Of a stretch of 64,000 nucleotides of DNA, positions 1-64,000 are shown one piece after another. Each line of letters begins with the position of its first letter. The first letter of the stretch is position 1. The notes beneath the pieces are model-generated. The model was not told the DNA's origin. It worked only from the letters and a program-made list of their open reading frames with translations, and searched no databases. A program made the position numbers and the translations under genes. The stretch covers positions 3,841,398 through 3,905,397 of the forward strand of contig NZ_CP100461.1 of the NCBI RefSeq assembly GCF_024228675.1, read 5' to 3'. The stretch comes from Salinigranum marinum. Its GTDB lineage: Archaea > Halobacteriota > Halobacteria > Halobacteriales > Haloferacaceae.

Positions 1-1344
1 CTCAACGGCGAGTCGGTCCGCACGTTCTCGCCGGACGGCACGGAGTTCTCCCGGGTGTTCGTCGCACAGCTCGAAGACAACGAGCAGAACACGGTGAACG
101 TCATCGTGCGCGACAGCGCCGGCGGTGTCGAATCGCGCCAGATCACGATCACGAAAGACGGCGTCGGCCCGTTCATCGGCTTCGAGTCGCCGTTCCAGAG
201 CCAGCTAGGGTCGCGGCCACCGACGCAGGCGTCCGAGACGAACTCGCGGCTGACGTTCGCGGGCAGTTTCGAGGACATCACCGGCGTCGAGACGATCGCG
301 ATCGAGCGGCGGCACTTCTACACGACCCTCAACGAGGAGCGGGTCGCGACGTCGAACCAGCAGCTCAGCGACCCCGGCTCGTCGTTCTCGATGGACGTGT
401 TCCTCGGCTACGGCCGGAACGAGATCACGATCACGATGACCGACCGGCTACAGAACACCCGGACGTACACCATCGACTTCAGGATCAACGACCGGAGCGC
501 CCCGGAACTCTCGATGGACGAGACGCCCACGGAGATCCGGAACAGCTCGATCGTTCTGTCCGGGCAGGCCACGGACAACGTGCAGGTGGACGAGGTGACC
601 TACTCGATCGAGGGGAGCGTCGACTCCGCGACGCTCGTCGTATCCGAAGGTGACGGTGCGGATCCGGCTCGGCAGTCGATCGACTTCGAACAGCGAGTCC
701 CGCTCGGGCCCGGCGAGAACGTCATCCGCGTGACCGCCCGCGACGTCTCCGGCCGGACGTCGACCGTGCGCCGTACCGTCGTCTACAACGACACGGTCGT
801 CCCCGAGATGTCGATCGCGAGCGCCGTCTCGGAGTCCGGCAGCGTCCGGTTCGACGGCTTCGTTCGGTACGGCTCGTTCAAGCGCGTCTCGGTCGAAACG
901 GTCGACCCCGAGACGGGCGAGACGCTCGACTTCAAACAGGTGTACCAGGGTGAGACGACCGGCGGGAACGTGAGCTTCGACGAACAGATGGCGGCGGTCG
1001 AAGACGGACCGACGGAGGTCGTCGTCCGCGCCGTCGACAACGAGGACGAAGAACACGTCCGGAGCGTGACCGTCGAACCCGGGAGCCGGGTCGACGCGAG
1101 TTCGGCGTCGAACGAGGAGTCGGACGGAGCCGGCGAGCGTGACGGCGACGCCGGGACCGAGAGCGACAACGCGAACGACGAGTCGGGTGGCGGAGACAGT
1201 GCGAGTAACGGCAACGGCGGCAGCGACAACAACAGCGGCGGGGCGACGTCGACGCCCACGGTCATCCCGGGCTTCGGAGTCGGTCACGCGCTCGTCGCCG
1301 CCGTCTCGGCCGCGCTGCTCTTGGCCCGACGCCGCAACCGCTGA
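1..1344 (+). CDS. PGF-CTERM surface protein with Ig-like repeats (5' truncated)
   Basis: The reading frame is open from the first base of the window, so the N-terminus lies outside. About 360 visible residues look like tandem beta-sandwich (bacterial Ig/cadherin-like) repeats, with recurring phrases such as ITITKDG, ENVIRVTARD and TEVVVRAVDNED. A Ser/Asn/Gly/Asp-rich, disordered, probably glycosylated linker follows. The end is TPTVIPGFG, a hydrophobic helix and ARRRNR, the tripartite PGF-CTERM signal that archaeosortase A recognises to anchor proteins at the haloarchaeal surface. It therefore acts outside the cell, as an adhesin or S-layer-associated protein. It converges on the tubulin-like locus; whether the two are functionally linked cannot be told from here. 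Confidence 0.85.
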   Translation, partial: LNGESVRTFSPDGTEFSRVFVAQLEDNEQNTVNVIVRDSAGGVESRQITITKDGVGPFIGFESPFQSQLGSRPPTQASETNSRLTFAGSFEDITGVETIAIERRHFYTTLNEERVATSNQQLSDPGSSFSMDVFLGYGRNEITITMTDRLQNTRTYTIDFRINDRSAPELSMDETPTEIRNSSIVLSGQATDNVQVDEVTYSIEGSVDSATLVVSEGDGADPARQSIDFEQRVPLGPGENVIRVTARDVSGRTSTVRRTVVYNDTVVPEMSIASAVSESGSVRFDGFVRYGSFKRVSVETVDPETGETLDFKQVYQGETTGGNVSFDEQMAAVEDGPTEVVVRAVDNEDEEHVRSVTVEPGSRVDASSASNEESDGAGERDGDAGTESDNANDESGGGDSASNGNGGSDNNSGGATSTPTVIPGFGVGHALVAAVSAALLLARRRNR

Positions 1345-1584
1345 ACCGCACAGTTCTGCTTCGACTGCTCGACTGCAGACCCCGATCTGTCGTCTCCTCG
1401 TTCTTCGCCGTCTCGCCTCGTCGGCCGTTCGGCTCCCGGTCGATTCTCCGTTCGCCATCAGGGTGGTTCTCCGTTCGACTTCCGAACCCGGCGGCCGCAC
1501 GCCGTCCGCCACCCCGTTCTCGCCGGAGTCACGAGCGACCGAGAGAGGAGCGACCGCCTCTCCGTGTTCGGTGCTCTCGACGTC
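1345..1584. other. Convergent intergenic region
   Basis: This gap separates the stop of the surface-protein gene from the stop of the minus-strand propeller gene. I see no ORF with haloarchaeal coding character, no tRNA and no clear hairpin-plus-T terminator. It presumably holds the 3' ends of both transcripts. Confidence 0.5.
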
Positions 1585-4500
1585 TCAGCCGTGGTCGTCG
1601 ACGAGGCCCCAGACGGTTCCGTCGTGGTCGGGTACGTAGAGCGCCCCGTCGACCGCGGCGACGCTCGATTCGATCCGCGTCCCGGCGTCGGTGGCGTCGT
1701 CCCAGAGCGACTCGCCGGTCCGGCAGTCGAGCGCCGCCAGTCGACCGCCGTTGGTTCCGAGGAAGAGCCCCTGGCCGGCGACCGTCGGCGACGAGATGGT
1801 CATCGCGTCGAGGTCAGTCTCCCAGCGTCGCTCGATTCGCCCCTCGAGGTCGAACGCGGTGACGACCGCACGCGGCGAGGCCGACGCGCCGTCGTCGTCG
1901 TCGGTCGGCCCGCGCGCCTCGGCCGAGACGCGCCCGCCGACGTTGCTCACGACGTACGCCCGCTCGCCGTGGACCGCGGCGGACGAGACGATCTCGTCGC
2001 CCACCGCCTCCTTTCTGCGGACCGCGCCGCCCTCGGCGTCGACCACGTACAGCGTGCCGCTGCGGTTCCCGACGAGGAGCCGGCCGTCCGCGACCGCCGG
2101 ACTCGCCCAGATCGGTTCGGGGCCGAGCCGCGTAGACCAGCTCCCCGCCCCGCTCGCGGCGTCGATCGCGTGCAGCGTGCCGTCGTCGGTCGCGACGTAG
2201 ACGGTGCCGTCGTCGACGGCCGGCGCGGCGAGCGTGATCCCCGCTCCGGCGTCGTACGGCTCGTCCCACACTGCATCGCCGTTCCGTCCGTCGAGCGCGT
2301 GGACGGTCCCCTCGCCGCCGGCGACGAACAGTCGACCGTCGGCCACTGTCGGTGACGCGGTCGCCACTGAGCCCGGTCCGGTCACGCGTCGATCGGCGCG
2401 CCACGCTTCCCGAGCGCGCGGGCCGTCGGCGAGTCGGTAGCCGATGACCTCTCCCACCGACGTGACGACGACGACCGTGTCACGGACGACCGCGGGTGAT
2501 GCGAACAGTTCCACGTCGGCCGCCGCCCCGGGCGTCGCGACCACCTCGTGATCGCCGGCCGAGCGGGAGATCGCGTGGAGCCGCCCCGCCCTGGTGCCGA
2601 CGACGAGGCTGTCGCCCAGCACCACGGGCGTCGTGGTGCACTCCTCGCCGAGCGCCACCGGCTCCCAGGCGTGCGCCGGCGTTCGGACGGTCCGCCCGAC
2701 GCCCGCGACGCTCCCGGTGTTCGCGGCGTCGTACCGAAACTGCGAGAAGCTGGCGTCGCCCACCTGGGCTGTCGGATCGACGCCGGCGGTTCGCTCCGGC
2801 TCTTGGGCCGGACTCCCCACGGAGGGAGTCAATTCGTCGGCGTTCCCGTCGGTCGCTTCGTCGGCGGGTTCGCCGTCCGACGCACTCGCCTCCGACCGAC
2901 CGACCCCGGCCGGCTCCGTGGTCCCGACGGAGACCACGTCCGATCCCGTCGTGGACTCTGTCGCCGCGTCGCCGTCGACCGGGGGTTGCGTGTCCGGTTC
3001 GTCGCCCACCGTGGCAGGCTCTCTGGCGGTCGGTCCGTCGGCGTCCGTCGCGGGCTCACTGTCGGTCGCCGTCGTCGTCCGCCGACTCCCAAAAGGGTCG
3101 ACATCACCGCCGCTGTCGTCGCCCCCCTGAACGTCGAGCCGGTCGACGGTTCCGTCGTCGCCATCGTCACCGGCCGGATAGAGGAAGTCGTCCGCGTCGC
3201 CGTCGTCGGTCGCCGGGGCCGCGTCGTCGCGTCCCGGTTCCGGCCCGCTGTCGCGTCCCGGTTCCGGCCCGCTGTCGCCTCCCGTGCTCTCTCCCCGGCC
3301 GTCGGCGCTTTCCCGCCGCGATCCGTCGGCCGGCGCTCGGGAGTCGCCGCGCGTCCCCGTGCCGGTGTCGTCCCGACGGCCTTGCTTGGGTTGTCCCTTC
3401 ACGAGTTCGTCCATCATTCCGCTCCCGCTCGGCTCGTCGGCGTGCTGTTGGACGAGTTTGCGGTTCGACGGCGAGAGTCGGAACTCGGTGTCTGGAACCC
3501 GCTGTTCGAGCGTGAGGAGCGCGTTGGCCAGCCGCTTCGACCGCGGAGACGGCCGCGAGTGTGCGCTGAGGGCTTCGAGCGCCTCCGGGCCCTGGCTCGC
3601 GGCGCGGTGGGGATTCGTCTCGACCCGTTTCTCGAAGCTCCCGACGTCGAACCCACCGCTCCGTCGGCTCGCCGGTCCGGCGACACCCGTCCCGCCGACC
3701 GAGCCACGCGTCGATGTCGACGTCGACCGCGATCGGGACGGGGATCGTGATCGCCCCGACCGGCGGCGGTTCCCGCCGAGGGCGTCGCCCGCGAGGATCA
3801 CACCAGCGAGGCCGACGACGCCGACGACCGCGACGACGCCACCGAACATGAATAGATCCAGCACGAGCGCCCAGTTGCCGATCAGGAGGCCGAACACCAC
3901 GCCGGCCACCTGCGACGCGACGACGAACACCACGGCCGCGCCGATCGCGCCGGCGAGCAGCCCCGCCGCCTGGACCGCGAGCGCGGTCCGCGCACGGGTC
4001 GACTGCGACCCCGCTTCGAGCCCGAACTCGTCGAGCAGAGTGGCGATGTCGCGTTTCGCGCCGCCGTCACCGCCCGTCCGCTGGAGGGCGACGAGTTCGT
4101 CCACCGCCGCACTCGCCCGATCGGAGGGCGTCGGCCCCCCACCGCGACTCCCGCCGCCCAGGCCGGGGATCGAGAAGCCGGTGAGCCCGGTTACGGTTCG
4201 TTGGACCGGCGGGGTGGAGACGAGCGCAACCCCGATGACGACGGCCGACACGACGAGCACGTGCCAGCTGGTGAAGTCGAAGAGGTACTGTGGAACCGCG
4301 ATCGGGAGGACGCCGTTCGCCGTCTCGGCGAGCGGGAGGTAAAAACCCTGGACGCGCGTCAGCGCCGGGAGCAGCGTCTCTGTCCCCGCTCTGACGACGA
4401 CGAGCAACACCGCGAGCGGGACGAGCACGAGCGCCGTGAGGACGGCGTTCCGCTGGCCGGCGGCCGCACCCGGCACCGACGCCTCCTGTTCGTCGATCGC

Positions 4501-5208
4501 CAGCCCGAGTCTGTCCTCCGCGCCGGCGTCGACGAGCGCGCGCCGCATCGCCGCCGCGCCGCCGCCGACGCCCGTGGCTGGAACCGCCTGTTTCAACTCG
4601 CGGAGCCGTCGCCGTGCGAGCACCGCCCGCTGGCCGCGCGTCACCGTCACGCGGTCGGTCGACCCGGGGACGACGACCGCGTCGACGCCGGCGTGGGTTC
4701 CCGTCTCGCCCGAGTAGGTGACCGCGATGTCGAGGCTGTCGTCGAACGCCCGCCGGAGATACGACACGACGCCGAGTGCCCGGGCCTCGTCGGGCGTTCC
4801 GATCCTGATCTGTCCCTCCGCGTCGAGGAGGTACTCGAGATCGGCCACCGGAACGTCGGGGCTGGCCTCCCCCGCGGAGCCGATGGACTCGTAGAGCCGC
4901 TGTTCGTAGCCGGCGTCGTCTTCGACGCGCCAGCCGACCTCCTCGATCTCACGTTCGAGCGTCGATTTGAACGACTCGATCGGCGTCGCGGTGCCGGGGT
5001 CGAACTCGTAGTCGGCCATGAACTGCTCGGAGCCGCTCCGGACCAGCTTCACGTAACAGCGGAGCCCGTTCCGGCCGGGGTCGTAGTAGAGCAGCAGGTC
5101 GGATTTGAAGTCGCGCTTGACGGACTCTTCGGTCACGTCGGCCGCGCTGCCGCTCGAATCGAACTGGAGCCGTCCGGTGCCTGCGGAGTAGATTCTGAGT
5201 CTGGTCAT
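1585..5208 (-). CDS. Multi-pass membrane protein with C-terminal PQQ-like beta-propeller
   Basis: The start chosen is the ATG at 5208 (MTRLRIYSAG), two bases after the upstream gene's stop; an upstream in-frame extension is Arg/His-rich and implausible. The product is about 1,207 residues. Residues 1-250 form a soluble alpha/beta region. Hydrophobic helices lie near 254-273 and 316-334, with a second hydrophobic block near 409-474. A basic Arg/Ser stretch (about 480-500) and a long acidic Gly/Ser/Asp linker follow. Residues of about 818-1207 hold repeated blades of the form DGTVYVATDDGTLHAIDAASG, typical of PQQ/BamB-type propellers, which usually serve as protein-interaction scaffolds. It is last in the tubulin-like locus. 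An odd number of membrane helices would put the soluble N-terminus and the propeller on opposite sides, but I cannot fix the count by eye. Confidence 0.8.
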   Translation of the reverse strand: MTRLRIYSAGTGRLQFDSSGSAADVTEESVKRDFKSDLLLYYDPGRNGLRCYVKLVRSGSEQFMADYEFDPGTATPIESFKSTLEREIEEVGWRVEDDAGYEQRLYESIGSAGEASPDVPVADLEYLLDAEGQIRIGTPDEARALGVVSYLRRAFDDSLDIAVTYSGETGTHAGVDAVVVPGSTDRVTVTRGQRAVLARRRLRELKQAVPATGVGGGAAAMRRALVDAGAEDRLGLAIDEQEASVPGAAAGQRNAVLTALVLVPLAVLLVVVRAGTETLLPALTRVQGFYLPLAETANGVLPIAVPQYLFDFTSWHVLVVSAVVIGVALVSTPPVQRTVTGLTGFSIPGLGGGSRGGGPTPSDRASAAVDELVALQRTGGDGGAKRDIATLLDEFGLEAGSQSTRARTALAVQAAGLLAGAIGAAVVFVVASQVAGVVFGLLIGNWALVLDLFMFGGVVAVVGVVGLAGVILAGDALGGNRRRSGRSRSPSRSRSTSTSTRGSVGGTGVAGPASRRSGGFDVGSFEKRVETNPHRAASQGPEALEALSAHSRPSPRSKRLANALLTLEQRVPDTEFRLSPSNRKLVQQHADEPSGSGMMDELVKGQPKQGRRDDTGTGTRGDSRAPADGSRRESADGRGESTGGDSGPEPGRDSGPEPGRDDAAPATDDGDADDFLYPAGDDGDDGTVDRLDVQGGDDSGGDVDPFGSRRTTTATDSEPATDADGPTAREPATVGDEPDTQPPVDGDAATESTTGSDVVSVGTTEPAGVGRSEASASDGEPADEATDGNADELTPSVGSPAQEPERTAGVDPTAQVGDASFSQFRYDAANTGSVAGVGRTVRTPAHAWEPVALGEECTTTPVVLGDSLVVGTRAGRLHAISRSAGDHEVVATPGAAADVELFASPAVVRDTVVVVTSVGEVIGYRLADGPRAREAWRADRRVTGPGSVATASPTVADGRLFVAGGEGTVHALDGRNGDAVWDEPYDAGAGITLAAPAVDDGTVYVATDDGTLHAIDAASGAGSWSTRLGPEPIWASPAVADGRLLVGNRSGTLYVVDAEGGAVRRKEAVGDEIVSSAAVHGERAYVVSNVGGRVSAEARGPTDDDDGASASPRAVVTAFDLEGRIERRWETDLDAMTISSPTVAGQGLFLGTNGGRLAALDCRTGESLWDDATDAGTRIESSVAAVDGALYVPDHDGTVWGLVDDHG

Positions 5209-5210
5209 TG

Positions 5211-7127
5211 TCAGCGTTCGAGGCGCTCGATGAGCTTGTCGGCTCGACGCAGGATGGTCGGCCGTTTCGTCGTGTCGATCGTGTAGTCCGCGTCGGTCTC
5301 CGGCGGCTCGTCGTTCGTGATCACGTACCAGAGGACGTAGACGCGTTCGAGGCCGAGCCCGCGGTAGAGCCACTCGAGTTCGTCTTCGAGCAGTTCGTCG
5401 TAGACGTACTCACAGAACTCCTCGTACTCGCGGGCCGCGAGCGAGCCCTCGTTTCGCTTCTCGAAGTCCGAGACGGCCCAATCGCCCATCGTCACGGCGA
5501 CGACGAAGTCCTTGTCGCGGTCGTCGCGGTACTGTCTGGCGAGTCGCTGGTACCAGCCGAGATACTCGTTCGAATCGGGTCGGTCGAAGTCGTTCTTGAC
5601 GTAGAACACGCCGTCGGAGTAGCTCCGGCTCCGGAGCGTCTGGCGGTCGAGGTCGATTCCGAGTTCGTCGGCGACCTCGCTCGCGGACTTCTCGCGACCG
5701 GGGTTGCGGACCACCTTGGCGTACGACGGCTCGTTGCCGCGGTCGATGATCGGCGCGATGAAGTCGTCGAGCGGGACGACGAAGACGATCCGGTCGGCGT
5801 GCTCGACGCAGTTGGCGACGGCGTCGGCGATGACGCTCCCGGCGATTGCCCGCCCGCGCTCGGACTCCTCGGAGAGCCGTCTGACCTCGTTGGTCGCCTC
5901 GGCCCACCCGTCGGTCGAATCGACCTCCGGGCTGCCGTAGCCGCCGCGGGAGCCGCGCCCGCCGCCGTCCGGCCCGTCGCTCTCGTCCTCGTGCTCCGAC
6001 TCGCCGTCGAGTTCCTCGCGGATCTGCTCGACCTCCTGGTCGACCTCGTCGGCGTCGCTGAACAGCGAGCGATCGCCCGCCGAACTCCCCCCGTCAGTCG
6101 CGGCGGTCTTCGGCGCGACCCGGTCGACGATGTCGTCGAGATGCTCGCCCGCGTAGTCGATGGTCTGGATCGACGTCTTCTCGGGGAACACCCCGCCGCG
6201 GACGTAGTTCATCCCGAGCAGGGAGATGGTGGTGGTGCCGGTCGCCGTCGGGAACTCGCCCTTCGAGATCATCCGGCTCAGGCTGTCGACGTTGCCGTCG
6301 TAGTTGAGCGCGACGTCGTCGTGTCCGAAGTCGAGCAGCGCGCGGTGGAGGCCGCCGAACGCGGCGCTCTTCCCGCTCCGCTGTGGGCCGAGCACGATCG
6401 TTCGGTTCTGGCTCTCGTAGCGCGTGAACCGCAGGAGTCCGCCGAGCAACAGCACCGAGCCGATGATGTCGACGAACAGCGCTCCCCCGACGAAGCCGTT
6501 GAACGCGAAGGGTTGGAGCACCCATCCCTCCGGATGGGCCTGCAGGATCGGGCTGTACGCGACGTGCGCCTCCACGAAGCCGAGGACGATCATGAGCAGG
6601 GCGAGCCTGAAGATCCACCGCGGTGCCCGGGGGAACTCCGCCCTGACGCCGGGGGTCACCGCGTCGCCGGCCGTCTGCGGGCGGATGCCGCCGAGCAGGA
6701 GGCCGAGCACGATTCCCGCGACGCCGACGATCGCCGACGCGGGGCCGAACCCGGCGATGAGCGGTTGAATAAGCAGTCCCTGCCCGAGCAGGATGACGGC
6801 GCTTCCGAGCCCGATCCCCCCGACCAGAATGAGTCCCTGGCCGCGCTTGAACGAGTCGAGCAACAGCGTCACGACGAGGCCGAGCGCGATCCCCGTCGGA
6901 AGGTAGTAGAACGTCTTTACGTCGACCCCCAAGATGTTGATCGCACCCCGGAAGAACTGCCGCACCTGCCCCCACGACTCCCAGCCGCGAGCGAGCATAT
7001 CGATCGAGAGGAACGCACCCACTCCAGCCAAGGCGACGTAGAGAAACAGTCGTTGCAGGCTCTTCCGGCGACGCCGCGAGAGGTTCAACCCCCCGAGCGG
7101 TCCGTCGCCCTGTCCTCGTGCCAACAT
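5211..7127 (-). CDS. Membrane-anchored P-loop GTPase-like protein
   Basis: The 638-residue product has about six hydrophobic helices in residues 26-233, followed by a soluble nucleotide-binding domain. GPQRSGKS at about 247-254 is a Walker A/G1 loop. TIDYAGEH at about 322-329 fits a Walker B/G3 (DxxG) motif. VTMGD after a hydrophobic strand sits where a G4 motif would be, but the canonical NKxD is absent. An acidic, Gly-rich insertion (SEHEDESDGPDGG) interrupts the domain. It lies two bases upstream of the propeller gene and 63 bases downstream of a paralogous gene that has lost the P-loop. A distinct GTPase is described as a genomic partner of one prokaryotic FtsZ/tubulin-like family; I infer that this is the counterpart. 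GTP rather than ATP as substrate is unproven. Confidence 0.75.
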   Translation of the reverse strand: MLARGQGDGPLGGLNLSRRRRKSLQRLFLYVALAGVGAFLSIDMLARGWESWGQVRQFFRGAINILGVDVKTFYYLPTGIALGLVVTLLLDSFKRGQGLILVGGIGLGSAVILLGQGLLIQPLIAGFGPASAIVGVAGIVLGLLLGGIRPQTAGDAVTPGVRAEFPRAPRWIFRLALLMIVLGFVEAHVAYSPILQAHPEGWVLQPFAFNGFVGGALFVDIIGSVLLLGGLLRFTRYESQNRTIVLGPQRSGKSAAFGGLHRALLDFGHDDVALNYDGNVDSLSRMISKGEFPTATGTTTISLLGMNYVRGGVFPEKTSIQTIDYAGEHLDDIVDRVAPKTAATDGGSSAGDRSLFSDADEVDQEVEQIREELDGESEHEDESDGPDGGGRGSRGGYGSPEVDSTDGWAEATNEVRRLSEESERGRAIAGSVIADAVANCVEHADRIVFVVPLDDFIAPIIDRGNEPSYAKVVRNPGREKSASEVADELGIDLDRQTLRSRSYSDGVFYVKNDFDRPDSNEYLGWYQRLARQYRDDRDKDFVVAVTMGDWAVSDFEKRNEGSLAAREYEEFCEYVYDELLEDELEWLYRGLGLERVYVLWYVITNDEPPETDADYTIDTTKRPTILRRADKLIERLER

Positions 7128-7151
7128 GTGTTATCCAACTTTAGTCATCGT

Positions 7152-7160
7152 TGATAAATC
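7152..7160 (-). promoter_or_regulatory. Probable TATA box for the P-loop membrane protein
   Basis: On the minus strand GATTTATCA is centred about 29 bases before the ATG at 7127, the usual distance for a nearly leaderless haloarchaeal transcript. It suggests that the last two genes of the locus can be transcribed separately from the first two. Confidence 0.5.
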
Positions 7161-7190
7161 CTTGCCGCCGTCTATCACGTCTGGATGACA

Positions 7191-8666
7191 TTACAGCCGT
7201 TTTAAGACTCGTTCGATTCCCTGTGGCCCCTCCTCGTTGTCGAACGAATCGTCGACGGGGACGACGTCACACCCGCCGATCCCGAGGATCTTCTGGCCGA
7301 CGAAGCCGGCGAAGTGGTCGCTGTCGAGCCGCGGGAGTCGTTCCGTCGTCTGCTCGTAGAAGCCGGAGACGCTGTTGGCTCCCGTTGCCACCACGAACAC
7401 GTCGGTCCGCGGGTGGCCGCGGTACGCCGCACACAGCTCGTTGTACCGCTTGATGTACTCGGGTTCGTCTCGGACGACCGCGGCGAACGACGTCTCGCCC
7501 TCCTCGAGCGCGTACTGGTTGAGGCGGTCGGGCACCGGGGCCAACAGCACGAGCGTGTCGGCGTTGGCCACGCGGTTGACGAACCGTGCCGGGTCGGACG
7601 CGACGAGCGCACGGAGCCCCGCGGGCACGAGGAGCGACAGCGGTCGCGACAGCAGGCTCCGAACCGTGCCGAGCGGCCCCGATTCACGGTCGATCCGCGC
7701 TTCGATTCGCTTGATGTCTCCCCGCGACGGCGGGCTGTAGCTGTTCGACTCGATGACGGTCCGCCGCGACAGCAGTCCCGGCTGTGTGAACCGGAAGCTG
7801 ACTGTCGACGGGCGGCTCCCGTCCACCTCGACGACGTCCGCCTCCGAATCCACGTTCTTCACGTTGGGGTAGAACGACGACCCCCCTTCGAGCGGGACCG
7901 CGTCGTACTCCCGCCAGGCGACCTGCATCGTCGCCGCGAGAAACCGCGTCTCGGCCAGCCGGCCGTCACCCTCGTCCGGGCGCACGACGAGCACGTCCGA
8001 GCGGTTGTCGTACTGGACGAACCAGCTCAAAACGACGAGGAACGCGACCGACGCCACGAGGTCGACGGCGAGCCCGTCAACGACGACCCCCACGGAGCCG
8101 AGCGATCCGCCGGTGACCGCGCCCGTCGCGCGGTCGACGACGATCGGGCTGTCGTACCGGAGGTGCCGCTCGACGAAGCCGACGAGGGTCGCGACGACCG
8201 CCGTCGCGTACAGCATCCCCGGGGCGAGCGGGAACTCCCGACGCCCCGTCTTCTTGTTCTGCTGCCCGCTGAGCACGCCGGCCCCGCCCGCGACGACGAC
8301 CCCGCCGAGGAGAAACGGCGTCAGCGCTACCCACGAGACGGTCCCGATCCACTTGTTCATGCCCGCGAGCGTGACGACGCCGACGGGCACCGCGGCCAGC
8401 AGGACGACGCCCTGGACGCGCTTGTAGTCGTCGAGGCCGAACAGCAACAGCCAGCCGACGACGAGCCCGACGGGGAACACCACCGCGACGTCGATGTCGA
8501 CGCCGAGCGTCGTGGTGACGAACCAGACGAGGTTGAACACCAGCTCCTGTTCGTCCCACGCCTCGCCGAGCATGCGCGTCACCGGGACGATGGTGACCAG
8601 CGTGACGACCACCGAGGCGACGACGAGCCGCCGTTCTGTCAGCAGCGAGTCCGTTCCACGCCCCAT
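7191..8666 (-). CDS. Multi-pass membrane protein, P-loop-less paralogue of the adjacent GTPase-like protein
   Basis: The 491-residue product aligns by eye with its 638-residue neighbour along its length. Shared landmarks are LGVD near residue 54 before a membrane helix, DDYKRVQG against DSFKRGQG, EFPLAP against EFPRAP, GFVERH against GFVEAH, and a last helix leading into QYDNRSDVLVVRP against RYESQNRTIVLGP. Where the neighbour has GPQRSGKS this protein reads RPDEGDGR, so the Walker A is gone. The FVVATGAN stretch near the end matches the neighbour's FVVAVTMGD. It is probably a non-catalytic partner or scaffold derived by duplication. It starts three bases after the stop of the tubulin-like gene, so the two are co-transcribed. 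Confidence 0.8.
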   Translation of the reverse strand: MGRGTDSLLTERRLVVASVVVTLVTIVPVTRMLGEAWDEQELVFNLVWFVTTTLGVDIDVAVVFPVGLVVGWLLLFGLDDYKRVQGVVLLAAVPVGVVTLAGMNKWIGTVSWVALTPFLLGGVVVAGGAGVLSGQQNKKTGRREFPLAPGMLYATAVVATLVGFVERHLRYDSPIVVDRATGAVTGGSLGSVGVVVDGLAVDLVASVAFLVVLSWFVQYDNRSDVLVVRPDEGDGRLAETRFLAATMQVAWREYDAVPLEGGSSFYPNVKNVDSEADVVEVDGSRPSTVSFRFTQPGLLSRRTVIESNSYSPPSRGDIKRIEARIDRESGPLGTVRSLLSRPLSLLVPAGLRALVASDPARFVNRVANADTLVLLAPVPDRLNQYALEEGETSFAAVVRDEPEYIKRYNELCAAYRGHPRTDVFVVATGANSVSGFYEQTTERLPRLDSDHFAGFVGQKILGIGGCDVVPVDDSFDNEEGPQGIERVLKRL

Positions 8667-8669
8667 CTG

Positions 8670-11600
8670 TCAGGACCGGTTGTCGGTCGCGCCGGATCCG
8701 TCACCGTCGGTGCTGAGGTCGGGGTCGGGCTCCGGCTCCGGTTCGGTGGTCGACCCGTCGGGTCCGTCGGCTCCCCCGGCGTCGGTTCCGTCCGTGGGAT
8801 CGCCCGCCGTCGACGCGCTCGCCGGGCCGCCGCCGCGGTCGCCGACGAGGTCGATCGTGCTCTCGAAGTCGGTGACCTCGACGTAGTTGGAGACGAGGTA
8901 CCGCCGGAGTTCGCCCTCGTTACTCGCGATGAGCCGGTTCCGGTCGTGGACGTCGTTCATGTTGAGCAGGTCGCGGCGGACGAGATACGCGCCGCGACCG
9001 TACTCACAGAGATCGGCGTCCTTCCCGTCGATCCCGTGGGTGTGCCGGACGATGACGCCCTCTTCGAGGGAGTTCTTCTGCTTGAGGTAGCGCGATCGGT
9101 AGCCGCTGTCGCCGGTGACCACGTCGATGTTGTCGAGGAAGACCCCGCCGACGAACGTCACCATCGAGAGGTCCCACGGCCCGCCGAAGCCGACGCAGTG
9201 TTGCTGGTAGCCGTCGCTGCCGGCCGGCGTCCAGATGTTGGCCCGGAGCTTGTCCTCGACCCGGTCGAGGCCGCCCGGACTCTCGCCCGTCTCGAACATC
9301 GGGCTCATGAAGACGGTCTTGAGCCGGTGTTGGTCGTACTGTGGGCTGGCCATCGAGCCGTCGTAGCGGTTCGGATCGCCCTGGATCGTCCGGGTCAAAA
9401 GCGGGAGCCGCTCGTCGGCGCTGGCGACGTTCCGCGCGAACTCCTCCAGTGACCGGAGCATGTTCCGCCGCTCGTTCGACTCCCAGAGCTTCGCCTCCCC
9501 GATGTCGTCGTACCGCAGGAGGGACTGGTCGCCCGCCGGCGGCACGTGCTTCGTGTAGGTGTACTGGTCCCGCGTCGGTGCCTCGAACGTCGTGTCCAGT
9601 TCGGTCGGCCCCGTCCCCCCGTGGGCGAAGCGCTTGCCGTCCTCGTCGATGAGCGTCCGGAGCTCGTCGTACCGCTGCTGTTCTCCCCGGAGTTCGTCGA
9701 GTCGGTCGGTGACCCGCCGTTCGACCTCCGCGACCGGCCCGCGGTAGGCCGTGTCGAACCCCTCGTACACGACCCCCGGCTCGCCGACACCGTCGGCGGA
9801 CGCACAGAGCCGGTCGAGGAGCGCCGACGCCGTCCGGTCGGCTACGTCGTCCTCCAACTCCGACCGGAGGTCGCCGGGGAACTCGGCGACATCGCCCGGC
9901 CAGGTCACCTTCGGTGTCCACTCGGGGAGGTGCCGCTCGATGACGTCAACGTCGAGGAACTCCGCCATCGTCGACGCCTTGATCTCGATGTCGTGGAGCG
10001 CGCTGCGGTACGACTCCTCGATATCGTCGAGGAGCCGCGCCCGCTCGTCGATCAGGTCGTCGGCGCGGGCGGCGAAGTCGGGGCCGATGAACGAGCAGTC
10101 GAACTCCTCGTCGAAGTCCGTCAGCGCCACCAGGTCGTTGTCGAGCGACGCCGCGGTGTACGAGTACTCCTCTTCGAGGTCGCCCGTCCCCTTGAGGAAC
10201 CGGGTGAACGTGCTGGACTCGATCTCCTCTTTCTTCAGCCAGTACGCCTTCGCCTCGCGCAGGCCGTGGTTGAGGTTGCTCTTGAGCTTGCTCGCGTCGA
10301 CCTCGTCGAGCCCGACGTCGCGGAGCCGGCTGTTGAGTTCGTCGAAGTCGGTGAAGGCAAACGGCGTGGGGTCGAGGTCGTCGGTCCGTTCGGCCTGGTT
10401 GATGTGGCTCACCGCCTTGTCGACGGCGTCGTCGAGGCCCGCCAGCAACGACTGGATACGCTCGGCGTTCTCGTCGAGCGAGACGAGCCGCTCGATGTCC
10501 CCTTCGACGCCCGTCCGCCACTCGCTCTGGCGCGCCTCAATGCGCGGGGCGAGCACCTCGCTGTCGAACTGATCGAGGCCGGCGAGCTGTTCTTCGAGGT
10601 CCTCGGTGTCGTTCGAGACCGTTCCCTGCGTGCGTTTGACCTCGGGGACGGTCATCGCAGAGTCGACGTTCTGGTCGAGCGCCGCACGCAGCCCCGTCTT
10701 GAGGTCCTCGTCCTCGACGAGGTGGACCGTCCGCAGCAGGTCGCTCCGGCGCTTGATCGCCTGCAACTCCCGACGGATCGTGCGTTCGAGCCGGCGGAGG
10801 ATCTCGTCGCCGGAGTACTGCTGTTCGACGGGCTCGAGTCCGCTCATCGCCGTCGCCGGCACCTCCGTGACGATCTCCTTGCGCAACTCGGCGTCCTTCA
10901 TCGTCTCGTTGCGGTCGCGGATCTGTTCCTCGCGCTGGGCGAGCGTCTGCCGCCACTCCAGCGCCGGCGTGTAGTCCAACTGCTCGAAGACGTCCTCCTC
11001 GAGCACGTCACGGAACTCCTCGAGCCGGCCGTGCAGGTCGCTCGCCTCGTCCGTGTCGAGGTTGAACAGTCCGCTCCGCGGGACGCCGCCCGAGGAGACC
11101 GCCTCGAGGTCCCGCGCCGCCTCCTCGCCGTCGAATTCCCGGCGGACGTACTCCTCGACGGCGTCGTAGAGGGCGTGTTCGGTCTCGAGCGCCTCGTTCT
11201 TCCCCTCGATGTACGCCTCGACGGCGTCCTTCGCGTCCTGCGTGTCGGCGACGGCGTACCGGAGGATCTGCGGCATTGCGAGCACGAACGGTGCGTGTTT
11301 CTGCGGCCCGCCGAGCATCGACGTGTTCATGGTGTCCACCATGTTCGACTCCATGTTCTGGTGGGCGATGATCGACTGGATGATGCCGTCGTAGAACTCG
11401 TCCATGTCCGGGTTATCCGCGATCACCGGCCCGAACGGGTAGAGGACGATGTTGTCGAACGGGTTCTTCTCGCCGTTCGACCCGGTCAGGTTCACGTACT
11501 CGAGCTCGGAGAGCACGGCGTGTGCGTTGGCACGTTCGTCCGTCGACTCGCCGCGGCCGGGCGTCACACCGAACAGGTGGATGCGGTTCGCGTCGGACTC

Positions 11601-12245
11601 GGTCGACAGTCGCTTGGCGATGTCGAGGAACATCCCCGACCCCGTCCCGCCGCCGATGCCGACGATGATGTAGACGTCGCCTTCGGCCTGCCGGATCACC
11701 TGTTTGAGCTGGGAGTTGTTCGCCCAGCCCGCGTCGAACAGCGCTTTCGACAGCGCCCGTCGCCTGATGACACCCTCCTTGTACTCGTTCAGCTCCGACA
11801 GCATCGCCTCGTTGGTGTTCGAGCCGATCCACCAGGCGTTCAGTCCCGAACCCGAGGCGACTTCGCGGACCGTCCCCTCGGCGGTCAGCCCCGCACGCGT
11901 CGTGTAGATCGAGTCGGTGTCCTCCAGCGGATTGATGTACTCGATCTCCGTCCAGATGTTCGTCGGTGAGCGACCCAGCTCCTCCCCCCGACGGTCGATC
12001 CGGTCGTTGAGTCGGTCGACGGTCACTAGGTCCTGTTCTTTCTCGTCCTCCGCCGTGTCGACCACGTACGCGCTGACCTCCTGGACGGTCCCCGACCGCT
12101 CCTCGAGGATCTCGTCGAGGATCCAGTCCCTGCTGAACATGTTGTAGACCACGGACTTCCCCGCCATCCCGAGCCCGATTATCGTATCGGGAAGCTGACA
12201 CCTGACCTGGTCGGTGGCCTTGTTTCCTTCGTTCGAGGTGGACAT
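8670..12245 (-). CDS. Large tubulin/FtsZ-superfamily-like GTPase
   Basis: The 1,191-residue product has an N-terminal Rossmann-type GTPase core. IIGLGMAGKSVVYNM at about 22-36 matches the first phosphate-binding loop of FtsZ. GGGTGSG at about 198-204, preceded by the strand VYIIVGI, is the tubulin/FtsZ signature (T4) loop. The canonical T7 catalytic NxDxxD is not evident. It is about three times longer than FtsZ or CetZ: roughly residues 380-900 are charged and coiled-coil-like, a further folded domain follows, and the end is an acidic Pro/Glu/Asp tail (PEPEPDPD). These features fit the divergent tubulin-like family (Pfam Tubulin_2/FtsZ-like) that has been proposed to drive membrane remodelling with a GTPase partner. 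It is first in the operon, with its own TATA box. Polymerisation and GTP binding are inferred only. Confidence 0.8.
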   Translation of the reverse strand: MSTSNEGNKATDQVRCQLPDTIIGLGMAGKSVVYNMFSRDWILDEILEERSGTVQEVSAYVVDTAEDEKEQDLVTVDRLNDRIDRRGEELGRSPTNIWTEIEYINPLEDTDSIYTTRAGLTAEGTVREVASGSGLNAWWIGSNTNEAMLSELNEYKEGVIRRRALSKALFDAGWANNSQLKQVIRQAEGDVYIIVGIGGGTGSGMFLDIAKRLSTESDANRIHLFGVTPGRGESTDERANAHAVLSELEYVNLTGSNGEKNPFDNIVLYPFGPVIADNPDMDEFYDGIIQSIIAHQNMESNMVDTMNTSMLGGPQKHAPFVLAMPQILRYAVADTQDAKDAVEAYIEGKNEALETEHALYDAVEEYVRREFDGEEAARDLEAVSSGGVPRSGLFNLDTDEASDLHGRLEEFRDVLEEDVFEQLDYTPALEWRQTLAQREEQIRDRNETMKDAELRKEIVTEVPATAMSGLEPVEQQYSGDEILRRLERTIRRELQAIKRRSDLLRTVHLVEDEDLKTGLRAALDQNVDSAMTVPEVKRTQGTVSNDTEDLEEQLAGLDQFDSEVLAPRIEARQSEWRTGVEGDIERLVSLDENAERIQSLLAGLDDAVDKAVSHINQAERTDDLDPTPFAFTDFDELNSRLRDVGLDEVDASKLKSNLNHGLREAKAYWLKKEEIESSTFTRFLKGTGDLEEEYSYTAASLDNDLVALTDFDEEFDCSFIGPDFAARADDLIDERARLLDDIEESYRSALHDIEIKASTMAEFLDVDVIERHLPEWTPKVTWPGDVAEFPGDLRSELEDDVADRTASALLDRLCASADGVGEPGVVYEGFDTAYRGPVAEVERRVTDRLDELRGEQQRYDELRTLIDEDGKRFAHGGTGPTELDTTFEAPTRDQYTYTKHVPPAGDQSLLRYDDIGEAKLWESNERRNMLRSLEEFARNVASADERLPLLTRTIQGDPNRYDGSMASPQYDQHRLKTVFMSPMFETGESPGGLDRVEDKLRANIWTPAGSDGYQQHCVGFGGPWDLSMVTFVGGVFLDNIDVVTGDSGYRSRYLKQKNSLEEGVIVRHTHGIDGKDADLCEYGRGAYLVRRDLLNMNDVHDRNRLIASNEGELRRYLVSNYVEVTDFESTIDLVGDRGGGPASASTAGDPTDGTDAGGADGPDGSTTEPEPEPDPDLSTDGDGSGATDNRS

Positions 12246-12268
12246 TGTCCCACACCTCTATTGACTGG

Positions 12269-12276
12269 CTAATAAG
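12269..12276 (-). promoter_or_regulatory. TATA box of the tubulin-like operon
   Basis: CTTATTAG on the minus strand is centred 28 bases upstream of the ATG at 12245, consistent with an essentially leaderless transcript that reads through the tubulin-like gene into its membrane partner. Confidence 0.6.
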
Positions 12277-12460
12277 TGTTGGGCGACGGTTATCATCTAC
12301 CTAAACCACGCGCCCGGTTGCGTTTCCGCCCCGGTCGGCCACCCGGTCGTTCGGGGTCCGACGACGGCCGCCGCGGCCGCCCTCGACTTCGTCGTCACCG
12401 GTCGACAGCGTTCGTCCCCTGGGCAAGTCGTGTGCCGAAACGTAACTCGACTTGTATTAG

Positions 12461-12472
12461 GTAAATTCTTAT
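12461..12472 (+). promoter_or_regulatory. TATA-like promoter of the BtuF-like gene
   Basis: GTAAATTCTTAT lies about 30 bases before the ATG at 12496, in an otherwise GC-rich divergent region. A preceding TTAGG recalls half of an iron-regulator box, but no matching half-site is present. Confidence 0.45.
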
Positions 12473-12495
12473 TGCACTCTTTCGTGGGTGTCTAC

Positions 12496-14205
12496 ATGTC
12501 CGCACGACACGTCGTCGTCTTCACGCTCTCGGTCGTGCTCGTGGCGGCGGTCGTCCCGCTCGGCGCGGGGCCCGCGACCGCCCAGGAGTCCGGTGGCTGT
12601 TCGTTCCCCGTCTCGGAGACCGACGCCACCGGCACGACCGTCACGCTCTCCGGTTCACCTGACCGCATCGTCACGCTGAATCCCAGCGCCGCCCAGACTG
12701 TCTACGAGATCTCCGCCTCGGACGACCCCGCCTGGGACCGCGTCGTCGGCGTCTCGCAGTTCGCCTCGTACCTCCCCGGGACGGCGGGGAAGACGACCGT
12801 CGGAAACGGTCGCTCGGACGCGACGGTCGAGCGAACGGTCGCGCTCGCGCCCGACCTCGTGCTCGCCCCGAACACGATCCCCGATCCCACCGTCCAGCAA
12901 CTTCGCGACGCGGGGCTGACGGTGTTCAAGTTCCGTCCCGCGGACTCCATCGACGGCGACGCTTCGGCATCGGGAACGACGGTCACCGAGAAAACCCGGC
13001 TCATCGGCCGCCTCGTCGGCGAGTGTGACGGTGCACGCGACACCGCCGACACGATGGAGCGCGAACTCGACATCGTCCGCGACGCGCTTCGCGACGAGGA
13101 GCGCCCGAAGGCGCTTTATTACTTCTTCAGCTTCACGGCCGGCTCCGACACGTTCATCGACGAGATCATCACGACCGCGGGCGTCGAGAACGTCGCCGCC
13201 GCGGGCGGAGCGAACGAGGAGCAGTCGAGTGGCTTCTTTGTCGTAAACGCCGAGACGGTCGTCGCCGAGGACCCCGAGTGGTTCCTCCTCAACAGCAACG
13301 AATACCGCGAGGCGCGGGTTCCCGCGGGACCCAACGGCGCGTTCACCGAGACGACGGCGTACGAGGAGGATAACGCGGTCGTGCTCGACGCCAACGAGAT
13401 CTCACAACCGGCACCGCGGGTCGTCAACGCCGTCCTCGACGTCGTGAAAGTCGTCCACCCCGAGGCGTACCGCGAGGAGATCCGCGGTCGGCTCGATCGG
13501 TCCGAGGAGCCCGGCGGGGCGAAACAGGTCCGGACCACGGCGCTCGCGGACGGCAGCGTCCGGCTCGAAGCGCGCAACCTCGGCCGTGACAAGCGGGTGA
13601 GCTTCTCGGTTCCCGACCGGCCGAACGCGACGGTCCAGTTGCAACGGGTCAACGTCTCGTTGGCGAACCTGAACCCGACGTTCACCGTCGACGTTCGGTA
13701 CCCCCGTGCCGACGACGGGCCGACTCCGCTCGACGGCACCCGTGAGCTCGCCCGCTTCTCCATGGACGCCAACGGACTGCCGAACGAGGACATCGATCGA
13801 CTCCGCGTCCGCTTCGTGGCGACCGAGAGCGCGCTCGCGGCACGGAACGTCTCGGCGGAGAACGTCACGCTCTACCGCCACAACGGGTCGTCGTGGGCGG
13901 CGCTCGAAACGCGGGTCGTCGGCTCGCAGAACGGCTCGGTCGTCTTCGAGACGACGTCGGCGACGCCGGCGACGTTCTCGGTCGCCGTCCCCGAGACGAC
14001 GAGCGCACGGGCTGTCACGGCGACACCGACCCCAGAACCGACGCCGACCGCGACTTCGACGACGGAGCCCGCGACGACCCGACCGACAGCCGCACCACCG
14101 TCGACGACGGTGGCCGACACGACCGGGACCGACGCCCCCGGCTTCGGCGTCGTGGCCGTGATCGCGGCGCTGGTCGCGGCTCTGGCCGTCGCACGCCTCG
14201 ATTGA
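12496..14205 (+). CDS. BtuF-like substrate-binding protein with PGF-CTERM anchor
   Basis: This is a surface-anchored binding protein for a corrinoid or iron-siderophore type ligand. The ATG at 12496 begins a clear signal peptide ending near GPATAQES (about residue 32). Residues of about 50-320 carry class III binding-protein features: PDRIVTLNPSAAQTVYEI, LAPDLVLAPNTIPDPTVQQL and a terminal VVHPEAYREEIRGRL. A beta-rich region of roughly 150 residues (LADGSVRLEARN to PATFSVAVPE) resembles the PGF-pre-PGF domain. A Thr/Pro linker and APGFGVVAVIAALVAALAVARLD-type anchor follow. Haloarchaeal BtuF proteins often carry this anchor. No permease or ATPase is adjacent, so the transporter partners must be encoded elsewhere. 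The ligand cannot be told from sequence. Confidence 0.85.
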   Translation: MSARHVVVFTLSVVLVAAVVPLGAGPATAQESGGCSFPVSETDATGTTVTLSGSPDRIVTLNPSAAQTVYEISASDDPAWDRVVGVSQFASYLPGTAGKTTVGNGRSDATVERTVALAPDLVLAPNTIPDPTVQQLRDAGLTVFKFRPADSIDGDASASGTTVTEKTRLIGRLVGECDGARDTADTMERELDIVRDALRDEERPKALYYFFSFTAGSDTFIDEIITTAGVENVAAAGGANEEQSSGFFVVNAETVVAEDPEWFLLNSNEYREARVPAGPNGAFTETTAYEEDNAVVLDANEISQPAPRVVNAVLDVVKVVHPEAYREEIRGRLDRSEEPGGAKQVRTTALADGSVRLEARNLGRDKRVSFSVPDRPNATVQLQRVNVSLANLNPTFTVDVRYPRADDGPTPLDGTRELARFSMDANGLPNEDIDRLRVRFVATESALAARNVSAENVTLYRHNGSSWAALETRVVGSQNGSVVFETTSATPATFSVAVPETTSARAVTATPTPEPTPTATSTTEPATTRPTAAPPSTTVADTTGTDAPGFGVVAVIAALVAALAVARLD

Positions 14206-14414
14206 ACCGGGGGAAGTAGGCACGGCTTACGCTCGTTTTGTGCCCGATCTGGGCTCGATTTGTCTCGAGCGCCTGTCGTTCGGTTATCAACACTCGCGTG
14301 CGCGAGAGCCTGATCTGATCGCCCCCTTTCGTCCCGTCTTCCTCTCGGTCCGACTCCCCGCCGCTGTCGGAGGGAACGTTTCATGTCCCCGGCGGTCCCC
14401 CAGCCGAGTACACG

Positions 14415-15365
14415 ATGCGCCGCCGCCGCTTTCTCGCCGTCGCGTGCTCGGTGGTCGCGGGCTGTGCAGGGACGGACTACCGCGCCTCGGGCCCACGAAC
14501 GCTCCCCCCCGAACCGCCGACTGAGTCGTCGTCGACTGCGACGGTCGACCCCGTCGAATCGCGTGCACAGGCGGTCACGCGACCGCTCAACGAGGTGTAC
14601 CGCGTCGTCCGCGGACCGCTCGCGAGGTTCGAGTTCGACGACGTCTCGCGAGACGACCAGTCCGCAGCACGGACGTCGCTCGCGAACGCTCGCGACGCGG
14701 TGACGACGTTTTCGGCGGCAGTCGACGAGATCCCACCGCGGTACCGCTCTCTTTCGACGCTCGTGACGATCCACGAGCACCTCCTCGACGCGCTCACCAC
14801 CGCCGTCGAACTCCACTCGTCGCTCGCGACGCTCGCTGACGATTCCGTTGACGACCCACAGGGTCGACTCGACACGCCTCGCGCGATGACGGCGACCCTC
14901 GCGGCGCTCGCGAGCGATCTCACCGACGTCGTCGAGACCGACCCGACGATGCCCCGATCAGTGTTCCTCACGACCGATCGCACGCGCGCACTCGCCGCGA
15001 CGCTCGACGCGCAGTCGACGGCTATCGGACGCTTACTCGACGTGGTCGAGCGCGAACTCGCCGCTTCGCTCGACTGGCGCGCGGGGCTGGCGGCGTTCGA
15101 GCGTGCGGCGTTCGCCGACGCCCGTGCGAACTTCGACACGGCGCGCGAGGAGTACCGCGCCGCGGAGCGACTGCTCGACGGCGGCCTCGGGACCGACGGC
15201 TCGTTCGCCGACCTCACGGACCGTCGGTCGTGCGTGGCGACGGCGGGGGTGGAGGCCACTTCGGTCGCTCGACGAGCAGCGACCGAGGCCGACGCGGGCG
15301 ACGCCGAGCGCGCGGCGCGACTCCTGCGGACGGCCGAATCCACCCGGAATCGGTGTTCGAGTTGA
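14415..15365 (+). CDS. Putative Tat lipoprotein of unknown function
   Basis: The 316-residue product begins MRRRRFLAVACSVVAGC. The arginine cluster, short hydrophobic run and Cys17 in a VAGC lipobox indicate a Tat-exported, lipid-anchored haloarchaeal protein. The mature part starts with a Pro/Glu/Ser/Thr linker and then appears all-helical, with repeated Ala/Asp/Arg heptad-like segments (DARANFDTAREEYRAAERLL). I do not recognise the family. It lies between the BtuF-like and S-layer genes on the same strand, but gaps of about 210 and 250 bases argue against a shared transcript. Confidence 0.75.
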   Translation: MRRRRFLAVACSVVAGCAGTDYRASGPRTLPPEPPTESSSTATVDPVESRAQAVTRPLNEVYRVVRGPLARFEFDDVSRDDQSAARTSLANARDAVTTFSAAVDEIPPRYRSLSTLVTIHEHLLDALTTAVELHSSLATLADDSVDDPQGRLDTPRAMTATLAALASDLTDVVETDPTMPRSVFLTTDRTRALAATLDAQSTAIGRLLDVVERELAASLDWRAGLAAFERAAFADARANFDTAREEYRAAERLLDGGLGTDGSFADLTDRRSCVATAGVEATSVARRAATEADAGDAERAARLLRTAESTRNRCSS

Positions 15366-15492
15366 ACGGTTCGGTCGCGATACCTCTCTGTGAGCCGAAA
15401 TCACGTCTGACACAAGAGCTTTATGGGCCGACTAAAACCCACGGATGGCGACCGATTTGGCACCTGTTCGCACGCCGAACGTATCACACAAA

Positions 15493-15500
15493 ACTTATTA
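15493..15500 (+). promoter_or_regulatory. TATA box of the S-layer glycoprotein gene
   Basis: ACTTATTA sits about 120 bases before the ATG at 15619, so the mRNA would carry a leader of about 90-100 bases. That is long for haloarchaea; a long leader is also known for the Halobacterium S-layer gene. The region between promoter and ATG holds no ORF of its own that I would accept. Confidence 0.5.
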
Positions 15501-15618
15501 CAGAACCGCTCCCGGTTTGCGGTGTACCCCTACCCATGGTGGCAACAACGAGTATCGCCGCTCACCCGCAGGGTGGTCGTGCGAGAAAGGTGCTGTCGCC
15601 GACTGCAATCAATAACCC

Positions 15619-18432
15619 ATGACAGACAACAACAATAAGATCCGCGCTGTTGTACTCGCAGCGCTGATGGTTCTCTCCGTTTTCGCGGGGACCATCGCGT
15701 TTACCGGTACAGCGGCTGCGACTCTTAACAGCGTGTCCGGTGCATCTGCCGGAGACGTTACTGCTAACGCAGCAGGCACGACACACACGGTAGAGTTTAC
15801 AACTGAAATTCCCGCAAGCAGTACGGGCAACGTCGTAGAAATCGACTACGCCGCTGGTAATGTCACCAGTGTTAGTACTATCTCGCTCAGTGACCCTGAC
15901 GGGGGTACTAACGCGAGTGACGTGAGTGTTTCCTCGTCGCCGTCCATTCCTGCAAGTGGGACGACAACGTTCCAGTTCGAACTGGACGATACTGCTGACG
16001 CTGACCCCGAGACGGTCACTGTTAGCTTCGACGTCACGCACGACCTGTCGGCTGTCGGTGCAACGTCCGGCGTTGGAATCGATATCAACGACGGCGCCGG
16101 CGGCGCCACGGACGGCACCACTACGTTCGATGTTGTCGCTGACGACCGACCAGGTGGCACCATCACGGACACCGCGTACCTCGGTGAGTCGGGCGTCGAC
16201 CTCCGTGGCGTCTCGGGTATCTCGGGCGCGGCGGGCGACTCGGCGACCCTCTACGGTGTCGCCGGTGAGGCCGACGGCTCGACCGCCTCGGTCTCCGACA
16301 TCACGAACGCGGACATCTCCGAAGACAACGACTTCACCACCGGCGGGTACAGTACCGCCAGCGGTGACGACACCGTCGAACTCTCGGTCATCGAGCCTAG
16401 AGTCACCGACGCTACGATCTACCGGGGCAGCGACGACTCCGGCGCTGACGTCACCGACGGCTCCATCCTCACCTCCGACGACACGATCACCGTCGAGGGT
16501 GAGTTCAACTTCGAGGACGCCGAAGCTCTCGACATTACCATCGAGGACGAGGACGGTCTCGAAGTCCAGACCCAGCTGAGCGCCTCGCCCAGTCAGATCA
16601 CCACCTCTGGTGGCGATGTCACGTTCACTGGTCTGACCGACCTCGACACGGGCGAGTACACGGTCACGGTCGAGGGTGAGGACGACCTCGACAGCGCCTC
16701 GCGCTCGGCCACGTTCTCGATCCGTGACGAAGACCAGACCATCAACCTCGCCGAGTCGACGCTCACCAAGGGCGACAACGTCGTCGCCACGGTGACCGGT
16801 ACGCCCGGGCAGATCGGCCTCGTCCGCATCGCCCAGGACGACCTCGACGACGCGAACGGCACCGCGGACAACACCAACGCGTCGAACGTCTTCGCTAACA
16901 CCGGCGACGTCGTCGGCATCAACGGCACCCAGGACGTCGCGGGCTACTCGGGTGACGAGTACGTCGGCGCCTTCGTCGACCTCGACGACGGCGGCGAAGC
17001 TTCGGTCCGCGTCGACTCGAACTACCTCGACACTGCGACGATCGACGTCGAATTCGTCGAGACCGGCATCTCGAACGCGAACACGCCCCTCACGATCGGT
17101 GAGGTCGACAACGCGTTCACCAACGACTCGGACGCTGACGCCGAACTGACCGTCGAGGACAAAGAGATCAACATCACGTCCGCCCCGAGCGTCGTCCGCA
17201 TCGGCGAGGAGTTCACCCTCGAAGGGCAGGCTCCCGAATCTGACGACGTGAAGGCGTACGCCCGCATCGACAACGACTACGTCCCGCTCGAGGACGACAA
17301 CGGTGACGCCTCGACGGACAACGTCGACTCCGACGGCAGCTTCTCGGTCGACATCGACTCGGGTCAGTACATCGACCTGCCTGACTCGTACCGCATCGCG
17401 CTCGTCGCCGACCCGACTGACGACGTCGCCACGGCGACGCTCGGCGTTACGGGCCCGGGCAACTCGGTCGACTCGGACGACTACTCCGAGTTCGAGACGA
17501 CGACCACCACGACGGTCCGGACGGTCGAAGGTGACCTGACGGCTCAGCTGTCGACGTCGGCCATCGCGGCAGACGTCGGTGACGAAGTCACCCTGTCGGG
17601 CACGGCGCTCGGCCAGGGCGACGAAGTGCTGGTCTACATTGTCGACCCGCGCGGTGACTTCCTCGCACTGAACGCCACGGACGGCGTCGCCACGATCGAC
17701 GTGGACGAAGAGGAATTCGAAGAGGACTACGCGATCTTCAACCGGCGTGGGACGTACACGTTCATCATCGTTGGCCAGGGCCGCGACGGCCAGTTCAACG
17801 ACGGGAACGAGCGTCTCGACCCGACTGACCTGAGCGGACTCAGCACGACGCCGCAGCAGGCGGTCGCGCTGATCAACGACGAGTACACTGGCGCGGGCTC
17901 GGACGACCAGCTCGTCGAGCTGACGCTCCAGGCGCAGAACCCGCAGCTGACGATCGACGACTTCACCACCGACGGGCAGGTCGCCCAGGGTGAGGTCACG
18001 ATCTCGGGCACCTCGAACCGCGAAGACGAGACGACCGTCTTCATCGAGGTCCTGGGTCAGAACGACAACGTCGTTGCATCCCAGGAAGCCGAAGTCAACG
18101 GCTCGAACAGCGAGTGGGAAGCCACGCTCGACATGTCGGACGTCGAGACGGGGACCTACACGCTGCGCGCTGACGACGACGAAGCATCGGCCGAACTCGA
18201 GTTCGAGCTGGTGAGCGAACTGAGCACGCCGACGGAGACGCCGGCTCCGGACACGGAGACGGAGACGCCGGCTCCGGACACGGAGACGGAGACGCCGGCT
18301 CCGGACACGGAGACGGAGACGCCGGCACCTGAGACGGAGACGACGACGTCGACGTCGACGCCCGGCTTCGGTGCGATCGTCGCACTCGTCGCGCTCATCG
18401 CCGCGGCACTGCTGGCGATCCGCCGCGACTAA
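15619..18432 (+). CDS. csg: S-layer major cell surface glycoprotein
   Basis: The 937-residue product forms the cell-wall lattice. The start MTDNNNKIRAVVLAALM leads into a signal peptide ending FTGTAAA (about residue 34), the conserved leader of haloarchaeal surface glycoproteins. The mature chain is acidic and beta-rich with repeated Ig-like modules and several N-glycosylation sequons (for example NGT and NAS). A threefold APDTETETP repeat, the likely O-glycosylated spacer, precedes STPGFG, a hydrophobic helix and AIRRD: the PGF-CTERM anchor processed and lipid-linked by archaeosortase A. The order matches the S-layer proteins of Haloferax and Halobacterium. Early codons are less GC-biased than those of the neighbours. 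A hairpin plus T-run follows the stop. Confidence 0.95.
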   Translation: MTDNNNKIRAVVLAALMVLSVFAGTIAFTGTAAATLNSVSGASAGDVTANAAGTTHTVEFTTEIPASSTGNVVEIDYAAGNVTSVSTISLSDPDGGTNASDVSVSSSPSIPASGTTTFQFELDDTADADPETVTVSFDVTHDLSAVGATSGVGIDINDGAGGATDGTTTFDVVADDRPGGTITDTAYLGESGVDLRGVSGISGAAGDSATLYGVAGEADGSTASVSDITNADISEDNDFTTGGYSTASGDDTVELSVIEPRVTDATIYRGSDDSGADVTDGSILTSDDTITVEGEFNFEDAEALDITIEDEDGLEVQTQLSASPSQITTSGGDVTFTGLTDLDTGEYTVTVEGEDDLDSASRSATFSIRDEDQTINLAESTLTKGDNVVATVTGTPGQIGLVRIAQDDLDDANGTADNTNASNVFANTGDVVGINGTQDVAGYSGDEYVGAFVDLDDGGEASVRVDSNYLDTATIDVEFVETGISNANTPLTIGEVDNAFTNDSDADAELTVEDKEINITSAPSVVRIGEEFTLEGQAPESDDVKAYARIDNDYVPLEDDNGDASTDNVDSDGSFSVDIDSGQYIDLPDSYRIALVADPTDDVATATLGVTGPGNSVDSDDYSEFETTTTTTVRTVEGDLTAQLSTSAIAADVGDEVTLSGTALGQGDEVLVYIVDPRGDFLALNATDGVATIDVDEEEFEEDYAIFNRRGTYTFIIVGQGRDGQFNDGNERLDPTDLSGLSTTPQQAVALINDEYTGAGSDDQLVELTLQAQNPQLTIDDFTTDGQVAQGEVTISGTSNREDETTVFIEVLGQNDNVVASQEAEVNGSNSEWEATLDMSDVETGTYTLRADDDEASAELEFELVSELSTPTETPAPDTETETPAPDTETETPAPDTETETPAPETETTTSTSTPGFGAIVALVALIAAALLAIRRD
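18244..18324 (+). repeat. Three perfect 27-base tandem repeats in the S-layer gene
   Basis: A 27-base unit beginning GCTCCGGACACGG recurs three times without change and keeps frame, encoding APDTETETP each time; a diverged partial copy follows. It forms the spacer just before the membrane anchor. Perfect identity at the DNA level suggests recent slippage and likely length variation between strains. Confidence 0.9.
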
Positions 18433-18445
18433 TCTGAACCACGAC

Positions 18446-18487
18446 TGACCGGCGATACCGGTCACTGCGGTTCGCGGTTCCATTTTT
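18446..18487 (+). terminator. Candidate terminator after the S-layer gene
   Basis: TGACCGG and CCGGTCA form a perfect 7-base stem around CGATA, starting 14 bases after the stop codon. A run of five T residues follows at 18483-18487. The T-run is the part archaeal polymerase is expected to respond to. Confidence 0.55.
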
Positions 18488-18822
18488 GACGGGCGCTCAC
18501 ACCGCCAGTGACGACGATATGCGATCGACGTCGCTCCTAATCGTCCGTCGTCGATCGGACTGCCACGAGCCGACGTATCGTACTCCGACTACGTCGGAGG
18601 TGAGTCGTTCCGAGGACGAACGAGTCGGTCTGTCGATCCCTCGCGGTCGTGTCGCGGTCCCGTCGGACGGATCGCAGTCGGCTGATCGTCTCGGTGCTCG
18701 GAGCCACGGACGGCCTATGCGCGGTCTCGAGAATCGAACTCGGCTCCGGAACTCTCGTCCACCGGTGAACGCCTTCGTGTCGCCGCGCACCGCTTATGCC
18801 TCTCGCACCGCTAGTGAGAGTG
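18488..18822. other. Non-coding stretch between S-layer and zinc-ribbon genes
   Basis: No credible gene is seen. A perfect 7-base inverted repeat with a 3-base loop (CTCCGAC TAC GTCGGAG, 18583-18599) lies in the middle. ACCGCTTATG at about 18790 may be the promoter element of the next gene. Confidence 0.5.
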
Positions 18823-19278
18823 ATGAGTAACGAGGATCACGACGAGCGCAAGACCGTCCTCGACGACGCGAGCGTGACCGACAGGACGGCTCCGGATACC
18901 GTGGACGACGATGCCACGGAGGTGACCGTCACGGTCACCTACTATTGTCCGCACTGCGGGGCGCTAGCGGAACTCGACCGCGACGCTTACCTCGCCGACA
19001 AGGCCGTTACGCCGTTCCCGTTCGAGGGCTGGACGTACGCGACGCCCGACGAGGAGTACGAGTCGGCCGAGGGCGTTCGGTTCGTCTGCGGCGAGGACGG
19101 GACCCTGAAAGACGACGAGGACGGCTGTGGCGAGCCGTTCTATCTGAGTTTCGTCAAGTACGAGAACGGCCGCGAGGTCGATCCACGACGACCCGCCGAG
19201 TACGTCGAACTGAGCGAGGGCACCGGTCCGCGCGGGCCGCAGGGACCGTCGGGTCCGACAGGTCAGGGGGGCCAGTGA
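18823..19278 (+). CDS. Small zinc-ribbon protein with collagen-like tail
   Basis: The start is the ATG at 18823 (MSNEDHDERK). The product is 151 residues. YYCPHCG gives one metal-binding knuckle near residue 42; Cys residues in VCGED and DGCGEP could complete a zinc site. The last residues run GPRGPQGPSGPTGQGGQ, at least four Gly-X-Y triplets with proline in X, a collagen-like motif that is unusual in archaea. There is no signal peptide or membrane helix, so it is probably cytoplasmic. I do not recognise a named family. It stands alone, convergent with rtcB. Confidence 0.7.
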   Translation: MSNEDHDERKTVLDDASVTDRTAPDTVDDDATEVTVTVTYYCPHCGALAELDRDAYLADKAVTPFPFEGWTYATPDEEYESAEGVRFVCGEDGTLKDDEDGCGEPFYLSFVKYENGREVDPRRPAEYVELSEGTGPRGPQGPSGPTGQGGQ

Positions 19279-19547
19279 GTAGCGAGCCCACACGAGAACC
19301 GACCTGGTAGTGAAGCGGACCGGGAGACATCGGCCGTCCGCAATCGATCGGCCATAAGCTAGAGGCGATGGGTCGCGTGGGACGTTCCCTGGCCGCTGTA
19401 GTCGCCGTGGTCCGCCTTGACGCCGACGCACGACGACGAGCAGGGTCGTCCCGGGCGTAGATACGGAAGCGTGATGAAAACGGATTCCGCCGGTTCCCAG
19501 TGGATTGGAACGATCCGGCTCCTGCTGACGAACCGCGTCGCGACGGC

Positions 19548-21053
19548 TCAGCCCTTGATGTTACACACGGGGAACGTCCGCGCGACGGTCTCGCCGATGC
19601 CGAGCTCGTCCGACACCCGCACGACCTCGTCGACGTCCTTGTAGACGCCGGGTGCTTCCTCGGCGACGGTCGCTCCCGACTGTGCTTTCACGTAGATCTG
19701 CTGGCCCTCGCGGAGTTCGGACTGCACGTCGCCGCCCCAGAACTGTTTCTTGGCCTGTGTTCGGCTCATCACTCGGCCGGCACCGTGGGCGGTCGAGCCG
19801 AACGAGCGGTCGAGCGACCGGTCTCCTCCTCTGAGAACGTACGAGCCCGATCCCATGCTCCCGGGGATGATGACCGGCTGTCCGACGTCGCGGTACGCCG
19901 GTGGGATCTCGGGGCGACCGGCAGGGAACGCCCGCGTGGCTCCCTTTCGGTGGACGTACAGTTCACGCTCTTCACGCCGGACGCCCTCGTCGTACGCCGT
20001 CGGTCTGCCATCGGCGTCGACCGCGACCTCGTGGACTTCCTTCTTGGCGATGTTGTGTGCGACGTCGTACAGCAGGTCCATTTCCAACTCTTTCCACGAC
20101 GCGCCGAACACGTCGGCGAACACCTCACGGGTGCGGTGGGTGATGAGCTGGCGGTTCACCCACGCGAAGTTGATGCAGGCACACATCGCGCGGTAGTACT
20201 CGTCGGCGAGTTCCGAGCCCGCAGGGGCGGCCGCCAGTTCCCTGTCGGGCAACTCGGCGAGGAGGTCGGCGTGTTCCCTTTCGACCCGGCGGAGGTAGTC
20301 CGTACAGGTCTGGTGGCCGAGCCCGCGCGAGCCGCAGTGGATCAGGACGACGGTCTGATTCTCGTGGAGGCCGTACGCGTCGGCGACGTCGGCGCGGAAG
20401 ACGTCGGTGACGCGCTGGACTTCGAGGAAGTGGTTGCCGGAGCCGAGCGAGCCGAGCTGGTTCTTCCCTCTGTCCTTGGCTTTCTGCGAGACGACCGACG
20501 CGTCGGCCTCCGGGCGGTACCCCTCGTCCTCGCAGTGAGTCAGGTCCTCGCGGACGGCGTACCCCTTTTCGAGCGCCCAGTCGACGCCGCGTTCGAGCAC
20601 CGCCTCGACCTCCGCTTTCGAGGTCTCGACGACCCCGCCGCCGCCGAGTCCCGAGGGGATGGCGTCGAAGAGCGCGTCGACGAGTTCCGTCTCGCGTCCT
20701 TCGAGATCGTCGTATTCGAGGTTTGTTTTCAACATTCTGACGCCACAATTTATGTCGTAGCCGACCGAGCCGGGCGAGATACAGCCGGTCTCGACGTCGG
20801 TCGCGCCGACGCCGCCGACGGGGAAACCGTAGCCCTGGTGGCCGTCGGGCATGCAGACGGCGTAGTCGGCGATGCCGGGCAGGTGAGTCGCGTTTCGCAG
20901 CTGCTGGAGGGTCTTGTCGTCGCCGATCTGCTCGAGGAGCATCTCGCTGGCGAAGACACGCGCTGGGACGCGCATCTCGCCCGTTTTCGGGAGTTCCCAG
21001 ACGTAGTCGGAGAGCTGTTCGAGCGTGACGTCGCCGAACTCGCGCGTGGTCAT
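19548..21053 (-). CDS. rtcB: RNA-splicing ligase RtcB
   Basis: This enzyme joins tRNA exon halves by ligating 2',3'-cyclic phosphate (or 3'-phosphate) and 5'-hydroxyl RNA ends with GTP and Mn2+. The 501-residue length fits the archaeal family. Visible signatures are MPDGHQGYGFPVGG, GYDINCGVR (metal-binding Cys), GSLGSGNHFLEV (metal-binding His), CGSRGLGHQ, and STAHGAGRVMSR with the histidine that receives GMP. The protein ends FPVCNIKG. It is the last of four minus-strand genes (DUF502-like, archease, DoxX-like, rtcB), placing the ligase near its activator archease. Confidence 0.97.
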   Translation of the reverse strand: MTTREFGDVTLEQLSDYVWELPKTGEMRVPARVFASEMLLEQIGDDKTLQQLRNATHLPGIADYAVCMPDGHQGYGFPVGGVGATDVETGCISPGSVGYDINCGVRMLKTNLEYDDLEGRETELVDALFDAIPSGLGGGGVVETSKAEVEAVLERGVDWALEKGYAVREDLTHCEDEGYRPEADASVVSQKAKDRGKNQLGSLGSGNHFLEVQRVTDVFRADVADAYGLHENQTVVLIHCGSRGLGHQTCTDYLRRVEREHADLLAELPDRELAAAPAGSELADEYYRAMCACINFAWVNRQLITHRTREVFADVFGASWKELEMDLLYDVAHNIAKKEVHEVAVDADGRPTAYDEGVRREERELYVHRKGATRAFPAGRPEIPPAYRDVGQPVIIPGSMGSGSYVLRGGDRSLDRSFGSTAHGAGRVMSRTQAKKQFWGGDVQSELREGQQIYVKAQSGATVAEEAPGVYKDVDEVVRVSDELGIGETVARTFPVCNIKG

Positions 21054-21116
21054 AACTAGGCAGTCGACGCGTTCGGTGGAAAGGGTTCCGTCCTTCGGCT
21101 TCGGGGACTGTCTCGG

Positions 21117-22235
21117 TCAGTCCGCCGCCCCCGCCGACTCCTCCAGCGGGTCCGGGACCGCGTCGGGGACCTCGCGGGCGACCCAGGCGTCGAACGAGAC
21201 CGGGCCAGCGCCGGTGACGAGCAGCGCGCTCACGAGCCCGAACATGGAGATGTGAGCGACCACCGGGTCGTCCGGGAGGCCGAACAGCGTCGTCGTCAGA
21301 AGCAGGAAGGCGACGCCGGAGAACAGACGGACGAAGAGGCCCGCGAGGAGCGCCACGCCGACGGCGGCCTCGACGACGCCCGCGCCGACGACCCAGAGGG
21401 CGGGGTCGACCGGCACGACCGCGGTGAGGTCGTACTTCGCGACGACGGCGAGCGAGTCGCCGGGGTTCACGAGCTTCTGGACGATCCCGAGGTAGACGAA
21501 CGCCAGCCCCATCCCCGCGCGGAGGACGAGCGGGACGTACTCTCTGTACGAATCGACCCGCTCGACGAACGGCACCGCCACGCGCCGGTAGAACGGATCG
21601 ATACGGGAGTAGAGGGTCCGCTCGTCGGCAGCCATGCGCGCGATCACTTGGTCGGCGCTCGGCCGCCCGCCGCCGACGAGCGCGATGGCGAGGAAGCCGG
21701 GGACGTACTCGAACGCAAGGAGGAGGTCGGGCGACTGCGTGAGCGCCCAGCCGTAGACGACGAGACCGGTTGCGGCCACGAGCCGGGTCCCGAAGCCGAA
21801 CAGCAGGAGGAAGCCGATCGTGATGCCGACGAGGCGGACGAACGTGGCCGGGCTGGGGGTGAAGAGGGGCGTGAAGAGGTAGCCTGCGAAGCCCGCCCCC
21901 ACGAGCGGGAGACCGACGCTGAGCCGGAGCAACCACGGCAGGAGGTCACGGTATCCCGCGAGGAGTTCGCGCAGGCGGAGCACGTCGTGACGGGCCGGTC
22001 GGATCCGGAGGTACGCGAGGAGTCCGACGGTTCCGGCGGCGACCCCGCCCCCGAGGAGCGCCGCGTTCAGGGGCTCGGCGAGCGTCGCAAGCAGGAACCC
22101 GATCGCGTCGACCGCGTCGCCTCCCGGAGTGACGTACTGCACGTGTGCGCGGACGGGTGCGGTGAGCGCGGCCGCGAGCGTAAGGCTCACGACGGCGATC
22201 GACGGCACCGTCCGGCGGAGTCGTGAGGGTGACAT
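21117..22235 (-). CDS. DoxX-like multi-pass membrane protein
   Basis: The 372-residue product starts with a signal-like helix ending in PVRAHVQY and contains about eight further hydrophobic segments. The C-terminal third (YVPLVLRAGMGLAFVYLGIVQKL, then VVEAAVGVALLAGLFVRL and HISMFGLVSALLVTGAGPVSFD) matches the DoxX/DoxD family of integral membrane proteins linked to respiratory or thiol redox functions. No catalytic motif is evident. It lies between archease and rtcB on the same strand, 63 bases before rtcB, although no functional tie to RNA ligation is known. Confidence 0.75.
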   Translation of the reverse strand: MSPSRLRRTVPSIAVVSLTLAAALTAPVRAHVQYVTPGGDAVDAIGFLLATLAEPLNAALLGGGVAAGTVGLLAYLRIRPARHDVLRLRELLAGYRDLLPWLLRLSVGLPLVGAGFAGYLFTPLFTPSPATFVRLVGITIGFLLLFGFGTRLVAATGLVVYGWALTQSPDLLLAFEYVPGFLAIALVGGGRPSADQVIARMAADERTLYSRIDPFYRRVAVPFVERVDSYREYVPLVLRAGMGLAFVYLGIVQKLVNPGDSLAVVAKYDLTAVVPVDPALWVVGAGVVEAAVGVALLAGLFVRLFSGVAFLLLTTTLFGLPDDPVVAHISMFGLVSALLVTGAGPVSFDAWVAREVPDAVPDPLEESAGAAD

Positions 22236-22353
22236 TACTCTTCCGTGAGTAAGTTCCCGACCGACCTAAGCGGTGCGGGTTCCCGGTTGACGGGCCGGAA
22301 CGGTTCGTCGAGACGCCCCGGTCGGGCCCGGCGGCCCGTCGCCCCGGCGACCC

Positions 22354-22791
22354 TCAGACGTCGAAGACGACGTACGCCTCCCAGCCGTCGGCCCCCTCCT
22401 CCAGCCGCATCTCCGAGTACGTCACCGCCTTGATCTCGCGGGCGTCGACGCGCGAGAGGGCGACGCCGCGAGTTCGCCCCTCGACGCGCCACGAGCCTCC
22501 GTCTCCATCGGACGTCGGCACCGACGAGACGGTCGCCTCGTTGTCGACCGGGAGCACCTCGCGAACGTCACGCTCGTAGATGAGCTGGTCGAGGTAATCG
22601 AACAGGAGCGCCTCGCGGGACTCGGCCTCGACGGTGAACGAGACCGTCTCGTCGTCGTCGGCCGGCGCGGGCACGTCGTCGCACATCGCCGCCGTGAGGC
22701 CGTCGCCGACGGCGGCGAAGACACCCGACAGCGTCGCGGCGTCGGCCTCGACGGCGACGTCGGCCGTGTGGTCGCGGAGGTGGAAGGTCAC
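22354..22791 (-). CDS. Archease, activator of RtcB
   Basis: Archease promotes guanylylation and turnover of RtcB. The 145-residue length and the opening FHLRDHTADVAVEADA are characteristic; the aspartate of HTAD and the C-terminal acidic residues form the metal site in known archeases. Further landmarks are LFDYLDQLIYERDV, EIKAVTYSEMRLEE and the terminal YVVFDV. Its ATG overlaps the TGA of the upstream DUF502-like gene by four bases, so the two are translationally coupled. The partner ligase lies two genes downstream. Confidence 0.93.
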   Translation of the reverse strand: MTFHLRDHTADVAVEADAATLSGVFAAVGDGLTAAMCDDVPAPADDDETVSFTVEAESREALLFDYLDQLIYERDVREVLPVDNEATVSSVPTSDGDGGSWRVEGRTRGVALSRVDAREIKAVTYSEMRLEEGADGWEAYVVFDV

Positions 22792-23873
22792 TGGCCGTCC
22801 CCTCCGTCGGCTGGGCCTCGGTCCGACTCCCTCGCGGCCCGAGCGCGGTCGGTCGCCGCCTCGTCGTCCGCCCCGTCGGTGCGCTCGCGCTGGCGACCCG
22901 CGAGTTCCGCGGGGCGGCCTTCCGTGTCGGCGCGGGCGTCGGGCGCGCGATCGGCCTCGCGCGCGGGCCGGTCCGAGTCGGGATCGCCGTCGTCGTCTCG
23001 CTCGCGCTCGACGATGTGCTGGGGCCGATCGGCGAACGCAGGATCGACGGCTGCGTCGTAGCGCGCGGTGCGTTCGGTCGTCGCCGCCTCACGACCGAAC
23101 TGGATCGCCGAGCCGGGATCGGTCTGTCTGTCGACCGTCTCCGCGTCGGCGAGGCCGCGGAGTTCGTCACCGGAGAGGCCGCTGTCCAGATCGGACTCAG
23201 CGATGGCGACCCCGCTCGTGACGATCGTCTGGACCCCCTCTTCGACCGTGAGGTCGACGTCCATCACCCGATCGGCCGGGAGGTGGACGAGATGCCCGCC
23301 CATCACCGGGTTCGGGGCCATCGGGAGGAACATGGTCACCATCTCGTCGTGCGGCGTCGGGTCGGCGAGCGAGTCGGGCGTCTCGGTCGTGACGAAGCCG
23401 AGCGTGTACGACCCCTCGTGGGGGAACTCGACGAGTTTTACCTCGCGGAAGCTCTCCGTGTCGCTCGACAGGACGACGTCGGACATCTGCCGGAAGCTCT
23501 CGTAGATGGAGCCGAAGCCGGGGACGCGGGCGAGCGCGTCGTCGAAGTAGTCGACGGCCCGCTCGCCGTGGCGCGACCGATCGACGACGAACCCGACCCA
23601 GAAGACGACGAGGAGGACGACGACCGGGATGGTGAGTTCGAGGACCGTCTCGGCGCGCAACGTCACCAGTTCGGGGACGACCGTCACCCGCGTCGAGACC
23701 GGAAGCAGGTTCGAGACGAGCGCGAGATAGCGGTAGAGGGTGTTGAACAGGACGGCGAAGACGAACGTCGTGACCAAGACGGGGACGACGACGGCGACGC
23801 CCGTGATGAGCGACTCACGGACGGTGTCGCTCATGGAGTGCGCGGACGCCGCTGTCTCGGGCGACTGCGACAT
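22788..23873 (-). CDS. DUF502-like membrane protein
   Basis: The start chosen is the ATG at 23873 (MSQSPETAAS); an internal ATG at 23834 (MSDTVRESL) is also possible. Two membrane helices (LITGVAVVVPVLVTTFVFAV and IPVVVLLVVFWVGFVV) are followed by a soluble domain with RVPGFGSIYESFRQMSDVV, VEFPHEGSYTLGFVT and MFLPMAPNPVMGGHLVHLP, the conserved pattern of DUF502. The last 130 residues are a disordered, Arg/Asp/Glu-rich tail that is longer than needed for the domain. The function of the family is unknown. It is first in the archease/rtcB gene run. Confidence 0.8.
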   Translation of the reverse strand: MSQSPETAASAHSMSDTVRESLITGVAVVVPVLVTTFVFAVLFNTLYRYLALVSNLLPVSTRVTVVPELVTLRAETVLELTIPVVVLLVVFWVGFVVDRSRHGERAVDYFDDALARVPGFGSIYESFRQMSDVVLSSDTESFREVKLVEFPHEGSYTLGFVTTETPDSLADPTPHDEMVTMFLPMAPNPVMGGHLVHLPADRVMDVDLTVEEGVQTIVTSGVAIAESDLDSGLSGDELRGLADAETVDRQTDPGSAIQFGREAATTERTARYDAAVDPAFADRPQHIVERERDDDGDPDSDRPAREADRAPDARADTEGRPAELAGRQRERTDGADDEAATDRARAARESDRGPADGGDGQ

Positions 23874-24097
23874 ACGGCGTACTGCGCGCGGGGTCCACCA
23901 AAGCCTTCCGGGCCTGTCGTCGGGATCGGGTCGTGGTGTGGAACGTCCGATCCCGGAGACGGTCGCACCGGCGGAGCCAGGCCAGCACGACTGCCCCCCC
24001 GCTCCGCTGTCGTGACACCGACGACTCCCGGACGAAGGCCCTTCAGCCACCGTCTGTCGGCGTCTCGGCCTCGTTCGGCAGACACGACGCGGTGGAG

Positions 24098-24104
24098 TTA
24101 TATT
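24098..24104 (+). promoter_or_regulatory. TATA box of the acetyltransferase gene
   Basis: TTATATT centred 28 bases before the GTG at 24129 fits a leaderless transcript and decides the start codon, since the open frame extends much further upstream. Confidence 0.65.
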
Positions 24105-24128
24105 CCAGACTCGTGTACCTGTACGACA

Positions 24129-24605
24129 GTGAGTGCCACAATCGAGAAACGGGTCGACGGGCCCAACGATGCCACGCACGTCGAGGAGGCGTGGGCGCTC
24201 AAAGAGCGTATCAGACGCACCGAGGGGGTCCTGAAACAGCGACGCGGCTTCTTCGTCGACGCCTACCGCCGCTCGACGACGCACCTCCTCTTCGACGGTG
24301 AGGACCTCGTCGGCTTCGTCTCCGTCCGTCGCGACGGCTACATCCTCTTTCTCGCGGTCGCCCCCGACGCACGCGGACAGGGACTCGGTCGCCGCCTCGT
24401 CGCCGAAGTCGCACAGAACCACCGCTCCGTGACCTGCCACGCGCGGGCGACCAACGAGAGCGCCCTCCGGTTTTACGAGCACGTCGGCTTCGAGGTCCGA
24501 CGCCGGATCGACAACTACTACGAGGACGGCGGTAACGCCTACTACCTCCGTCTCGGACAGGACGCCTCCTTCCGCGAGCGGCTCTCCGAGTTCCTGCGGC
24601 GGTAA
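24129..24605 (+). CDS. GNAT-family N-acetyltransferase
   Basis: This 158-residue GTG-start protein transfers an acyl group from acetyl-CoA to an unknown amine. FLAVAPDARGQGLGRRLVAE is motif A, with the acetyl-CoA pyrophosphate loop (RGQGLG), and ATNESALRFYEHVGFEV is the usual motif B helix-strand. The C-terminal YYEDGGNAYYLRL resembles RimI-like enzymes that act on protein N-termini, but the evidence is not specific. It has its own promoter and is flanked by genes of unrelated function. Confidence 0.85.
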   Translation: MSATIEKRVDGPNDATHVEEAWALKERIRRTEGVLKQRRGFFVDAYRRSTTHLLFDGEDLVGFVSVRRDGYILFLAVAPDARGQGLGRRLVAEVAQNHRSVTCHARATNESALRFYEHVGFEVRRRIDNYYEDGGNAYYLRLGQDASFRERLSEFLRR

Positions 24606-24690
24606 CTCGCCACGCCCTGCACACGACGACCTGCGACCGACACCGTCGGCCACCTGAAGGTTTATTCACGGCTCGGGAGTACGCGGCGTC

Positions 24691-25653
24691 ATGGACGTAG
24701 GCGTACTCACGGTCCCACTCGGTGACGAACCGCTCGACGACGCACTCGCGTACCTCGCGGGGCTCGGCGTCGGCGCGGTCGAAGTCGGCGTCGGCGGCTT
24801 TCCCGGGCAGGACCACGTCGACCGGCGGGCGCTCCTCGACGACGCGGAGGCCCGGAGCGACCTCGCCGCGGCGCTCGACGAACACGGCCTCCGGGTGAGT
24901 GCGCTGGCGACGCACAACAACCCGTTGCACCCCGACGACGAGACGGCCGCCCGCGCCGACGAGGAACTCCGCGAGGCGATCGATCTCGCGGCCGAACTCG
25001 ACGTCGACGCCGTGACCTGTTTCTCGGGCCTGCCGGCGGGCGGCCCGAACGACGAGGTCCCGAACTGGATCACAGCGCCGTGGCCGACCGAACACGCCGA
25101 CGCCCTGGAGTACCAGTGGGAGGTCGCTACCGACTACTGGACCGACCTGGCGGGCCACGCCGCGGCCGCGGGCGTCGACGTCGCGATCGAGATGCACCCC
25201 AACATGCTGGTGTACGAACCACACTCGCTGCTCCGACTCAGGGAGGCGACGAACGAGCGGATCGGCGCGAACTTCGACCCATCGCACCTCTACTGGCAGG
25301 GCATCGACGCGACGGCGGCGATTCGCTCTTTGGAAGGCGCGATCCACCACGTCCACGCCAAGGACACGAAGGTGTACGAGGCCAACGCCCGGACGAAGGG
25401 GGTGCTCGACACCGCGCCGTACACCGACGAAGCGGAGCGGTCGTGGCTCTTCCGCTCGGTCGGGTACGGCCACGGGGAGTCCCACTGGAAGGACGTCGTC
25501 TCCACGCTGCGGATGGTCGGCTACGACGGCGCGCTCTCGATCGAACACGAGGACTCGCTCACCTCCTCGCGAGAGGGGCTGGAGAAGGCGGTCGACCTGC
25601 TCCAGCGCGCCGTGTTCGAGACACGACCGGGCGACGCCTACTGGGCGGAGTGA
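24691..25653 (+). CDS. Xylose-isomerase-like TIM-barrel sugar epimerase/isomerase
   Basis: The 320-residue protein belongs to the AP-endonuclease-2/xylose isomerase-like fold. Metal-site residues appear in the expected order: the Glu of VAIEMHPNM, FDPSHLYWQG, HHVHAKDTKVY, and SIEHED near the end. Members isomerise or epimerise sugars and inosose-type substrates with a divalent metal. The stop is five bases before the next gene, a Gfo/Idh/MocA dehydrogenase. Such pairs typically catabolise cyclitols or modified sugars, so the two probably act in sequence; the actual substrate is unknown. Confidence 0.88.
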   Translation: MDVGVLTVPLGDEPLDDALAYLAGLGVGAVEVGVGGFPGQDHVDRRALLDDAEARSDLAAALDEHGLRVSALATHNNPLHPDDETAARADEELREAIDLAAELDVDAVTCFSGLPAGGPNDEVPNWITAPWPTEHADALEYQWEVATDYWTDLAGHAAAAGVDVAIEMHPNMLVYEPHSLLRLREATNERIGANFDPSHLYWQGIDATAAIRSLEGAIHHVHAKDTKVYEANARTKGVLDTAPYTDEAERSWLFRSVGYGHGESHWKDVVSTLRMVGYDGALSIEHEDSLTSSREGLEKAVDLLQRAVFETRPGDAYWAE

Positions 25654-25658
25654 TCCGC

Positions 25659-26768
25659 ATGACTGAACTCACCGTCGGCGTCCTCGGCTACCGGTTCATG
25701 GGCAAGGCGCACTCGAACGCGCTCGCGCGCCTCCCGATGTTCTTCCCGGACGCGCCGAGCGTCGAGCGACACACTCTCGTCGGCCGTGACGAGGCGGCAC
25801 TGGCCGACGCCGCCGAGCGGTTCGGCTTCTCCCACACCGCGACGGACTGGCGCGACGTCGTCGACGAGGTGGACGTCTTCTACAACCTCGGCCCGAACCA
25901 CGTCCACGCCGAGCCCTCCATCGCGGCGCTCGACGCGGGCGCACACGTCTTCTGTGAGAAGCCGCTCGCACCGACCATCGAGGCGGCCCGCGAGATGCAC
26001 GAGGCGGCCGCTGCCGCCCCGGGCGTCGCGGGCTGTGCGTTCAACTACCGGTTCGTCCCGGCGATCCGCTACGCGAAAGGGTTGATCGACGACGGCGAAC
26101 TGGGCGAGATCCGCCACGTCCGCGGGCGCTACCTCCAAGACTGGCTGGTCGACCCCGACGCGCCGTGGTCGTGGCGCAACTCGAAGGAACTGGCCGGGAG
26201 CGGCGCGTTGGGCGATCTCGGCGCGCACACGATCGACCTCGCGCGCTTTCTCGTCGGCGACGCCGCGGGCGACATCACCCGCCTCTCGGGACAGCTCCGG
26301 ACGTTCGTCGACGAGCGCCCCGCCGGGGAGGAGACGCGGCCCGTGACGGTCGACGACGCCTACACCGCCCAGGCCTCGTTCGAGAACGGTGCGGTTGGGA
26401 CGTTCGAGGCCTCCCGGTTCGCCACGGGCCACAAGAACGACCACACGATCGAGATCCACGGCTCCGCGGGGAGCGTCAGGTTCGCGCTCGAACGGCTGAA
26501 CGAACTCGAGTACAATTCGAGCGACTCCCGGGGGTACGAGACGATCCTCGTCACGGACGAGTCGGACCCCTACATCGACCACTGGTGGCCGCCGGGGCAC
26601 GTCATCGGCTGGGAGCACACGTTCGTCCACGAGAACTACGAGTTCCTCTCCGCGGCGGCCGCGGGCGGGGAGTTCCACCCGTCGTTCGCGGACGCCTACC
26701 GGGTCCAGCAGGTGCTCGATGCGATCGAGCGAAGCGACGAGCGCGGCGCGTGGGTCGACGTCGACTGA
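25659..26768 (+). CDS. Gfo/Idh/MocA-family oxidoreductase
   Basis: This 369-residue NAD(P)-dependent sugar or cyclitol dehydrogenase starts at the ATG at 25659, five bases after the isomerase stop. TVGVLGYRFMGKAHSNAL is the dinucleotide-binding loop. VFCEKPLA holds the conserved EKP lysine, and GALGDLGAHTIDLARFLVG contains the GDLGxHxxD motif with the catalytic histidine. The C-terminal substrate domain ends in FADAYRVQQVLDAIERS. It is translationally linked with the upstream TIM-barrel protein, and no transporter is adjacent. Confidence 0.92.
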   Translation: MTELTVGVLGYRFMGKAHSNALARLPMFFPDAPSVERHTLVGRDEAALADAAERFGFSHTATDWRDVVDEVDVFYNLGPNHVHAEPSIAALDAGAHVFCEKPLAPTIEAAREMHEAAAAAPGVAGCAFNYRFVPAIRYAKGLIDDGELGEIRHVRGRYLQDWLVDPDAPWSWRNSKELAGSGALGDLGAHTIDLARFLVGDAAGDITRLSGQLRTFVDERPAGEETRPVTVDDAYTAQASFENGAVGTFEASRFATGHKNDHTIEIHGSAGSVRFALERLNELEYNSSDSRGYETILVTDESDPYIDHWWPPGHVIGWEHTFVHENYEFLSAAAAGGEFHPSFADAYRVQQVLDAIERSDERGAWVDVD

Positions 26769-26779
26769 GCGGTCGGCAG

Positions 26780-27622
26780 TCAGACCTCGTGGACGCCCTC
26801 GTCGGTGACGATCTCCGAGACGAGATCGATGGGGGTGGCGTCGTAGGCGGGGTTCTCGACGGTGATACCGCGGGCGGGTTCGAGCATGACCTCCGTCGCT
26901 GGCCGGACCTCGTTCTCGAAGCGGAACTCGTCGATGAGCTTCGTGCTCGACCCGACGACGGTGACGGGGACGCCGACCCGGTTCGCGGTGGCGACCAGCG
27001 GGAACGTCCCGATGCGGTTGTAGAGCGTGTCCTCGACGATGCAGTCCATCCCGATGACGACCCGGTCGCACTCCGGGAGGAAGTGTCCGCAGGCACCGTC
27101 GGTCACGAGGTGAGTGTCGACGGTGTCGAACGGGGCGAGTTCGCGCGCCGTCTTCCGGCCGAGGTACCGGGGGCGCGCCTCGGTGACGTACGCGGTGAGC
27201 TCCGACGCCGCGGCGGCGGTCTCGACGGCGTCGAGCACCGTCGACGAGTAGTCGTGGGTGAGGAACGTCTCGCCGTCGACGAAGGTCTCGGCGGCGTTCG
27301 CCGCGGCGCGGCGTTTGCCTTCCTCGATCTCCTCGATCACGTCCTCGATGGCCTGGTCGAGCGCCGACATGGCCCCCTCGATGGTCGTCGACGTGCCGAT
27401 CATCGCGTCGAGGATCCCCCGCATGGCGTTGTGGAGCGAGGCGTGCGAGGGGTTCGACCGCCGGAGCGCGCCGGCGTTGTGTTCGAGCGCTCGCTCGAAG
27501 TCGTCGATGGTGGCGTACTCCCGCTCCGTGAGTTCGCCGAGCGCACGCGCGGCTTTGATGGCGACGACCGAGGAACTGTGGGTCTGCATCTCCCGGATCT
27601 CCTCGATGGTCTCGTCGATCAT
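26780..27622 (-). CDS. eIF2B alpha-like protein
   Basis: The 280-residue product has the N-terminal helical bundle and C-terminal Rossmann-like domain of the eIF2B alpha/beta/delta and sugar-phosphate isomerase superfamily: LTHDYSSTVL, VTEARPRYLGRKTAREL, VIGMDCIVEDTLYNRIGT and FENEVRPATEV. Catalytic isomerases of this fold (ribose-1,5-bisphosphate and methylthioribose-1-phosphate isomerases) use a cysteine in a THCNS-type motif. Here the position reads THDYSS, closer to the THAYS of eIF2B alpha, so isomerase activity is doubtful. Many haloarchaeal relatives are nevertheless labelled ribose-bisphosphate isomerase. It converges on the dehydrogenase gene. Confidence 0.8.
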   Translation of the reverse strand: MIDETIEEIREMQTHSSSVVAIKAARALGELTEREYATIDDFERALEHNAGALRRSNPSHASLHNAMRGILDAMIGTSTTIEGAMSALDQAIEDVIEEIEEGKRRAAANAAETFVDGETFLTHDYSSTVLDAVETAAAASELTAYVTEARPRYLGRKTARELAPFDTVDTHLVTDGACGHFLPECDRVVIGMDCIVEDTLYNRIGTFPLVATANRVGVPVTVVGSSTKLIDEFRFENEVRPATEVMLEPARGITVENPAYDATPIDLVSEIVTDEGVHEV

Positions 27623-27884
27623 ACCCCCACGTGTGCGGGTCGCGGGGAAAACGGCTTCGGGGCGCGTATCCGATCGTTACGAACGGAGCGGACTTCGGGC
27701 GTGCCGTGAGTCCCGTGAGTGGTCGGTGTCGTGGGAGGTGGACGTACAGTAACCGGGCGCGACGCTACGCCTCGTTCCTTCCCCAACCGCCTCGTTCGCT
27801 TCGCTCACTCGCCCCTCGCGTCTCGGCTTCGATCGTCCCGCGTCAGACTCTGGGTACACCCACACCCGCCACCGATCCATCGAG
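27623..27884. other. Intergenic region with purine/pyrimidine-biased haloarchaeal repeat
   Basis: No gene is seen. CTCGTTCGCTTCGCTCACTCGCCCCTCGCG at about 27790 resembles stretches near 49205 and 53830. Such GAGCGAAGCGAG-rich islands are common in haloarchaeal intergenic DNA. Confidence 0.4.
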
Positions 27885-28166
27885 TCAGTCCTCGGTGTCA
27901 GCCCCGACGTCCGGTTCGCGTTCGAGCGAGCCGTCGCCCGCGGCGGTCCGCCGGGCGTACAGGTAGACGGCGACTGCGGTCAGAAACCAGATGACCGCAC
28001 CCACCCGGATGGCGAACGAGGCGCGCGCGCCCCAAGTCTGGAGCGTCGTCGTGGTCGACAGCGCCGCGACGACGGGCGACCCGACGAGGATGGTGACGAC
28101 GAACGTCGTCTGCATCACCCACCCGAAGTCGACGCCGTCGGGGTCCGAGCGTTCGACGGGTTGCAC
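27885..28166 (-). CDS. Small two-helix membrane protein
   Basis: The 93-residue product has an N-terminal VERSDPDGVDFGWVMQ motif, two hydrophobic helices (about residues 20-38 and 52-70) and an acidic tail. It resembles a small conserved haloarchaeal family I remember as DUF5822, though I am not certain of the number. There are no catalytic residues. It stands 63 bases downstream of the hydrolase gene on the same strand, so it may be co-transcribed. Confidence 0.65.
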   Translation of the reverse strand: MQPVERSDPDGVDFGWVMQTTFVVTILVGSPVVAALSTTTTLQTWGARASFAIRVGAVIWFLTAVAVYLYARRTAAGDGSLEREPDVGADTED

Positions 28167-28229
28167 GGTCTGTGGTCCGGACGCGGCGGTTAAGACGTGT
28201 CGGTTTCGCCCCTTCGTCCTCCTGGCACG

Positions 28230-28997
28230 TCACAGCCCGTCGAGGAACTCCCGCACGCGTTCGTTGAACGCCGCGGGCCGTTCGAGCATCGCCAGGTGGG
28301 CCGCGTCGGGGATCTCGGCGTAGCTGCACGCCGGCAGCTCGTCGGCGAGGTACTCGTGGTACCACGGCGGGGTCAGCTGGTCGTACTCGCCGACGACGGC
28401 GAGGGTCGGAACCGTCACCTCGTCGAGCCGGTCGCGAACGTCGAACCCGTGGCACGTCCGGAAGTCGCGGCGCGTAACGGCTCGTCCGACGTCATACATC
28501 GCCGCGGTCGACGCCTCGACCAGCGCCTCGTCAGCGTCGTGAAACAGTCGGTCGGGGGCGTGGAGGAACTCGACCGCGCGGTCGAAGTCGTCGTCGAGCC
28601 AGTCGAGGAGGTCGTCGAGCACGGCCAGTCGAGCGCCCGTCCCGGTGAGCACGAGGCCCGCGAGATCGAGGTCGCGCTCGAGCGCGACCGTGAGCGCGAC
28701 CGCCCCGCCGAGGGAGTTGCCGACGAGGACGCGCGCGTCGACCTCCCGGGCGACCGCGACGGCGTCGTCGGCGTACGCCGCCAGCGTCTCGTACCCCGGT
28801 TCGCTGTCGACGTCGCCGCTGTCGCCGTGGCCGCTCAGGTCCAGGGCCGCGACGCCTGTCGCGTCCGCGAGTCGGAACTGCGCGCGCCAGACGTCCCGGG
28901 AGCCGCCGCTGCCGTGGAGACAGAGCAGTCCGGGCCCGTCGCCGGTGCCACGCCGGCGGTACGCCGTGGTCCGCCTGTGGTGTGTGAGCCGTTCCAT
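28230..28997 (-). CDS. Alpha/beta hydrolase
   Basis: The 255-residue protein shows LLCLHGSGGSRDVW (oxyanion HG loop), VGNSLGG (nucleophile elbow with Ser), VVGEYDQLTPP (acid Asp) and DAAHLAMLERP (catalytic His), a complete triad in canonical order. The cap region and spacing resemble small-molecule esterases and MhpC-like hydrolases. The substrate is unknown. It is divergent from the strongly promoted Hsp20/Cdc48 pair. Confidence 0.9.
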   Translation of the reverse strand: MERLTHHRRTTAYRRRGTGDGPGLLCLHGSGGSRDVWRAQFRLADATGVAALDLSGHGDSGDVDSEPGYETLAAYADDAVAVAREVDARVLVGNSLGGAVALTVALERDLDLAGLVLTGTGARLAVLDDLLDWLDDDFDRAVEFLHAPDRLFHDADEALVEASTAAMYDVGRAVTRRDFRTCHGFDVRDRLDEVTVPTLAVVGEYDQLTPPWYHEYLADELPACSYAEIPDAAHLAMLERPAAFNERVREFLDGL

Positions 28998-29123
28998 AGG
29001 GGAACTGTCTCGAGTGCGATGAGATAAAGCTCCGGTGTCCGTCCATCCCCTTCGAGTGGTGGAACCGCGAGACGACTCTTCATCGATGAACCCTGCGCTG
29101 TCTCCCGATTCGTATACGAAACT

Positions 29124-29132
29124 TTTATATAC
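29124..29132 (+). promoter_or_regulatory. Strong TATA box of the Hsp20-like/cdc48 operon
   Basis: TTTATATAC lies about 35 bases before the ATG at 29164 and is preceded by AC-rich bases suitable as a BRE. It is the best TATA box in the window and suggests high expression. Confidence 0.75.
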
Positions 29133-29140
29133 TTAGAAAG

Positions 29141-29155
29141 CTAACTTGGAGTTAG
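29141..29155 (+). promoter_or_regulatory. Inverted repeat between TATA box and start
   Basis: CTAAC and GTTAG flank TTGGA, a perfect 5-base dyad placed just downstream of the TATA box, where a bound regulator would block the polymerase. No regulator can be named. Confidence 0.4.
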
Positions 29156-29163
29156 TCAGTATC

Positions 29164-29412
29164 ATGAGTGTACAACAGTTCGCCGGCTCAAACGACCGGT
29201 TCCTGCGCCGCTACGAGTACGACGACAGCTGGGTCATCGCGGCCGACCTCGGCGTCTCCGACGACGACGTCGACGTCGACATCGTCGGGACGACCGCGAT
29301 CGTCGTGATCGACGCCGGCGACCAGGTCGCCGAGACGGAGTTCGAACTCCCCGGCACCGACGCGGACGTCGCCGTGCAGAACGGCATCCTGACCATCACC
29401 ATCGCGAAGTAA
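29164..29412 (+). CDS. Small Hsp20/alpha-crystallin-like protein
   Basis: The 82-residue product starts at ATG 29164 and is a compact beta-strand protein: RYEYDDSWVIAADL, VDVDIVGTTAIVVI, AETEFELPGTDADVAVQNGILTITIAK. The last strand pattern (GILTITI) is that of the alpha-crystallin domain, but the protein lacks the usual N-terminal arm and C-terminal IxI tail. Similar short proteins precede cdc48 in other haloarchaea, to my recollection. It ends 30 bases before cdc48, so a shared transcript and a role as substrate or co-factor adaptor for the unfoldase are plausible but inferred. Confidence 0.75.
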   Translation: MSVQQFAGSNDRFLRRYEYDDSWVIAADLGVSDDDVDVDIVGTTAIVVIDAGDQVAETEFELPGTDADVAVQNGILTITIAK

Positions 29413-29442
29413 CCAGACCACGACCCTCCAACAGATCTCGTC

Positions 29443-31704
29443 ATGAAACTCATCGTCAGACCGCTGAAACAGAAGGACGCGGGCCGCGGCCTCGCTGCCA
29501 TCGACCGCCAGGCAGCCGAAGAGCTCGGACTCGAAGGGGGCGACTTCATCCGCCTCAATGGACAGAACGGCTCGACTATCGCTCGCGTCTGGCCCGGCTA
29601 CCCCGAGGACCACGGCACCGGCGTGATCCGCATCGACGGCCGGCTCAGACAGCAAGCCAACGTCGGCATCGACGACCGCGTCGAGGTCGAGAAGGCCGAC
29701 GTCAAGCCGGCCGCCCGCGTGACGGTCGCGCTCCCGCAGAACCTCCGTATCGGTGGCAACATCGGGACGTACATCCGCGACAAGCTCGCCGGTCAGCCGG
29801 TGACGAAAGGCCAGACCGTCCAGCTCCCGCTGGGCTTCGGCTTCATGGCCTCGTCGAACCAGTCCGTCCCCCTCCGAATCGCGTCGACCCAACCCTCCGG
29901 GACGGTCGTCGTCAACGACTCGACGAACGTCGAGATCTCCCAGAAGCCCGCCGAACAGATCCGCGAGAGCTCTCCCGGCGGTGACGAGGGTCCGTCGATC
30001 ACCTACGAGGACATCGGCGGCCTCGACGGGGAGTTAGAGCAGGTCCGCGAGATGATCGAGCTGCCGATGCGCCACCCCGAGCTGTTCTCGCGGCTAGGTA
30101 TCGACCCGCCGAAGGGCGTGCTGTTACACGGCCCGCCGGGTACGGGGAAGACGCTCATCGCGAAGGCCGTCGCCAACGAGATCGACGCCTCGTTCCACAC
30201 GATCTCGGGCCCCGAGATCATGTCGAAGTACTACGGTGAGAGCGAAGAACAGCTCAGAGAGGTGTTCGAGGAGGCCGAGGAGGAGGCCCCGGCCATCGTC
30301 TTCATGGACGAACTCGACTCGATCGCGCCCAAGCGCGAGGAGACCTCCGGCGACGTCGAACGCCGCGTCGTCGCCCAGCTCCTCTCGCTGATGGACGGGC
30401 TCGAATCCCGTGGGCAGGTCGTCGTCATCGGCGCGACGAACCGCGTCGACGCCATCGACCCCGCTCTTCGGAGAGGGGGCCGGTTCGACCGCGAGATCGA
30501 GATCGGCGTCCCCGACCGCGAGGGCCGCAAGGAGATCCTGCAGGTTCACACCCGCAACATGCCGCTGTCCGACGAGGTGAACCTCGACGAGTTCGCCGAC
30601 AACACCCACGGCTTCGTCGGTGCCGACCTCGAATCGCTGGCGAAGGAGTCGGCGATGAACGCGCTCAGACGAATTCGCCCCGAACTTGACCTCGAATCCG
30701 AGGAGATCGACGCCGAGGTGCTCGAACGCCTGCAGGTGACGCTCGACGACTTCAAGGAGGCGCTGAAGGGAATCGAACCCTCCGCGCTCCGCGAGGTGTT
30801 CGTCGAGGTGCCGGACGTCACCTGGGACGACGTCGGCGGCCTCGAAGGGACGAAAGAACGCCTCCGCGAGACCATCCAGTGGCCGCTCGAATACCCCGAG
30901 GTGTTCCAGCAGTTGGACATGGAGGCCGCCAAGGGCGTCATGCTGTACGGCCCGCCAGGGACGGGCAAGACGCTCCTCGCGAAGGCCGTCGCCAACGAGG
31001 CCGACTCGAACTTCATCTCCATCAAGGGCCCCGAACTGCTGAACAAGTACGTCGGGGAGTCCGAAAAAGGGGTGAGAGAGGTGTTCAAGAAGGCCCGCGG
31101 GAACGCGCCGACGGTGGTGTTCTTCGACGAGATCGACTCGATCGCCACCGAGCGCGGCCGCAACACCGGCGACTCCGGCGTGAGCGAACGGGTCGTGAGC
31201 CAGCTGCTGACGGAACTCGACGGGCTCGAAGCACTCGAAGACGTCGTCGTCATCGCCACCTCGAACCGGCCCGATCTCATCGACTCGGCGCTCCTCCGGC
31301 CGGGGCGCTTAGACAGACACGTCCACGTGCCCGTCCCCGACGAGGAGGCCCGCCGGGCGATCTTCGACGTCCACACGCGGAGCAAACCGCTCGCCGACGA
31401 CGTCGACCTCGACGCCCTCGCGCGGAAGACCGAAGGGTACGTCGGTGCCGACATCGAGGCCGTCGCCCGCGAGGCCGCGATGACCGCCTCCCGGGAGTTC
31501 ATCCACAGCGTCTCGAAGGAGGAGATCGGCGAGTCGATCGGTAACGTCCGCATCACGATGGCGCACTTCGAGGACGCCCTTGACGAGGTCACGCCGTCGG
31601 TCACCGCCGACACCAGAAAGCGCTACGAGGAGATCGAAGAGCGCTTCAAGAAGAGCGAGGTCGAACGCGACGCCGAGACCGAAATGGGCCGGACGTTCCA
31701 GTAA
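29443..31704 (+). CDS. Cdc48/VAT-type AAA+ unfoldase
   Basis: This 753-residue hexameric ATPase unfolds proteins, in archaea commonly for the proteasome. An N-domain (double-psi barrel plus beta-clam, about residues 1-185) is followed by two AAA+ modules. D1 has GPPGTGKT and [14 protein letters not shown]2 has GPPGTGKT and [13 protein letters not shown]. Both have arginine-finger regions ([13 protein letters not shown] and [13 protein letters not shown]). The C-terminus MGRTFQ lacks an obvious HbYX proteasome-docking motif. It follows the Hsp20-like gene. Haloarchaea usually carry several Cdc48 paralogues. Confidence 0.96.
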
Positions 31705-31831
31705 CCCTAACTCGGTCCGTCTTTCCCCCTCGACTGCCCGCCGACGGACGTCGTAGTCGGTCATCACGACGTTTCTGTTTCCGTCCACACCTCGTACCAA
31801 GGACCATACCGCTCGCCGCCGAACCCCGGGT

Positions 31832-32677
31832 ATGATCGTCGCCGAGACCGCCGACGCGTACCGGTTCGTCACCCAGCCAGAGCACGCAGCACAGGTGGGC
31901 CGCTTCGCCGAGGCGTGGGGCGGCGGCGTGTTCGCCGAACCTTCACCCCGAGCGCCAGTCGTGATGGCCGCCGCGCTCCACGACGCCGGCTGGCACGACT
32001 ATGACCTCGCACCACACCTCGTCGACGGGGCGCCCGCGAGCGTCCTCGACACGACGCGCGAGGAGTGGGTCGCGTTCTACGACAACGGGATCGACGCGGT
32101 GACGGCGCGGGACCCCTACGCGGGACTGCTGTGTGCGATGCACGGCGCGGGGGTCCGCCGGCGTCGGTACGGCACCCACTCCGACCTCCCGGACACGTCC
32201 GACGAGTTCGCCGCGTTCGTCCGCGCACAGGAGTCGCGCCAGCTGTCGCTCGTCGCCCGCCTCGCCGCCGACGGCCGGTACGCCGACCACGTCGACGGGG
32301 CCGACCGGCGAGCGCTGGAGGCGCTCCACGACGGACGAGATCCCAGCGTCGAGAGCGAGCTCGTCTGCAACTACCGACTCCTCCAGACGTGGGACCGGCT
32401 CTCGCTGTACTGCTGTACGACGATCGACCACGAGGCGACGCGGCTCGGCGGCGTCCCGGTCGCCCCCGGGGAACCCGACGTCGAACTCTCGGTGCGGCCC
32501 GTCGACGAGACGACGTTCGCGATCGATCCGTTCCCGTTCGACGAGTCGCCGCTCTCGGTCCCGGTTCGGACCCGGACGGTCCCCCGGGACGCGGTCGACT
32601 CGGGCACCGAAGCCGACCTCGTGCGGTCGTACTACGCCGCTCCCGTCGACACCGTCGCGTTCACCGTCCGCGGCTGA
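31832..32677 (+). CDS. DUF3891-like protein
   Basis: The 281-residue protein contains HAAQVGRFAEAWGG, AALHDAGWHDYD and CAMHGAG, histidine- and aspartate-rich helices reminiscent of HD-type metal-binding proteins and characteristic of DUF3891, whose function is unknown. It has no membrane helix or signal peptide. It is followed directly by an 8-base GC-rich hairpin. Confidence 0.75.
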   Translation: MIVAETADAYRFVTQPEHAAQVGRFAEAWGGGVFAEPSPRAPVVMAAALHDAGWHDYDLAPHLVDGAPASVLDTTREEWVAFYDNGIDAVTARDPYAGLLCAMHGAGVRRRRYGTHSDLPDTSDEFAAFVRAQESRQLSLVARLAADGRYADHVDGADRRALEALHDGRDPSVESELVCNYRLLQTWDRLSLYCCTTIDHEATRLGGVPVAPGEPDVELSVRPVDETTFAIDPFPFDESPLSVPVRTRTVPRDAVDSGTEADLVRSYYAAPVDTVAFTVRG

Positions 32678-32695
32678 CGCGGCGGCTCCGCCGCG
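32678..32695 (+). terminator. GC-rich hairpin after the DUF3891-like gene
   Basis: CGCGGCGG and CCGCCGCG pair perfectly around CT immediately after the stop codon. No T-run follows directly, so a transcription-terminating role is uncertain; it may instead protect the mRNA end. Confidence 0.35.
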
Positions 32696-32830
32696 CCCGA
32701 CAGGTTCTTATACACCCTTCCCCGAATGGCAGGTCGGAACGCCTCGTCGTAAGCCGCGACGTGGCGGCTTCGTTTCACCGGAACGCTGGTGTGTCAAACC
32801 ACCAGACGACAGCGGCGCGTTCGTCACGAT

Positions 32831-33292
32831 TTATATGCTATCTTCGAGGTCGAGCAGGATCCCCTCCGCGTGGTTCTCGGGCGAGACGTCCTCGTAGGCT
32901 CGGACGATCGTCCCCTCGGGATCGACGACGTACGTGTTGCGGAAGACGCCGTCGAACGTCTTCCCGAACATCTTCTTCTCGCCGTAAGAGTCGTACGCCT
33001 CGGCGACCGCGCCGTCCTCGTCGGAGAGCAGATCGAACGACAGGTCGTGTTTCTCGGCGAACGTCGCGAGGTCGGAGACCGGGTCGTCGCTGATGCCGAC
33101 GACCGAGATCCCTCGCTCGGAGAACTCGTCGACGGCGTCGCGGAAGCCACACGCCTCCGTGGTACAGCCGGGCGTGTCCGCACGCGGGTAGAAGTAAACG
33201 ACGACCCAGCCGTCGAAATCGGCGAGTCCGACTGGTTCGCCGTGTTGGTTCTGCAACTCGAAGTCCGGCGCGGCCGTTCCCGTGTCGAGCAT
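32831..33292 (-). CDS. Peroxiredoxin of the BCP/PrxQ type
   Basis: This thioredoxin-dependent peroxidase reduces H2O2 and organic peroxides. The ATG at 33292 (MLDTGTAAPDF) gives 153 residues, the normal family length. TPGCTTEACGF holds the peroxidatic Cys43 and, five residues later, Cys48, the resolving cysteine of PrxQ-type enzymes. KKMFGKTFDGVFRNTYVVDPEG is the conserved later region with the catalytic arginine. It lies 30 bases downstream of the GINS gene on the same strand. Confidence 0.95.
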   Translation of the reverse strand: MLDTGTAAPDFELQNQHGEPVGLADFDGWVVVYFYPRADTPGCTTEACGFRDAVDEFSERGISVVGISDDPVSDLATFAEKHDLSFDLLSDEDGAVAEAYDSYGEKKMFGKTFDGVFRNTYVVDPEGTIVRAYEDVSPENHAEGILLDLEDSI

Positions 33293-33322
33293 GCTTGGAT
33301 CCGGGACCGCCGGGGGCAAGAA

Positions 33323-34261
33323 TCAGTCGATGCGCTCGGCGGCGTCCTTCTGCAGGAGGGGCTCGGCGTTGGTCGTGGGGAGCGTCACGACGTCCTCGCG
33401 CGCGAGGTCGTACTCGCGGTCGTCGACGCCGTAGACGGTCCCGACGTCGGCCGTGATCCGGAGCACCGTCCGCTCTGTGTCGGTCGTGTCGGTCGTGTCG
33501 GCGTCGTCGGAACGCGCCTGGACAGAGTCGTCGGACACCGTCGCCGCCTCGCCGACGGGGCGGTCCTCACCGACCGTCTCGCCACCGACCGGCGTCGACT
33601 CGTCAGGACTGGCCTCCGCTCCGGGCGTCGACTCGGGCGAGGAGTCGCCGGACGCGACGGCCGCGAGGCTCTCCTCGGACTCTCCGCCGCCGAGCGCGTC
33701 CGACAGCAGGCCGTCGGCCGCGGGTTCGGGTGCGTCGGGCGGATCGACCACGTCCGCCCCGGTCCGGTCACCGCTGCCCGCGTCGGCCTCCCCGGTCGAC
33801 TCGGTCGAATCGGTCGACTCGGCGGCCGCCGGGGACGGCTCGTCGGACGCTGGTTCCGCCGCCGTGTCGTCGGCGTTCCGCTCGAGCGTTGCGAGGACGG
33901 TCCGTCGGTTCTCGCGGATGCGCCCGACGAGGTCGTCGAAGAGGTCGCGTTCCTCGACCGTCATCCCGTCCTCGTCCGTCGCCATGTCCGCGGCGGCGAA
34001 CGAGGCGTGCTTGACCACCTTGCCCACGCGGCGCTCGTACAGCGCGTTCGCGGTCTCCTTCGTGGACTCGATCTCGTCGGTCAGGCGGCGGACGTCGTCG
34101 GAGGCGAAGGGGTCGTCGGCCGCCGCCACCGCGCGCTCGCGTTCGTCTTTCAACTGGGCGATGTAGGCGGCGACGTTCTCGTAGAACTCGTCGCGCAGGT
34201 GCTGGAGGCTGTCCTTCTGACGCTCAGCCCGCTGGACGCTGCGTAGTTCTTCGAGGTTCAT
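33323..34261 (-). CDS. GINS complex subunit Gins51
   Basis: This is the archaeal GINS component that joins MCM and GAN/RecJ in the replicative helicase. The ATG at 34261 overlaps the primase stop by four bases. The N-terminal A-domain (MNLEELRSVQRAERQKDSLQHL) and helices to about residue 130 are followed by an acidic linker of about 120 residues and a C-terminal B-domain (VLRITADVGTVYGVDDREYDLAREDVV, motif shown in part). A-then-B order defines Gins51. The long acidic linker is a haloarchaeal feature. Coupling with priS is the classic archaeal arrangement. Confidence 0.9.
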   Translation of the reverse strand: MNLEELRSVQRAERQKDSLQHLRDEFYENVAAYIAQLKDERERAVAAADDPFASDDVRRLTDEIESTKETANALYERRVGKVVKHASFAAADMATDEDGMTVEERDLFDDLVGRIRENRRTVLATLERNADDTAAEPASDEPSPAAAESTDSTESTGEADAGSGDRTGADVVDPPDAPEPAADGLLSDALGGGESEESLAAVASGDSSPESTPGAEASPDESTPVGGETVGEDRPVGEAATVSDDSVQARSDDADTTDTTDTERTVLRITADVGTVYGVDDREYDLAREDVVTLPTTNAEPLLQKDAAERID

Positions 34262-35451
34262 CGTCGGTCGTGTTCGCGTTCGGGGGTCACGTCGGGTCGG
34301 GGTTTCTCCGCGCGCTCGCGTGCGAGGAGGAACACGCCCACGCACTCACGAACCGAGACGACACCCTCCTCCATCCTAAACCTGTCGCCGTCCATCCAAA
34401 CGGGGCCGGGCTCGGTCACCTCGATCTCGATCTCGCGGTCGGTGAACGGTTCGGCGACCGCGTCGACGAGTGGGTCGAACGAGTCGACCCCGTCGACAGG
34501 CACGCGTTGGACCACGAGGCCGGTTCCGCCGTGGAGGCTCCCGGGGAAGCGAATGAGCCGCCGGAGGTCCGTCGTCACCGGTTCGTCGATGGGTGCGGTC
34601 TCGGCGGTCACCGTCTCGCGGGCGAGCGCCTCGACCAGGGTGCGGACGCCGGGACCACCCGCTTCGAGGTTACCCGTCCTGATCGCCTCCGGCGTCGACT
34701 CGACCGCCCCGAGCACCGTCCGCGCGCGCTTCTCCCCGATGCCGTCGAACTCCCGCAGGCGGTCGACGGCGTCCGCCTCGTCCATCCCGCAGAGTTCGTC
34801 GACGAACGAGAGGAGTCGACGGTGGGTCCGTCGGCCCCACCCGCCCTCGGTCTTCAGCACGCGGCGGGTCGTCCCCCGGTTCGACTCGGTCCGAACCAGC
34901 CCTTCGAGATCGAGGTCGATCGCGCGGAGGTAGTCGACGATCTCGCGCCGCGCCGCCGAATCCAGGCTTCGAACCCGGTCGTCGCGCACGTGGACGTGAT
35001 AGCCCCGCCCGCCCGAGAACACCACCTGCAACGCCTCGTCGGCGAAGCCGAGATCGTCGGTCAGGAGGTCGAGCAACCGCACGAGTGCCTGCTTGCACTC
35101 GCCGAGCATCTCCGGGTACGGCGTCGACTCGTCGACCCCGTCGAGGTGGTCGCCGTCGAGGTCGAAGACGAGGTCGGCGCCCTGCCACCCTTTCTCGTCC
35201 ATCGTTCCCGCGCCGGGATCGTGGTACTCCGCGGCCGAGAAGTAGACGTGCCGCGGCCCTTCGTCGCCGAGGAAGGTGCCCACGTCGCCGAGGTCGAACA
35301 GCGACTTGTGTCGGACCATCGTGGTCCCGCCGGCGGTCCAGGGGATGTAGCCCCACTCCCGTGACTCCGCACCGGGAGGGAGGTCGACGTCGGTCGACGC
35401 GTAGTACGCGCGGAACCGACGGCGAAGGTAGTCGCGGGTCGTGGGGTCCAT
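34258..35451 (-). CDS. priS: DNA primase small (catalytic) subunit PriS
   Basis: PriS synthesises replication primers together with PriL. The 397-residue length is normal. DLVFDLDGDHLDG carries the catalytic Asp pair, SGGRGYHVHVRD is the conserved nucleotide-binding motif, and LRRLIRFPGSLHGGTGLVV is the conserved C-terminal motif. The N-terminus (TRDYLRRRFRAYYAS) is typical. It is followed by GINS with an ATGA overlap, consistent with co-translation of replisome parts; priL is not in this window. Confidence 0.96.
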   Translation of the reverse strand: MDPTTRDYLRRRFRAYYASTDVDLPPGAESREWGYIPWTAGGTTMVRHKSLFDLGDVGTFLGDEGPRHVYFSAAEYHDPGAGTMDEKGWQGADLVFDLDGDHLDGVDESTPYPEMLGECKQALVRLLDLLTDDLGFADEALQVVFSGGRGYHVHVRDDRVRSLDSAARREIVDYLRAIDLDLEGLVRTESNRGTTRRVLKTEGGWGRRTHRRLLSFVDELCGMDEADAVDRLREFDGIGEKRARTVLGAVESTPEAIRTGNLEAGGPGVRTLVEALARETVTAETAPIDEPVTTDLRRLIRFPGSLHGGTGLVVQRVPVDGVDSFDPLVDAVAEPFTDREIEIEVTEPGPVWMDGDRFRMEEGVVSVRECVGVFLLARERAEKPRPDVTPEREHDRR

Positions 35452-35641
35452 GACGGCTGAGGTTGTCGAGGGGCCGGTAAAATCGTTGTGTCTCCGCCGT
35501 GGACGACCTCGACTCGACGACCCTCCTCACGGCGAGACGGTTAAGTCACTTACTCACAAACGTCGTCCATTGAACTCGGGGGGCCAACGACGAGACCGCG
35601 CGGAGTGACGCCGTTCGCCGCTGCTAGTGATGACGGCGAAT

Positions 35642-35662
35642 TTACTACAACTACGGTAGTAA
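35642..35662 (+). promoter_or_regulatory. Perfect inverted repeat, candidate sugar-regulator operator
   Basis: TTACTAC and GTAGTAA flank a 7-base spacer, 14 bases before the transporter's TATA box. The arms recall the TACT/AGTA half-sites of the archaeal sugar regulator TrmB, but the spacing is wider than the reported motif. Its placement upstream of TATA suits an activator. Confidence 0.5.
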
Positions 35663-35675
35663 CCATTACCGAAAG

Positions 35676-35685
35676 TATAAATAAT
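35676..35685 (+). promoter_or_regulatory. TATA box of the carbohydrate ABC operon
   Basis: TATAAATAAT is centred about 31 bases before the ATG at 35711, giving a transcript with a leader of only a few bases. Confidence 0.7.
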
Positions 35686-35710
35686 CCCTATACTAACACA
35701 TCGAACTGTA

Positions 35711-37267
35711 ATGGTTGATACTGAGCCACACGACGGTGGATCGGGTGTGTCGCGTCGAAGTTTCGTCAAGGCGGCCGGGGCGTCGGGCGTCGCAGTCGGG
35801 CTCGCCGGCTGTGTGAGCACCGGCGGCGGTGACGGGGGGAGCGGCGACGGCGGCTCCGGTGGCTCGACCGACACGCCGATCAACACCGACGCACCGACCG
35901 AGGAGATCACGATCCAGTGGGCGGCGGACACGCGCGTCGCGGACTCCTCCGACGAGGTGATCCAGGCGATGCGGGAGGCGGGGCTTCCGGACAACATCAA
36001 CGTCGAGATCCTCGCGGGGTCGCAGGTCACCGACAACCGGCAGTCGCAGTATCAGCAGTGGCTGAGTTCGGGTCGCGAGGACCCCACTCTCCTCATGATG
36101 GACAGCGGGTGGACGATCCCGTTCATCGCCCGCGAACAGCTCCAGAACCTGAGCCAGTCGCTCCCGAACGAGATGGTGAGCCAGATCGAGGAGAACTACT
36201 TCGAGGCGTCGGTCAACACCGCACAGGGGGCGGACGGTGACCTGTACGGCATCCCGCTGTTCCCGGACTTCCCGACGATGCAGTACCGCAAAGACCTGCT
36301 TCGTGAGGCCGGCTACGGCGACTCCGACTTCGAAACCTGGGCCACCGAGTCCATGTCGTGGGCGGAGTTCTCGCAGGTCACCCGAGAGGCGATGGACGCC
36401 AACGCCGACGCGGACAACTCCTACGGGAACGCCGACCAGCAGTACGGCTACACGTTCCAGGCGAACGCCTACGAGGGGCTGTCGTGCTGTGACTTCAACG
36501 AGTTCATGACCTCCTGGGGCGGCGCGTACTTCGGCGACCCCTCCCAGAACCTCTTCGGCCCGGTCGGAGACCGCCCGATCACCATCGACGAGGAGGCCGT
36601 CCTGCAGTCGATCCGGATGGTCCGGAAGTTCATCCACGGCTCGGACGACCCCGAGGCGCTCGGCGAGGAGTACGCGGGCAACATCGCCCCCGAGGCGGTG
36701 CTCCAGTGGACCGAGGAGCCCTCGCGGTCGCCCTTCACGAACGGCGCGACGGTGATGCACCGCAACTGGCCGTACTCGATCGTCATCAACGGCGCGGAGG
36801 ACGTCTTCGGCGAGGACCTCGGCGTTATGCCGATCCCGTACGGTGTCCCCGAGAGCGAGGCGCAGTACCCGATGACCGGCGGCCCGGTCGCCGCCCTCGG
36901 CGGCTGGCACATGACGATGAACCCGAACTCGTCGTCGGCGAAGAAGCAGGCGGCAGTGCAGGTCCTGCGCACGATGATGCAGGACTCGTTCAAGCTCGAG
37001 ATCTTCCGCATCATCGGCTGGATCCCGCCGGAGCCGTCCCTGCTCGACTCCAGCGAGGCCGCCGAGGTCGACGTGATCGGCCGGTACACCCAGCAGCTGA
37101 AAGTCGCCGGCGAGAACGCTATCCCGCGGCCCGTCACCGTCGTCTGGCCACAGCAGTCCGGCCGGATCTCCACGCAGGTCAACGCCACGTACGCGCGGGA
37201 AAAGTCGCCCGAACAGGCGATGTCGGATCTCAAGTCGCAGCTCCAGCAGATCGAGAACAGCGCCTAA
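35711..37267 (+). CDS. ABC transporter substrate-binding lipoprotein (CUT1 type)
   Basis: This captures a carbohydrate outside the cell. Residues 15-37 contain VSRRSFVKAAG and LAGC, a Tat signal with lipobox, typical of haloarchaeal exported binding proteins. A Gly/Ser/Asp spacer and then a family-1 extracellular solute-binding fold of about 470 residues follow (TIQWAADTR, GIPLFPDFPTMQYRKDLL, FTNGATVMHRNWPYS, AALGGWHMTMNP). A Cys pair (SCCDF) is unusual for this compartment. It is first in a four-gene operon with two permeases and an ATPase. The ligand is unknown because no catabolic gene is next to it. Confidence 0.92.
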   Translation: MVDTEPHDGGSGVSRRSFVKAAGASGVAVGLAGCVSTGGGDGGSGDGGSGGSTDTPINTDAPTEEITIQWAADTRVADSSDEVIQAMREAGLPDNINVEILAGSQVTDNRQSQYQQWLSSGREDPTLLMMDSGWTIPFIAREQLQNLSQSLPNEMVSQIEENYFEASVNTAQGADGDLYGIPLFPDFPTMQYRKDLLREAGYGDSDFETWATESMSWAEFSQVTREAMDANADADNSYGNADQQYGYTFQANAYEGLSCCDFNEFMTSWGGAYFGDPSQNLFGPVGDRPITIDEEAVLQSIRMVRKFIHGSDDPEALGEEYAGNIAPEAVLQWTEEPSRSPFTNGATVMHRNWPYSIVINGAEDVFGEDLGVMPIPYGVPESEAQYPMTGGPVAALGGWHMTMNPNSSSAKKQAAVQVLRTMMQDSFKLEIFRIIGWIPPEPSLLDSSEAAEVDVIGRYTQQLKVAGENAIPRPVTVVWPQQSGRISTQVNATYAREKSPEQAMSDLKSQLQQIENSA

Positions 37268-37300
37268 GTACCCACGGGACACTGTCACACACGCACACAC

Positions 37301-38308
37301 ATGGCAACTGAACAACGAACCGAGGAAGGCGTCCGCACGCGGTCGGGGCCGCTTGTGGGTATCACCCGCTGGATGGAGAACCTCTCGGAGGCGCAGTACG
37401 CGTATCTCCTGTTGATCCCAGCGTTGGTGCTGCTTCTCGTCATCGCCATCTACCCGTTGGCGTCGACGTTCCTGATGTCGTTGTCGGCGGACGCCCTCAC
37501 CGGCTCCGCTCGGCTCGGTGAGTTCGTCGGCTTCCAGAACTACGTACAGCTGCTGACCGGACAGATCGACTTCAAACTCCCCGCGCCGTTCCTGCCCAGT
37601 GGCGGGACGGCGTTCATCCAGAGCGCACTGGGCGTGACGCTCGTCTTCACCGCTCTCAGCGTGCTGTTCGAGACGATCATCGGCTTCGGCCAGGCGCTCG
37701 TTCTCGACCAGGAGTTCCGCGGCCGGCGGTGGGTCCGCGTCGCCATCATCATCCCGTGGGCGGTGCCGATCGTTATCCAGGGGATGATCTTCTTCCTGAT
37801 GTTCCAGCCGAACATCGGCTTCCTCATCGGCTCGGCGGAGAACCCGACACTGCTCAACCAACTGGGCATCAGCACGACACCGCTGCGGAACACGGTCGAC
37901 TCGCTGACGCTCATCATCATCGCCGACGTCTGGAAGACCACGGCGTTCATGGCGCTTTTGATCCTCGCGGGGATGCAGAGCATCGACCGCTCGCTGTACA
38001 ACGTCGCCAAGGTCTCCGGTGCGTCGCCGTGGCAGCGTTTCAAGATGATCACGCTCCCGCTGATCCTGCCGACCATCCTCGTCGCGATGCTGTTCCGGAC
38101 CATCGCCGCGATGCGCGTCTACGGGATCATCGAGACGATGGCGGGCTGTTCGACGGTGCCGTCGCTGTCGTGTCTCGTCGTGACGACGTTCAACTCACGG
38201 CTGTACGGCACCTCGGCGACCGTCGCGTTCGTGACCGCGGCCATCATCGCGGTCGTGGTCTCGATCTACATCGTCAAGTTCGCCGACGCCGAGGGAGGTG
38301 CGTTCTAG
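37301..38308 (+). CDS. Carbohydrate ABC transporter permease, MalF/UgpA type
   Basis: The 335-residue protein has a long N-terminal cytoplasmic segment and six predicted helices. The coupling-loop EAA-like motif reads NVAKVSGASPWQRFKMITLPLILP, which binds the ATPase. LLIPALVLLLVIAIYPL in the first helix is typical of CUT1 permeases. It starts 34 bases after the binding protein, and its stop abuts the next start codon directly. Confidence 0.93.
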   Translation: MATEQRTEEGVRTRSGPLVGITRWMENLSEAQYAYLLLIPALVLLLVIAIYPLASTFLMSLSADALTGSARLGEFVGFQNYVQLLTGQIDFKLPAPFLPSGGTAFIQSALGVTLVFTALSVLFETIIGFGQALVLDQEFRGRRWVRVAIIIPWAVPIVIQGMIFFLMFQPNIGFLIGSAENPTLLNQLGISTTPLRNTVDSLTLIIIADVWKTTAFMALLILAGMQSIDRSLYNVAKVSGASPWQRFKMITLPLILPTILVAMLFRTIAAMRVYGIIETMAGCSTVPSLSCLVVTTFNSRLYGTSATVAFVTAAIIAVVVSIYIVKFADAEGGAF

Positions 38309-39286
38309 ATGGCGACCGACAACCCGGCGAAAGAGATGGGCCAGATGGAGGACGCGCCGATCTCGCGCGGGCCGCTCGCCACCTGGGTGAGCAAGGTCAT
38401 CAAGAACCCCGAGCGCGCGTACCGCGCGATGTTCTACGTGCTCACCATCTTCTTCCTGATCACGACGCTGTTTCCCTTCTACTGGCTGCTCGTGCTCGCG
38501 CTCACGCCGAACCAGGCCATCTCGAACATGGGGCTCGTCCCCAAGGGGTTCAACCCCGGCGTCTTCGTCACGATGTTCGAGCGGGTGCCGTTCCACCTCT
38601 ACATGTTCAACAGCTTCGTTCTCGGCATCTCAACGACCGTCATCGTGCTGCTGCTGGCGTCGCTCGCCGGCTACGTGTTCGGACGCCTCCGGTTCCCCGG
38701 GAAGAACGTACTGATGCTCGCCATCCTGGCGATCTCGTACTTCCCGCCGGCGGCGTTCCTCATCCCGCTGTTCCAGTTGTTCACTGGGAACGTGGCTTTG
38801 ACGTTCATGATACCGGGCTTGCCCGAGATCACAGTCGCGTCACCGGACACGTTCAACACGCCGATCCCGATGGTGATGCCGTTCAGCGCGCTGTTCCTGC
38901 CGCTGTCGATATTCATCCTCACGACGTTCTACGGCCAGATCCCCGACGGTCTGGAGGACGCCGCGCGGGTGGAAGGTACCACCAGACTCGGCGCGCTGTT
39001 CCGCGTCATCATCCCGCTGTCGGCACCCGGTGTCGCGACCGCCGGCGTGCTGACGTTCATCTCGGTGTACAACGAGTTCTTCTTCTCGTTCCTGATGAAC
39101 AACGGCGAGGCCTCGTCGTGGGCACCGATCGTCGCCGGTATCCTGAAGTATCAGGGCCAGTTCGACACGCCGTACAACCTGATGGCGGCTGCGAGTATCG
39201 TCGGGGTTCTGCCCGTGGCAATCCTGGTCATCATCGCTCAGGAGCGGATCGTGAGCGGACTGACCGCCGGAGCACTCAAGGAGTAA
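38309..39286 (+). CDS. Carbohydrate ABC transporter permease, MalG/UgpE type
   Basis: The 325-residue protein is the second membrane half. TLFPFYWLLVLAL near the first helix and the EAA motif EDAARVEGTTRLGALFRVIIPLSAP are diagnostic. It begins at the base after the previous stop, which implies coupled translation. The end, QERIVSGLTAGALKE, is the common CUT1 C-terminus. Confidence 0.94.
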   Translation: MATDNPAKEMGQMEDAPISRGPLATWVSKVIKNPERAYRAMFYVLTIFFLITTLFPFYWLLVLALTPNQAISNMGLVPKGFNPGVFVTMFERVPFHLYMFNSFVLGISTTVIVLLLASLAGYVFGRLRFPGKNVLMLAILAISYFPPAAFLIPLFQLFTGNVALTFMIPGLPEITVASPDTFNTPIPMVMPFSALFLPLSIFILTTFYGQIPDGLEDAARVEGTTRLGALFRVIIPLSAPGVATAGVLTFISVYNEFFFSFLMNNGEASSWAPIVAGILKYQGQFDTPYNLMAAASIVGVLPVAILVIIAQERIVSGLTAGALKE

Positions 39287-39290
39287 TACA

Positions 39291-40469
39291 ATGGGAGACG
39301 TCAAACTCGAGAACGTGTACAAGCGGTACGAAGACGTAACGGCAGTCGACGACATGAACATCCACATCAGGGACGGCGAATTCGTCTGTCTCGTCGGTCC
39401 CTCAGGGTGTGGGAAGTCCACGACGATGGAGATGGTCGCCGGACTCACCATCCCCTCGGAGGGGAAGGTGTTCATCGGCGGGCGTGAGGTGACGAACCTC
39501 CCGCCGAAGGACCGCGGCATCGCGATGGTGTTCCAGAACATCGCGCTGTTCCCGCACATGGACGTCTACGACAACATCTCCTTCGGGCTCCGACTGCGGG
39601 ACTTCGACAAGGAGGAGATCGACCGCCGCGTCGAGCGCGCCGCGGAGATCGTCCAGATCACTAACATGCTCGAGCGCATGCCCGACGAGATGTCCGGCGG
39701 GCAGCGTCAGCGCGTCGCTATCGCCCGCGCGATCGTCCGGAACCCCGAAGTGTTCCTGATGGACGAGCCGCTGGCCAACCTCGACGCCAAGCTCCGCGTC
39801 CACATGCGCACGGAGCTGCAGCGCCTCCACAAGGAGCTGCAGACGACGATTATCTACGTGACGCACGACCAGGCCGAGGCGATGACGATGAGCGACCGGA
39901 TCGCGGTCATCGACTCGGGCAACCTCCAGCAGATCGATCCGCCGCTGGTCTGTTACAACGAACCGGCGAACATGTTCGTCGCGACGTTCATCGGCTCGCC
40001 GGCGATGAACATGGTCGACGGGCGCATCACCGAGGACGGCTGGAGCAACGACAACATCTCGGTCGACTTCGACCCCTCGCAGTACGGCGTCACGCCCGGC
40101 GACGAGGTCGCGATGGGGATCCGGCCCGAAGACGTCTACCCGGTCGACAAGGCGGGCAGCCTCGAGAGCCAGACGAAGGTCATCAGCGCCGACACGGACG
40201 TCATGGAGCCGATGGGCGACGAGACGTTCGTCTACCTCCTCCTCTCGGAGGACGCCCAGATCGACCTCGAAGAGGGCTCCGGCAGCGGGCAGTTGCTCAT
40301 GAGCGTCTCGCCCGACACGCCAATCGAGGAGGACCAGACCATCGAGGTCGTCCTCGACCGCTCGAAGGTCCACCTGTTCGATCGTGAGACCGGCGAGGCG
40401 ATCCAACACGGCCTCGACGGACTCACCAGTCCCGGCAGTGCGGCCGAAGCCGCCGAGAGCGACGACTGA
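39291..40469 (+). CDS. Carbohydrate ABC transporter ATPase, MalK/UgpC type
   Basis: The 392-residue ATPase powers the transporter. Walker A GPSGCGKST, Q-loop VFQNIALFPH, signature MSGGQRQRVAIARA, Walker B EVFLMDEPLANLDAK and H-loop VTHDQAEAMT are all intact. Residues after about 240 form the TOBE/regulatory domain (MGIRPEDVYPVD) used by CUT1 ATPases. It is last in the operon, four bases after the second permease; a T-run at about 40507 may end the transcript. Confidence 0.96.
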   Translation: MGDVKLENVYKRYEDVTAVDDMNIHIRDGEFVCLVGPSGCGKSTTMEMVAGLTIPSEGKVFIGGREVTNLPPKDRGIAMVFQNIALFPHMDVYDNISFGLRLRDFDKEEIDRRVERAAEIVQITNMLERMPDEMSGGQRQRVAIARAIVRNPEVFLMDEPLANLDAKLRVHMRTELQRLHKELQTTIIYVTHDQAEAMTMSDRIAVIDSGNLQQIDPPLVCYNEPANMFVATFIGSPAMNMVDGRITEDGWSNDNISVDFDPSQYGVTPGDEVAMGIRPEDVYPVDKAGSLESQTKVISADTDVMEPMGDETFVYLLLSEDAQIDLEEGSGSGQLLMSVSPDTPIEEDQTIEVVLDRSKVHLFDRETGEAIQHGLDGLTSPGSAAEAAESDD

Positions 40470-40589
40470 GACCGGGCGGTCCGTTCCGGCCGCGTCAGAC
40501 TCGCGTTCTTTTGACATCGGCCCGTCGAGCCACCGCACCCGGCGACGGACACCGCTCGACGTCTGCCGTCGGCCCGGTCGAAACGAGAG

Positions 40590-40597
40590 TTTAAATC
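40590..40597 (+). promoter_or_regulatory. TATA box of radB
   Basis: TTTAAATC is centred about 28 bases before the GTG at 40621 and supports that start over upstream in-frame codons. Confidence 0.6.
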
Positions 40598-40620
40598 ACG
40601 GTGCGCCGCTACGTCCACCC

Positions 40621-41301
40621 GTGAGCGACCCTCTCCCGACCGGCTGTGAGCCGCTCGACGACCTCCTCGGCGGCGGCGTCGAGCGCGGTGCCGTCACGCA
40701 GGTGTACGGCCCGCCCGCCGCCGGCAAGACGAACTTCGCGCTGTGTGCCGCCGTCCGCGCCGCCGCCGACGGCGTCGCCGTCTACGTCGACACCGAGGGG
40801 CTGTCGCCGTCGCGGTTCGAGCAGGTCGCATCGGCGGTCGGCGACGTCGACGACCTCGCCTCCCGCGTCGTGGTCTCGGACGCCCACGACTTCGAAGAGC
40901 AAGAGCAGGCGGTCCGGGACGTCGCCGACTTCGCCGAACGGGCGGACCTCGTCGTCGTGGACTCGGTCACGGGCTTTTATCGACTGGAACGGACCGACGG
41001 CGACGAGGGCGAGACGCTCCGACGCGTCGCCAGACAGGTCACCCACCTCCTGTCGCTCGCCCGTCGACACGACCTCGCGGTCGTCCTGACGAACCAGGTG
41101 TTCACCGACCCCGACGCCGACCGTACGCGGCCGCTCGGCGGGCACACGCTCGAACACTGGACGGGCGTCGTCGTCCGCCTGGACCGGTTCCGCGGGGGGA
41201 AACGACGGGCGACGCTCGAAAAACACGGGTCGAAACCGGCGGGCGAGACCGCGACGTTCCAGATTTCCGACCGGGGGCTGGAGGCGGTCGAGGAGTTCTG
41301 A
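40621..41301 (+). CDS. radB: DNA repair and recombination protein RadB
   Basis: This RecA-fold paralogue of RadA helps repair and recombination in euryarchaea. The GTG start gives 226 residues, the normal RadB length, without the N-terminal HhH domain of RadA. VYGPPAAGKTNFAL is Walker A, LVVVDSVTGFYRL is Walker B, and VVLTNQVFTDPDADRTRPLGGHTLEHW is the conserved L2-like region (shown in parts). It is monocistronic with its own promoter. Confidence 0.95.
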   Translation: MSDPLPTGCEPLDDLLGGGVERGAVTQVYGPPAAGKTNFALCAAVRAAADGVAVYVDTEGLSPSRFEQVASAVGDVDDLASRVVVSDAHDFEEQEQAVRDVADFAERADLVVVDSVTGFYRLERTDGDEGETLRRVARQVTHLLSLARRHDLAVVLTNQVFTDPDADRTRPLGGHTLEHWTGVVVRLDRFRGGKRRATLEKHGSKPAGETATFQISDRGLEAVEEF

Positions 41302-41328
41302 ACCGACCGGGGGAGGGTCGTGGACCGA

Positions 41329-42465
41329 CTACAGGTCGCCGAGCTTGCGGAGGAGCTGTCCGCGGTACTTCTCGTCGGCGTTGATCCCTTTCACCTCGAG
41401 GACGTTCCGTTCGAGTTTGTCGAGCGCGACGTGGAAGCCGTGTTCGGCCCCGTACCCCTCGCCCGACCCCGCGACCTGACCGTGGCTCGTTCGGAGGCGG
41501 ATCTGACACTGGATCAGGGGCGTGCCGCGGAGCTTCTCTTTGTGCTCGTGGAAGCGAACGTGGGCGTGGTGGACCTGCATCTCCTGGTACTTGTCGACCA
41601 CGCTGGTGATCGAGCTCGTGATCTCCTCGCGGGAGATCGTATCGAGCAGCGAGACGTTCGTGATCTGGACGTCCATCCGCTCTTCTTCGGTGAACGTGAG
41701 CGCGCGCAGAACGTCCGTCTTGGTCACGACGCCCGCGATCCCGTCGTCCTCACCCGTGACGACCAGGCCGGCGACGTCGTTTTCGAGCATCCGCGACACC
41801 GTCTCGCGGACGGATTCGTCGGGGGTCGCCGTCAGCACGGGGCTCGTCATCAGGTCGTACACCGGCAGATCGAGCATCCGGTCGATGTCGCCCCGGCGGT
41901 CGTGTCGACCCTGTCGACGGTCGTCGCGGATGACGAAGTCGACGATGTCGTGGGTCGTGATGACGCCCGCGAGCCGGCCGCCGTCGTCGGTGACCGGGAG
42001 CCGGGAGATACCGTGTTCGCGCAGCAGGTTGATCGCGCGCCCGATGCGGTCCTTTTCGCCGATGGTCACGACCTCCGCTGTGAATATCTGCTCGACGACC
42101 AGTGCGTCGAGGTTCTCGATGACCGCGTCGAGGATCGCGTCCTCGGTGATGACGCCGGCGAGCTTCTCGCCCTCGTACACCGGTGCGATCTTTACGTCAC
42201 CCTCGACGAGCATCCGCGCCACCTCGCGGACGTCCTCGTACCGGTCGATCTTGGGGGCCGACCGGACCAGCGCGGCCGCCTTCGTGTTATCCTCGACGTG
42301 CGATTTGACGAGCTGTTTCTCGCTGATGATCCCTACGTAGCCCCCGTCGTTCGTCACGATGAGGCCCTTGGGGTTCTCGCGGTCGAAGATCGACCGGATC
42401 TTGCCCAGCCGTTTGTCCGCGTCGACCTCGATGAAGTCAGGAAGGGTGATCTCAGAGATATCCAT
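41329..42465 (-). CDS. Four-CBS protein with S30AE/HPF-like C-terminal domain
   Basis: The ATG at 42465 (MDISEITLPDFIEVD) gives 378 residues. Four CBS modules fill about residues 8-262, recognisable by KGLIVTNDGGYVGIIS, KIAPVYEGEKLAGVIT, SRLPVTDDGGRLAGVIT and AGLVVTGEDDGIAGVVT; they probably sense adenine nucleotides. The last 100 residues (SSITSVVDKYQEM, HHAHVRFHEHK, IQCQIRLRTSHG, FHVALDKLERNV) have the beta-alpha-beta-beta-beta-alpha pattern of S30AE ribosome-hibernation factors. I infer an energy-responsive ribosome-associated regulator. Convergent with radB. Confidence 0.85.
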   Translation of the reverse strand: MDISEITLPDFIEVDADKRLGKIRSIFDRENPKGLIVTNDGGYVGIISEKQLVKSHVEDNTKAAALVRSAPKIDRYEDVREVARMLVEGDVKIAPVYEGEKLAGVITEDAILDAVIENLDALVVEQIFTAEVVTIGEKDRIGRAINLLREHGISRLPVTDDGGRLAGVITTHDIVDFVIRDDRRQGRHDRRGDIDRMLDLPVYDLMTSPVLTATPDESVRETVSRMLENDVAGLVVTGEDDGIAGVVTKTDVLRALTFTEEERMDVQITNVSLLDTISREEITSSITSVVDKYQEMQVHHAHVRFHEHKEKLRGTPLIQCQIRLRTSHGQVAGSGEGYGAEHGFHVALDKLERNVLEVKGINADEKYRGQLLRKLGDL

Positions 42466-42760
42466 AGTCCAAGGTGACCCTACATCCCGGGCGCTCTTGA
42501 ACTTTCGTCCTCTTTCCAGGAGATGACGCCCACTGCGTGCGCTCTTGTCCGATCGACCCCGTGCGAGTCCCGTCGTGTCCCGGTGTGTCATCCGGACGCT
42601 CACGCGAACTCCGCTGGTCCTCTCGCGGTTCGCGGTCCCGTCCACGGCTGCACGGGCGAAGACACGTGTTCGTGACAGAGCCCGGAGTGGATGGCGGTTC
42701 GCGAAAAGTACCGGTCGGGTGTGCGCCGACCGGAGTCCCTGGCCGGCCGAGCTGAACGGC

Positions 42761-44512
42761 TCAGTCGCGCTTCACACCGGGGTTCGTGACGGCACCGTTC
42801 GCCGCGGAGTCGAACGCCTGGCCGTACTTCGCGAGGACACCCGTCGCGTAGTTCGGCTCGCTCGGCTCCCACGCCTCGCGCCGACGCTTCATCTCCTTGT
42901 CGCTCACATCGACCGAGAGCTCGCGGCTGGGGATGTCGACCGTGATCTCGTCGCCGTCTTCGAGCAGCGCGATCGGGCCGCCGACGGACGCTTCGGGCGC
43001 GACGTGCCCGATCATCGGGCCGCGCGTCGCTCCCGAGAACCGCCCGTCGGTAATGAGCGCGACGTCGTCCTCGTGGCCCTGGCCGACGACCGCGGCGGTG
43101 ACGCCGAGCATCTCGCGCATCCCGGGGCCGCCCTGTGGGCCTTCGTTTCGGATGATGATGACGTCGCCCGACTCGATCTCGCCCTCCTGGACGTACTCCA
43201 TCGCGTCCTCCTCGTTCTCGAACAATCGGGCGGGCCCCGCGTGGTGGAAGGCATCGTCGCCCGTCACCTTCAGCACGGCACCGTCGGGCGCGAGGTTCCC
43301 CTCGAGGATCTTGATCGCGCCCTCGGCCTGCTTGGGCTCCTCGACAGCGTAGAGGAAGTCCGCGTCGATCTCGTCGTCCGCGGGGAGATTGAGCGTCGCC
43401 AGTTCCTCTGCGACGGTGCGGCCGGTGACGGTCATGGCGTCGCCGTGGAACAGCCCCGCGTCGAGGAGGCGGCGGATGACGATCGGGACGCCGCCGATCT
43501 CGAAGAGGTCGTTCATCACGCGCTGGCCGCCCGGCTGGAGGTCGGCGATCTTCGGCGTCCGTCGACTGATCGCGTCGAAATCGGCGAGTTCGAGATCGAC
43601 CCCCGCCTCCCGGGCGAGCGCCAGGAGGTGCAGGACGCCGTTCGTCGAGCCGCCGATGGCCGTCTGCAGGGCGATCGCGTTCTCGAACGACTCCCGCGTG
43701 AGGATGTCCGAGGGCCGGCGATCCGCTTCGATGCAGTCGAGGACGAGCTCGCCGGCCTCACGAGCGACGTCGTACCGCGACTCGTGCTCGGCGGGCGCCC
43801 CGGCGCTCCCCAGCGGGGCCAGCCCTAACGCTTCGGAAATCGAAGCCATGGTGTTCGCGGTGAACATCCCACCGCAGGACCCCGCACCGGGACAGGCGTG
43901 CCGTTCGAGGTCGTCGAGTTCCTCGGCGCTCATCTCGCCCTGGGCGTAGCCGCCAACTCCTTCGAACACCTGGACGATGGTGACGTCACGGCCGTCGTGC
44001 TGGCCGGGCATGATCGACCCGCCGTACAGGAACACGCTCGGGAGATCGGTCCGGATGGCGGCCATCATCATCCCGGGGAGGTTCTTGTCACAGCCGGCGA
44101 CGGTGACGAGGCCGTCCATCCGCTCGCCGAAGGCGACGAGTTCGACCGAGTCGGCGATGACTTCGCGGGAGATGAGCGACGCCTTCATCCCCTCGGTCCC
44201 CATCGAGATGGCGTCCGAGATGGTGATCGTGCCGAACTCGATGGGCATCCCACCCGCGCCGTCGACGCCGCCGATGGCCGCGTCGGCGACGTCGTCGAGG
44301 TGGACGTTACACGGCGTGATGTCCGCGGCGGGGTTGGCCACGCCGACCATCGGCGAGGAGAGGTCCTCGTCGTCGAAGCCCATCGCGCGGAACATCGCGC
44401 GGTGGGGCGCACGCTCGGCCCCCTCCGTCACGTCCCGGCTCGGGAGGGCCGCCTCCTTCCGACCGGAGAACTGTTCGGCGTCGTCTCGTTCGGGAGGTTC
44501 CTGCTGGCTCAT
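42761..44512 (-). CDS. ilvD: Dihydroxy-acid dehydratase
   Basis: This enzyme converts dihydroxyisovalerate and dihydroxymethylvalerate to the 2-keto acids of valine and isoleucine synthesis. The length of 583 residues fits. Iron-sulfur ligands appear in [11 protein letters not shown] and [18 protein letters not shown]; other marks are [14 protein letters not shown] and [20 protein letters not shown]. The start [11 protein letters not shown] has an extra acidic N-terminal arm of about 25 residues. Neighbouring genes are unrelated to amino acid synthesis, so it is probably transcribed alone. Confidence 0.97.
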
Positions 44513-44577
44513 ATCCGGGAGTTGCGCCGCGGACGCTTAAATGACCGTCACTGCCGGCAACGTCCGTGTCGCGCGCC

Positions 44578-45234
44578 TCACTCCTCGTCTTCGTCCTCGT
44601 CGCGCCGCGCCAGCCCCGCGAGGTGCCCGGCCGCCTTGACGGCGATCTCCCCGCCGAGGCGGGCCGCGTTCTCGCTCCCCGGGAGGCAGAACACGGGGAC
44701 GTTCTCGACGATGCCCGCCGTCGCGCGCGTCGCCACGATCATGACGCCCACCTCGTCGTACGACTCCCGCCGGAAGAGTTCGCCGAACCCCGGGAGCCGT
44801 TTGGCGAACAGCCGTTCGGCGGCCTCGACGGTCACGTCGTCGGGCGTCACGCCCGTCCCGCCGGAGGTCACGACCGCGTCGACGTCGTCCCGCTTCGCGA
44901 GGCTCCCCAGCGCCGACTGTACGCCGTCGTAGTCGTCCCCGACGAGGTCGCGCGTCACGACCTCGTGGCCCGCGGACTCGAAGGCGTGGGAGACGGCGTC
45001 GCCAGCGGGGTCGTCGTCGAGCGACCGCGACGACGAGACCGTGAGCACCGCGACCCCGAGCGTCTCGACGTCGTGGTGGTGGTGACCGTGACCGTGCTCG
45101 TGATCGTGACCGTGTCCGTGATGATGACCCTCTCCGCCGTCGTCACCGTGGCCGTGACCCTCCTCGTCGTCGTCACCGTGACCGTGGTCGTGCTCGCCTG
45201 CCCCGTGCGCGTGGTGGTCCTGCTCGTCGCTCAT
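44578..45234 (-). CDS. MoaB/Mog-like molybdopterin protein with His-rich N-terminus
   Basis: The ATG at 45234 (MSDEQDHHAH) gives 218 residues. Residues of about 55-210 are the MoaB/MogA fold (LGVAVLTVSSSRSLDDD, VTSGGTGVTPDDVTVEA, PVFCLPGSENAARLGGE) that adenylylates molybdopterin. The first 54 residues are roughly one-third histidine, in Gly-His-Asp/Glu repeats (GHGHDHEHGHGHHHH). This is likely a metal-binding or storage tail, of the kind seen in nickel and zinc chaperones. Whether it serves molybdate chemistry or another metal is unknown. Confidence 0.88.
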   Translation of the reverse strand: MSDEQDHHAHGAGEHDHGHGDDDEEGHGHGDDGGEGHHHGHGHDHEHGHGHHHHDVETLGVAVLTVSSSRSLDDDPAGDAVSHAFESAGHEVVTRDLVGDDYDGVQSALGSLAKRDDVDAVVTSGGTGVTPDDVTVEAAERLFAKRLPGFGELFRRESYDEVGVMIVATRATAGIVENVPVFCLPGSENAARLGGEIAVKAAGHLAGLARRDEDEDEE

Positions 45235-45363
45235 GCACGCCCGTTTCGGTCGACGGGGCAAAACTCTCACCCCGATCGGCGCACGGACAGCCGCCGGCAG
45301 GCGTCCCGTCCGAAACGGCCGTGGCGAGTCGACGGTGCGGCGACGTCGTCTCCGGTGACGTCC

Positions 45364-46197
45364 TCACTCCGACCGTCGCCCGGCGGCGTCACGCGTCTCG
45401 AGCGGGTCGATACCCATCCGGAACCCCGGGCTGTACTGGACGACCGGCTCCGTCGTCGGACGCGGGAGGTCGGCCGCCTCGAACAGCGTGTTCCGCCGGA
45501 TCTCCGCCTCCACCGGCCGGAGTTCCCACGGCTCTCGGGAGATGGTGCCGACCCGTACCCCGCCGTGGTTCCCGTCCCCGACCTGGAGGGCGTCGACCCG
45601 GCGATCCTCGCCGGCGGGGAAGAAAAAGCGGAATCGCTCGACGCAGAACGATTCGATTGTCTCCCGGTCGGCCTCGAACACCGGCCCGGTCGGGCGGTAC
45701 CGCGCCCCGAAGCGGGCCGCCGGCGTCGCCCCGCCCCGGCGACGACTCCGGAACGTGATCCGGCCGTCGCGTCGCGTCAGCCGCATCGTCGCGTGGTGAA
45801 ACGGGAGGCCGAACCCGCGCTGACCCGCGAGGGCGGCGACCCGACGGCCGGTGTCGAGCGAGAGGAAGTAGACACCGGAGTCGCCGTCCATCGTCACGTA
45901 CGTCCGGAGGTTGAGCTGTGGCGTCGCCCCGACCGACGTCGGTGGCGTCGTCGGACCGACCCCGACGGCACCGTTCTCCAGTGCGAGGACGCTCACCCAC
46001 GCGGTGCCGTCGAACGTCTCCAGCGTGAGCGCGTCCGGGACGTGCCTGGAGAGGGCCTCGGAATCCATCGGCCAGTGGGCGAACAGCACGTCCCGCCCGG
46101 TGACGGTGAACAGTGGCGGCATTCGGTTGCTGTGGAGGACTCCGGGCACGTCAACCCGGGGTGTCTCTCTCGGTCGAGGTTCGACCGTCGCGGCCAC
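45364..46197 (-). CDS. DUF2071/YqjF-like protein
   Basis: The 277-residue protein matches the acetoacetate-decarboxylase-like DUF2071 fold: GRDVLFAHWPMDSEALSRHVPDAL, QLNLRTYVTMDGDSGVYFLSLD and FGLPFHHATM. The function of the family is unclear. The start at 46197 is taken as the longest; the ATG at 46122 (MPPLFTVTG) begins exactly where most family members begin and is a good alternative. It is divergent from the oxidoreductase gene, sharing a promoter region of about 70 bases. Confidence 0.78.
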   Translation of the reverse strand: MAATVEPRPRETPRVDVPGVLHSNRMPPLFTVTGRDVLFAHWPMDSEALSRHVPDALTLETFDGTAWVSVLALENGAVGVGPTTPPTSVGATPQLNLRTYVTMDGDSGVYFLSLDTGRRVAALAGQRGFGLPFHHATMRLTRRDGRITFRSRRRGGATPAARFGARYRPTGPVFEADRETIESFCVERFRFFFPAGEDRRVDALQVGDGNHGGVRVGTISREPWELRPVEAEIRRNTLFEAADLPRPTTEPVVQYSPGFRMGIDPLETRDAAGRRSE

Positions 46198-46237
46198 TCG
46201 TCACTGCCGGGATAGTTATCACCCGCTAACCATACTG

Positions 46238-46245
46238 TTTTATCA
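46238..46245 (+). promoter_or_regulatory. TATA box of the MDR oxidoreductase
   Basis: TTTTATCA lies about 25 bases before the ATG at 46266, a leaderless arrangement. Confidence 0.55.
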
Positions 46246-46265
46246 TTTCGCTCGGACTCCCGAGT

Positions 46266-47306
46266 ATGAAAGCCGTCCAGTTCTCGGAGCACGGCGACCG
46301 TGACGTCATCGAGTACGGCGACTTCCCCGACCCCGAAATCGACCGCGACGAGGTGCTCGTCGACATCAAGGCCGGCGGGCTGAACTATCTCGACGTCTGG
46401 ACTCGCCGCGGCATGCCCATCCTCGACCTCGAGTTCCCGCACATCCCCGGGAGCGACGGGGCGGGGGTCGTGAGCGAGGTCGGCGAGAGCGTCACCCGGT
46501 TCGAGGTCGGCGACCACGTCGCGGTCGCACCCGGGAAGTACTGCGGGAAGTGTGAGTTCTGCCGCGACGGCGAGGAGTCGATGTGCGTCTCCTACCACCT
46601 GATCGGGGAACACATCCGCGGCGTCCACTCCGAACTGGCCGCCGTCCCCGAGGAGAACCTGATTTCCGTCCCTGACCACGTCGACTGGGAGACCGCGGCG
46701 TCGGCGTCGCTCGTCTTCCAGACCGCCTGGCGGATGCTCATCAGCCGGGGGGAACTCGGCCCGAGCGAGTCGGTGCTCGTCCTCGGCGCGTCCGGGGGCG
46801 TGGGCCACGCGGCCGTCCAGATCGCCGACCACGTCGGCGCGGAGGTGTACGCGACGGCCTCGACGGACGAGAAACTCGGCTACGCCGAACAGTGCGGTGC
46901 CGACCACGTCATCAACTACGAGGACGACGATTTCGCCGCCGAGATCCGCGAACACACGGGCAAGCGCGGCGTCGACATGGTCGTCGACCACATCGGCGAG
47001 GCCACCTACCCCGACTCGCTGAAGTCGCTGGCGAAGGGCGGTCGGATCGTCACCTGCGGCGCGACGACCGGTGGCAACCCAGGGGCGGGGCTGAACCGGA
47101 TCTTCTGGAACCAGCTCTCGGTCATCGGGTCGACCATGGCCACGCCCGGCGAGATCGACGACGTCCTCCCGCTGGTGTGGGACGGGACGTTCGAGTCGCA
47201 CGTCCGCGCCAGCCTGCCGATGAGCGAGGCCGCCCGCGCCCACGAGATGCTGGAGAACCGTGAGGGCTTTGGGAGCGTGGTCGTAAGGCCAGACAGTGAG
47301 CTCTGA
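46266..47306 (+). CDS. Zinc-type MDR alcohol dehydrogenase/quinone oxidoreductase
   Basis: This 346-residue NAD(P)H-dependent oxidoreductase has the structural zinc lobe intact: Cys93, Cys96, Cys99 and Cys107 in KYCGKCEFCRDGEESMC. The catalytic-zinc cysteine is missing (GLNYLDVW where alcohol dehydrogenases have a Cys), as in quinone oxidoreductase-type members. VLVLGASGGVGHAAVQIA is the cofactor loop. The substrate is unknown. Its last 11 bases overlap the GTG start of the next gene. Confidence 0.9.
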   Translation: MKAVQFSEHGDRDVIEYGDFPDPEIDRDEVLVDIKAGGLNYLDVWTRRGMPILDLEFPHIPGSDGAGVVSEVGESVTRFEVGDHVAVAPGKYCGKCEFCRDGEESMCVSYHLIGEHIRGVHSELAAVPEENLISVPDHVDWETAASASLVFQTAWRMLISRGELGPSESVLVLGASGGVGHAAVQIADHVGAEVYATASTDEKLGYAEQCGADHVINYEDDDFAAEIREHTGKRGVDMVVDHIGEATYPDSLKSLAKGGRIVTCGATTGGNPGAGLNRIFWNQLSVIGSTMATPGEIDDVLPLVWDGTFESHVRASLPMSEAARAHEMLENREGFGSVVVRPDSEL

Positions 47307-47640
47307 GACCGACGAGGGCTACGTCCACCGGCCGGATGCGGCCGACGCCGAACACGCCCCCGGGACCGACCGGGTCGACCGGGTCGACCGGGCCGACGAC
47401 GAGGAGGCGGCACCACTTCCCGGCCCGAAGCCGACCGGCTTCGGCGACCGCGGGTGGGTGCTCGTCGCCACGGTCGTCCTCGCGTTCCTCGTCGTCCCCG
47501 GGGTCATCTACCTCCGCCCGGCACTCCCGGGAGAGGCCGGCCTGTCGTTCGTCGTCGCGATGCTGATACTCCCGCTCGTCCCGGCCGTCATGCTGGGCCT
47601 GACGGCGGTCTGGTCGATGCGTGCCAGTCGGCGACGCTGA
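47296..47640 (+). CDS. Small membrane protein overlapping the oxidoreductase gene
   Basis: The 114-residue product starts at a GTG (VSSETDEGYVH) inside the end of the upstream gene. An acidic, disordered N-terminus with a DRVDRVDRADD repeat precedes two hydrophobic helices (about 53-71 and 83-105) and ends MRASRRR. No family is recognised. The overlap indicates translation coupled to the oxidoreductase. Confidence 0.7.
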   Translation: MSSETDEGYVHRPDAADAEHAPGTDRVDRVDRADDEEAAPLPGPKPTGFGDRGWVLVATVVLAFLVVPGVIYLRPALPGEAGLSFVVAMLILPLVPAVMLGLTAVWSMRASRRR

Positions 47641-47745
47641 CGCCCGGAAGCGCCTCACGGACCGCCGCGTTCTCCCCCGATCCGTCCGGTTTCTCGACCG
47701 TCCGGTTCTCGATACCGAGATTCGAGTGCGATCGACGAGCGGTTC

Positions 47746-47754
47746 TATAAAAAA
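47746..47754 (+). promoter_or_regulatory. TATA box upstream of the 115-residue protein
   Basis: TATAAAAAA lies about 56 bases before the ATG at 47806, predicting a leader of roughly 30 bases. Confidence 0.6.
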
Positions 47755-47805
47755 GATCGCGGCAACGCTTTTGACTGATCGTGTGTTGGTACCGTATTGC
47801 ACGGC

Positions 47806-48153
47806 ATGTTCGAACAGTTCTCAAGCGGCTACTACCTCGGCCGCCTGTACGTCGAGCCGTACGACGGCGACCACGCTGTCATCCACGGAGACGACCACGT
47901 ACGGGTGAACGAGCACCTCTACACCACGGGCGAGGGTGTCGAGCGGACGGACGCCCCGCTGGTGATGAAACTGGACAGCGGTGGACACTTCCCGGTTCTC
48001 GGCGACGACGCCGTCCCGACAGGCACACTCGCCCTTCCCACACCGCTCGCGCCGGGGGACCTCCCCGACCGCCGCGAGGTGCTCCTCGCGAAGGCCGACC
48101 GGGCGACAGAACTCCTCCGGTACGCCGGTTGGACGCCGCCCGAGGGTCGCTGA
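47806..48153 (+). CDS. Conserved haloarchaeal protein (DUF5802-like)
   Basis: The ATG at 47806 gives 115 residues starting MFEQFSSGYYLGRLYVEP, which I recall as the hallmark of a small haloarchaea-specific family (DUF5802; number from memory). HVRVNEHLYTTGEGVERTDAPLVMKL and HFPVLGDDAVPTGTLALP follow. It is soluble and acidic, with no recognisable catalytic motif and unknown function. It has its own strong TATA box. Confidence 0.7.
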   Translation: MFEQFSSGYYLGRLYVEPYDGDHAVIHGDDHVRVNEHLYTTGEGVERTDAPLVMKLDSGGHFPVLGDDAVPTGTLALPTPLAPGDLPDRREVLLAKADRATELLRYAGWTPPEGR

Positions 48154-48190
48154 CGCGCACGAGGGTCGATCCTGATACTCGGGACCGATC

Positions 48191-48197
48191 GTATAAG
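48191..48197 (+). promoter_or_regulatory. TATA box of the Vms1-like gene
   Basis: GTATAAG is centred about 28 bases before the ATG at 48222, fixing the start despite an open frame upstream. Confidence 0.6.
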
Positions 48198-48221
48198 TTC
48201 CCTCCCCACGGTCTCGAACCC

Positions 48222-49106
48222 ATGCTCGACGAGTTGCTCGGCCGCGCCGAGCTGAAAGAGCGCATCGACGCCCTCGAAGCGGAACTCGACAGCTACGAGG
48301 CCCGCTACGAGGCCGAGTCCGAACGGCGTGCCGACGCGGTCCGAGCGCGACAGGAGGCCGAAGAGCGGGTCAACCGTCTCGAAGACCGCATCGCCGACCT
48401 CGAAGGCCGACTCGACCGCGACGAGGACGGAACAGAGGTCGCGTTCCGCGGCCGGGAGGCGCTCGCTGGGGGTCGACTCCGCGAGGTGTGGTCGCGGCTC
48501 CGCTCGCTCGACACCGACGCCGAGGGGGCGCTCACGGCGTTCGTCGACGACGGCCTCCCCGACCCGGTCGCCGCGGCGGTCGGCGACCGCGCGCCGCTCG
48601 TCCGTCGCGCCGCCCCCTGTCTCGTCTGCGCCGACGACGCCGGCCTCGTCGCGGTCGCGCTCGACCCGCCCTGTCCTCCCGCCCCGTTCGTCGCGTGGGA
48701 CGCGGGGTTTCGGATCGACGATGCGTGGGTTCTCCCCCAGGACGGCGACGCGCTCGCGCTCCTCCGGTCGGACCTGTTCGTCGTCGGCACCTACGACGAG
48801 GGGGAGTGGACCATCGCCGAGACGGTCGAGAGCGACGTCAAGAGCGCCCACTCGAAGGGCGGCTTCTCGCAGGGACGGTTCGAGCGCCGCCGCGACGCGC
48901 AGGTCGCCGAGCACGTCGACCGGGCGCGTTCCGCTCTGGACGGGGTCGACCGCGATCGGCTGCTGGTCGCCGGCGAGCGGACGGTCCTCGGTGCGTTCGA
49001 GGCGCGCGCGGATCACGTCGCCCGCGTCGACGCCAGCGGCGACCCCGAGGCGGCGTTCGAGGCCGCCGTCGAGGACTTCTTCACCACCCGGCTGTCGCTG
49101 CTGTGA
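48222..49106 (+). CDS. Vms1/Ankzf1-like (VLRF1) protein
   Basis: The 294-residue protein has an N-terminal coiled coil (about 8-68), then an eRF1-like domain. SAHSKGGFSQGRFERRR at about 208-224 is the VLRF1 signature; Gln217 corresponds to the glutamine that replaces the GGQ glutamine in Vms1/ANKZF1, which cleave peptidyl-tRNA on stalled ribosomes. A later segment (VAGERTVLGAF) fits the eRF1 core. I infer a ribosome-rescue nuclease or hydrolase. It lacks the zinc finger and ankyrin repeats of the eukaryotic forms. Confidence 0.85.
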   Translation: MLDELLGRAELKERIDALEAELDSYEARYEAESERRADAVRARQEAEERVNRLEDRIADLEGRLDRDEDGTEVAFRGREALAGGRLREVWSRLRSLDTDAEGALTAFVDDGLPDPVAAAVGDRAPLVRRAAPCLVCADDAGLVAVALDPPCPPAPFVAWDAGFRIDDAWVLPQDGDALALLRSDLFVVGTYDEGEWTIAETVESDVKSAHSKGGFSQGRFERRRDAQVAEHVDRARSALDGVDRDRLLVAGERTVLGAFEARADHVARVDASGDPEAAFEAAVEDFFTTRLSLL

Positions 49107-49549
49107 GTGGCGTGTGCGTTCGGACGTCGCCGGGGTCGCCGACGAGACCGAGCGCGCGGCGGTAGCCGGTGCGCAGCGAAATGCCTCTCCCTCCCCAGCC
49201 GACTCGTTCGCTCTCTCTCTCTCTCCGGTCGATCGCCCACTCGCCCCTCGCGCGTTCACTCGCTTCGCTTCGCTTTCGCGCGCCCCCGCATCGGAACACG
49301 GTGCGGTGGCGCGGCCGGGGCGACGCCACGTCGCCCCGCCGCCCGAGGTCTTCGTATCCAAGCCACGCGAGCGAATCGGCTGGGGAGGCCGTGGCGTATC
49401 GCCGCCCTAGCGACTGCCTTCGTCCCGTCTCGACTGCTCGCCTCCGACGACCGACGTGGCGCTCGACCCGTTCCCGACGACTCGTACTCACCACCTCCGA
49501 GACGCTCTCACCGCACCGACTGCCACGACCGGGCGAGAGCGATGACCGG
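49107..49549. other. Gene-free region with pyrimidine-rich repeats
   Basis: No coding gene is credible. The plus strand holds a CT dinucleotide run at about 49208-49222 and a TCGCTTCGCTTCGCTTTCGCG tract near 49258 related to the one at about 27790. GC skew here differs from coding DNA. No tRNA or rRNA is seen. Confidence 0.5.
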
Positions 49550-49559
49550 TTTTTAAGAA
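49550..49559 (+). promoter_or_regulatory. TATA box of the DgcN-DgcA-like operon
   Basis: TTTTTAAGAA is centred about 27 bases before the ATG at 49581, giving a leaderless transcript. Confidence 0.6.
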
Positions 49560-49580
49560 CGGCCTCGCTGTGGAAATGGT

Positions 49581-50630
49581 ATGAACGCCCAGCCGACGCG
49601 CGTGGCCGTCCTCGCCCACGACCTCTTTCCCCACCGTGCGAAGACCGCGACGGGCGTCCTCCGCTACGCCGACTACGACGTCGCCGCGGTCCTCGACCGC
49701 TCGAACCCCGGCACCCGAGCCAGCGACCACCTCTCGCTCCCCGACGGGCGGGACGCACCGATCGTCGAATCGATGGCCGACGCGCTCTCGGAGGGAGAAA
49801 TCGACGCGCTCGTCGTCGGCATCGCCCCCATCGGCGGCGGCTTCGACGAGTCGTGGCGGGGGGACGTCGAACGCGCGCTCGAAGCCGGTCTCGACGTGAT
49901 CTCCGGGTTGCACTACTTCCTCGCCGAGGACGACGAGTTCGCCGCCCTGGCCGAGGCACACGGCGCGACCATCCACGACGTCCGCAAGCCACACCCCGAC
50001 CTGACGGTGAGCGAGGGGCGCGCGAGCGAAGTCGACGCCGACGTCGTCCTCACCGTCGGAACGGACTGCTCCGTCGGGAAGATGACCGTCTCGCTCGAAC
50101 TCACCCGGGCGGCCCGCGAGCGGGGGATCGACGCCGGGTTCGTTCCAACGGGACAGACCGGTATCATGATCGCCGGGTGGGGCAACCCCATCGACCGCGT
50201 CGTGAGCGACTTCACCGCGGGTGCCGTCGAGGAGATGATCCTCGAGATGGGCGACACACACGACGTGCTGTTCGTCGAGGGGCAGGGTAGCATCGTCCAC
50301 CCGGCGTACTCCGCCGTGACCTGCGGCATCCTCCACGGCGCGATGCCCGACGCGATTGTGCTCTGTCACGTCGCGGGCCGCGAGGCGATCCACGGCTACG
50401 AGTCCACGGCGATTCCCGACCCCGGGACGTACGTCGACCTCTACGAAGACCTCGCCGGGCCGGTCCACCCCGGCGAGGTGGTCGCGGGCGCGGTCAACAC
50501 GTCGTCGATCGACTCCGACGCGGCCGCGCGTGAGGCGCTCGACGCGTTCGGCTCGCAGGTCGGGGGGCCGGCGACCGACCCTATCCGCTTCGACGCCGAC
50601 GAACTCCTCGACGCCGTGTTGGACGCATGA
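49581..50630 (+). CDS. DUF1611 protein, DgcN-like D-amino-acid N-acyltransferase candidate
   Basis: The 349-residue protein has an N-terminal Rossmann-like domain (VAVLAHDLFPHRAKTATGVLRY) and a P-loop-like domain, VGTDCSVGKMTVSLEL, followed by FVPTGQTGIMIAGWG and VEGQGSIVHPAYS. This is DUF1611. In marine bacteria a DUF1611 protein, DgcN, acetylates D-glutamate and its enolase-superfamily partner DgcA racemises the product. The next gene here overlaps by four bases and is of the DgcA type, so the same pathway is inferred. Older annotations call the family EBNA-1-like or epimerase. Confidence 0.8.
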   Translation: MNAQPTRVAVLAHDLFPHRAKTATGVLRYADYDVAAVLDRSNPGTRASDHLSLPDGRDAPIVESMADALSEGEIDALVVGIAPIGGGFDESWRGDVERALEAGLDVISGLHYFLAEDDEFAALAEAHGATIHDVRKPHPDLTVSEGRASEVDADVVLTVGTDCSVGKMTVSLELTRAARERGIDAGFVPTGQTGIMIAGWGNPIDRVVSDFTAGAVEEMILEMGDTHDVLFVEGQGSIVHPAYSAVTCGILHGAMPDAIVLCHVAGREAIHGYESTAIPDPGTYVDLYEDLAGPVHPGEVVAGAVNTSSIDSDAAAREALDAFGSQVGGPATDPIRFDADELLDAVLDA

Positions 50631-51667
50631 TCACGGGCGAGTTCGAGCGTGTCTCCCTGCCGCTGGCCGACGCCTTTACCATCTCCCGCGGCACCCAGGA
50701 CGTCGCCGAGAACGTCCTCGTCCGCCTCACCGACGAGGGCGGCATGACCGGCCACGGCGCGGCCGCGCCGTCGCCGCACTACGGCGAGACGGCCGACACC
50801 GTCGAGGCGGTCCTCCCCGACCTCCTTGACGTCGCCGAATCCGTCGGCGACCCGCACGCGCTCGATCGCATTGAGCGCCGCATGCACCACCGTGTCCGCG
50901 GCAACCCTGCCGCACGCGCCGCCGTCTCGGTCGCCCTCCACGACCTGGCGGCCAAGCGGCTCGGCGTCCCGCTCTACCGCATGTGGGGCCTCGACGCCGC
51001 TGAGTGCCCGCCGACGTCCTTCACGATCGGCCTCGATACCACGGAACGAGTCCGGGAGAAGACGGCCGACGCCGTCGAGGCGGGCTATTCGACCCTGAAA
51101 CTCAAACTCGGTACCGACCGCGACGCGGAACTCCTCGACGCGGTACGCGAGGCCGCCCCCGACGCCACCCTCCGCGTCGACGCCAACGAGGCGTGGACGC
51201 CCCACGAGGCCGTCGAAAAGTCACGGCTCCTGGCCGACCACGGCGTCGAGTTCGTCGAGCAGCCGATCCCGGCCGACCACCACGACCGGTTGCGGTTCGT
51301 CCACGAGCGCTCGGCGGTCCCGGTGGCGGTCGACGAGTCGGTCGTGACCCTCGCCGACGTCCCCCGGGTCGCCGACCGGTGTGACGTGGTGAACCTCAAG
51401 CTGATGAAGTGTGGTGGCCTCCGCGAGGCCCGCCGGATGATCCACACGGCCCGCGCGCACGGGCTGGAGGTGATGCTCGGCTGTATGGTCGAGACGAACG
51501 CCGCCATCGCCCCCGCCTGTCACCTCGCCCCGCTGCTCGACTACGCCGACCTCGACGGCGCGCTTCTCCTCGCCGACGAGGGGGACGCATACGACGGTCT
51601 CGACCTCTCCGACGGCGTGATCCGCCTGCCGGACGACCGGAGCGGGACTGGCGCGGAACCGATCTGA
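50627..51667 (+). CDS. Enolase-superfamily dipeptide epimerase/DgcA-like racemase
   Basis: This 346-residue muconate-lactonising-type enzyme racemises an amino acid derivative. Second-helix lysines of TLKLKLG (KxK), metal ligands in RVDANEAW, VEQPIP and AVDESVV, and the opposite lysine in LKLMKCGG are all in place. The N-terminal capping domain has the usual FTISRGTQDVAENVLVRL. The N-acyl-D-glutamate role is inferred from its ATGA overlap with the DUF1611 gene; without that context, L-Ala-D/L-Glu epimerase would be the default guess. Confidence 0.88.
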   Translation: MITGEFERVSLPLADAFTISRGTQDVAENVLVRLTDEGGMTGHGAAAPSPHYGETADTVEAVLPDLLDVAESVGDPHALDRIERRMHHRVRGNPAARAAVSVALHDLAAKRLGVPLYRMWGLDAAECPPTSFTIGLDTTERVREKTADAVEAGYSTLKLKLGTDRDAELLDAVREAAPDATLRVDANEAWTPHEAVEKSRLLADHGVEFVEQPIPADHHDRLRFVHERSAVPVAVDESVVTLADVPRVADRCDVVNLKLMKCGGLREARRMIHTARAHGLEVMLGCMVETNAAIAPACHLAPLLDYADLDGALLLADEGDAYDGLDLSDGVIRLPDDRSGTGAEPI

Positions 51668-51682
51668 CGGGGTCGGCCGACC

Positions 51683-52080
51683 ATGGCTCCCCTCCTGCCG
51701 TCCGCCGGCGTCGCTGTCGTCCTCTTGGTCGTCCCGCTCGTCGCGACGATCGGATTCGCGGTCTGGGTCCACCGCGATGCCACCGCCCGCGGGAGCGACC
51801 GCGCGCTCGGGTGGGCGATGCTGACCGCGCTCGTCGGACTCGGCGCGACCGCCTAGCTGTTCGTCCGGGGTCGGATCGGCACGCGAACGTATCATCGAAC
51901 CACGACCGAACGCGTCGCGCTCGCGGTCTGGGTCGGCGGCCTCAACGCGTTCTGCTCGCGGCGGTCGTCGCCCCACCGGACCCGATCACGGGTGGGCTGT
52001 CCGCCGCCGGGGCGTTCGTCGTCGCCGTCCCGGCTGTCTACGCCGTCACCCTCCTCGGCGAGCGCGATACCCGATCGTGA
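51683..52080 (+). pseudogene. Decayed small membrane-protein gene
   Basis: ATG at 51683 opens a frame of 57 codons (MAPLLPSAGVAVVLLVVPLVATIG, shown in part) with WVHRDATARGS, a common haloarchaeal two-helix motif. It stops at TAG (51854-51856) exactly where continued reading gives LFVRGRIGTRTYHR and then ALAVWVGGLNA. After an apparent one-base deletion near 51942 the sense continues as VLLAAVVAPPDPITGG to a TGA at 52078-52080. The whole would be a four-helix protein of about 130 residues. One nonsense change and one frameshift indicate a pseudogene; sequencing errors are the alternative. Confidence 0.6.
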
Positions 52081-52252
52081 GTACCGGAGCAATCGATAGG
52101 TTCGTGCGATTCATCCCCAGTAGTTGGTAGATGTAGCGTGCGAGACACAAAGCGCGAGTCGGTCACGAGGCCAGCCAGTCCTCGCCGTTGTTGTCCAGCT
52201 TCGTCGGGTGCCGCCGAATGGCCATACGACCAGTAGCCCAACACTGAGTACG

Positions 52253-52522
52253 ATGGCCAGTTCGACTCGGGACGGCAACGGTCACGACGGTGAGATCCGT
52301 CTCTGGCAGGAGGACGACTGGTGGATCGCAAAGGACGTGGAAACGGGCGTTACGACACAGGGCGAGTCCAGAGCGGCAGCGCTAGAGAACCTCGACGACG
52401 CAGTGGCGCTGCGCGACGGTGAGCGTGGGCGCGCGCCGACCGACGAGGAACTCCGCACGGCGAGAATCGATCCCGCTCACAACACCACGGACGAGCGCGA
52501 ATCGCCGGACGTCCTCGACTGA
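52253..52522 (+). CDS. HicB-family antitoxin
   Basis: The ATG at 52253 gives 89 residues. EIRLWQEDDWWIAKDVETGVTTQGESRAAALENLDDAVAL (shown by landmarks WWIAKD and TQGESRAAALENL) is the partial RNase-H-like fold of HicB, which in type II systems neutralises HicA. The usual C-terminal DNA-binding helix is absent, as in many haloarchaeal HicB proteins. It ends three bases before the HicA-like gene. It sits in a degraded stretch next to a pseudogene. Confidence 0.85.
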   Translation: MASSTRDGNGHDGEIRLWQEDDWWIAKDVETGVTTQGESRAAALENLDDAVALRDGERGRAPTDEELRTARIDPAHNTTDERESPDVLD

Positions 52523-52525
52523 TCG

Positions 52526-52777
52526 ATGGGTCGGCGAACGTTCTCTGGGATGGCAGTCGTGAAGGTGCTGGTGAACACGGGCGGGTTCGAGTGGCGTCGA
52601 ACGACCGGAGACGACGCCCAACTGTACTACGAACACCCAACGAATGAGACCGATCGCCGACAGGTGACGGTCCCGCTGCACGACGAACTCCGGACCGGGG
52701 AGATCCGCGACATCGCCGAGAGCGCCGGGGCAAACGGTTTCGACGCGTTCTGCGAGTTGATCGACCGGAACGCCTGA
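52526..52777 (+). CDS. HicA-family toxin homologue lacking the usual catalytic histidine
   Basis: This 83-residue protein has the dsRBD-like HicA/YcfA fold: TFSGMAVVKVLVNTGG, LYYEHPTNETDRRQVTVPLHDELRTGEIRDIAESAG (landmarks YEHP and TVPLHDEL). HicA normally reads GSHH or GSHL after the first strand, the histidine being needed for mRNA cleavage; here the stretch is TTGDDAQL. The reading frame is intact, so loss of activity by substitution is likely. It is co-transcribed with the HicB gene. Confidence 0.85.
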   Translation: MGRRTFSGMAVVKVLVNTGGFEWRRTTGDDAQLYYEHPTNETDRRQVTVPLHDELRTGEIRDIAESAGANGFDAFCELIDRNA

Positions 52778-53089
52778 GGGACACGTATCAGTGGTATCGT
52801 CGTCTCGGTATCGAGTATCGAACAGACTTCGGGGCCCGTGCTGTATAGATAGCGCGAGTGCAGCAGAGACCCCTACGAGGCGAAGACAGGTCGCCTGTCT
52901 CTCGAAACAAGTGATTTCGAGGCGACTCCTTAGCTAGTGCTTGAACATTCATATCTGCTCTAAAATATATTCATATTAATATAACTCGTCTCTGCTATCG
53001 CTGGTACCAATGTTCCCGAGAAACGAATCAGTGAAACGAGTGCGTACGGTGACGATATCGGCGTGTGATACGGATGGACGAGACCGCTA
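52778..53089. other. AT-rich gap after the HicBA pair
   Basis: No gene is seen. A perfect hairpin (AGACAGG TCG CCTGTCT, 52884-52900) may end the hicBA transcript. At 52955-52990 the sequence is strongly AT-rich (AAAATATATTC, ATTAATATAA), unlike the rest of the window. It probably holds the promoter of the next gene and suggests acquired DNA. Confidence 0.5.
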
Positions 53090-53714
53090 ATGACGGTGAT
53101 TTCATCGACTGCAACCACTATCCTTTCCCTTGCCTCTCTCGTGGTCCTCGTCGGCTTGTCTTACGTACTCTATTCGAGTCGCATGCAACAATCAGAGCAA
53201 TATCAGGCGACAGTCGTTCCGCTCGCCAATATTATCGATATCGGGTTCGTGGCGATGACGCCGTTCATTCTGGAGATCTCAGGAATCATGACACCCTTCA
53301 CCATGCTCGGCCTCTGCGCACTCGGGTTTGCGATGGGGTGGGTTATGCGTCTCAACATCAAGCGGTACGAGCCGGTTGCAGACAAGAATCTTGTTGGGTA
53401 TCGGGAGCCAAGCATCAGCGTCCATCAACGCTATCTCGTCTCGATCTGACGTTCTCGAAGAGCTCTCGAGCAATCGAATCCCCCGTCGTATCACGTACCC
53501 ACTTCTCGCCGCAGGTGCCGGCGCAGTCGTGCTCTTCACCGACGTCAACTCGGCCGTTGCGGCGGCTTCTCGTGTGTTCGCGGCGTTCTTTACGATTCAG
53601 TGCCTCGTAGCTCTGATTCTCGCAGTGCGCGTCAAGAGATGGGGGCAAGCTGTGGGTATCACTCTGGTTGGTCTGGCGACGCTTTCTATCACGATATTTG
53701 GCCTATCAACCTGA
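53090..53714 (+). pseudogene. Probable frameshifted multi-pass membrane protein
   Basis: Two overlapping frames each encode half of a membrane protein. Frame one (53090-53449) has three helices and stops after VHQRYLVSI. Frame two continues from about 53440 as RSDVLEELSSNRIPRRITYPLLAAGAG with three more helices, ending TIFGLST at 53714, and has no plausible start of its own near the junction. A single shift near 53420-53450 would join them into a six-helix protein of about 205 residues. GC is lower than in flanking genes. Two small overlapping genes remain possible. Confidence 0.5.
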
Positions 53715-53878
53715 TCCCCTCAGAACTCACCCTCTGAATCGGTCACGCTGCTTTCTATCGGTCGCTGATCTATCAGTTCGAGAGTACGAATACTCCCGCG
53801 AATCATTGTGAGACGTGGGCACGTCGGGTGGGAGACGAGGAGGGCGCAGAGTGAGCGGGCCGAGCGGAGCGACGCCGG

Positions 53879-54931
53879 TCACTCCCAGTCGAGCGTCTCG
53901 TCGCGCTCCGTTGGCCGCAAAATAAAGGGTCCGATCGAGAGCGTCTGTTTTGCGACCGTCGCGATCCGCAGGACGTACGCGAACAGCAGCATGAACGGGA
54001 CGAGCGACACCGCGGCGGCGGCGACGACAACCCAGACGAGCGTGTCGACCCCGAGAAACGTCCCGGTGATCGTCCCGGGGTTGTCGAGGTAGAGCACGCC
54101 GGCGATGCTCACGATCAGCGCGGGAACGGCCGACAGGAGGATACCTCGCGAGAGGTTGACCAGTTCCCACTGGAAGTACAGTGTCTTGATATGTTCGCGG
54201 GCGGGGCCGAAGAAGCGGAGCGTCTCCACGAGCGCGTCGAGCGCGTCGAGCGCCTCCTCGGAGAGTGCCGACTCGTACTCGTTCTCGATCCGCCGGGCCT
54301 CGTAGATCTTCCACGAGTAGTTGAAGTTCAGCGCGGCGCTGAGGACGTCGAACGTCCCGAACTGCTCGCCCTCGAGCGCTCTGGTCACCCCGTCGGCGTT
54401 CGTGGCGAGGCTGTCGGCGAACTCCGAGACGCGGTCGCGGATCTCCTCGTCGTCGCACGCGTCGGCGAGGTCGCCCAGCCGCCGGGCCCGGTTGCCGACG
54501 CCGTCGACGAGCGACCGGAGGAACGCCGACGGCTCCGGCGGGGCCGCGGGGACGTCGAGCGCCTCGGCCACGTCGTTGCGGAACTGGACCGTCCCCTCCA
54601 TCCGTTCGCGCTGATCCCCGAGCGGGCCGAGTTCCTGCGAGAGGACGAGCTGGTTGAGCGAGACGACGAGCGTCACGCCGGTGATGATCGCGGTCGTGAG
54701 CGCCTGAAACAGTGTCTCGATCGGGTCCTTGCTGTTCGCCGCCGCGCGAAGAGGGGCAGGGTCGACTGCACCTAACACCAGCAGAACGACGAAGAGCAGA
54801 CACAGGGGAATCCCCGCGACAAGGTAGCGGTCCGCGTCGAGGAGGATCCAGAGCTTCACCTGGTTCGAGCCGGCTCGTTCCCGAAGCGTGTCGCTCGGCG
54901 TCTCCCCACCCTCTTCGTCGTCCGTGCCCAT
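53879..54931 (-). CDS. Four-helix membrane protein of unknown function
   Basis: The ATG at 54931 (MGTDDEEGGETP) gives 350 residues. A hydrophobic pair lies at about 35-110 (IPLCLLFVVLLVLGAV and ALTTAIITGVTLVVSLNQLVLSQ), then a long amphipathic, helical soluble region of about 130 residues, then a second pair (GILLSAVPALIVSIAGVLYL and LVWVVVAAAAVSLVPFMLLFAYV). The layout resembles bestrophin-like or stator-like membrane proteins, but I do not recognise the family. It appears monocistronic. Confidence 0.7.
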   Translation of the reverse strand: MGTDDEEGGETPSDTLRERAGSNQVKLWILLDADRYLVAGIPLCLLFVVLLVLGAVDPAPLRAAANSKDPIETLFQALTTAIITGVTLVVSLNQLVLSQELGPLGDQRERMEGTVQFRNDVAEALDVPAAPPEPSAFLRSLVDGVGNRARRLGDLADACDDEEIRDRVSEFADSLATNADGVTRALEGEQFGTFDVLSAALNFNYSWKIYEARRIENEYESALSEEALDALDALVETLRFFGPAREHIKTLYFQWELVNLSRGILLSAVPALIVSIAGVLYLDNPGTITGTFLGVDTLVWVVVAAAAVSLVPFMLLFAYVLRIATVAKQTLSIGPFILRPTERDETLDWE

Positions 54932-54976
54932 GCGCACACCTCTCACGGCCGGGTGAAAACGCTCCTGCTTTCGAGA

Positions 54977-56023
54977 CTACGCTCGCGGGGCCAGCGCGTC
55001 CACCGTCGCCGCGACGTCGTCGTCGGTGGCTCCGCGCGGGAGCGCCACCGCCACCTCGTCGACCACGCCGACCGCGCAGAACCGGTCGAGCGCCGCCCGC
55101 GCCGCCTCGGGTGTTCCCCACACGGCGAGGTCGTCGACGAACCCCCGGACGATCTCGACGGCGTGTTCTCGGTCGCCCGCACCCCACGCCACGTGCGCAT
55201 CGTGCGCCGCGTCGTACCCCTGCCGGACGAGCGCGTCGCGGTAGAACGTCCCCATCCCACCGACGTAGAACGCGACGTGTTCCGTCACGAGTTCGTGCGC
55301 CCGGTCGCCCCCGTCGCCCTCGCTGACCGCACAGGGGAGCACGAGGGTCACGCGTACGTCGTCGGCCGACCGGTCACCAAGCGAGGCCCCGCGTTCGAGG
55401 TCCTCGGCCCTGCTTTGAAGCCCGTCGGGCGAGCACATGAGCGCGTGCCAGCCGTCGGCGAACCGGCCGGCGAGTTCGACCGCCTTCGGTCCCATCCCGC
55501 CGACGTCGATCGGCGGTGGCGTCTCGGGCGGGGCACACCGCAGTCGGAAGCCGTCGAGTTCGAAGCAGTCGCCGTCGTACCGGACGACGTCACCGGCGAG
55601 CACCTGCCTGACGATCTCGACGGACTCGCGGGTCCGCCTGAGCGGGCGGTCGAAGTCGACACCGTGCCACCCCTCGATCACGGCCGGCCCGCTCGGTCCG
55701 AGGCCAAGCCTGAACCGTCCGCCGGACGCTTCTTGGAGGGTGGCGGCGGTCTCCCCGAGCAGCGCCGGCGACCGCGAGTAGACGTTGAGCAGGCTCGATC
55801 CGATCCCGATCTCGGCCGTGCGCTCGGCCAGGAGTGCGAGCGTCGTCACCGCGTCCCGGCCCCACGTCTCCGGGAGCCACGCGCGCTCGTAGCCGAGCGC
55901 TTCCGCGTGGACGCCGACGCCGACGAGGTCGTCGAGTGAGGGCTGGGCGGCGACTGGGAGGTGGACGCCGAGGTCGGCGTCGGCGGTCCCGTCCGCGTCC
56001 GTCGCGTCGGAGTCCGTGGTCAC
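54977..56023 (-). CDS. LLM-class flavin-dependent oxidoreductase
   Basis: The GTG at 56023 (VTTDSDATDADG) overlaps the upstream TGA by four bases and gives 348 residues. GVHLPVAAQPSLDDLV, AEALGYERAWLPETWGRDAVTTLALLA, IGIGSSLLNVYSRSPALLGETAATL (landmarks IGIGSSLLNVYSR and ETAATL) and RLGLGPSGP mark the luciferase-like fold, which in archaea usually binds coenzyme F420 (Mer-type) or FMN. The substrate is unknown. Coupling to a GCS2-like ligase is unusual and may point to a small peptide or thiol substrate. Confidence 0.88.
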   Translation of the reverse strand: MTTDSDATDADGTADADLGVHLPVAAQPSLDDLVGVGVHAEALGYERAWLPETWGRDAVTTLALLAERTAEIGIGSSLLNVYSRSPALLGETAATLQEASGGRFRLGLGPSGPAVIEGWHGVDFDRPLRRTRESVEIVRQVLAGDVVRYDGDCFELDGFRLRCAPPETPPPIDVGGMGPKAVELAGRFADGWHALMCSPDGLQSRAEDLERGASLGDRSADDVRVTLVLPCAVSEGDGGDRAHELVTEHVAFYVGGMGTFYRDALVRQGYDAAHDAHVAWGAGDREHAVEIVRGFVDDLAVWGTPEAARAALDRFCAVGVVDEVAVALPRGATDDDVAATVDALAPRA

Positions 56024-57696
56024 GAGCCGCGCCCGTGGTCGATCCCGTCGCCGCCGGTCGGCCACGGCCACTCGACGACCGGGTCGCCGCCGGCCCGCTC
56101 GACGTACTCGCGTTGCATCCCGACGATGGCCTCGGGGAGGGACGCGCCGTCCGCGAGTCGCGCGCGGACGGCCGCCTTCTTCCACCGGCTCGGCGTCCGA
56201 CCCGTCTCGTACCGCCGCTCGACGGGCCGGAGGAACTCATCGACGCCGTCCGCGCCGAAGCCGGCGTCGCGGAGGCCACGGCGGGCGTGATCGAACACCT
56301 CGGCGTAGATCCGTTCGGCGTCGGTCGTCCGGTCACGGTCGGCGGTGACCCACGTGAGTTCCGCGTCGAGGCCGTCGTCGACCGCGCGGTAGAACGTCGA
56401 CTCGGCCTCGTCCCACGGGAGCGTCCCGAGGGGGTGGTCGGTCGTGACGAGCCCATGGAGCAAGCCGACGACGAGCGCGAACAGCGACACGGTCTCCCCG
56501 ATCGTGGGCTGGGTCGGGAGGGGTCGGTACTCGATTCGGACGGAGGCCCGGAGGTCATCGCCGTCGGCCCCGCGCGGGATCTGTCCGCCGATCACCGCCC
56601 GGACCCACCGCCAGTACGTCCCGCGCTTGTGGCTCAACTCGGGGTAGGGGTCGGGGTACTCCTCGTCGGGGTCGGGGTCGTCGAGGAACGGGGCGTACGT
56701 CTCGTCGGCCACCAGCCGCGTCACGACCTCTTCGAGCGTCTCGATGTCCGGGGGGACGCGGACCTTGCCCGCGCCGGGCGGTGCGGCGGCGTTCATCGAT
56801 CCCTCGAACACCGCCACTCTGAGTTCGTGCGGCGTCTCGTCGACGATCCGTTCGGCGTCTCCGTCGTGTGCGTCGTAGAGGTCGGCGGGCAGGAACGGGG
56901 AGTTCGTCGCCAGCGCGAGCACGGGCCCGAGCGTCCGGATGGCCGCGTTGAAGTACGCCGGAAACGACTCGCCGGAGGGCACCTGCAGGTGCGGCTGCAT
57001 CGACGTCGCGAGTGACTCGACGAGGATCGACGGGAAGTCGTGGTCGACGCCGGGGACGCTGATGTTCACCGCGCCGCCGGCCCGCCGGAGCGTCTCGTTG
57101 TCCAGCGCGTGGTACCGCGCGTCGGTCCGCATGTTCCGTGCGACCGTCACGCCGTCGCGTTCGTCGGCCCCGCCGAGATACGCCGCGGTCCCCTCCCGCG
57201 GGGGGACGGTCCACATCGCGTCGAGGACGAGCCCGCCGCCGCGTGCCGCCAGGGAGTCACGCGTCCGCTCGAACTGTTCGCGGAGCGAGTCGTCCTGCCG
57301 TCGGAGGCCCGTCTCCGTCAGCCGGTCCGGATCGGTGTGCAGTTCGACGTTGTGGACGCCGAGTTCCTTCCCGCACCCGGCCTCCTCGAACACCGCTTGG
57401 GGCACTGCCATCGGTCGCCCGTCGCCGTCGACGGCGTACGCCTCCAGTTCGAGCCCGACGGCGTAATCGCCGGTGTCGATCCGCCCGGTCCGACAGTCGC
57501 GCGCCAGTCGGAGCGCCTGGTCTGCCACCCGGCGGTCGAACTCCACCCGCGTGTCCGACGCGAGCGACCGACGGACCGTCTCGACGAGGTCGTCCGTCGC
57601 CGCCGTCGCCTCCCGCGTCGCGCCGTCGCCGCCTCGTTCCCTCTCGGTCACCGCGTCGCCGCCACCGTCGCCGCCTCCGGCCGGGTCACGTGTCAT
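56020..57696 (-). CDS. GCS2-like carboxylate-amine ligase
   Basis: The 558-residue protein resembles the glutamate-cysteine ligase type 2 superfamily, which joins a carboxylate to an amine using ATP: YAVGLELEAYAVD (substrate Glu motif), HNVELHTDPDRL, AVNISVPGVDHD, AYFNAAIRTLGPVLALATNSPF (in part) and RIEYRPLPTQPTIGETV with the catalytic-site Arg/Glu. It is much longer than haloarchaeal GshA as I remember it (about 360 residues), so the gamma-glutamylcysteine role is not secure. It starts 12 bases after the PspA stop, so pspA, this gene and the LLM oxidoreductase form one operon. Confidence 0.75.
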   Translation of the reverse strand: MTRDPAGGGDGGGDAVTERERGGDGATREATAATDDLVETVRRSLASDTRVEFDRRVADQALRLARDCRTGRIDTGDYAVGLELEAYAVDGDGRPMAVPQAVFEEAGCGKELGVHNVELHTDPDRLTETGLRRQDDSLREQFERTRDSLAARGGGLVLDAMWTVPPREGTAAYLGGADERDGVTVARNMRTDARYHALDNETLRRAGGAVNISVPGVDHDFPSILVESLATSMQPHLQVPSGESFPAYFNAAIRTLGPVLALATNSPFLPADLYDAHDGDAERIVDETPHELRVAVFEGSMNAAAPPGAGKVRVPPDIETLEEVVTRLVADETYAPFLDDPDPDEEYPDPYPELSHKRGTYWRWVRAVIGGQIPRGADGDDLRASVRIEYRPLPTQPTIGETVSLFALVVGLLHGLVTTDHPLGTLPWDEAESTFYRAVDDGLDAELTWVTADRDRTTDAERIYAEVFDHARRGLRDAGFGADGVDEFLRPVERRYETGRTPSRWKKAAVRARLADGASLPEAIVGMQREYVERAGGDPVVEWPWPTGGDGIDHGRGS

Positions 57697-57708
57697 CTGC
57701 TCGTCCGC

Positions 57709-58530
57709 TCAGGCGTCGTCCTCGTTCTTCAGTTCCTCGAGTTCAGCCTCGACGGCGGGATCGTCGGCCGCGGTGTCGGCCTCCGTCTCGGTCTCGCCTT
57801 CGGTCTCGGCTTCGGTCTCCTCGCCCGGCGAGGACTTCCCGAGTTCGGCCTTCAGCGTCTCCAGCTCGGTGTCGACCTCGCTGGAGGTGCGGCCGGCCTG
57901 CAGTTCGCGGTCGATCGAGTCCTTGTCGGAGAGCGCGTCCTCGAACGCGCCGGTGTCCTCGAGTTCGTCCATCGCCGCCGCCCGCGCCTCCATCTCGTCG
58001 GTCCGTTCCTCGGCGCGCTCGATAGCGCGGCCCACGTCGGCCATCTCGTCGCCCGCCCCGGTCATCGCCTCCGACACCCGCGAGGAGGCCTCGGCGGCAT
58101 CGTAGCGAGCCTTCATCGTCTCCTTCTTGGTCCGGAACTCCTCGATGCGCGACTGGAGCTTGTCCTTCTTCTCGACGAGGCCGTCCTGTGTCTCCTGCAG
58201 GCCGGCGATCTGCGTCTCCAACTCCTCGATCTGCTCCATCTTCGACTGCTTCTTCTCTAAGGCCTTCCGGGCGAGGTCCTCCCTGTCTTGGCGGACCGCC
58301 TCGCGGGCCTGCTCGTTGTGCTTCTCGACGTTCTCCTCCAGGCGGCGCTTCTGGATCTCCAGTCGCTTCTTCTGGGTCGTCAGATCCGCGATCCCCTGTT
58401 TGACCTGCTGGAGCTCGTCCCGCATCTTCTCGTAGGAGTAGTCGAGCGTCTCGGAGGGGTCTTCGGCTCGGTTGAGGATGGCGTTGAGCTTCGACCGGAT
58501 GACGTACGACGTGCGTGAGAGGATTCCCAT
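57709..58530 (-). CDS. PspA/Vipp1 (IM30) family membrane-stress protein
   Basis: The ATG at 58530 (MGILSRTSYVIRSKLNAILNRAEDP, in part) gives 273 residues. The amphipathic N-terminal helix and long coiled coil (SYEKMRDELQQVKQGIADL, RRLEENVEKHNEQAREAV, KKQSKMEQIEELETQIAGL) are those of PspA/Vipp1, bacterial and archaeal members of the ESCRT-III superfamily that bind and repair membranes. The last 60 residues are an acidic Glu/Thr/Asp tail. It is first in the operon; GTTTTAAC about 30 bases upstream may be its TATA box. Confidence 0.93.
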   Translation of the reverse strand: MGILSRTSYVIRSKLNAILNRAEDPSETLDYSYEKMRDELQQVKQGIADLTTQKKRLEIQKRRLEENVEKHNEQAREAVRQDREDLARKALEKKQSKMEQIEELETQIAGLQETQDGLVEKKDKLQSRIEEFRTKKETMKARYDAAEASSRVSEAMTGAGDEMADVGRAIERAEERTDEMEARAAAMDELEDTGAFEDALSDKDSIDRELQAGRTSSEVDTELETLKAELGKSSPGEETEAETEGETETEADTAADDPAVEAELEELKNEDDA

Positions 58531-58750
58531 ATGCCCCCTCTTGGGCACGCCCGGGTTAAAACCTCACGTGGGTGAACGGTGCGGCGTTCGGCGGCGTGAC
58601 GGGAATGTACGGATCCGCGGCGGCGTCGGGCGAACGCCGCTCTGCTCACCCGGGTACGACCCGCCCGGCCGATTCCTCCCCGTCGCTCGTGCGCGCACCG
58701 ACACGGGTCACGCTCACAGGAGCTTTCTACCCTCCCCGCCTCCTCCGCGT
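58531..58750. other. Divergent promoter region
   Basis: This lies between the minus-strand pspA and the plus-strand hydrolase. Apart from the GTTTTAAC element read on the minus strand at about 58557-58564 I see no ORF or structure. Confidence 0.4.
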
Positions 58751-59347
58751 ATGGACGTGGTCGTCGGCGGTGTCCGGGACGTTCGCGCGACGCTCGACGG
58801 CGGCGCGGGCGCGGCGTGCGTCGTCGCCTGCCCGCCCCATCCCCAGCACGGGGGCTCGCGGAGCGACGGGCGCCTCCGCGCCGTGAGCGACGCGCTGGTC
58901 GAGCGAGAACTCGACTGCCTCCGTATCGACTACGGCCCCTGGACCGACGGCGCAGGAGAAGTCCGCGACGCCCGTGCATCGATCCGTCACTGTCGCGAGG
59001 TACTGGGATACGACCGCGTCGGACTGTTCGGCTACAGCTTCGGCGGGGCCGTCGCGTTGCTCGCGGCCGCCGAAGGCGGGGCCGAACTCGCGGCCGTGAG
59101 CGCGCTCGCACCCGCACACCGGCTCGCCGCCGACCTTGACGCGGCGACGGCGGCGGGGTCGCTCGCGGTCCCGACGCAGGTCGTCGCCGGCGCGCGCGAC
59201 ACGACCGTCGAGTGGGAACCGGTCGTCGACGCGGTTCGGGAGCGGGGCGGTGACGTGGTCGAACTGCCCGCGGATCACTTCTTCGTCGGGCAAGCGGAGT
59301 CGGTGGCCGACGCGGTGGCACCGTTTCTGGCCGCGGCGCTCTGCTGA
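58751..59347 (+). CDS. Small alpha/beta hydrolase, dienelactone hydrolase-like
   Basis: The 198-residue protein starts at ATG 58751 (MDVVVGGVRDVRATLDGG). VACPPHPQHGGSRSD is the HPxxGG oxyanion loop, LFGYSFGG the nucleophile elbow with Ser, VVAGARDTTVEW the acid Asp, and LPADHFFVGQ the catalytic His: a full triad. It matches the short archaeal and bacterial family with CPPHP and GYSFGG (COG2945 type). The substrate is unknown. It is monocistronic and divergent from pspA. Confidence 0.88.
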   Translation: MDVVVGGVRDVRATLDGGAGAACVVACPPHPQHGGSRSDGRLRAVSDALVERELDCLRIDYGPWTDGAGEVRDARASIRHCREVLGYDRVGLFGYSFGGAVALLAAAEGGAELAAVSALAPAHRLAADLDAATAAGSLAVPTQVVAGARDTTVEWEPVVDAVRERGGDVVELPADHFFVGQAESVADAVAPFLAAALC

Positions 59348-59452
59348 CGCCCCCACTCTCCCGTCGTCTCCTGTCGTCTCCCTCGCCCAGCCGCCCGTTC
59401 GCGTACCTGTCGACCGACACGATGATACCGCGACGCACCGGTACGTCCCCGC

Positions 59453-60466
59453 ATGGTCCCCAGACGGCGGTACGCGGCAGCCCTAACGCTCCTGGTCGCC
59501 GGCCTCCTCCTCGGCGCGAGTTTCGGGACGGCGACCTCGCTCCGAACCGAGTACGTCGCCCGCGAGGTCGACCCCGGGGCCGCCCCCGCGGTGGTCGCCG
59601 ACGCCGAACCGGACGTGGTGAACCTCGACGCCCGCCTCGCGGACGACCCGGCGGCCGTCCGGGAGCCGGTCGCGACAGCCGCCCGAACCGGGCGGTTCGC
59701 GGGGGAGGTCCCGCCCGAACTGCACATCCAACTCGACGACATGGACGCCCCGTACGCGGTGTACGACGGCCGGTACTACCGACTCGGACTGAACGTCTCC
59801 GCGGAGCGGACCCACGCGACGATCCGGCTCGATCCGACGACGGGCGCGGCGGTCGCCGACGCGGCCGCGACGCCGTACGCCGCGGCTCCGCCGGCGGCCC
59901 AGCGCGTCGTCGACGAGGGGACGGTGCGGTCGCGGGAGCTCGTCGAACCGGGGCTGGTCGTCCGCGACGGGAGGTACTTCCTCGTGCAGACACGGACGGA
60001 GGGCGCGCTCGCGGGCCGTCTCCTCGCGGCGTTCGGCGGCTTCGTCCTCACGCCGGTCGGCCGGGCGTACACCGTCGCCGCGGTCGGGCTCTTCGCGCTG
60101 TTGCGCTCGCGCGACACGGCGCGACCGATCGGCGACCGGGACGCGCTCGCGGTCGTCGCTGCCACCCTGGTCGTCTCGCTGGCGCTCGCGGGGCTCACGG
60201 GGAGCGGGTCGCTCGCACTCCGGCTGACGCTCGTCCCGTTCGTTGCCACGGTCGCCGCGCTCGGGCTGTTCGCCGGCTCCTGTCTCCGCTCGCGGTCGTG
60301 GGGGCGGCTGGCCGTCGCGTCGGTCGCCGCGAGCGTCGTCGGCGTGGGCGCGCCGGTCGTCGCGGTCGGCGGGTTCGCCGCGCTGTTCGCCCTCCCGCTC
60401 CTGTTCGTGGGCTGGCTCGGGTCGCTCCCGCTCGCCGCGTACGGCTACGCGTTCACTCCCGAGTGA
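59453..60466 (+). CDS. Multi-pass membrane protein with extracytoplasmic N-terminal domain
   Basis: The 337-residue protein begins MVPRRRYAAALTLLVAGLLLGASF (in part), a signal anchor. A soluble segment of about 150 residues follows (PYAVYDGRYYRLGLNVS), then four or five hydrophobic helices in the last 140 residues, ending AAYGYAFTPE. I recognise no family. The soluble part likely faces outside. It is upstream of another small membrane protein on the same strand but separated by 55 bases. Confidence 0.65.
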   Translation: MVPRRRYAAALTLLVAGLLLGASFGTATSLRTEYVAREVDPGAAPAVVADAEPDVVNLDARLADDPAAVREPVATAARTGRFAGEVPPELHIQLDDMDAPYAVYDGRYYRLGLNVSAERTHATIRLDPTTGAAVADAAATPYAAAPPAAQRVVDEGTVRSRELVEPGLVVRDGRYFLVQTRTEGALAGRLLAAFGGFVLTPVGRAYTVAAVGLFALLRSRDTARPIGDRDALAVVAATLVVSLALAGLTGSGSLALRLTLVPFVATVAALGLFAGSCLRSRSWGRLAVASVAASVVGVGAPVVAVGGFAALFALPLLFVGWLGSLPLAAYGYAFTPE

Positions 60467-60521
60467 GCGCTGGTCGGGCGAAAACGTTGTATCCCAGCCG
60501 ACGGACCGTCAATCCGTACCC

Positions 60522-61070
60522 GTGAACTCGACCGCGGCCCGGAGCGACCCTGGACACGAATACGCGACGACCGTCCCGCTCGTCTCCCGGGCGCTCGCGC
60601 TCTTCGTCGGGCTCTCGTCCGTCCCGGTCTTGTTGCTCGTGGCCGCGCTCACCTACGTCGAGAACGATCCGTGGTGGGTCGCCGCCCTGGCCGCCCTCCT
60701 CCTGTTCGGGCCGATTCCCCTCTTGAACCGGCTCCGGTTCGAGGTCGAACTCGGAAAGCGCGAACTCCGGTACCGCGTCCGGCCGTGGCACCTCCGCCCG
60801 CGCGTTCTGCCCCTCGACTCGATCACGGCCGTCGAGCGGCGCTCCCGCCGGCCCGACTCCACGCCAGGCCTCCGCCGTGTCAACCTCGGCCGCGGCTGGG
60901 TCGACTGGACCGACGACGAGGTTCGGTACGTGCTCGGTGACGAGGGGGTTCGGATCAGTCGTGACGAGGGTCGGACGATCGAACTCTGGTTCTCGGACGT
61001 CGGTGAACTCGCCCGCGCGCTCGATACGGCGTGCGAGCGGCAAAGCGGGTGGAGTCGGCGGGGGCGGTGA
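60522..61070 (+). CDS. Two-helix membrane protein with PH-like C-terminal domain
   Basis: The GTG at 60522 (VNSTAARSDPGHEY) gives 182 residues; the frame runs further upstream, but that part is antiparallel to a real gene and low in coding quality. Two hydrophobic helices (LFVGLSSVPVLLLVAALTYV and WWVAALAALLLFGPIPLL) precede a beta-rich domain (FEVELGKRELRYRVRP, ITAVERRSR, VRYVLGDEGVRISRDEGRTIELWFSD landmarks), like bPH/YdbT-type modules. Function unknown. Confidence 0.68.
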   Translation: MNSTAARSDPGHEYATTVPLVSRALALFVGLSSVPVLLLVAALTYVENDPWWVAALAALLLFGPIPLLNRLRFEVELGKRELRYRVRPWHLRPRVLPLDSITAVERRSRRPDSTPGLRRVNLGRGWVDWTDDEVRYVLGDEGVRISRDEGRTIELWFSDVGELARALDTACERQSGWSRRGR

Positions 61071-61076
61071 ACGGGG

Positions 61077-61406
61077 TTAGTTGTACTCGCGCCACCGATA
61101 GCCGCACTCCTTGCATTTGAAAAAGCGCGTCGGCGGTTCGTCGGCGGAGGCGGTCTGTTTGATCGTGTACCACGCCACGCTGTGTCCGCACTCGTCGCAG
61201 GTGACGTCCGTGGCCGTGGGTTTCCCCTCGAAGTTCGCCTCCTCGCTCGTCTCGATCACTTCCGAGTCGGTCTGCGCCTCGGTGGAGGTGTACTGGGCGG
61301 CGAGATCGGCGTCCTTCTCGGACGTGGCCTCACAGTCGTCGCTGGTACAGACCATCTCGCCGTCCCGCGAGACCATCATCGAGCCACAGTCGTCGCAGAA
61401 CTGCAT
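61077..61406 (-). CDS. tfs: Transcription elongation factor TFS
   Basis: This TFIIS/Rpb9-like factor stimulates RNA cleavage by backtracked RNA polymerase. The length of 109 residues is normal. The N-terminal zinc ribbon is MQFCDDCGSMM with VCTSDDC. The C-terminal ribbon is TCDECGH with FKCKECGYRWREYN, and the tip contains ADEPPTRFF, where the Asp-Glu pair enters the polymerase active site. It has its own gene neighbourhood, 30 bases downstream of an acidic unknown gene on the same strand. Confidence 0.95.
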   Translation of the reverse strand: MQFCDDCGSMMVSRDGEMVCTSDDCEATSEKDADLAAQYTSTEAQTDSEVIETSEEANFEGKPTATDVTCDECGHSVAWYTIKQTASADEPPTRFFKCKECGYRWREYN

Positions 61407-61436
61407 GCCCGACCCTTTTCACTCGGCGTACATCAG

Positions 61437-62078
61437 TCACTCGAAGCCATCGACGACGCTTCCGTTCCCGTCGCTCGCGTCGAGGGCGGTCCCGTCCGTG
61501 TCGATCCGGCCCGCCACGACGGGGCAGTTGCGGACGCGGAACCGTTCGCTGTCGACGACTTCGACGATCTCGCCGTCCTCGTCGGTGCAGGCCACCTCCG
61601 GCGGCGCGGTGAAGAACTCACACGACTCGCAGTGGTCGCGCTTCCGGACGACGTGCCCCTCGTCGGCGTCGGCCGCGTCGGCCGTGTCGTCCGTGCCGAC
61701 CCTCTTGTCGGCCCCGACCGCCGCGGGGTCGATCGAGGCTCCGTCCCCGTCGTCGGCGTCGTCGAGCACCGACTCCCACACCCGGTCGGCGTCGACGTCG
61801 GTGACGTCCATCTCCTCGAACAGTTCGTCGGCTCCCCCGCCGACGCCGGCGTCCGCCCCTCGCGCGCCGCTACCCTCGCGGGTATCGTCGGCGTCGGTGA
61901 CCCCACCGCGGTCGGTGTCGGTGATCCCATCACGGTCGGCAACGCCCGCGTGCTCCACACGGTCGGTCGCGCCGTCGCCGGACTCGCTTCGCGCCTGGAG
62001 CCGCCGCTTCAGATCGCCGAACGGCTCGTCGCGGCCCCCGTCGCCCGTCGGTCCGTCGTCGGATCCCCCCTCACTCAT
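61437..62078 (-). CDS. Acidic protein with C-terminal Cys motif, unknown
   Basis: The 213-residue product is mostly disordered and acidic (about residues 1-145: DDGPTGDGGRDE, DDTREGSGARGADAG). FGDLKRRLQAR near residue 20 and DELFEEMDVTDVDADRVWESVL in the middle are short helical motifs. The only ordered end has HCESCEFFTAPPEVAC and VRNCPVV, four cysteines that could bind one metal. Its start overlaps the upstream gene's stop by eight bases. It belongs to a conserved-looking cluster with the next two genes. Confidence 0.65.
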   Translation of the reverse strand: MSEGGSDDGPTGDGGRDEPFGDLKRRLQARSESGDGATDRVEHAGVADRDGITDTDRGGVTDADDTREGSGARGADAGVGGGADELFEEMDVTDVDADRVWESVLDDADDGDGASIDPAAVGADKRVGTDDTADAADADEGHVVRKRDHCESCEFFTAPPEVACTDEDGEIVEVVDSERFRVRNCPVVAGRIDTDGTALDASDGNGSVVDGFE

Positions 62079-62991
62079 CTCTCGTCTCCGTGAACAGTTC
62101 GGCCGTGTCGACGACCGGGCCGTCCCGCCCGGCGTCGTTCTCGGTCGTCGTGTTTTGATTCCCCTGATCCACGCCGTTCTCCGTCGGCCGCTCGCCGGCC
62201 GTCAGCGCCGGGGTGTCGTCGACCGTCAGGGTGGCCGACCCGAAGAACCGCGGCGACGGCTCGACCCCGGCGAACCGGACATCGCAGTGCGGGCAGCGCG
62301 GCTCGGTCAACAGCCCGATCGCGACCCGGCTCCCACAGCCGTCGCAGTTCGCGGTCGTCTCGCCGTGTCGGGCGGCGGCCGTCTTGAGGTCGTCCACGGC
62401 CTCGCGTGTCGCGAGCGCGCGCTCTGCCTCGGCGGTCCGCCGTCTGAGATCGACGACGACCGACGCGAGTCGGGTGAGCTTCTCGTCGAGGTCGTCGGTC
62501 GTGTCGGTGAGGTGTTCTGCGATCTCCTCGTAGTTCTCGAACCCGCTGTCGACGTGCGCTTCGAGTTCGTCGATCCGCTCGCTCGCCCGCGTCGCGGACG
62601 CCCCCGCCCGGTCGACTCGCTCGCGGAGTTCGGCGTGGTCGTGGTCGGCGGGTGCCTTCCCGTCGACCTCACGCTTGACCTGAATGACGCGCTCGCGGAG
62701 ATCCGTGACCTTCTCGTCGAGGTCCGCCTCCACCGTCTCGACGCGGCGATCGACGCTCCTCAGCCGGTCGTCGAACTCCGTCAGTCGGTCGTCGAACCCC
62801 GTCAGTTGGTCGTCGAACCCGTCGCCGGGGGGGATGTCGGCGTCCGCCGACGCCGCGTGTTCCTCGACGAGGCGATACAGAGTGACGGCCCGAGAGAGGA
62901 GTTCGTCGGTGTCCTCGCCGGACACCGCCGCCTGTTCGTCCACCCACGTTCTGAGTGTCTCGGGTAGCACGTCCCCCTGTTTTCCAGCCAT
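62071..62991 (-). CDS. Coiled-coil protein with N-terminal CopG-like segment and zinc ribbon
   Basis: The 306-residue product opens with LPETLRTWVDEQAAVSGEDTDELLSRAV, resembling the ribbon-helix-helix of CopG-type proteins. A long coiled coil (about 55-210, FDDRLTEFDDRLRSVDRRVETVEADL in part) follows, then a zinc ribbon NCDGCGS with CPHCDVRF. A disordered tail ends TAELFTETRDE. The FDDRL/FDDQL segment is internally repeated three times. A role in DNA binding or as a chromosomal scaffold is possible but unproven. Confidence 0.7.
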   Translation of the reverse strand: MAGKQGDVLPETLRTWVDEQAAVSGEDTDELLSRAVTLYRLVEEHAASADADIPPGDGFDDQLTGFDDRLTEFDDRLRSVDRRVETVEADLDEKVTDLRERVIQVKREVDGKAPADHDHAELRERVDRAGASATRASERIDELEAHVDSGFENYEEIAEHLTDTTDDLDEKLTRLASVVVDLRRRTAEAERALATREAVDDLKTAAARHGETTANCDGCGSRVAIGLLTEPRCPHCDVRFAGVEPSPRFFGSATLTVDDTPALTAGERPTENGVDQGNQNTTTENDAGRDGPVVDTAELFTETRDE

Positions 62992-63050
62992 CTGTGTGTC
63001 GGTTCACCGCGGTGTGCTTAAACGTTGGTCGCCGATTATCGAATCTTGGA

Positions 63051-63887
63051 TCACCGGATCTTTCGGATGTCACTGATGTCGAAGCCGCCGTCGTGGATCT
63101 CCGTCTCGAACTGCACGATGTTCTCGTCTTCGAGTCTCGACAGCACGCCGCGGAACTCCTGGACGACCATCGTCCGCGCGCGCTTGGATCCCCCGGACTC
63201 CCACTCGAAGCAGAACGTCCCGTCGACGGCGTCTTTCAACAGCCCGAGTTCGCCGTCCTCGAGCGTCTCGCGGTTCACCAACAGGAGGATCAGGCCGCCC
63301 CACTGGTGGGCGGCCTTGCTCAACCCCTTGAGGACGAGTGCGATGTCGCTCCACGTCGTCTCGTCGGAGACGGCAGCCACGAGGTCCGTCACTGAGTCGA
63401 TGACGACGAGGCTGTCGGTGGCGTGCTCGGACAGATACGTCCCGAACGCCTCCAGCACGTCGTCGTGCTCCTGGCGCGTCCCTAGGTCACGGAGCGCGCT
63501 CGTTTCCCCCAGATACCACTCCCTGGGGACCGGGCTTGGGTGGAAGTACTCCCGAGAGAGGTCGGCGAACCGGATCTGTTCGGCGGCGCGGTCGACCAGT
63601 TCGGGGTCCATCGTAAAGCCCATCTGCCGGGTGAGGTACGCCTCGTCGGCGGTAAAGGAGACGTAGTGGACCTCCGGCGGTGGCGTCGCGTCCCCGGCCA
63701 ACTCGCCGTAGTGCAACTCGAACAGTTCCTCGTCGATCCGGGCGATCGTGTTCATCACCGCGCTGGTGTAGAGAAACTCCCGTCCCCCGGCACCCGACTC
63801 GCTCGCGAGGAGCACCACCGACCCCTGCGGTGCGCCTCCGTCGACGAGCGAGTCCAACCGGGAGACGCCGAACGGAACGGTGTTCAT
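63051..63887 (-). CDS. RecA/KaiC-fold protein with degenerate Walker A
   Basis: The 278-residue protein has the RAD55/KaiC layout: FGVSRLDSLVDGGAPQGSVVLLASESGAGGREF, DSLVVIDSVTDLV as Walker B, and GGLILLLVNRETLEDGE as the later strand. Walker A should end GKT or GKS; here it is GAGGRE, so lysine and threonine are missing and normal ATP binding is unlikely. Similar haloarchaeal proteins are labelled HTR-like or RAD55-family, as I recall. It sits upstream of the coiled-coil protein on the same strand, 59 bases apart. Confidence 0.8.
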   Translation of the reverse strand: MNTVPFGVSRLDSLVDGGAPQGSVVLLASESGAGGREFLYTSAVMNTIARIDEELFELHYGELAGDATPPPEVHYVSFTADEAYLTRQMGFTMDPELVDRAAEQIRFADLSREYFHPSPVPREWYLGETSALRDLGTRQEHDDVLEAFGTYLSEHATDSLVVIDSVTDLVAAVSDETTWSDIALVLKGLSKAAHQWGGLILLLVNRETLEDGELGLLKDAVDGTFCFEWESGGSKRARTMVVQEFRGVLSRLEDENIVQFETEIHDGGFDISDIRKIR

Positions 63888-63955
63888 ACGCCCCCTGCGA
63901 ATCGAGGGTACAAGAGGCTGCGCCCGGCGCTATCTCATCTGATTCTGCTGTCGCG

Positions 63956-64000
63956 TCAGTCGTCGGTCTCGACCTGCGCGCCGCGGTTCCGCCCGCGGAC
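63956..64000 (-). CDS. Possible 3' end of a gene running off the window
   Basis: Reading the minus strand from the window edge gives an open frame of 14 codons (VRGRNRGAQVETDD) followed by TGA. The acidic ending suits a haloarchaeal C-terminus and the strand matches the preceding cluster, but the piece is too short to identify. Confidence 0.3.
   Translation of the reverse strand, partial: VRGRNRGAQVETDD

Follow-up and report, generated by a model that had tools for sequence, protein, structure and literature searches.

The tubulin-like protein FtsZl1, together with the GTPases encoded beside it, forms the closest described counterpart of the locus reported here. In the sections of Makarova and Koonin (2010; PMC2875224) cited here, FtsZl1 operons contain vWA and kinase genes and predicted GTPases, which are membrane-associated in archaea and make up one family with intact Walker motifs and TxKD, and a role in membrane remodelling is proposed for these operons. 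The DO-GTPases are described in the cited sections of Kaur et al. (2020; PMC7159879) as a TRAFAC family whose Walker B motif contains a glutamate; 38% of systems carry a pair of paralogous copies, tubulin and HSP70 occur as partners, and a role in conflict is predicted there. In the literature that we located, FtsZl1 systems have been studied by genome comparison only, and the contact between tubulin and membrane is left open there. The window analysed here, a stretch of 64,000 nucleotides from the chromosome of the haloarchaeon Salinigranum marinum, contains two neighbouring genes whose products the original prediction took for membrane GTPase-like paralogues, one active and one inactive, and we confirmed both open reading frames, coding for proteins A (638 aa) and B (491 aa), in place, length and minus-strand orientation.

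A and B belong to a four-gene operon with the order FtsZl1, B, A, C (Table 1), a context that the original prediction had missed, as it had the altered G4 motif of A. The FtsZl1 stop codon and the start of B are 3 bases apart, and the A stop codon and the start of C are 2 bases apart; the wider gap between B and A could possibly hold a separate promoter for A and C. FtsZl1 of the window reaches 37.8 bits against the Pfam Tubulin_2 cut-off of 27, and its GGGTGSG nucleotide loop is present both by motif and in an alignment with 11 relatives. C matches PQQ_2 at 1.4e-31, and its N-terminal domain is conserved and adjoins A, or the single-copy relative of A and B (S), in nearly all loci. We place the system among the FtsZl1/GTPase operons that Makarova and Koonin (2010) described: an FtsZl1/Tubulin_2 gene adjoins B, A and B are membrane-associated through six predicted helices each, and the operons in the cited sections of that account share with this one the FtsZl1 partner, the adjacency of the genes, an archaeal membrane P-loop GTPase and, in some cases, vWA or kinase neighbours. 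The Ig-like protein encoded next to C, whose reading frame may start before the window, is a possible accessory to the operon; another likely surface protein is encoded elsewhere in the window.

Table 1. Positions of the genes and other features discussed, in the window and in related loci
Feature	Locus	Position	Strand	Remarks
FtsZl1, tubulin-like, 1191 aa	window	8670..12245	-	first gene of the operon; Pfam Tubulin_2
B, 491 aa, six-TM pseudo-GTPase	window	7191..8666	-	G1, G3 and G4 all gone
B-A gap, 63 bases	window	7128..7190	-	sole sizeable gap of the operon
A, 638 aa, six-TM GTPase-like paralogue of B	window	5211..7127	-	
C, about 1207 aa	window	1585..5208	-	N-terminal domain, then TM helices, then C-terminal PQQ-type beta-propeller; used in the comparison of C proteins
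Ig-like, PGF-CTERM-anchored surface protein	window	55..1344	+	Glucodextran_B, PGF_CTERM; convergent with the operon
Likely surface protein, 937-aa ORF	window	15619-18429	+	PGF-CTERM end, weak Ig-like match
C protein compared	L073	7321-9057		
C protein compared	L096	13317-16868		
C protein compared	L167	16710-19850		
HSP70/vWA/J-domain neighbours	L063	6284-8347; 11687-13375		
HSP70/vWA/J-domain neighbours	L129	13409-15466; 1352-3139		
Variant paired locus	L066 (G202)	5552-9294		A with altered motifs
Split FtsZl1	L210	10190-13216		Methanogenium cariaci

The components around A and B vary between loci. The FtsZl1 loop reads GGGSGSG in the single-copy loci L070, L073 and L145, the exact GGGTG motif is also missing in several other loci of the family, and in L210 FtsZl1 is split over three ORFs, probably because the gene is broken or its sequence contains errors. 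The C proteins compared have a common N-terminal domain and differing ends, either a PQQ beta-propeller or carboxypeptidase-regulatory/PEGA domains; the N-terminal domain has no Pfam match and is possibly a diverged GAP1. HSP70, vWA and J-domain (DnaJ) proteins are encoded between or beside the paired genes in L063 and L129, and the vWA and J-domain proteins bear fused carboxypeptidase-regulatory-like domains; Ig-like proteins with Big_7, Big_13 or Glucodextran_B domains are found near the paired loci L062, L096 and L167, and a weak kinase match at L185. These neighbour genes support a link to both the conflict and the membrane-remodelling ideas.

A and B are paralogues, each consisting of a six-TM part and a cytoplasmic domain of the P-loop-GTPase fold. 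Hydropathy predicts six TM helices in each protein, which, with the N terminus inside, would make the G domain cytoplasmic. In BLASTP the TM parts of the two proteins align along 207 residues at 29% identity (E = 4e-15), and the soluble parts give a further, weak match. Profile comparison gave a probability of 99.6% for the TM domains and of 97.3% (E = 2.4e-11) for the soluble domains; set against the soluble domain of single-copy relatives, that of B scored 98.2% and that of A 99.8%. Mismatched controls, in which the soluble domain of B was set against a TM domain, remained at or below 0.1%, so that a chance likeness of hydrophobic helices is ruled out and the similarity on which the original prediction had staked itself is significant in the soluble domain also. 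The paired motifs from which it started (DSFKRGQG/DDYKRVQG, EFPRAP/EFPLAP and GFVEAH/GFVERH in A/B) align with each other, and the alignment bears out GPQRSGKS in A alone, with RPDEGDGR at the corresponding position of B.

Structure models, for which no sequences from the genome-search or plasmid loci were taken, are consistent with this assignment. The AlphaFold2 model of B, built from 23 sequences, has a mean pLDDT of 84.8 and a pTM of 0.78, and beyond the TM part its strands and helices come in the order of a G domain, with no P-loop; that of A has a pLDDT of 79.3, and the helices were modelled in both. Foldseek placed EF-Tu and YcjX at the top of the PDB matches of B and a Rag complex chain, Rab5 and SR-beta lower, the matches being weak (best E 2e-3) though with a probability of 1.00. 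The best fold match of A is the GTPase YcjX (PDB 6nz5/6nz4; 7.8e-5), with 13% identity and TM-scores of 0.24 and 0.32, and a sequence search of solved structures returned GTPase matches that were weak only.

The nucleotide motifs were compared in 17 paired haloarchaeal loci, namely the window, twelve obtained through genome searches and from one plasmid, and L167, L168, L171 and L185, which came from a scan of named genomes with FtsZl1 as bait; a search for related loci with B alone as query found nothing, and an alignment of FtsZl1 served better. A of the window has the P-loop GPQRSGKS at residue 247, the G3 motif DYAGE at 324 and, at 546, TMGD in place of TxKD; B has none of Walker A, Walker B and TxKD. 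The P-loop GxxxxGK[ST] is found in B at 0/17 loci, and G3 and the G4 lysine are also missing at 17/17, so the loss is conserved in the orthologues of B, as the original prediction had proposed to check, and its active/inactive pair is supported on sequence grounds. In A the P-loop is kept at 16 of the 17 paired loci, the exception being L066, and also in the orphan A of L136. Over these 18 A proteins (17 paired plus the orphan) the position of the G4 lysine is occupied by methionine in 12, by phenylalanine in two and by the original lysine in four, and the G4 aspartate is kept in all 18. Single-copy or third-type relatives have G1, the DxxG of G3 and [TS]KxD in 45/45 cases. The Walker B glutamate, present in A (DYAGE) and in nearly all single-copy relatives (DxxG[EQ]), is absent from B. 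With the G4 lysine changed in most lineages A itself is not a textbook GTPase, and its specificity for GTP is putative.

Three variant arrangements were observed. In L066 the P-loop of A reads GPHSSGRR, the G3 aspartate is lost too, and C is absent, its place taken by an ORF that overlaps the end of A and encodes a restriction endonuclease domain of the Mrr type, so that an active A is not always needed; FtsZl1 and B appear intact there. L136 (G295) holds an A-C unit in which no B or adjoining FtsZl1 was detected, and its A keeps a canonical TKAD G4 motif. L130, L132 and L134 have, besides A and B, a third paralogue with an intact P-loop and DHPGE that adjoins its own C-type gene; L130 also has two FtsZl1 genes.

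In a maximum-likelihood tree of 72 proteins, all B proteins form one clade (support 100/99) and all A proteins another (98/88), and A and B group together apart from the singles (96/92), with long branches persisting in L066_A and L131. The G1, G3 and G4 columns were left out of this tree, which rules out that the B clade is an artefact of grouping by motif. The A and B clades being sisters, a single duplication was followed by loss of the motifs in B. Purifying selection acts on B as strongly as on A. By NG86 among three related loci, dN/dS was 0.23-0.28 in B, 0.28-0.33 in A and about 0.33-0.39 in FtsZl1, values that are approximate since dS is near 0.8-0.9. At 0.23-0.28 B is not decaying, and it is a monophyletic, selectively maintained pseudo-GTPase. 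Furthermore, the distance matrices of A, B and FtsZl1 correlate (r 0.84-0.90, Mantel p 2e-4), which fits their co-inheritance as one operon and is by itself no proof of contact. The family is present in roughly a tenth of the sampled genomes of the order (33/293 and 30/293 in genome searches) and also in methanogens; most loci are single-copy, the spread is patchy and three records place the system on plasmids.

Gene order and motifs are partitioned between the two paralogues. B directly follows FtsZl1 at 17/17 paired loci and A directly precedes C at 16/17, and the order is FtsZl1-S-C in single-copy loci with all three genes. The cytoplasmic TM2-TM3 loop carries a D..K..Q motif of which all three residues are present in B at 17/17 loci; singles have D and K in 32/32 and Q in 30/32, and A has Q in 11/18 and K in 15/18. 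B has kept the loop and the FtsZl1 side, and A the nucleotide motifs and the C side, which looks like divided labour. From this gene order and motif partition we infer that B docks FtsZl1 and that A is a switch that reads C or is read by it.

The reading to which we give about an even chance is that one six-TM GTPase has been split, with B as FtsZl1 anchor, A as C-coupled switch and the two in a complex. The ancestor would have been a single six-TM membrane GTPase working with FtsZl1, whose work was divided after one duplication. B, without nucleotide motifs, would most likely provide FtsZl1 with a fixed anchor in the membrane or a subunit to dock on, and A, with its P-loop and DxxG switch, most likely a nucleotide-driven switch coupled to C, presumably by contact. 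A and B would probably bind each other by the TM and G-domain surfaces with which the ancestor self-assembled, and an A-B heterodimer is plausible. The signal would then run from C, setting the nucleotide state of A, to the control of B as it holds or nucleates FtsZl1 at the membrane. That the pair is kept at 17 distinct loci points to a membrane switch in two parts that would serve a cytoskeleton on which little work exists. Weighing against this reading are the loss of the P-loop of A and of C in L066, the A-C unit of L136 with no B detected, the changed G4 lysine in most A proteins and the weak E-values of the fold matches of B. We put forward only tentatively the stronger form of this idea, in which the GTPase/pseudo-GTPase heteromer would be a nucleotide-controlled membrane receptor or nucleator for the tubulin-like filament, with docking and switching placed on two duplicated genes.

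As to what the whole system does, it is possible, if doubtful, that it acts against invaders in the manner of DO-GTPase/tubulin/HSP70 conflict systems, with FtsZl1 assembling on activation and C or its replacement serving as a variable sensor or effector. In the cited sections of Kaur et al. (2020; PMC7159879), predicted conflict systems combine paralogous GTPase pairs with tubulin, HSP70 and vWA genes. Among the paired loci, L063 has HSP70 and vWA genes and L129 has J-domain and vWA genes; also in favour are Hsp70/GrpE on a Haloplanus plasmid, the Mrr-type nuclease that replaces C in L066, and the patchy, partly plasmid-borne distribution. However, A, B, FtsZl1 and C have no PADLOC match, on which ground a known defence family was rejected, Pfam detects no GAP1 domain in C, and the window locus has no recognised effector. 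This reading bears on what the system does and can stand alongside the split-GTPase mechanism.

That mechanism is itself contested by a reading in which B is an independent scaffold of FtsZl1, and A and C form a separate GTPase module in the same operon, with no A-B heteromer. FtsZl1-B and A-C are collinear in some paired loci, as in the window, and they often form separate transcription units on opposite strands, as in several relatives; the orphan A-C unit of L136 and the B-A gap of the window point the same way. We consider this unlikely, since A and B nearly always lie within the same few kilobases (17 pairs, compared with a single orphan A and not one orphan B) and descend from one protein whose gene adjoined both FtsZl1 and C.

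Also rather improbable is a role in membrane remodelling or vesicle machinery, as suggested for FtsZl1 operons by Makarova and Koonin. The membrane GTPase, vWA and protein kinase neighbours of FtsZl1 in the cited sections of that work (PMC2875224) and the six-TM and surface Ig-like proteins near our loci are in its favour; on the other hand, a system carried by only about a tenth of the sampled genomes is not a basic function. Finally, that B is the functionless product of a decaying pseudogene, as its lack of any nucleotide motif might suggest, is refuted by its intactness at 17 distinct loci, its dN/dS of about 0.25 and its invariant D..K..Q loop.

Returning to the split-GTPase reading, its position among known GTPase pairs can be defined. 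Both Rag GTPases bind nucleotide, and SR-alpha and SR-beta, which are not close paralogues, both bind GTP. The analogy with Rag-type GTPases and the SRP receptor drawn in the original prediction holds for regulated pairs of GTPase-fold subunits at membranes, but it is a poor fit, as B has lost G1, G3 and G4 where both of their subunits bind nucleotide, and they are not known to have a tubulin-like partner. YcjX is the best fold match of A, yet the similarity is weak, and we know of no six-TM domain or tubulin partner in it. Septin pseudo-GTPases (PMC10731463) are also found in hetero-oligomers in which some paralogues have lost nucleotide handling and become structural; septins, however, are themselves the filament-forming proteins and have no six-TM part, whereas here the filament candidate is the separate tubulin-like protein. 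DO-GTPases share with A and B the Walker B glutamate (in A), the frequent presence of two paralogous copies per system, the tubulin/HSP70 association and, in some, TM helices. A and B had no match over the gathering cut-off to the Pfam DO-GTPase families (PF19993, PF19975), and the single-copy relatives tested reached at most 25.6 bits against the DO-GTPase2 cut-off of 27, so that the pair is likened to a DO-GTPase pair and not formally assigned to that family. The cited sections of Kaur et al. (2020; PMC7159879) do not describe the two copies as active and inactive, nor do those of Makarova and Koonin (2010; PMC2875224) include a duplicated pair with one fully degenerate member. The natural division of one gene into a half that binds nucleotide and a half on the tubulin side indicates the task of each part, predicts that B binds FtsZl1 and that A binds nucleotide and C, and offers a clear example from prokaryotes of a pseudo-GTPase that is retained as the constant partner of its active paralogue.

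Follow-up and report, generated by a model that had tools for sequence, protein, structure and literature searches.

A haloarchaeal DUF1611–racemase gene pair related to DgcN-DgcA, with a putative role in D-glutamate salvage

In Salinigranum marinum a gene for a DUF1611 protein is followed directly by one for an enolase-superfamily racemase, an arrangement that the original prediction read as a DgcN-DgcA pathway for D-glutamate. Does the pair salvage D-glutamate, or do the two proteins serve another substrate? We examined this in a 64,000-nucleotide stretch of contig NZ_CP100461.1 (the window, to which all positions refer) and by comparison with other genomes, models and structures.

The gene pair and its distribution

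Both genes lie on the plus strand and start with ATG. The first (49581-50630; 349 aa) matches Pfam PF17396 and PF07755 and the NCBIfam DgcN family; the second (50627-51667; 346 aa; PF13378 and PF02746) encodes a racemase or epimerase of the muconate-lactonizing subgroup that is DgcA-like or dipeptide-epimerase-like. Both open frames were found as first described, including their four-base overlap: the sequence reads ATGA at 50627-50630 (plus strand), where the stop codon of DUF1611 overlaps the start codon of the racemase, and translation of the two genes is likely to be coupled there. A TATA-like element, TTTTTAAG, can be read on the same strand at 49550-49557; it points to an archaeal promoter whose transcript would have little or no leader. 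Because this element lies 24-31 nt 5′ of the first ATG, the two genes probably form one leaderless operon. A sigma-70 promoter scan gave no match, such a scan being blind to archaeal promoters. At a G+C content of ~70%, with many shadow ORFs, open-frame length alone is weak evidence for genes; the pair is nevertheless accepted as genuine because its Pfam matches are far beyond chance. The assignment of the DNA to a haloarchaeon agrees with the racemase tree, in which the nearest named relatives come from Halorubrum and Halobaculum.

Around the pair the window holds genes for a DUF2071 protein, an alcohol dehydrogenase, a DUF5802 protein and, upstream at 47931-49103 (plus strand), an acVLRF1 release-factor-like protein. 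Just 3′ of the pair, on the same strand, come a DUF7387 gene (52124-52519) and a HicA-like gene (52526-52774), which likely form a toxin-antitoxin pair. When other loci were compared, 25 of 42 had a relative of the ORF in the acVLRF1 position, a count that includes the window. Among the ten neighbouring ORFs scanned no deacylase, transporter or regulator, those of LysR type included, was found; in the missing LysR neighbour the window pair differs from that of Vibrio pelagius.

The pair is ordinary among haloarchaea. In a class sample of 194 haloarchaeal genomes, DUF1611 matches (E 1e-3) were found in 179, of which 176 were strong and three weak (G037, G104, G183), and a racemase orthologue (E 1e-45, a threshold of our own choosing) was found in 174. 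Both genes occur together in 174 genomes, DUF1611 alone in two (G021, G161) and the racemase alone in none; the 18 genomes counted as having neither include the three with weak DUF1611 matches. These 18 are spread over 10 genus codes; under three of the codes there are pair-bearing genomes as well. Adjacency was counted on smaller sets than the 194 genomes surveyed for presence: in the class sample, 29 of the 30 DUF1611 loci with the best scores have the racemase directly 3′ of DUF1611, and so do 38 of 42 named haloarchaeal loci, the latter count leaving out L057, where the racemase is cut by the contig end, and L093-L098, which carry a second type of pair. The exception in the first set is L034, in genome G180, where a racemase orthologue is present elsewhere in the genome. 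In the second set the exceptions are three Halovenus loci (L067, L071, L075) and one from Saliphagus (L079), each with a DUF1611 gene and no adjoining racemase. The contig of L057 is labelled as a Bacteroidetes MAG; its pair (5114-6357) is of the haloarchaeal type, with 64% identity, and the contig is probably misbinned.

Adjacency together with joint presence and loss makes a common function of the two proteins very likely. That they are functionally unrelated and adjacent by chance is highly improbable: the few genomes that keep DUF1611 without an adjoining racemase could be read in this way, but the adjacency counts, the joint absence from all 18 genomes without a strong DUF1611 match and the recurrence of the same pairing in proteobacteria and bacterial MAGs speak against it, and chance adjacency was rejected on the counts and the joint loss, the Fisher value for the latter taking no account of relatedness among the genomes.

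So wide a distribution bears on the kind of function as well. With both genes in 174 of 194 genomes, housekeeping is a closer fit than optional catabolism; the ten neighbouring ORFs yielded no catabolic or transport genes, and the release-factor-like acVLRF1 family adjoins the pair in many haloarchaea. These features would fit a near-universal clean-up function and not one of feeding on debris of bacteria. Its target would be some other D-amino acid, N-acylated or peptide-linked, such as D-aspartate or a cell product that has been damaged or racemised. We consider such a role improbable, given that the closest characterised pair, by its NCBIfam family names, acts on D-glutamate, and that 18 of the 194 genomes live without both genes.

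The DUF1611 protein

The DUF1611 protein comprises a Rossmann-like N-terminal half (PF17396; 104.9 bits against a gathering threshold of 22.6, E 3e-30) and a P-loop C-terminal half (PF07755; 248.4 bits against 25, E 5.4e-74), with the motif GTDCSVGKM at residues 160-168. Its top NCBIfam family is DgcN (NF041892), at 256.9 bits against an equivalog cut-off of 480 that the annotated DgcN proteins of Vibrio (507.7) and Ruegeria (551.4) both pass. The predicted model (pLDDT 95.0) is matched by the solved DUF1611 proteins 2obn (Z 45.6), 2g0t (Z 39.9) and 7xrj (Z 38.2); the last, titled N-acetyltransferase DgcN, superimposes over 329 aligned residues with an rmsd of 2.9 and 34% identity, so that the window protein has the DgcN fold.

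The next structural matches, at about Z 14, span only residues from ~141 onward and are P-loop NTPases: SRP54, cobyrinic acid diamide synthase, ParA-type proteins and dethiobiotin synthetase. A P-loop NTPase fold is odd for a protein named N-acetyltransferase, and no GNAT entry appeared among the 50 matches listed in either structure search of the model. P-loop NTPases usually have a Mg-binding Ser or Thr directly after the P-loop Lys. Here K167 is invariant in 35 of 35 sequences and the residue that follows is Met (168) in the window and Leu, Lys or Arg elsewhere, never Ser or Thr. The P-loop may thus hold a phosphate group, for instance that of CoA, without the usual Mg-NTP chemistry.

In a tree of 49 DUF1611 sequences, the bootstrap of which was not fully settled, the haloarchaeal proteins form a clade (98/89) separate from bacterial DUF1611 proteins including DgcN (98/95), and DgcN forms a clade of its own (100/100). 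A second haloarchaeal DUF1611 type groups with 2g0t (100/97).

Relatives and residues of the racemase

Pfam places the racemase clearly (MR_MLE_C, E 1.2e-43; MR_MLE_N, E 1.6e-13), and its top NCBIfam family is DgcA (NF042940), which leads the next epimerase model by 60 bits. The score of 256.4 bits is again below the equivalog cut-off, here 400, which the annotated DgcA proteins of Vibrio (416.2) and Ruegeria (507.9) pass. Other racemases behave like that of the window on this model, two from haloarchaea scoring 260.2 and 267.2 and four from bacterial MAGs 207-227. Two models of L-Ala-D/L-Glu epimerases also stay below their cut-offs (PRK15129, 195.7 vs 343; NF041118, 161.3 vs 500), and Vibrio DgcA passes the YcjG-type epimerase model as well as its own (365.2 vs 343). 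For N-succinylamino acid racemase/o-succinylbenzoate synthase the scores are likewise below the menC cut-offs (TIGR01928, 140.1 vs 200.65; TIGR01927, 92.1 vs 130.55).

The nearest solved relative is a dipeptide epimerase of Bacteroides thetaiotaomicron (3iji/3ijq), both by sequence (228 bits) and by Foldseek, in which the best match of the predicted model (pLDDT 96.4) was 3iji, solved with L-Ala-D-Glu (TM 0.93). In a second structure comparison an N-succinyl-Arg/Lys racemase scored close to several dipeptide epimerases (Z 49.0 to 46.6 for the group), so that the racemase fold does not pick out the substrate.

In a tree of 54 racemases the window protein nests among haloarchaea (100/97) and outside the DgcA clade. 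The haloarchaeal proteins group with 3iji and with five racemases from bacterial MAGs (95/86); the sister group of this assemblage (99/96) unites bacterial DgcA with E. coli YcjG (100/100). Among clades chosen for testing after the tree was seen, one of haloarchaeal and DgcA proteins that excludes YcjG was rejected (p-AU 1.2e-108); haloarchaea with DgcA and YcjG to the exclusion of 3iji and the MAGs (p-AU 0.123) and haloarchaea with 3iji alone (p-AU 0.236) were not rejected. Grouping with Ala-Glu epimerases, together with a lack of activity on D-glutamate, had originally been named as evidence against the pathway. The racemase does join the Bacteroides dipeptide epimerase, but the grouping discriminates poorly because bacterial DgcA itself shares a clade with the epimerase YcjG; phylogeny alone was dropped as decisive for the substrate for the same reason.

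The original claim that the catalytic residues are intact holds throughout. K158, K160, D185, E211, D236, K258 and D308 are identical in all 51 racemase-like rows tallied of the 54 aligned (L094b, L096b and L097b being left out), and D310 is common to all of these except the outgroup 2zc8, which is without the second Asp of the DxD pair. At K158, K160, D185, E211, D236 and K258 the window racemase equals 13 of 13 DgcA proteins. From the enolase superfamily we take K158 and K160 to be the KxK lysines, D185, E211 and D236 the metal ligands and K258 the opposite lysine. In epimerases the DxD pair (D308, D310) binds the amino end of the dipeptide; as a marker to split dipeptide epimerases from DgcA it was dropped, all 13 DgcA rows having it. 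Arg 21 of the 20s loop is found in 17 of 17 haloarchaeal racemases, in 13 of 13 DgcA proteins, in YcjG and in three of five MAG rows, whereas 3iji has Thr. Position 260 is Met in the window and in 16 of 17 haloarchaeal racemases as against Asp in 13 of 13 DgcA proteins; position 289, which is Glu in most epimerases and in 14 of the 17 haloarchaeal proteins, is Gly in 10 of 13 DgcA proteins. Thus the window racemase has one likely substrate-loop residue in common with DgcA and YcjG, and others with dipeptide epimerases. YcjG (1jpd), an L-Ala-D/L-Glu epimerase, is like the window racemase in its catalytic residues, R21 and DxD, and unlike it in belonging to the DgcA clade and in the low PRK15129 score of the window protein.

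These results also give substance to another reading, in which the racemase is a dipeptide epimerase, for L-Ala-D/L-Glu or a related substrate, acting on murein-derived or other dipeptides with a D-residue, and the DUF1611 protein has that dipeptide or its product as substrate. The relationship to 3iji/3ijq by sequence, fold and clade, the retained DxD pair and the Glu at position 289 all favour it, but both epimerase models score under the DgcA model and the placement with 3iji over DgcA plus YcjG is not significant at the p-AU of 0.123. We regard this reading as unlikely.

Substrate and pathway

A further point against dipeptide epimerisation is the supply of substrate. No match to NlpC/P60 (PF00877) was found in the genome, and within the class the family is confined to 16 of 194 genomes, well short of the number with the pair, so that the usual source of L-Ala-D-Glu would be missing; this makes it less likely that murein dipeptides are what the pair handles in general. 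To our knowledge, haloarchaea themselves have no murein.

The peptidoglycan-feeding setting belongs to the second haloarchaeal pair. This pair, a DUF1611 gene followed by a gene for a Thermotoga-type dipeptide epimerase, is found on haloarchaeal plasmids and some chromosomes (L042:3875-9911, L093, L094, L096, L097, L098). On the Halorussus halophilus plasmid (L042) it follows an NlpC/P60 gene and lies near dacB, and at L094 and L096-L098 one further enolase-superfamily gene lies just 5′ of it. It resembles the window pair in being a DUF1611 gene followed by an enolase-superfamily epimerase gene, and differs in its peptidoglycan-hydrolase setting and in its clades, the L042 DUF1611 protein grouping with 2g0t and the epimerase with 2zad/3u9i. 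That a DUF1611 partner is annotated as a dipeptide epimerase beside NlpC/P60 and dacB is nonetheless a point in favour of dipeptide epimerisation by the window pair. On a Deinococcus peraridilitoris plasmid (L124:2984-6038), genes for an M20 hydrolase, an NlpC/P60 protein and a dipeptide epimerase that has 41% identity with the window racemase follow an ABC transporter; no DUF1611 gene is annotated close by.

These associations could be drawn together in a more general scheme, which we find rather unlikely. DUF1611 would be a P-loop enzyme teamed with various enzymes of the dipeptide-epimerase type: those of the lineage found in haloarchaea and some bacteria, DgcA/YcjG in proteobacteria, and the Thermotoga type beside NlpC/P60. 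The haloarchaeal pair would then have a core function on peptide-linked D-glutamate or another acidic D-residue, its P-loop binding the acyl or peptide moiety, rather than feeding on free D-glutamate.

With moderate confidence we prefer to read the pair as a haloarchaeal DUF1611-racemase operon that salvages D-glutamate, its putative substrate, as DgcN-DgcA does. The DUF1611 protein would acylate the amino group of D-glutamate, most likely with acetyl-CoA, whose phosphates may lie in the P-loop. The racemase would then invert the alpha carbon of N-acyl-D-glutamate, K160 and K258 serving as the two catalytic bases and D185, E211 and D236 binding Mg2+, and an M20-family deacylase encoded elsewhere would release L-glutamate. 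The genome has fourteen M20-family stretches. Among the best eight, one passes the cut-off for the ArgE/DapE deacylase subfamily (248 vs 217.6) and another that of a desuccinylase model (521.8 vs 369), while a third, a LysW hydrolase, scores 519.7 against 363. Since none of these is near the pair or specific for acetyl-glutamate, the deacylation step has candidates only.

D-Glutamate salvage is supported by the top NCBIfam matches to DgcN and DgcA, the end-to-end homology with DgcN, R21, the adjacency and the joint loss. Also in its favour are the ArgE/DapE-type M20 deacylases, the lack of NlpC/P60, the lack of any member of the Asp/Glu racemase family in the genome, and the title of a published paper that is taken up below. 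Counting against it are the scores below cut-off, the position of the racemase, which falls not in the DgcA clade but closer to the Bacteroides dipeptide epimerase, the retained DxD pair (though DgcA has it too), the lack of a deacylase, transporter or LysR neighbour, and the lack of an acetyl-glutamate-specific enzyme among the deacylase candidates. The original DgcN-DgcA reading therefore stands as to top family matches, conserved pairing and joint loss, and does not stand as to equivalog membership or a clade with DgcA only. Likewise, comparison with the characterised proteins (NF041892, NF042940, 7xrj) bore out the same two gene families, gene order, folds, catalytic residues and R21; the window pair is unlike DgcN-DgcA in falling below both cut-offs, in forming clades of its own in both trees and, in the racemase, at positions 260 and 289. 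Because the score and clade tests failed, we file the pair in neither equivalog.

DgcN and DgcA are reportedly widespread in Halobacteria, as a 2023 paper is said to have found. Our literature searches found no paper for DUF1611 together with haloarchaea or for N-acetyl-D-glutamate together with archaea, and a search on D-amino acids, glutamate and racemases in haloarchaea listed a single paper, on aminotransferases. By its title, a paper in ISME J (2023) already places a D-glutamate pathway in halophilic archaea in print. Excerpts of other papers name dgcN as the key gene of the D-glutamate racemisation pathway (PMC12363236, PMC10845958) or give background on dipeptide epimerases (PMC3605383, PMC8142540, PMC13338154). 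With the pathway itself known and the pair nearly universal in the class, what the present analysis adds is a warning on name transfer: because the haloarchaeal branch falls outside the tested equivalogs, with a dipeptide epimerase as the nearer relative, an assay should come before the names DgcN and DgcA are applied to it. If the preferred reading is true, nearly every haloarchaeon could reuse D-glutamate from the walls of bacteria in brines, by a route already proposed in print.
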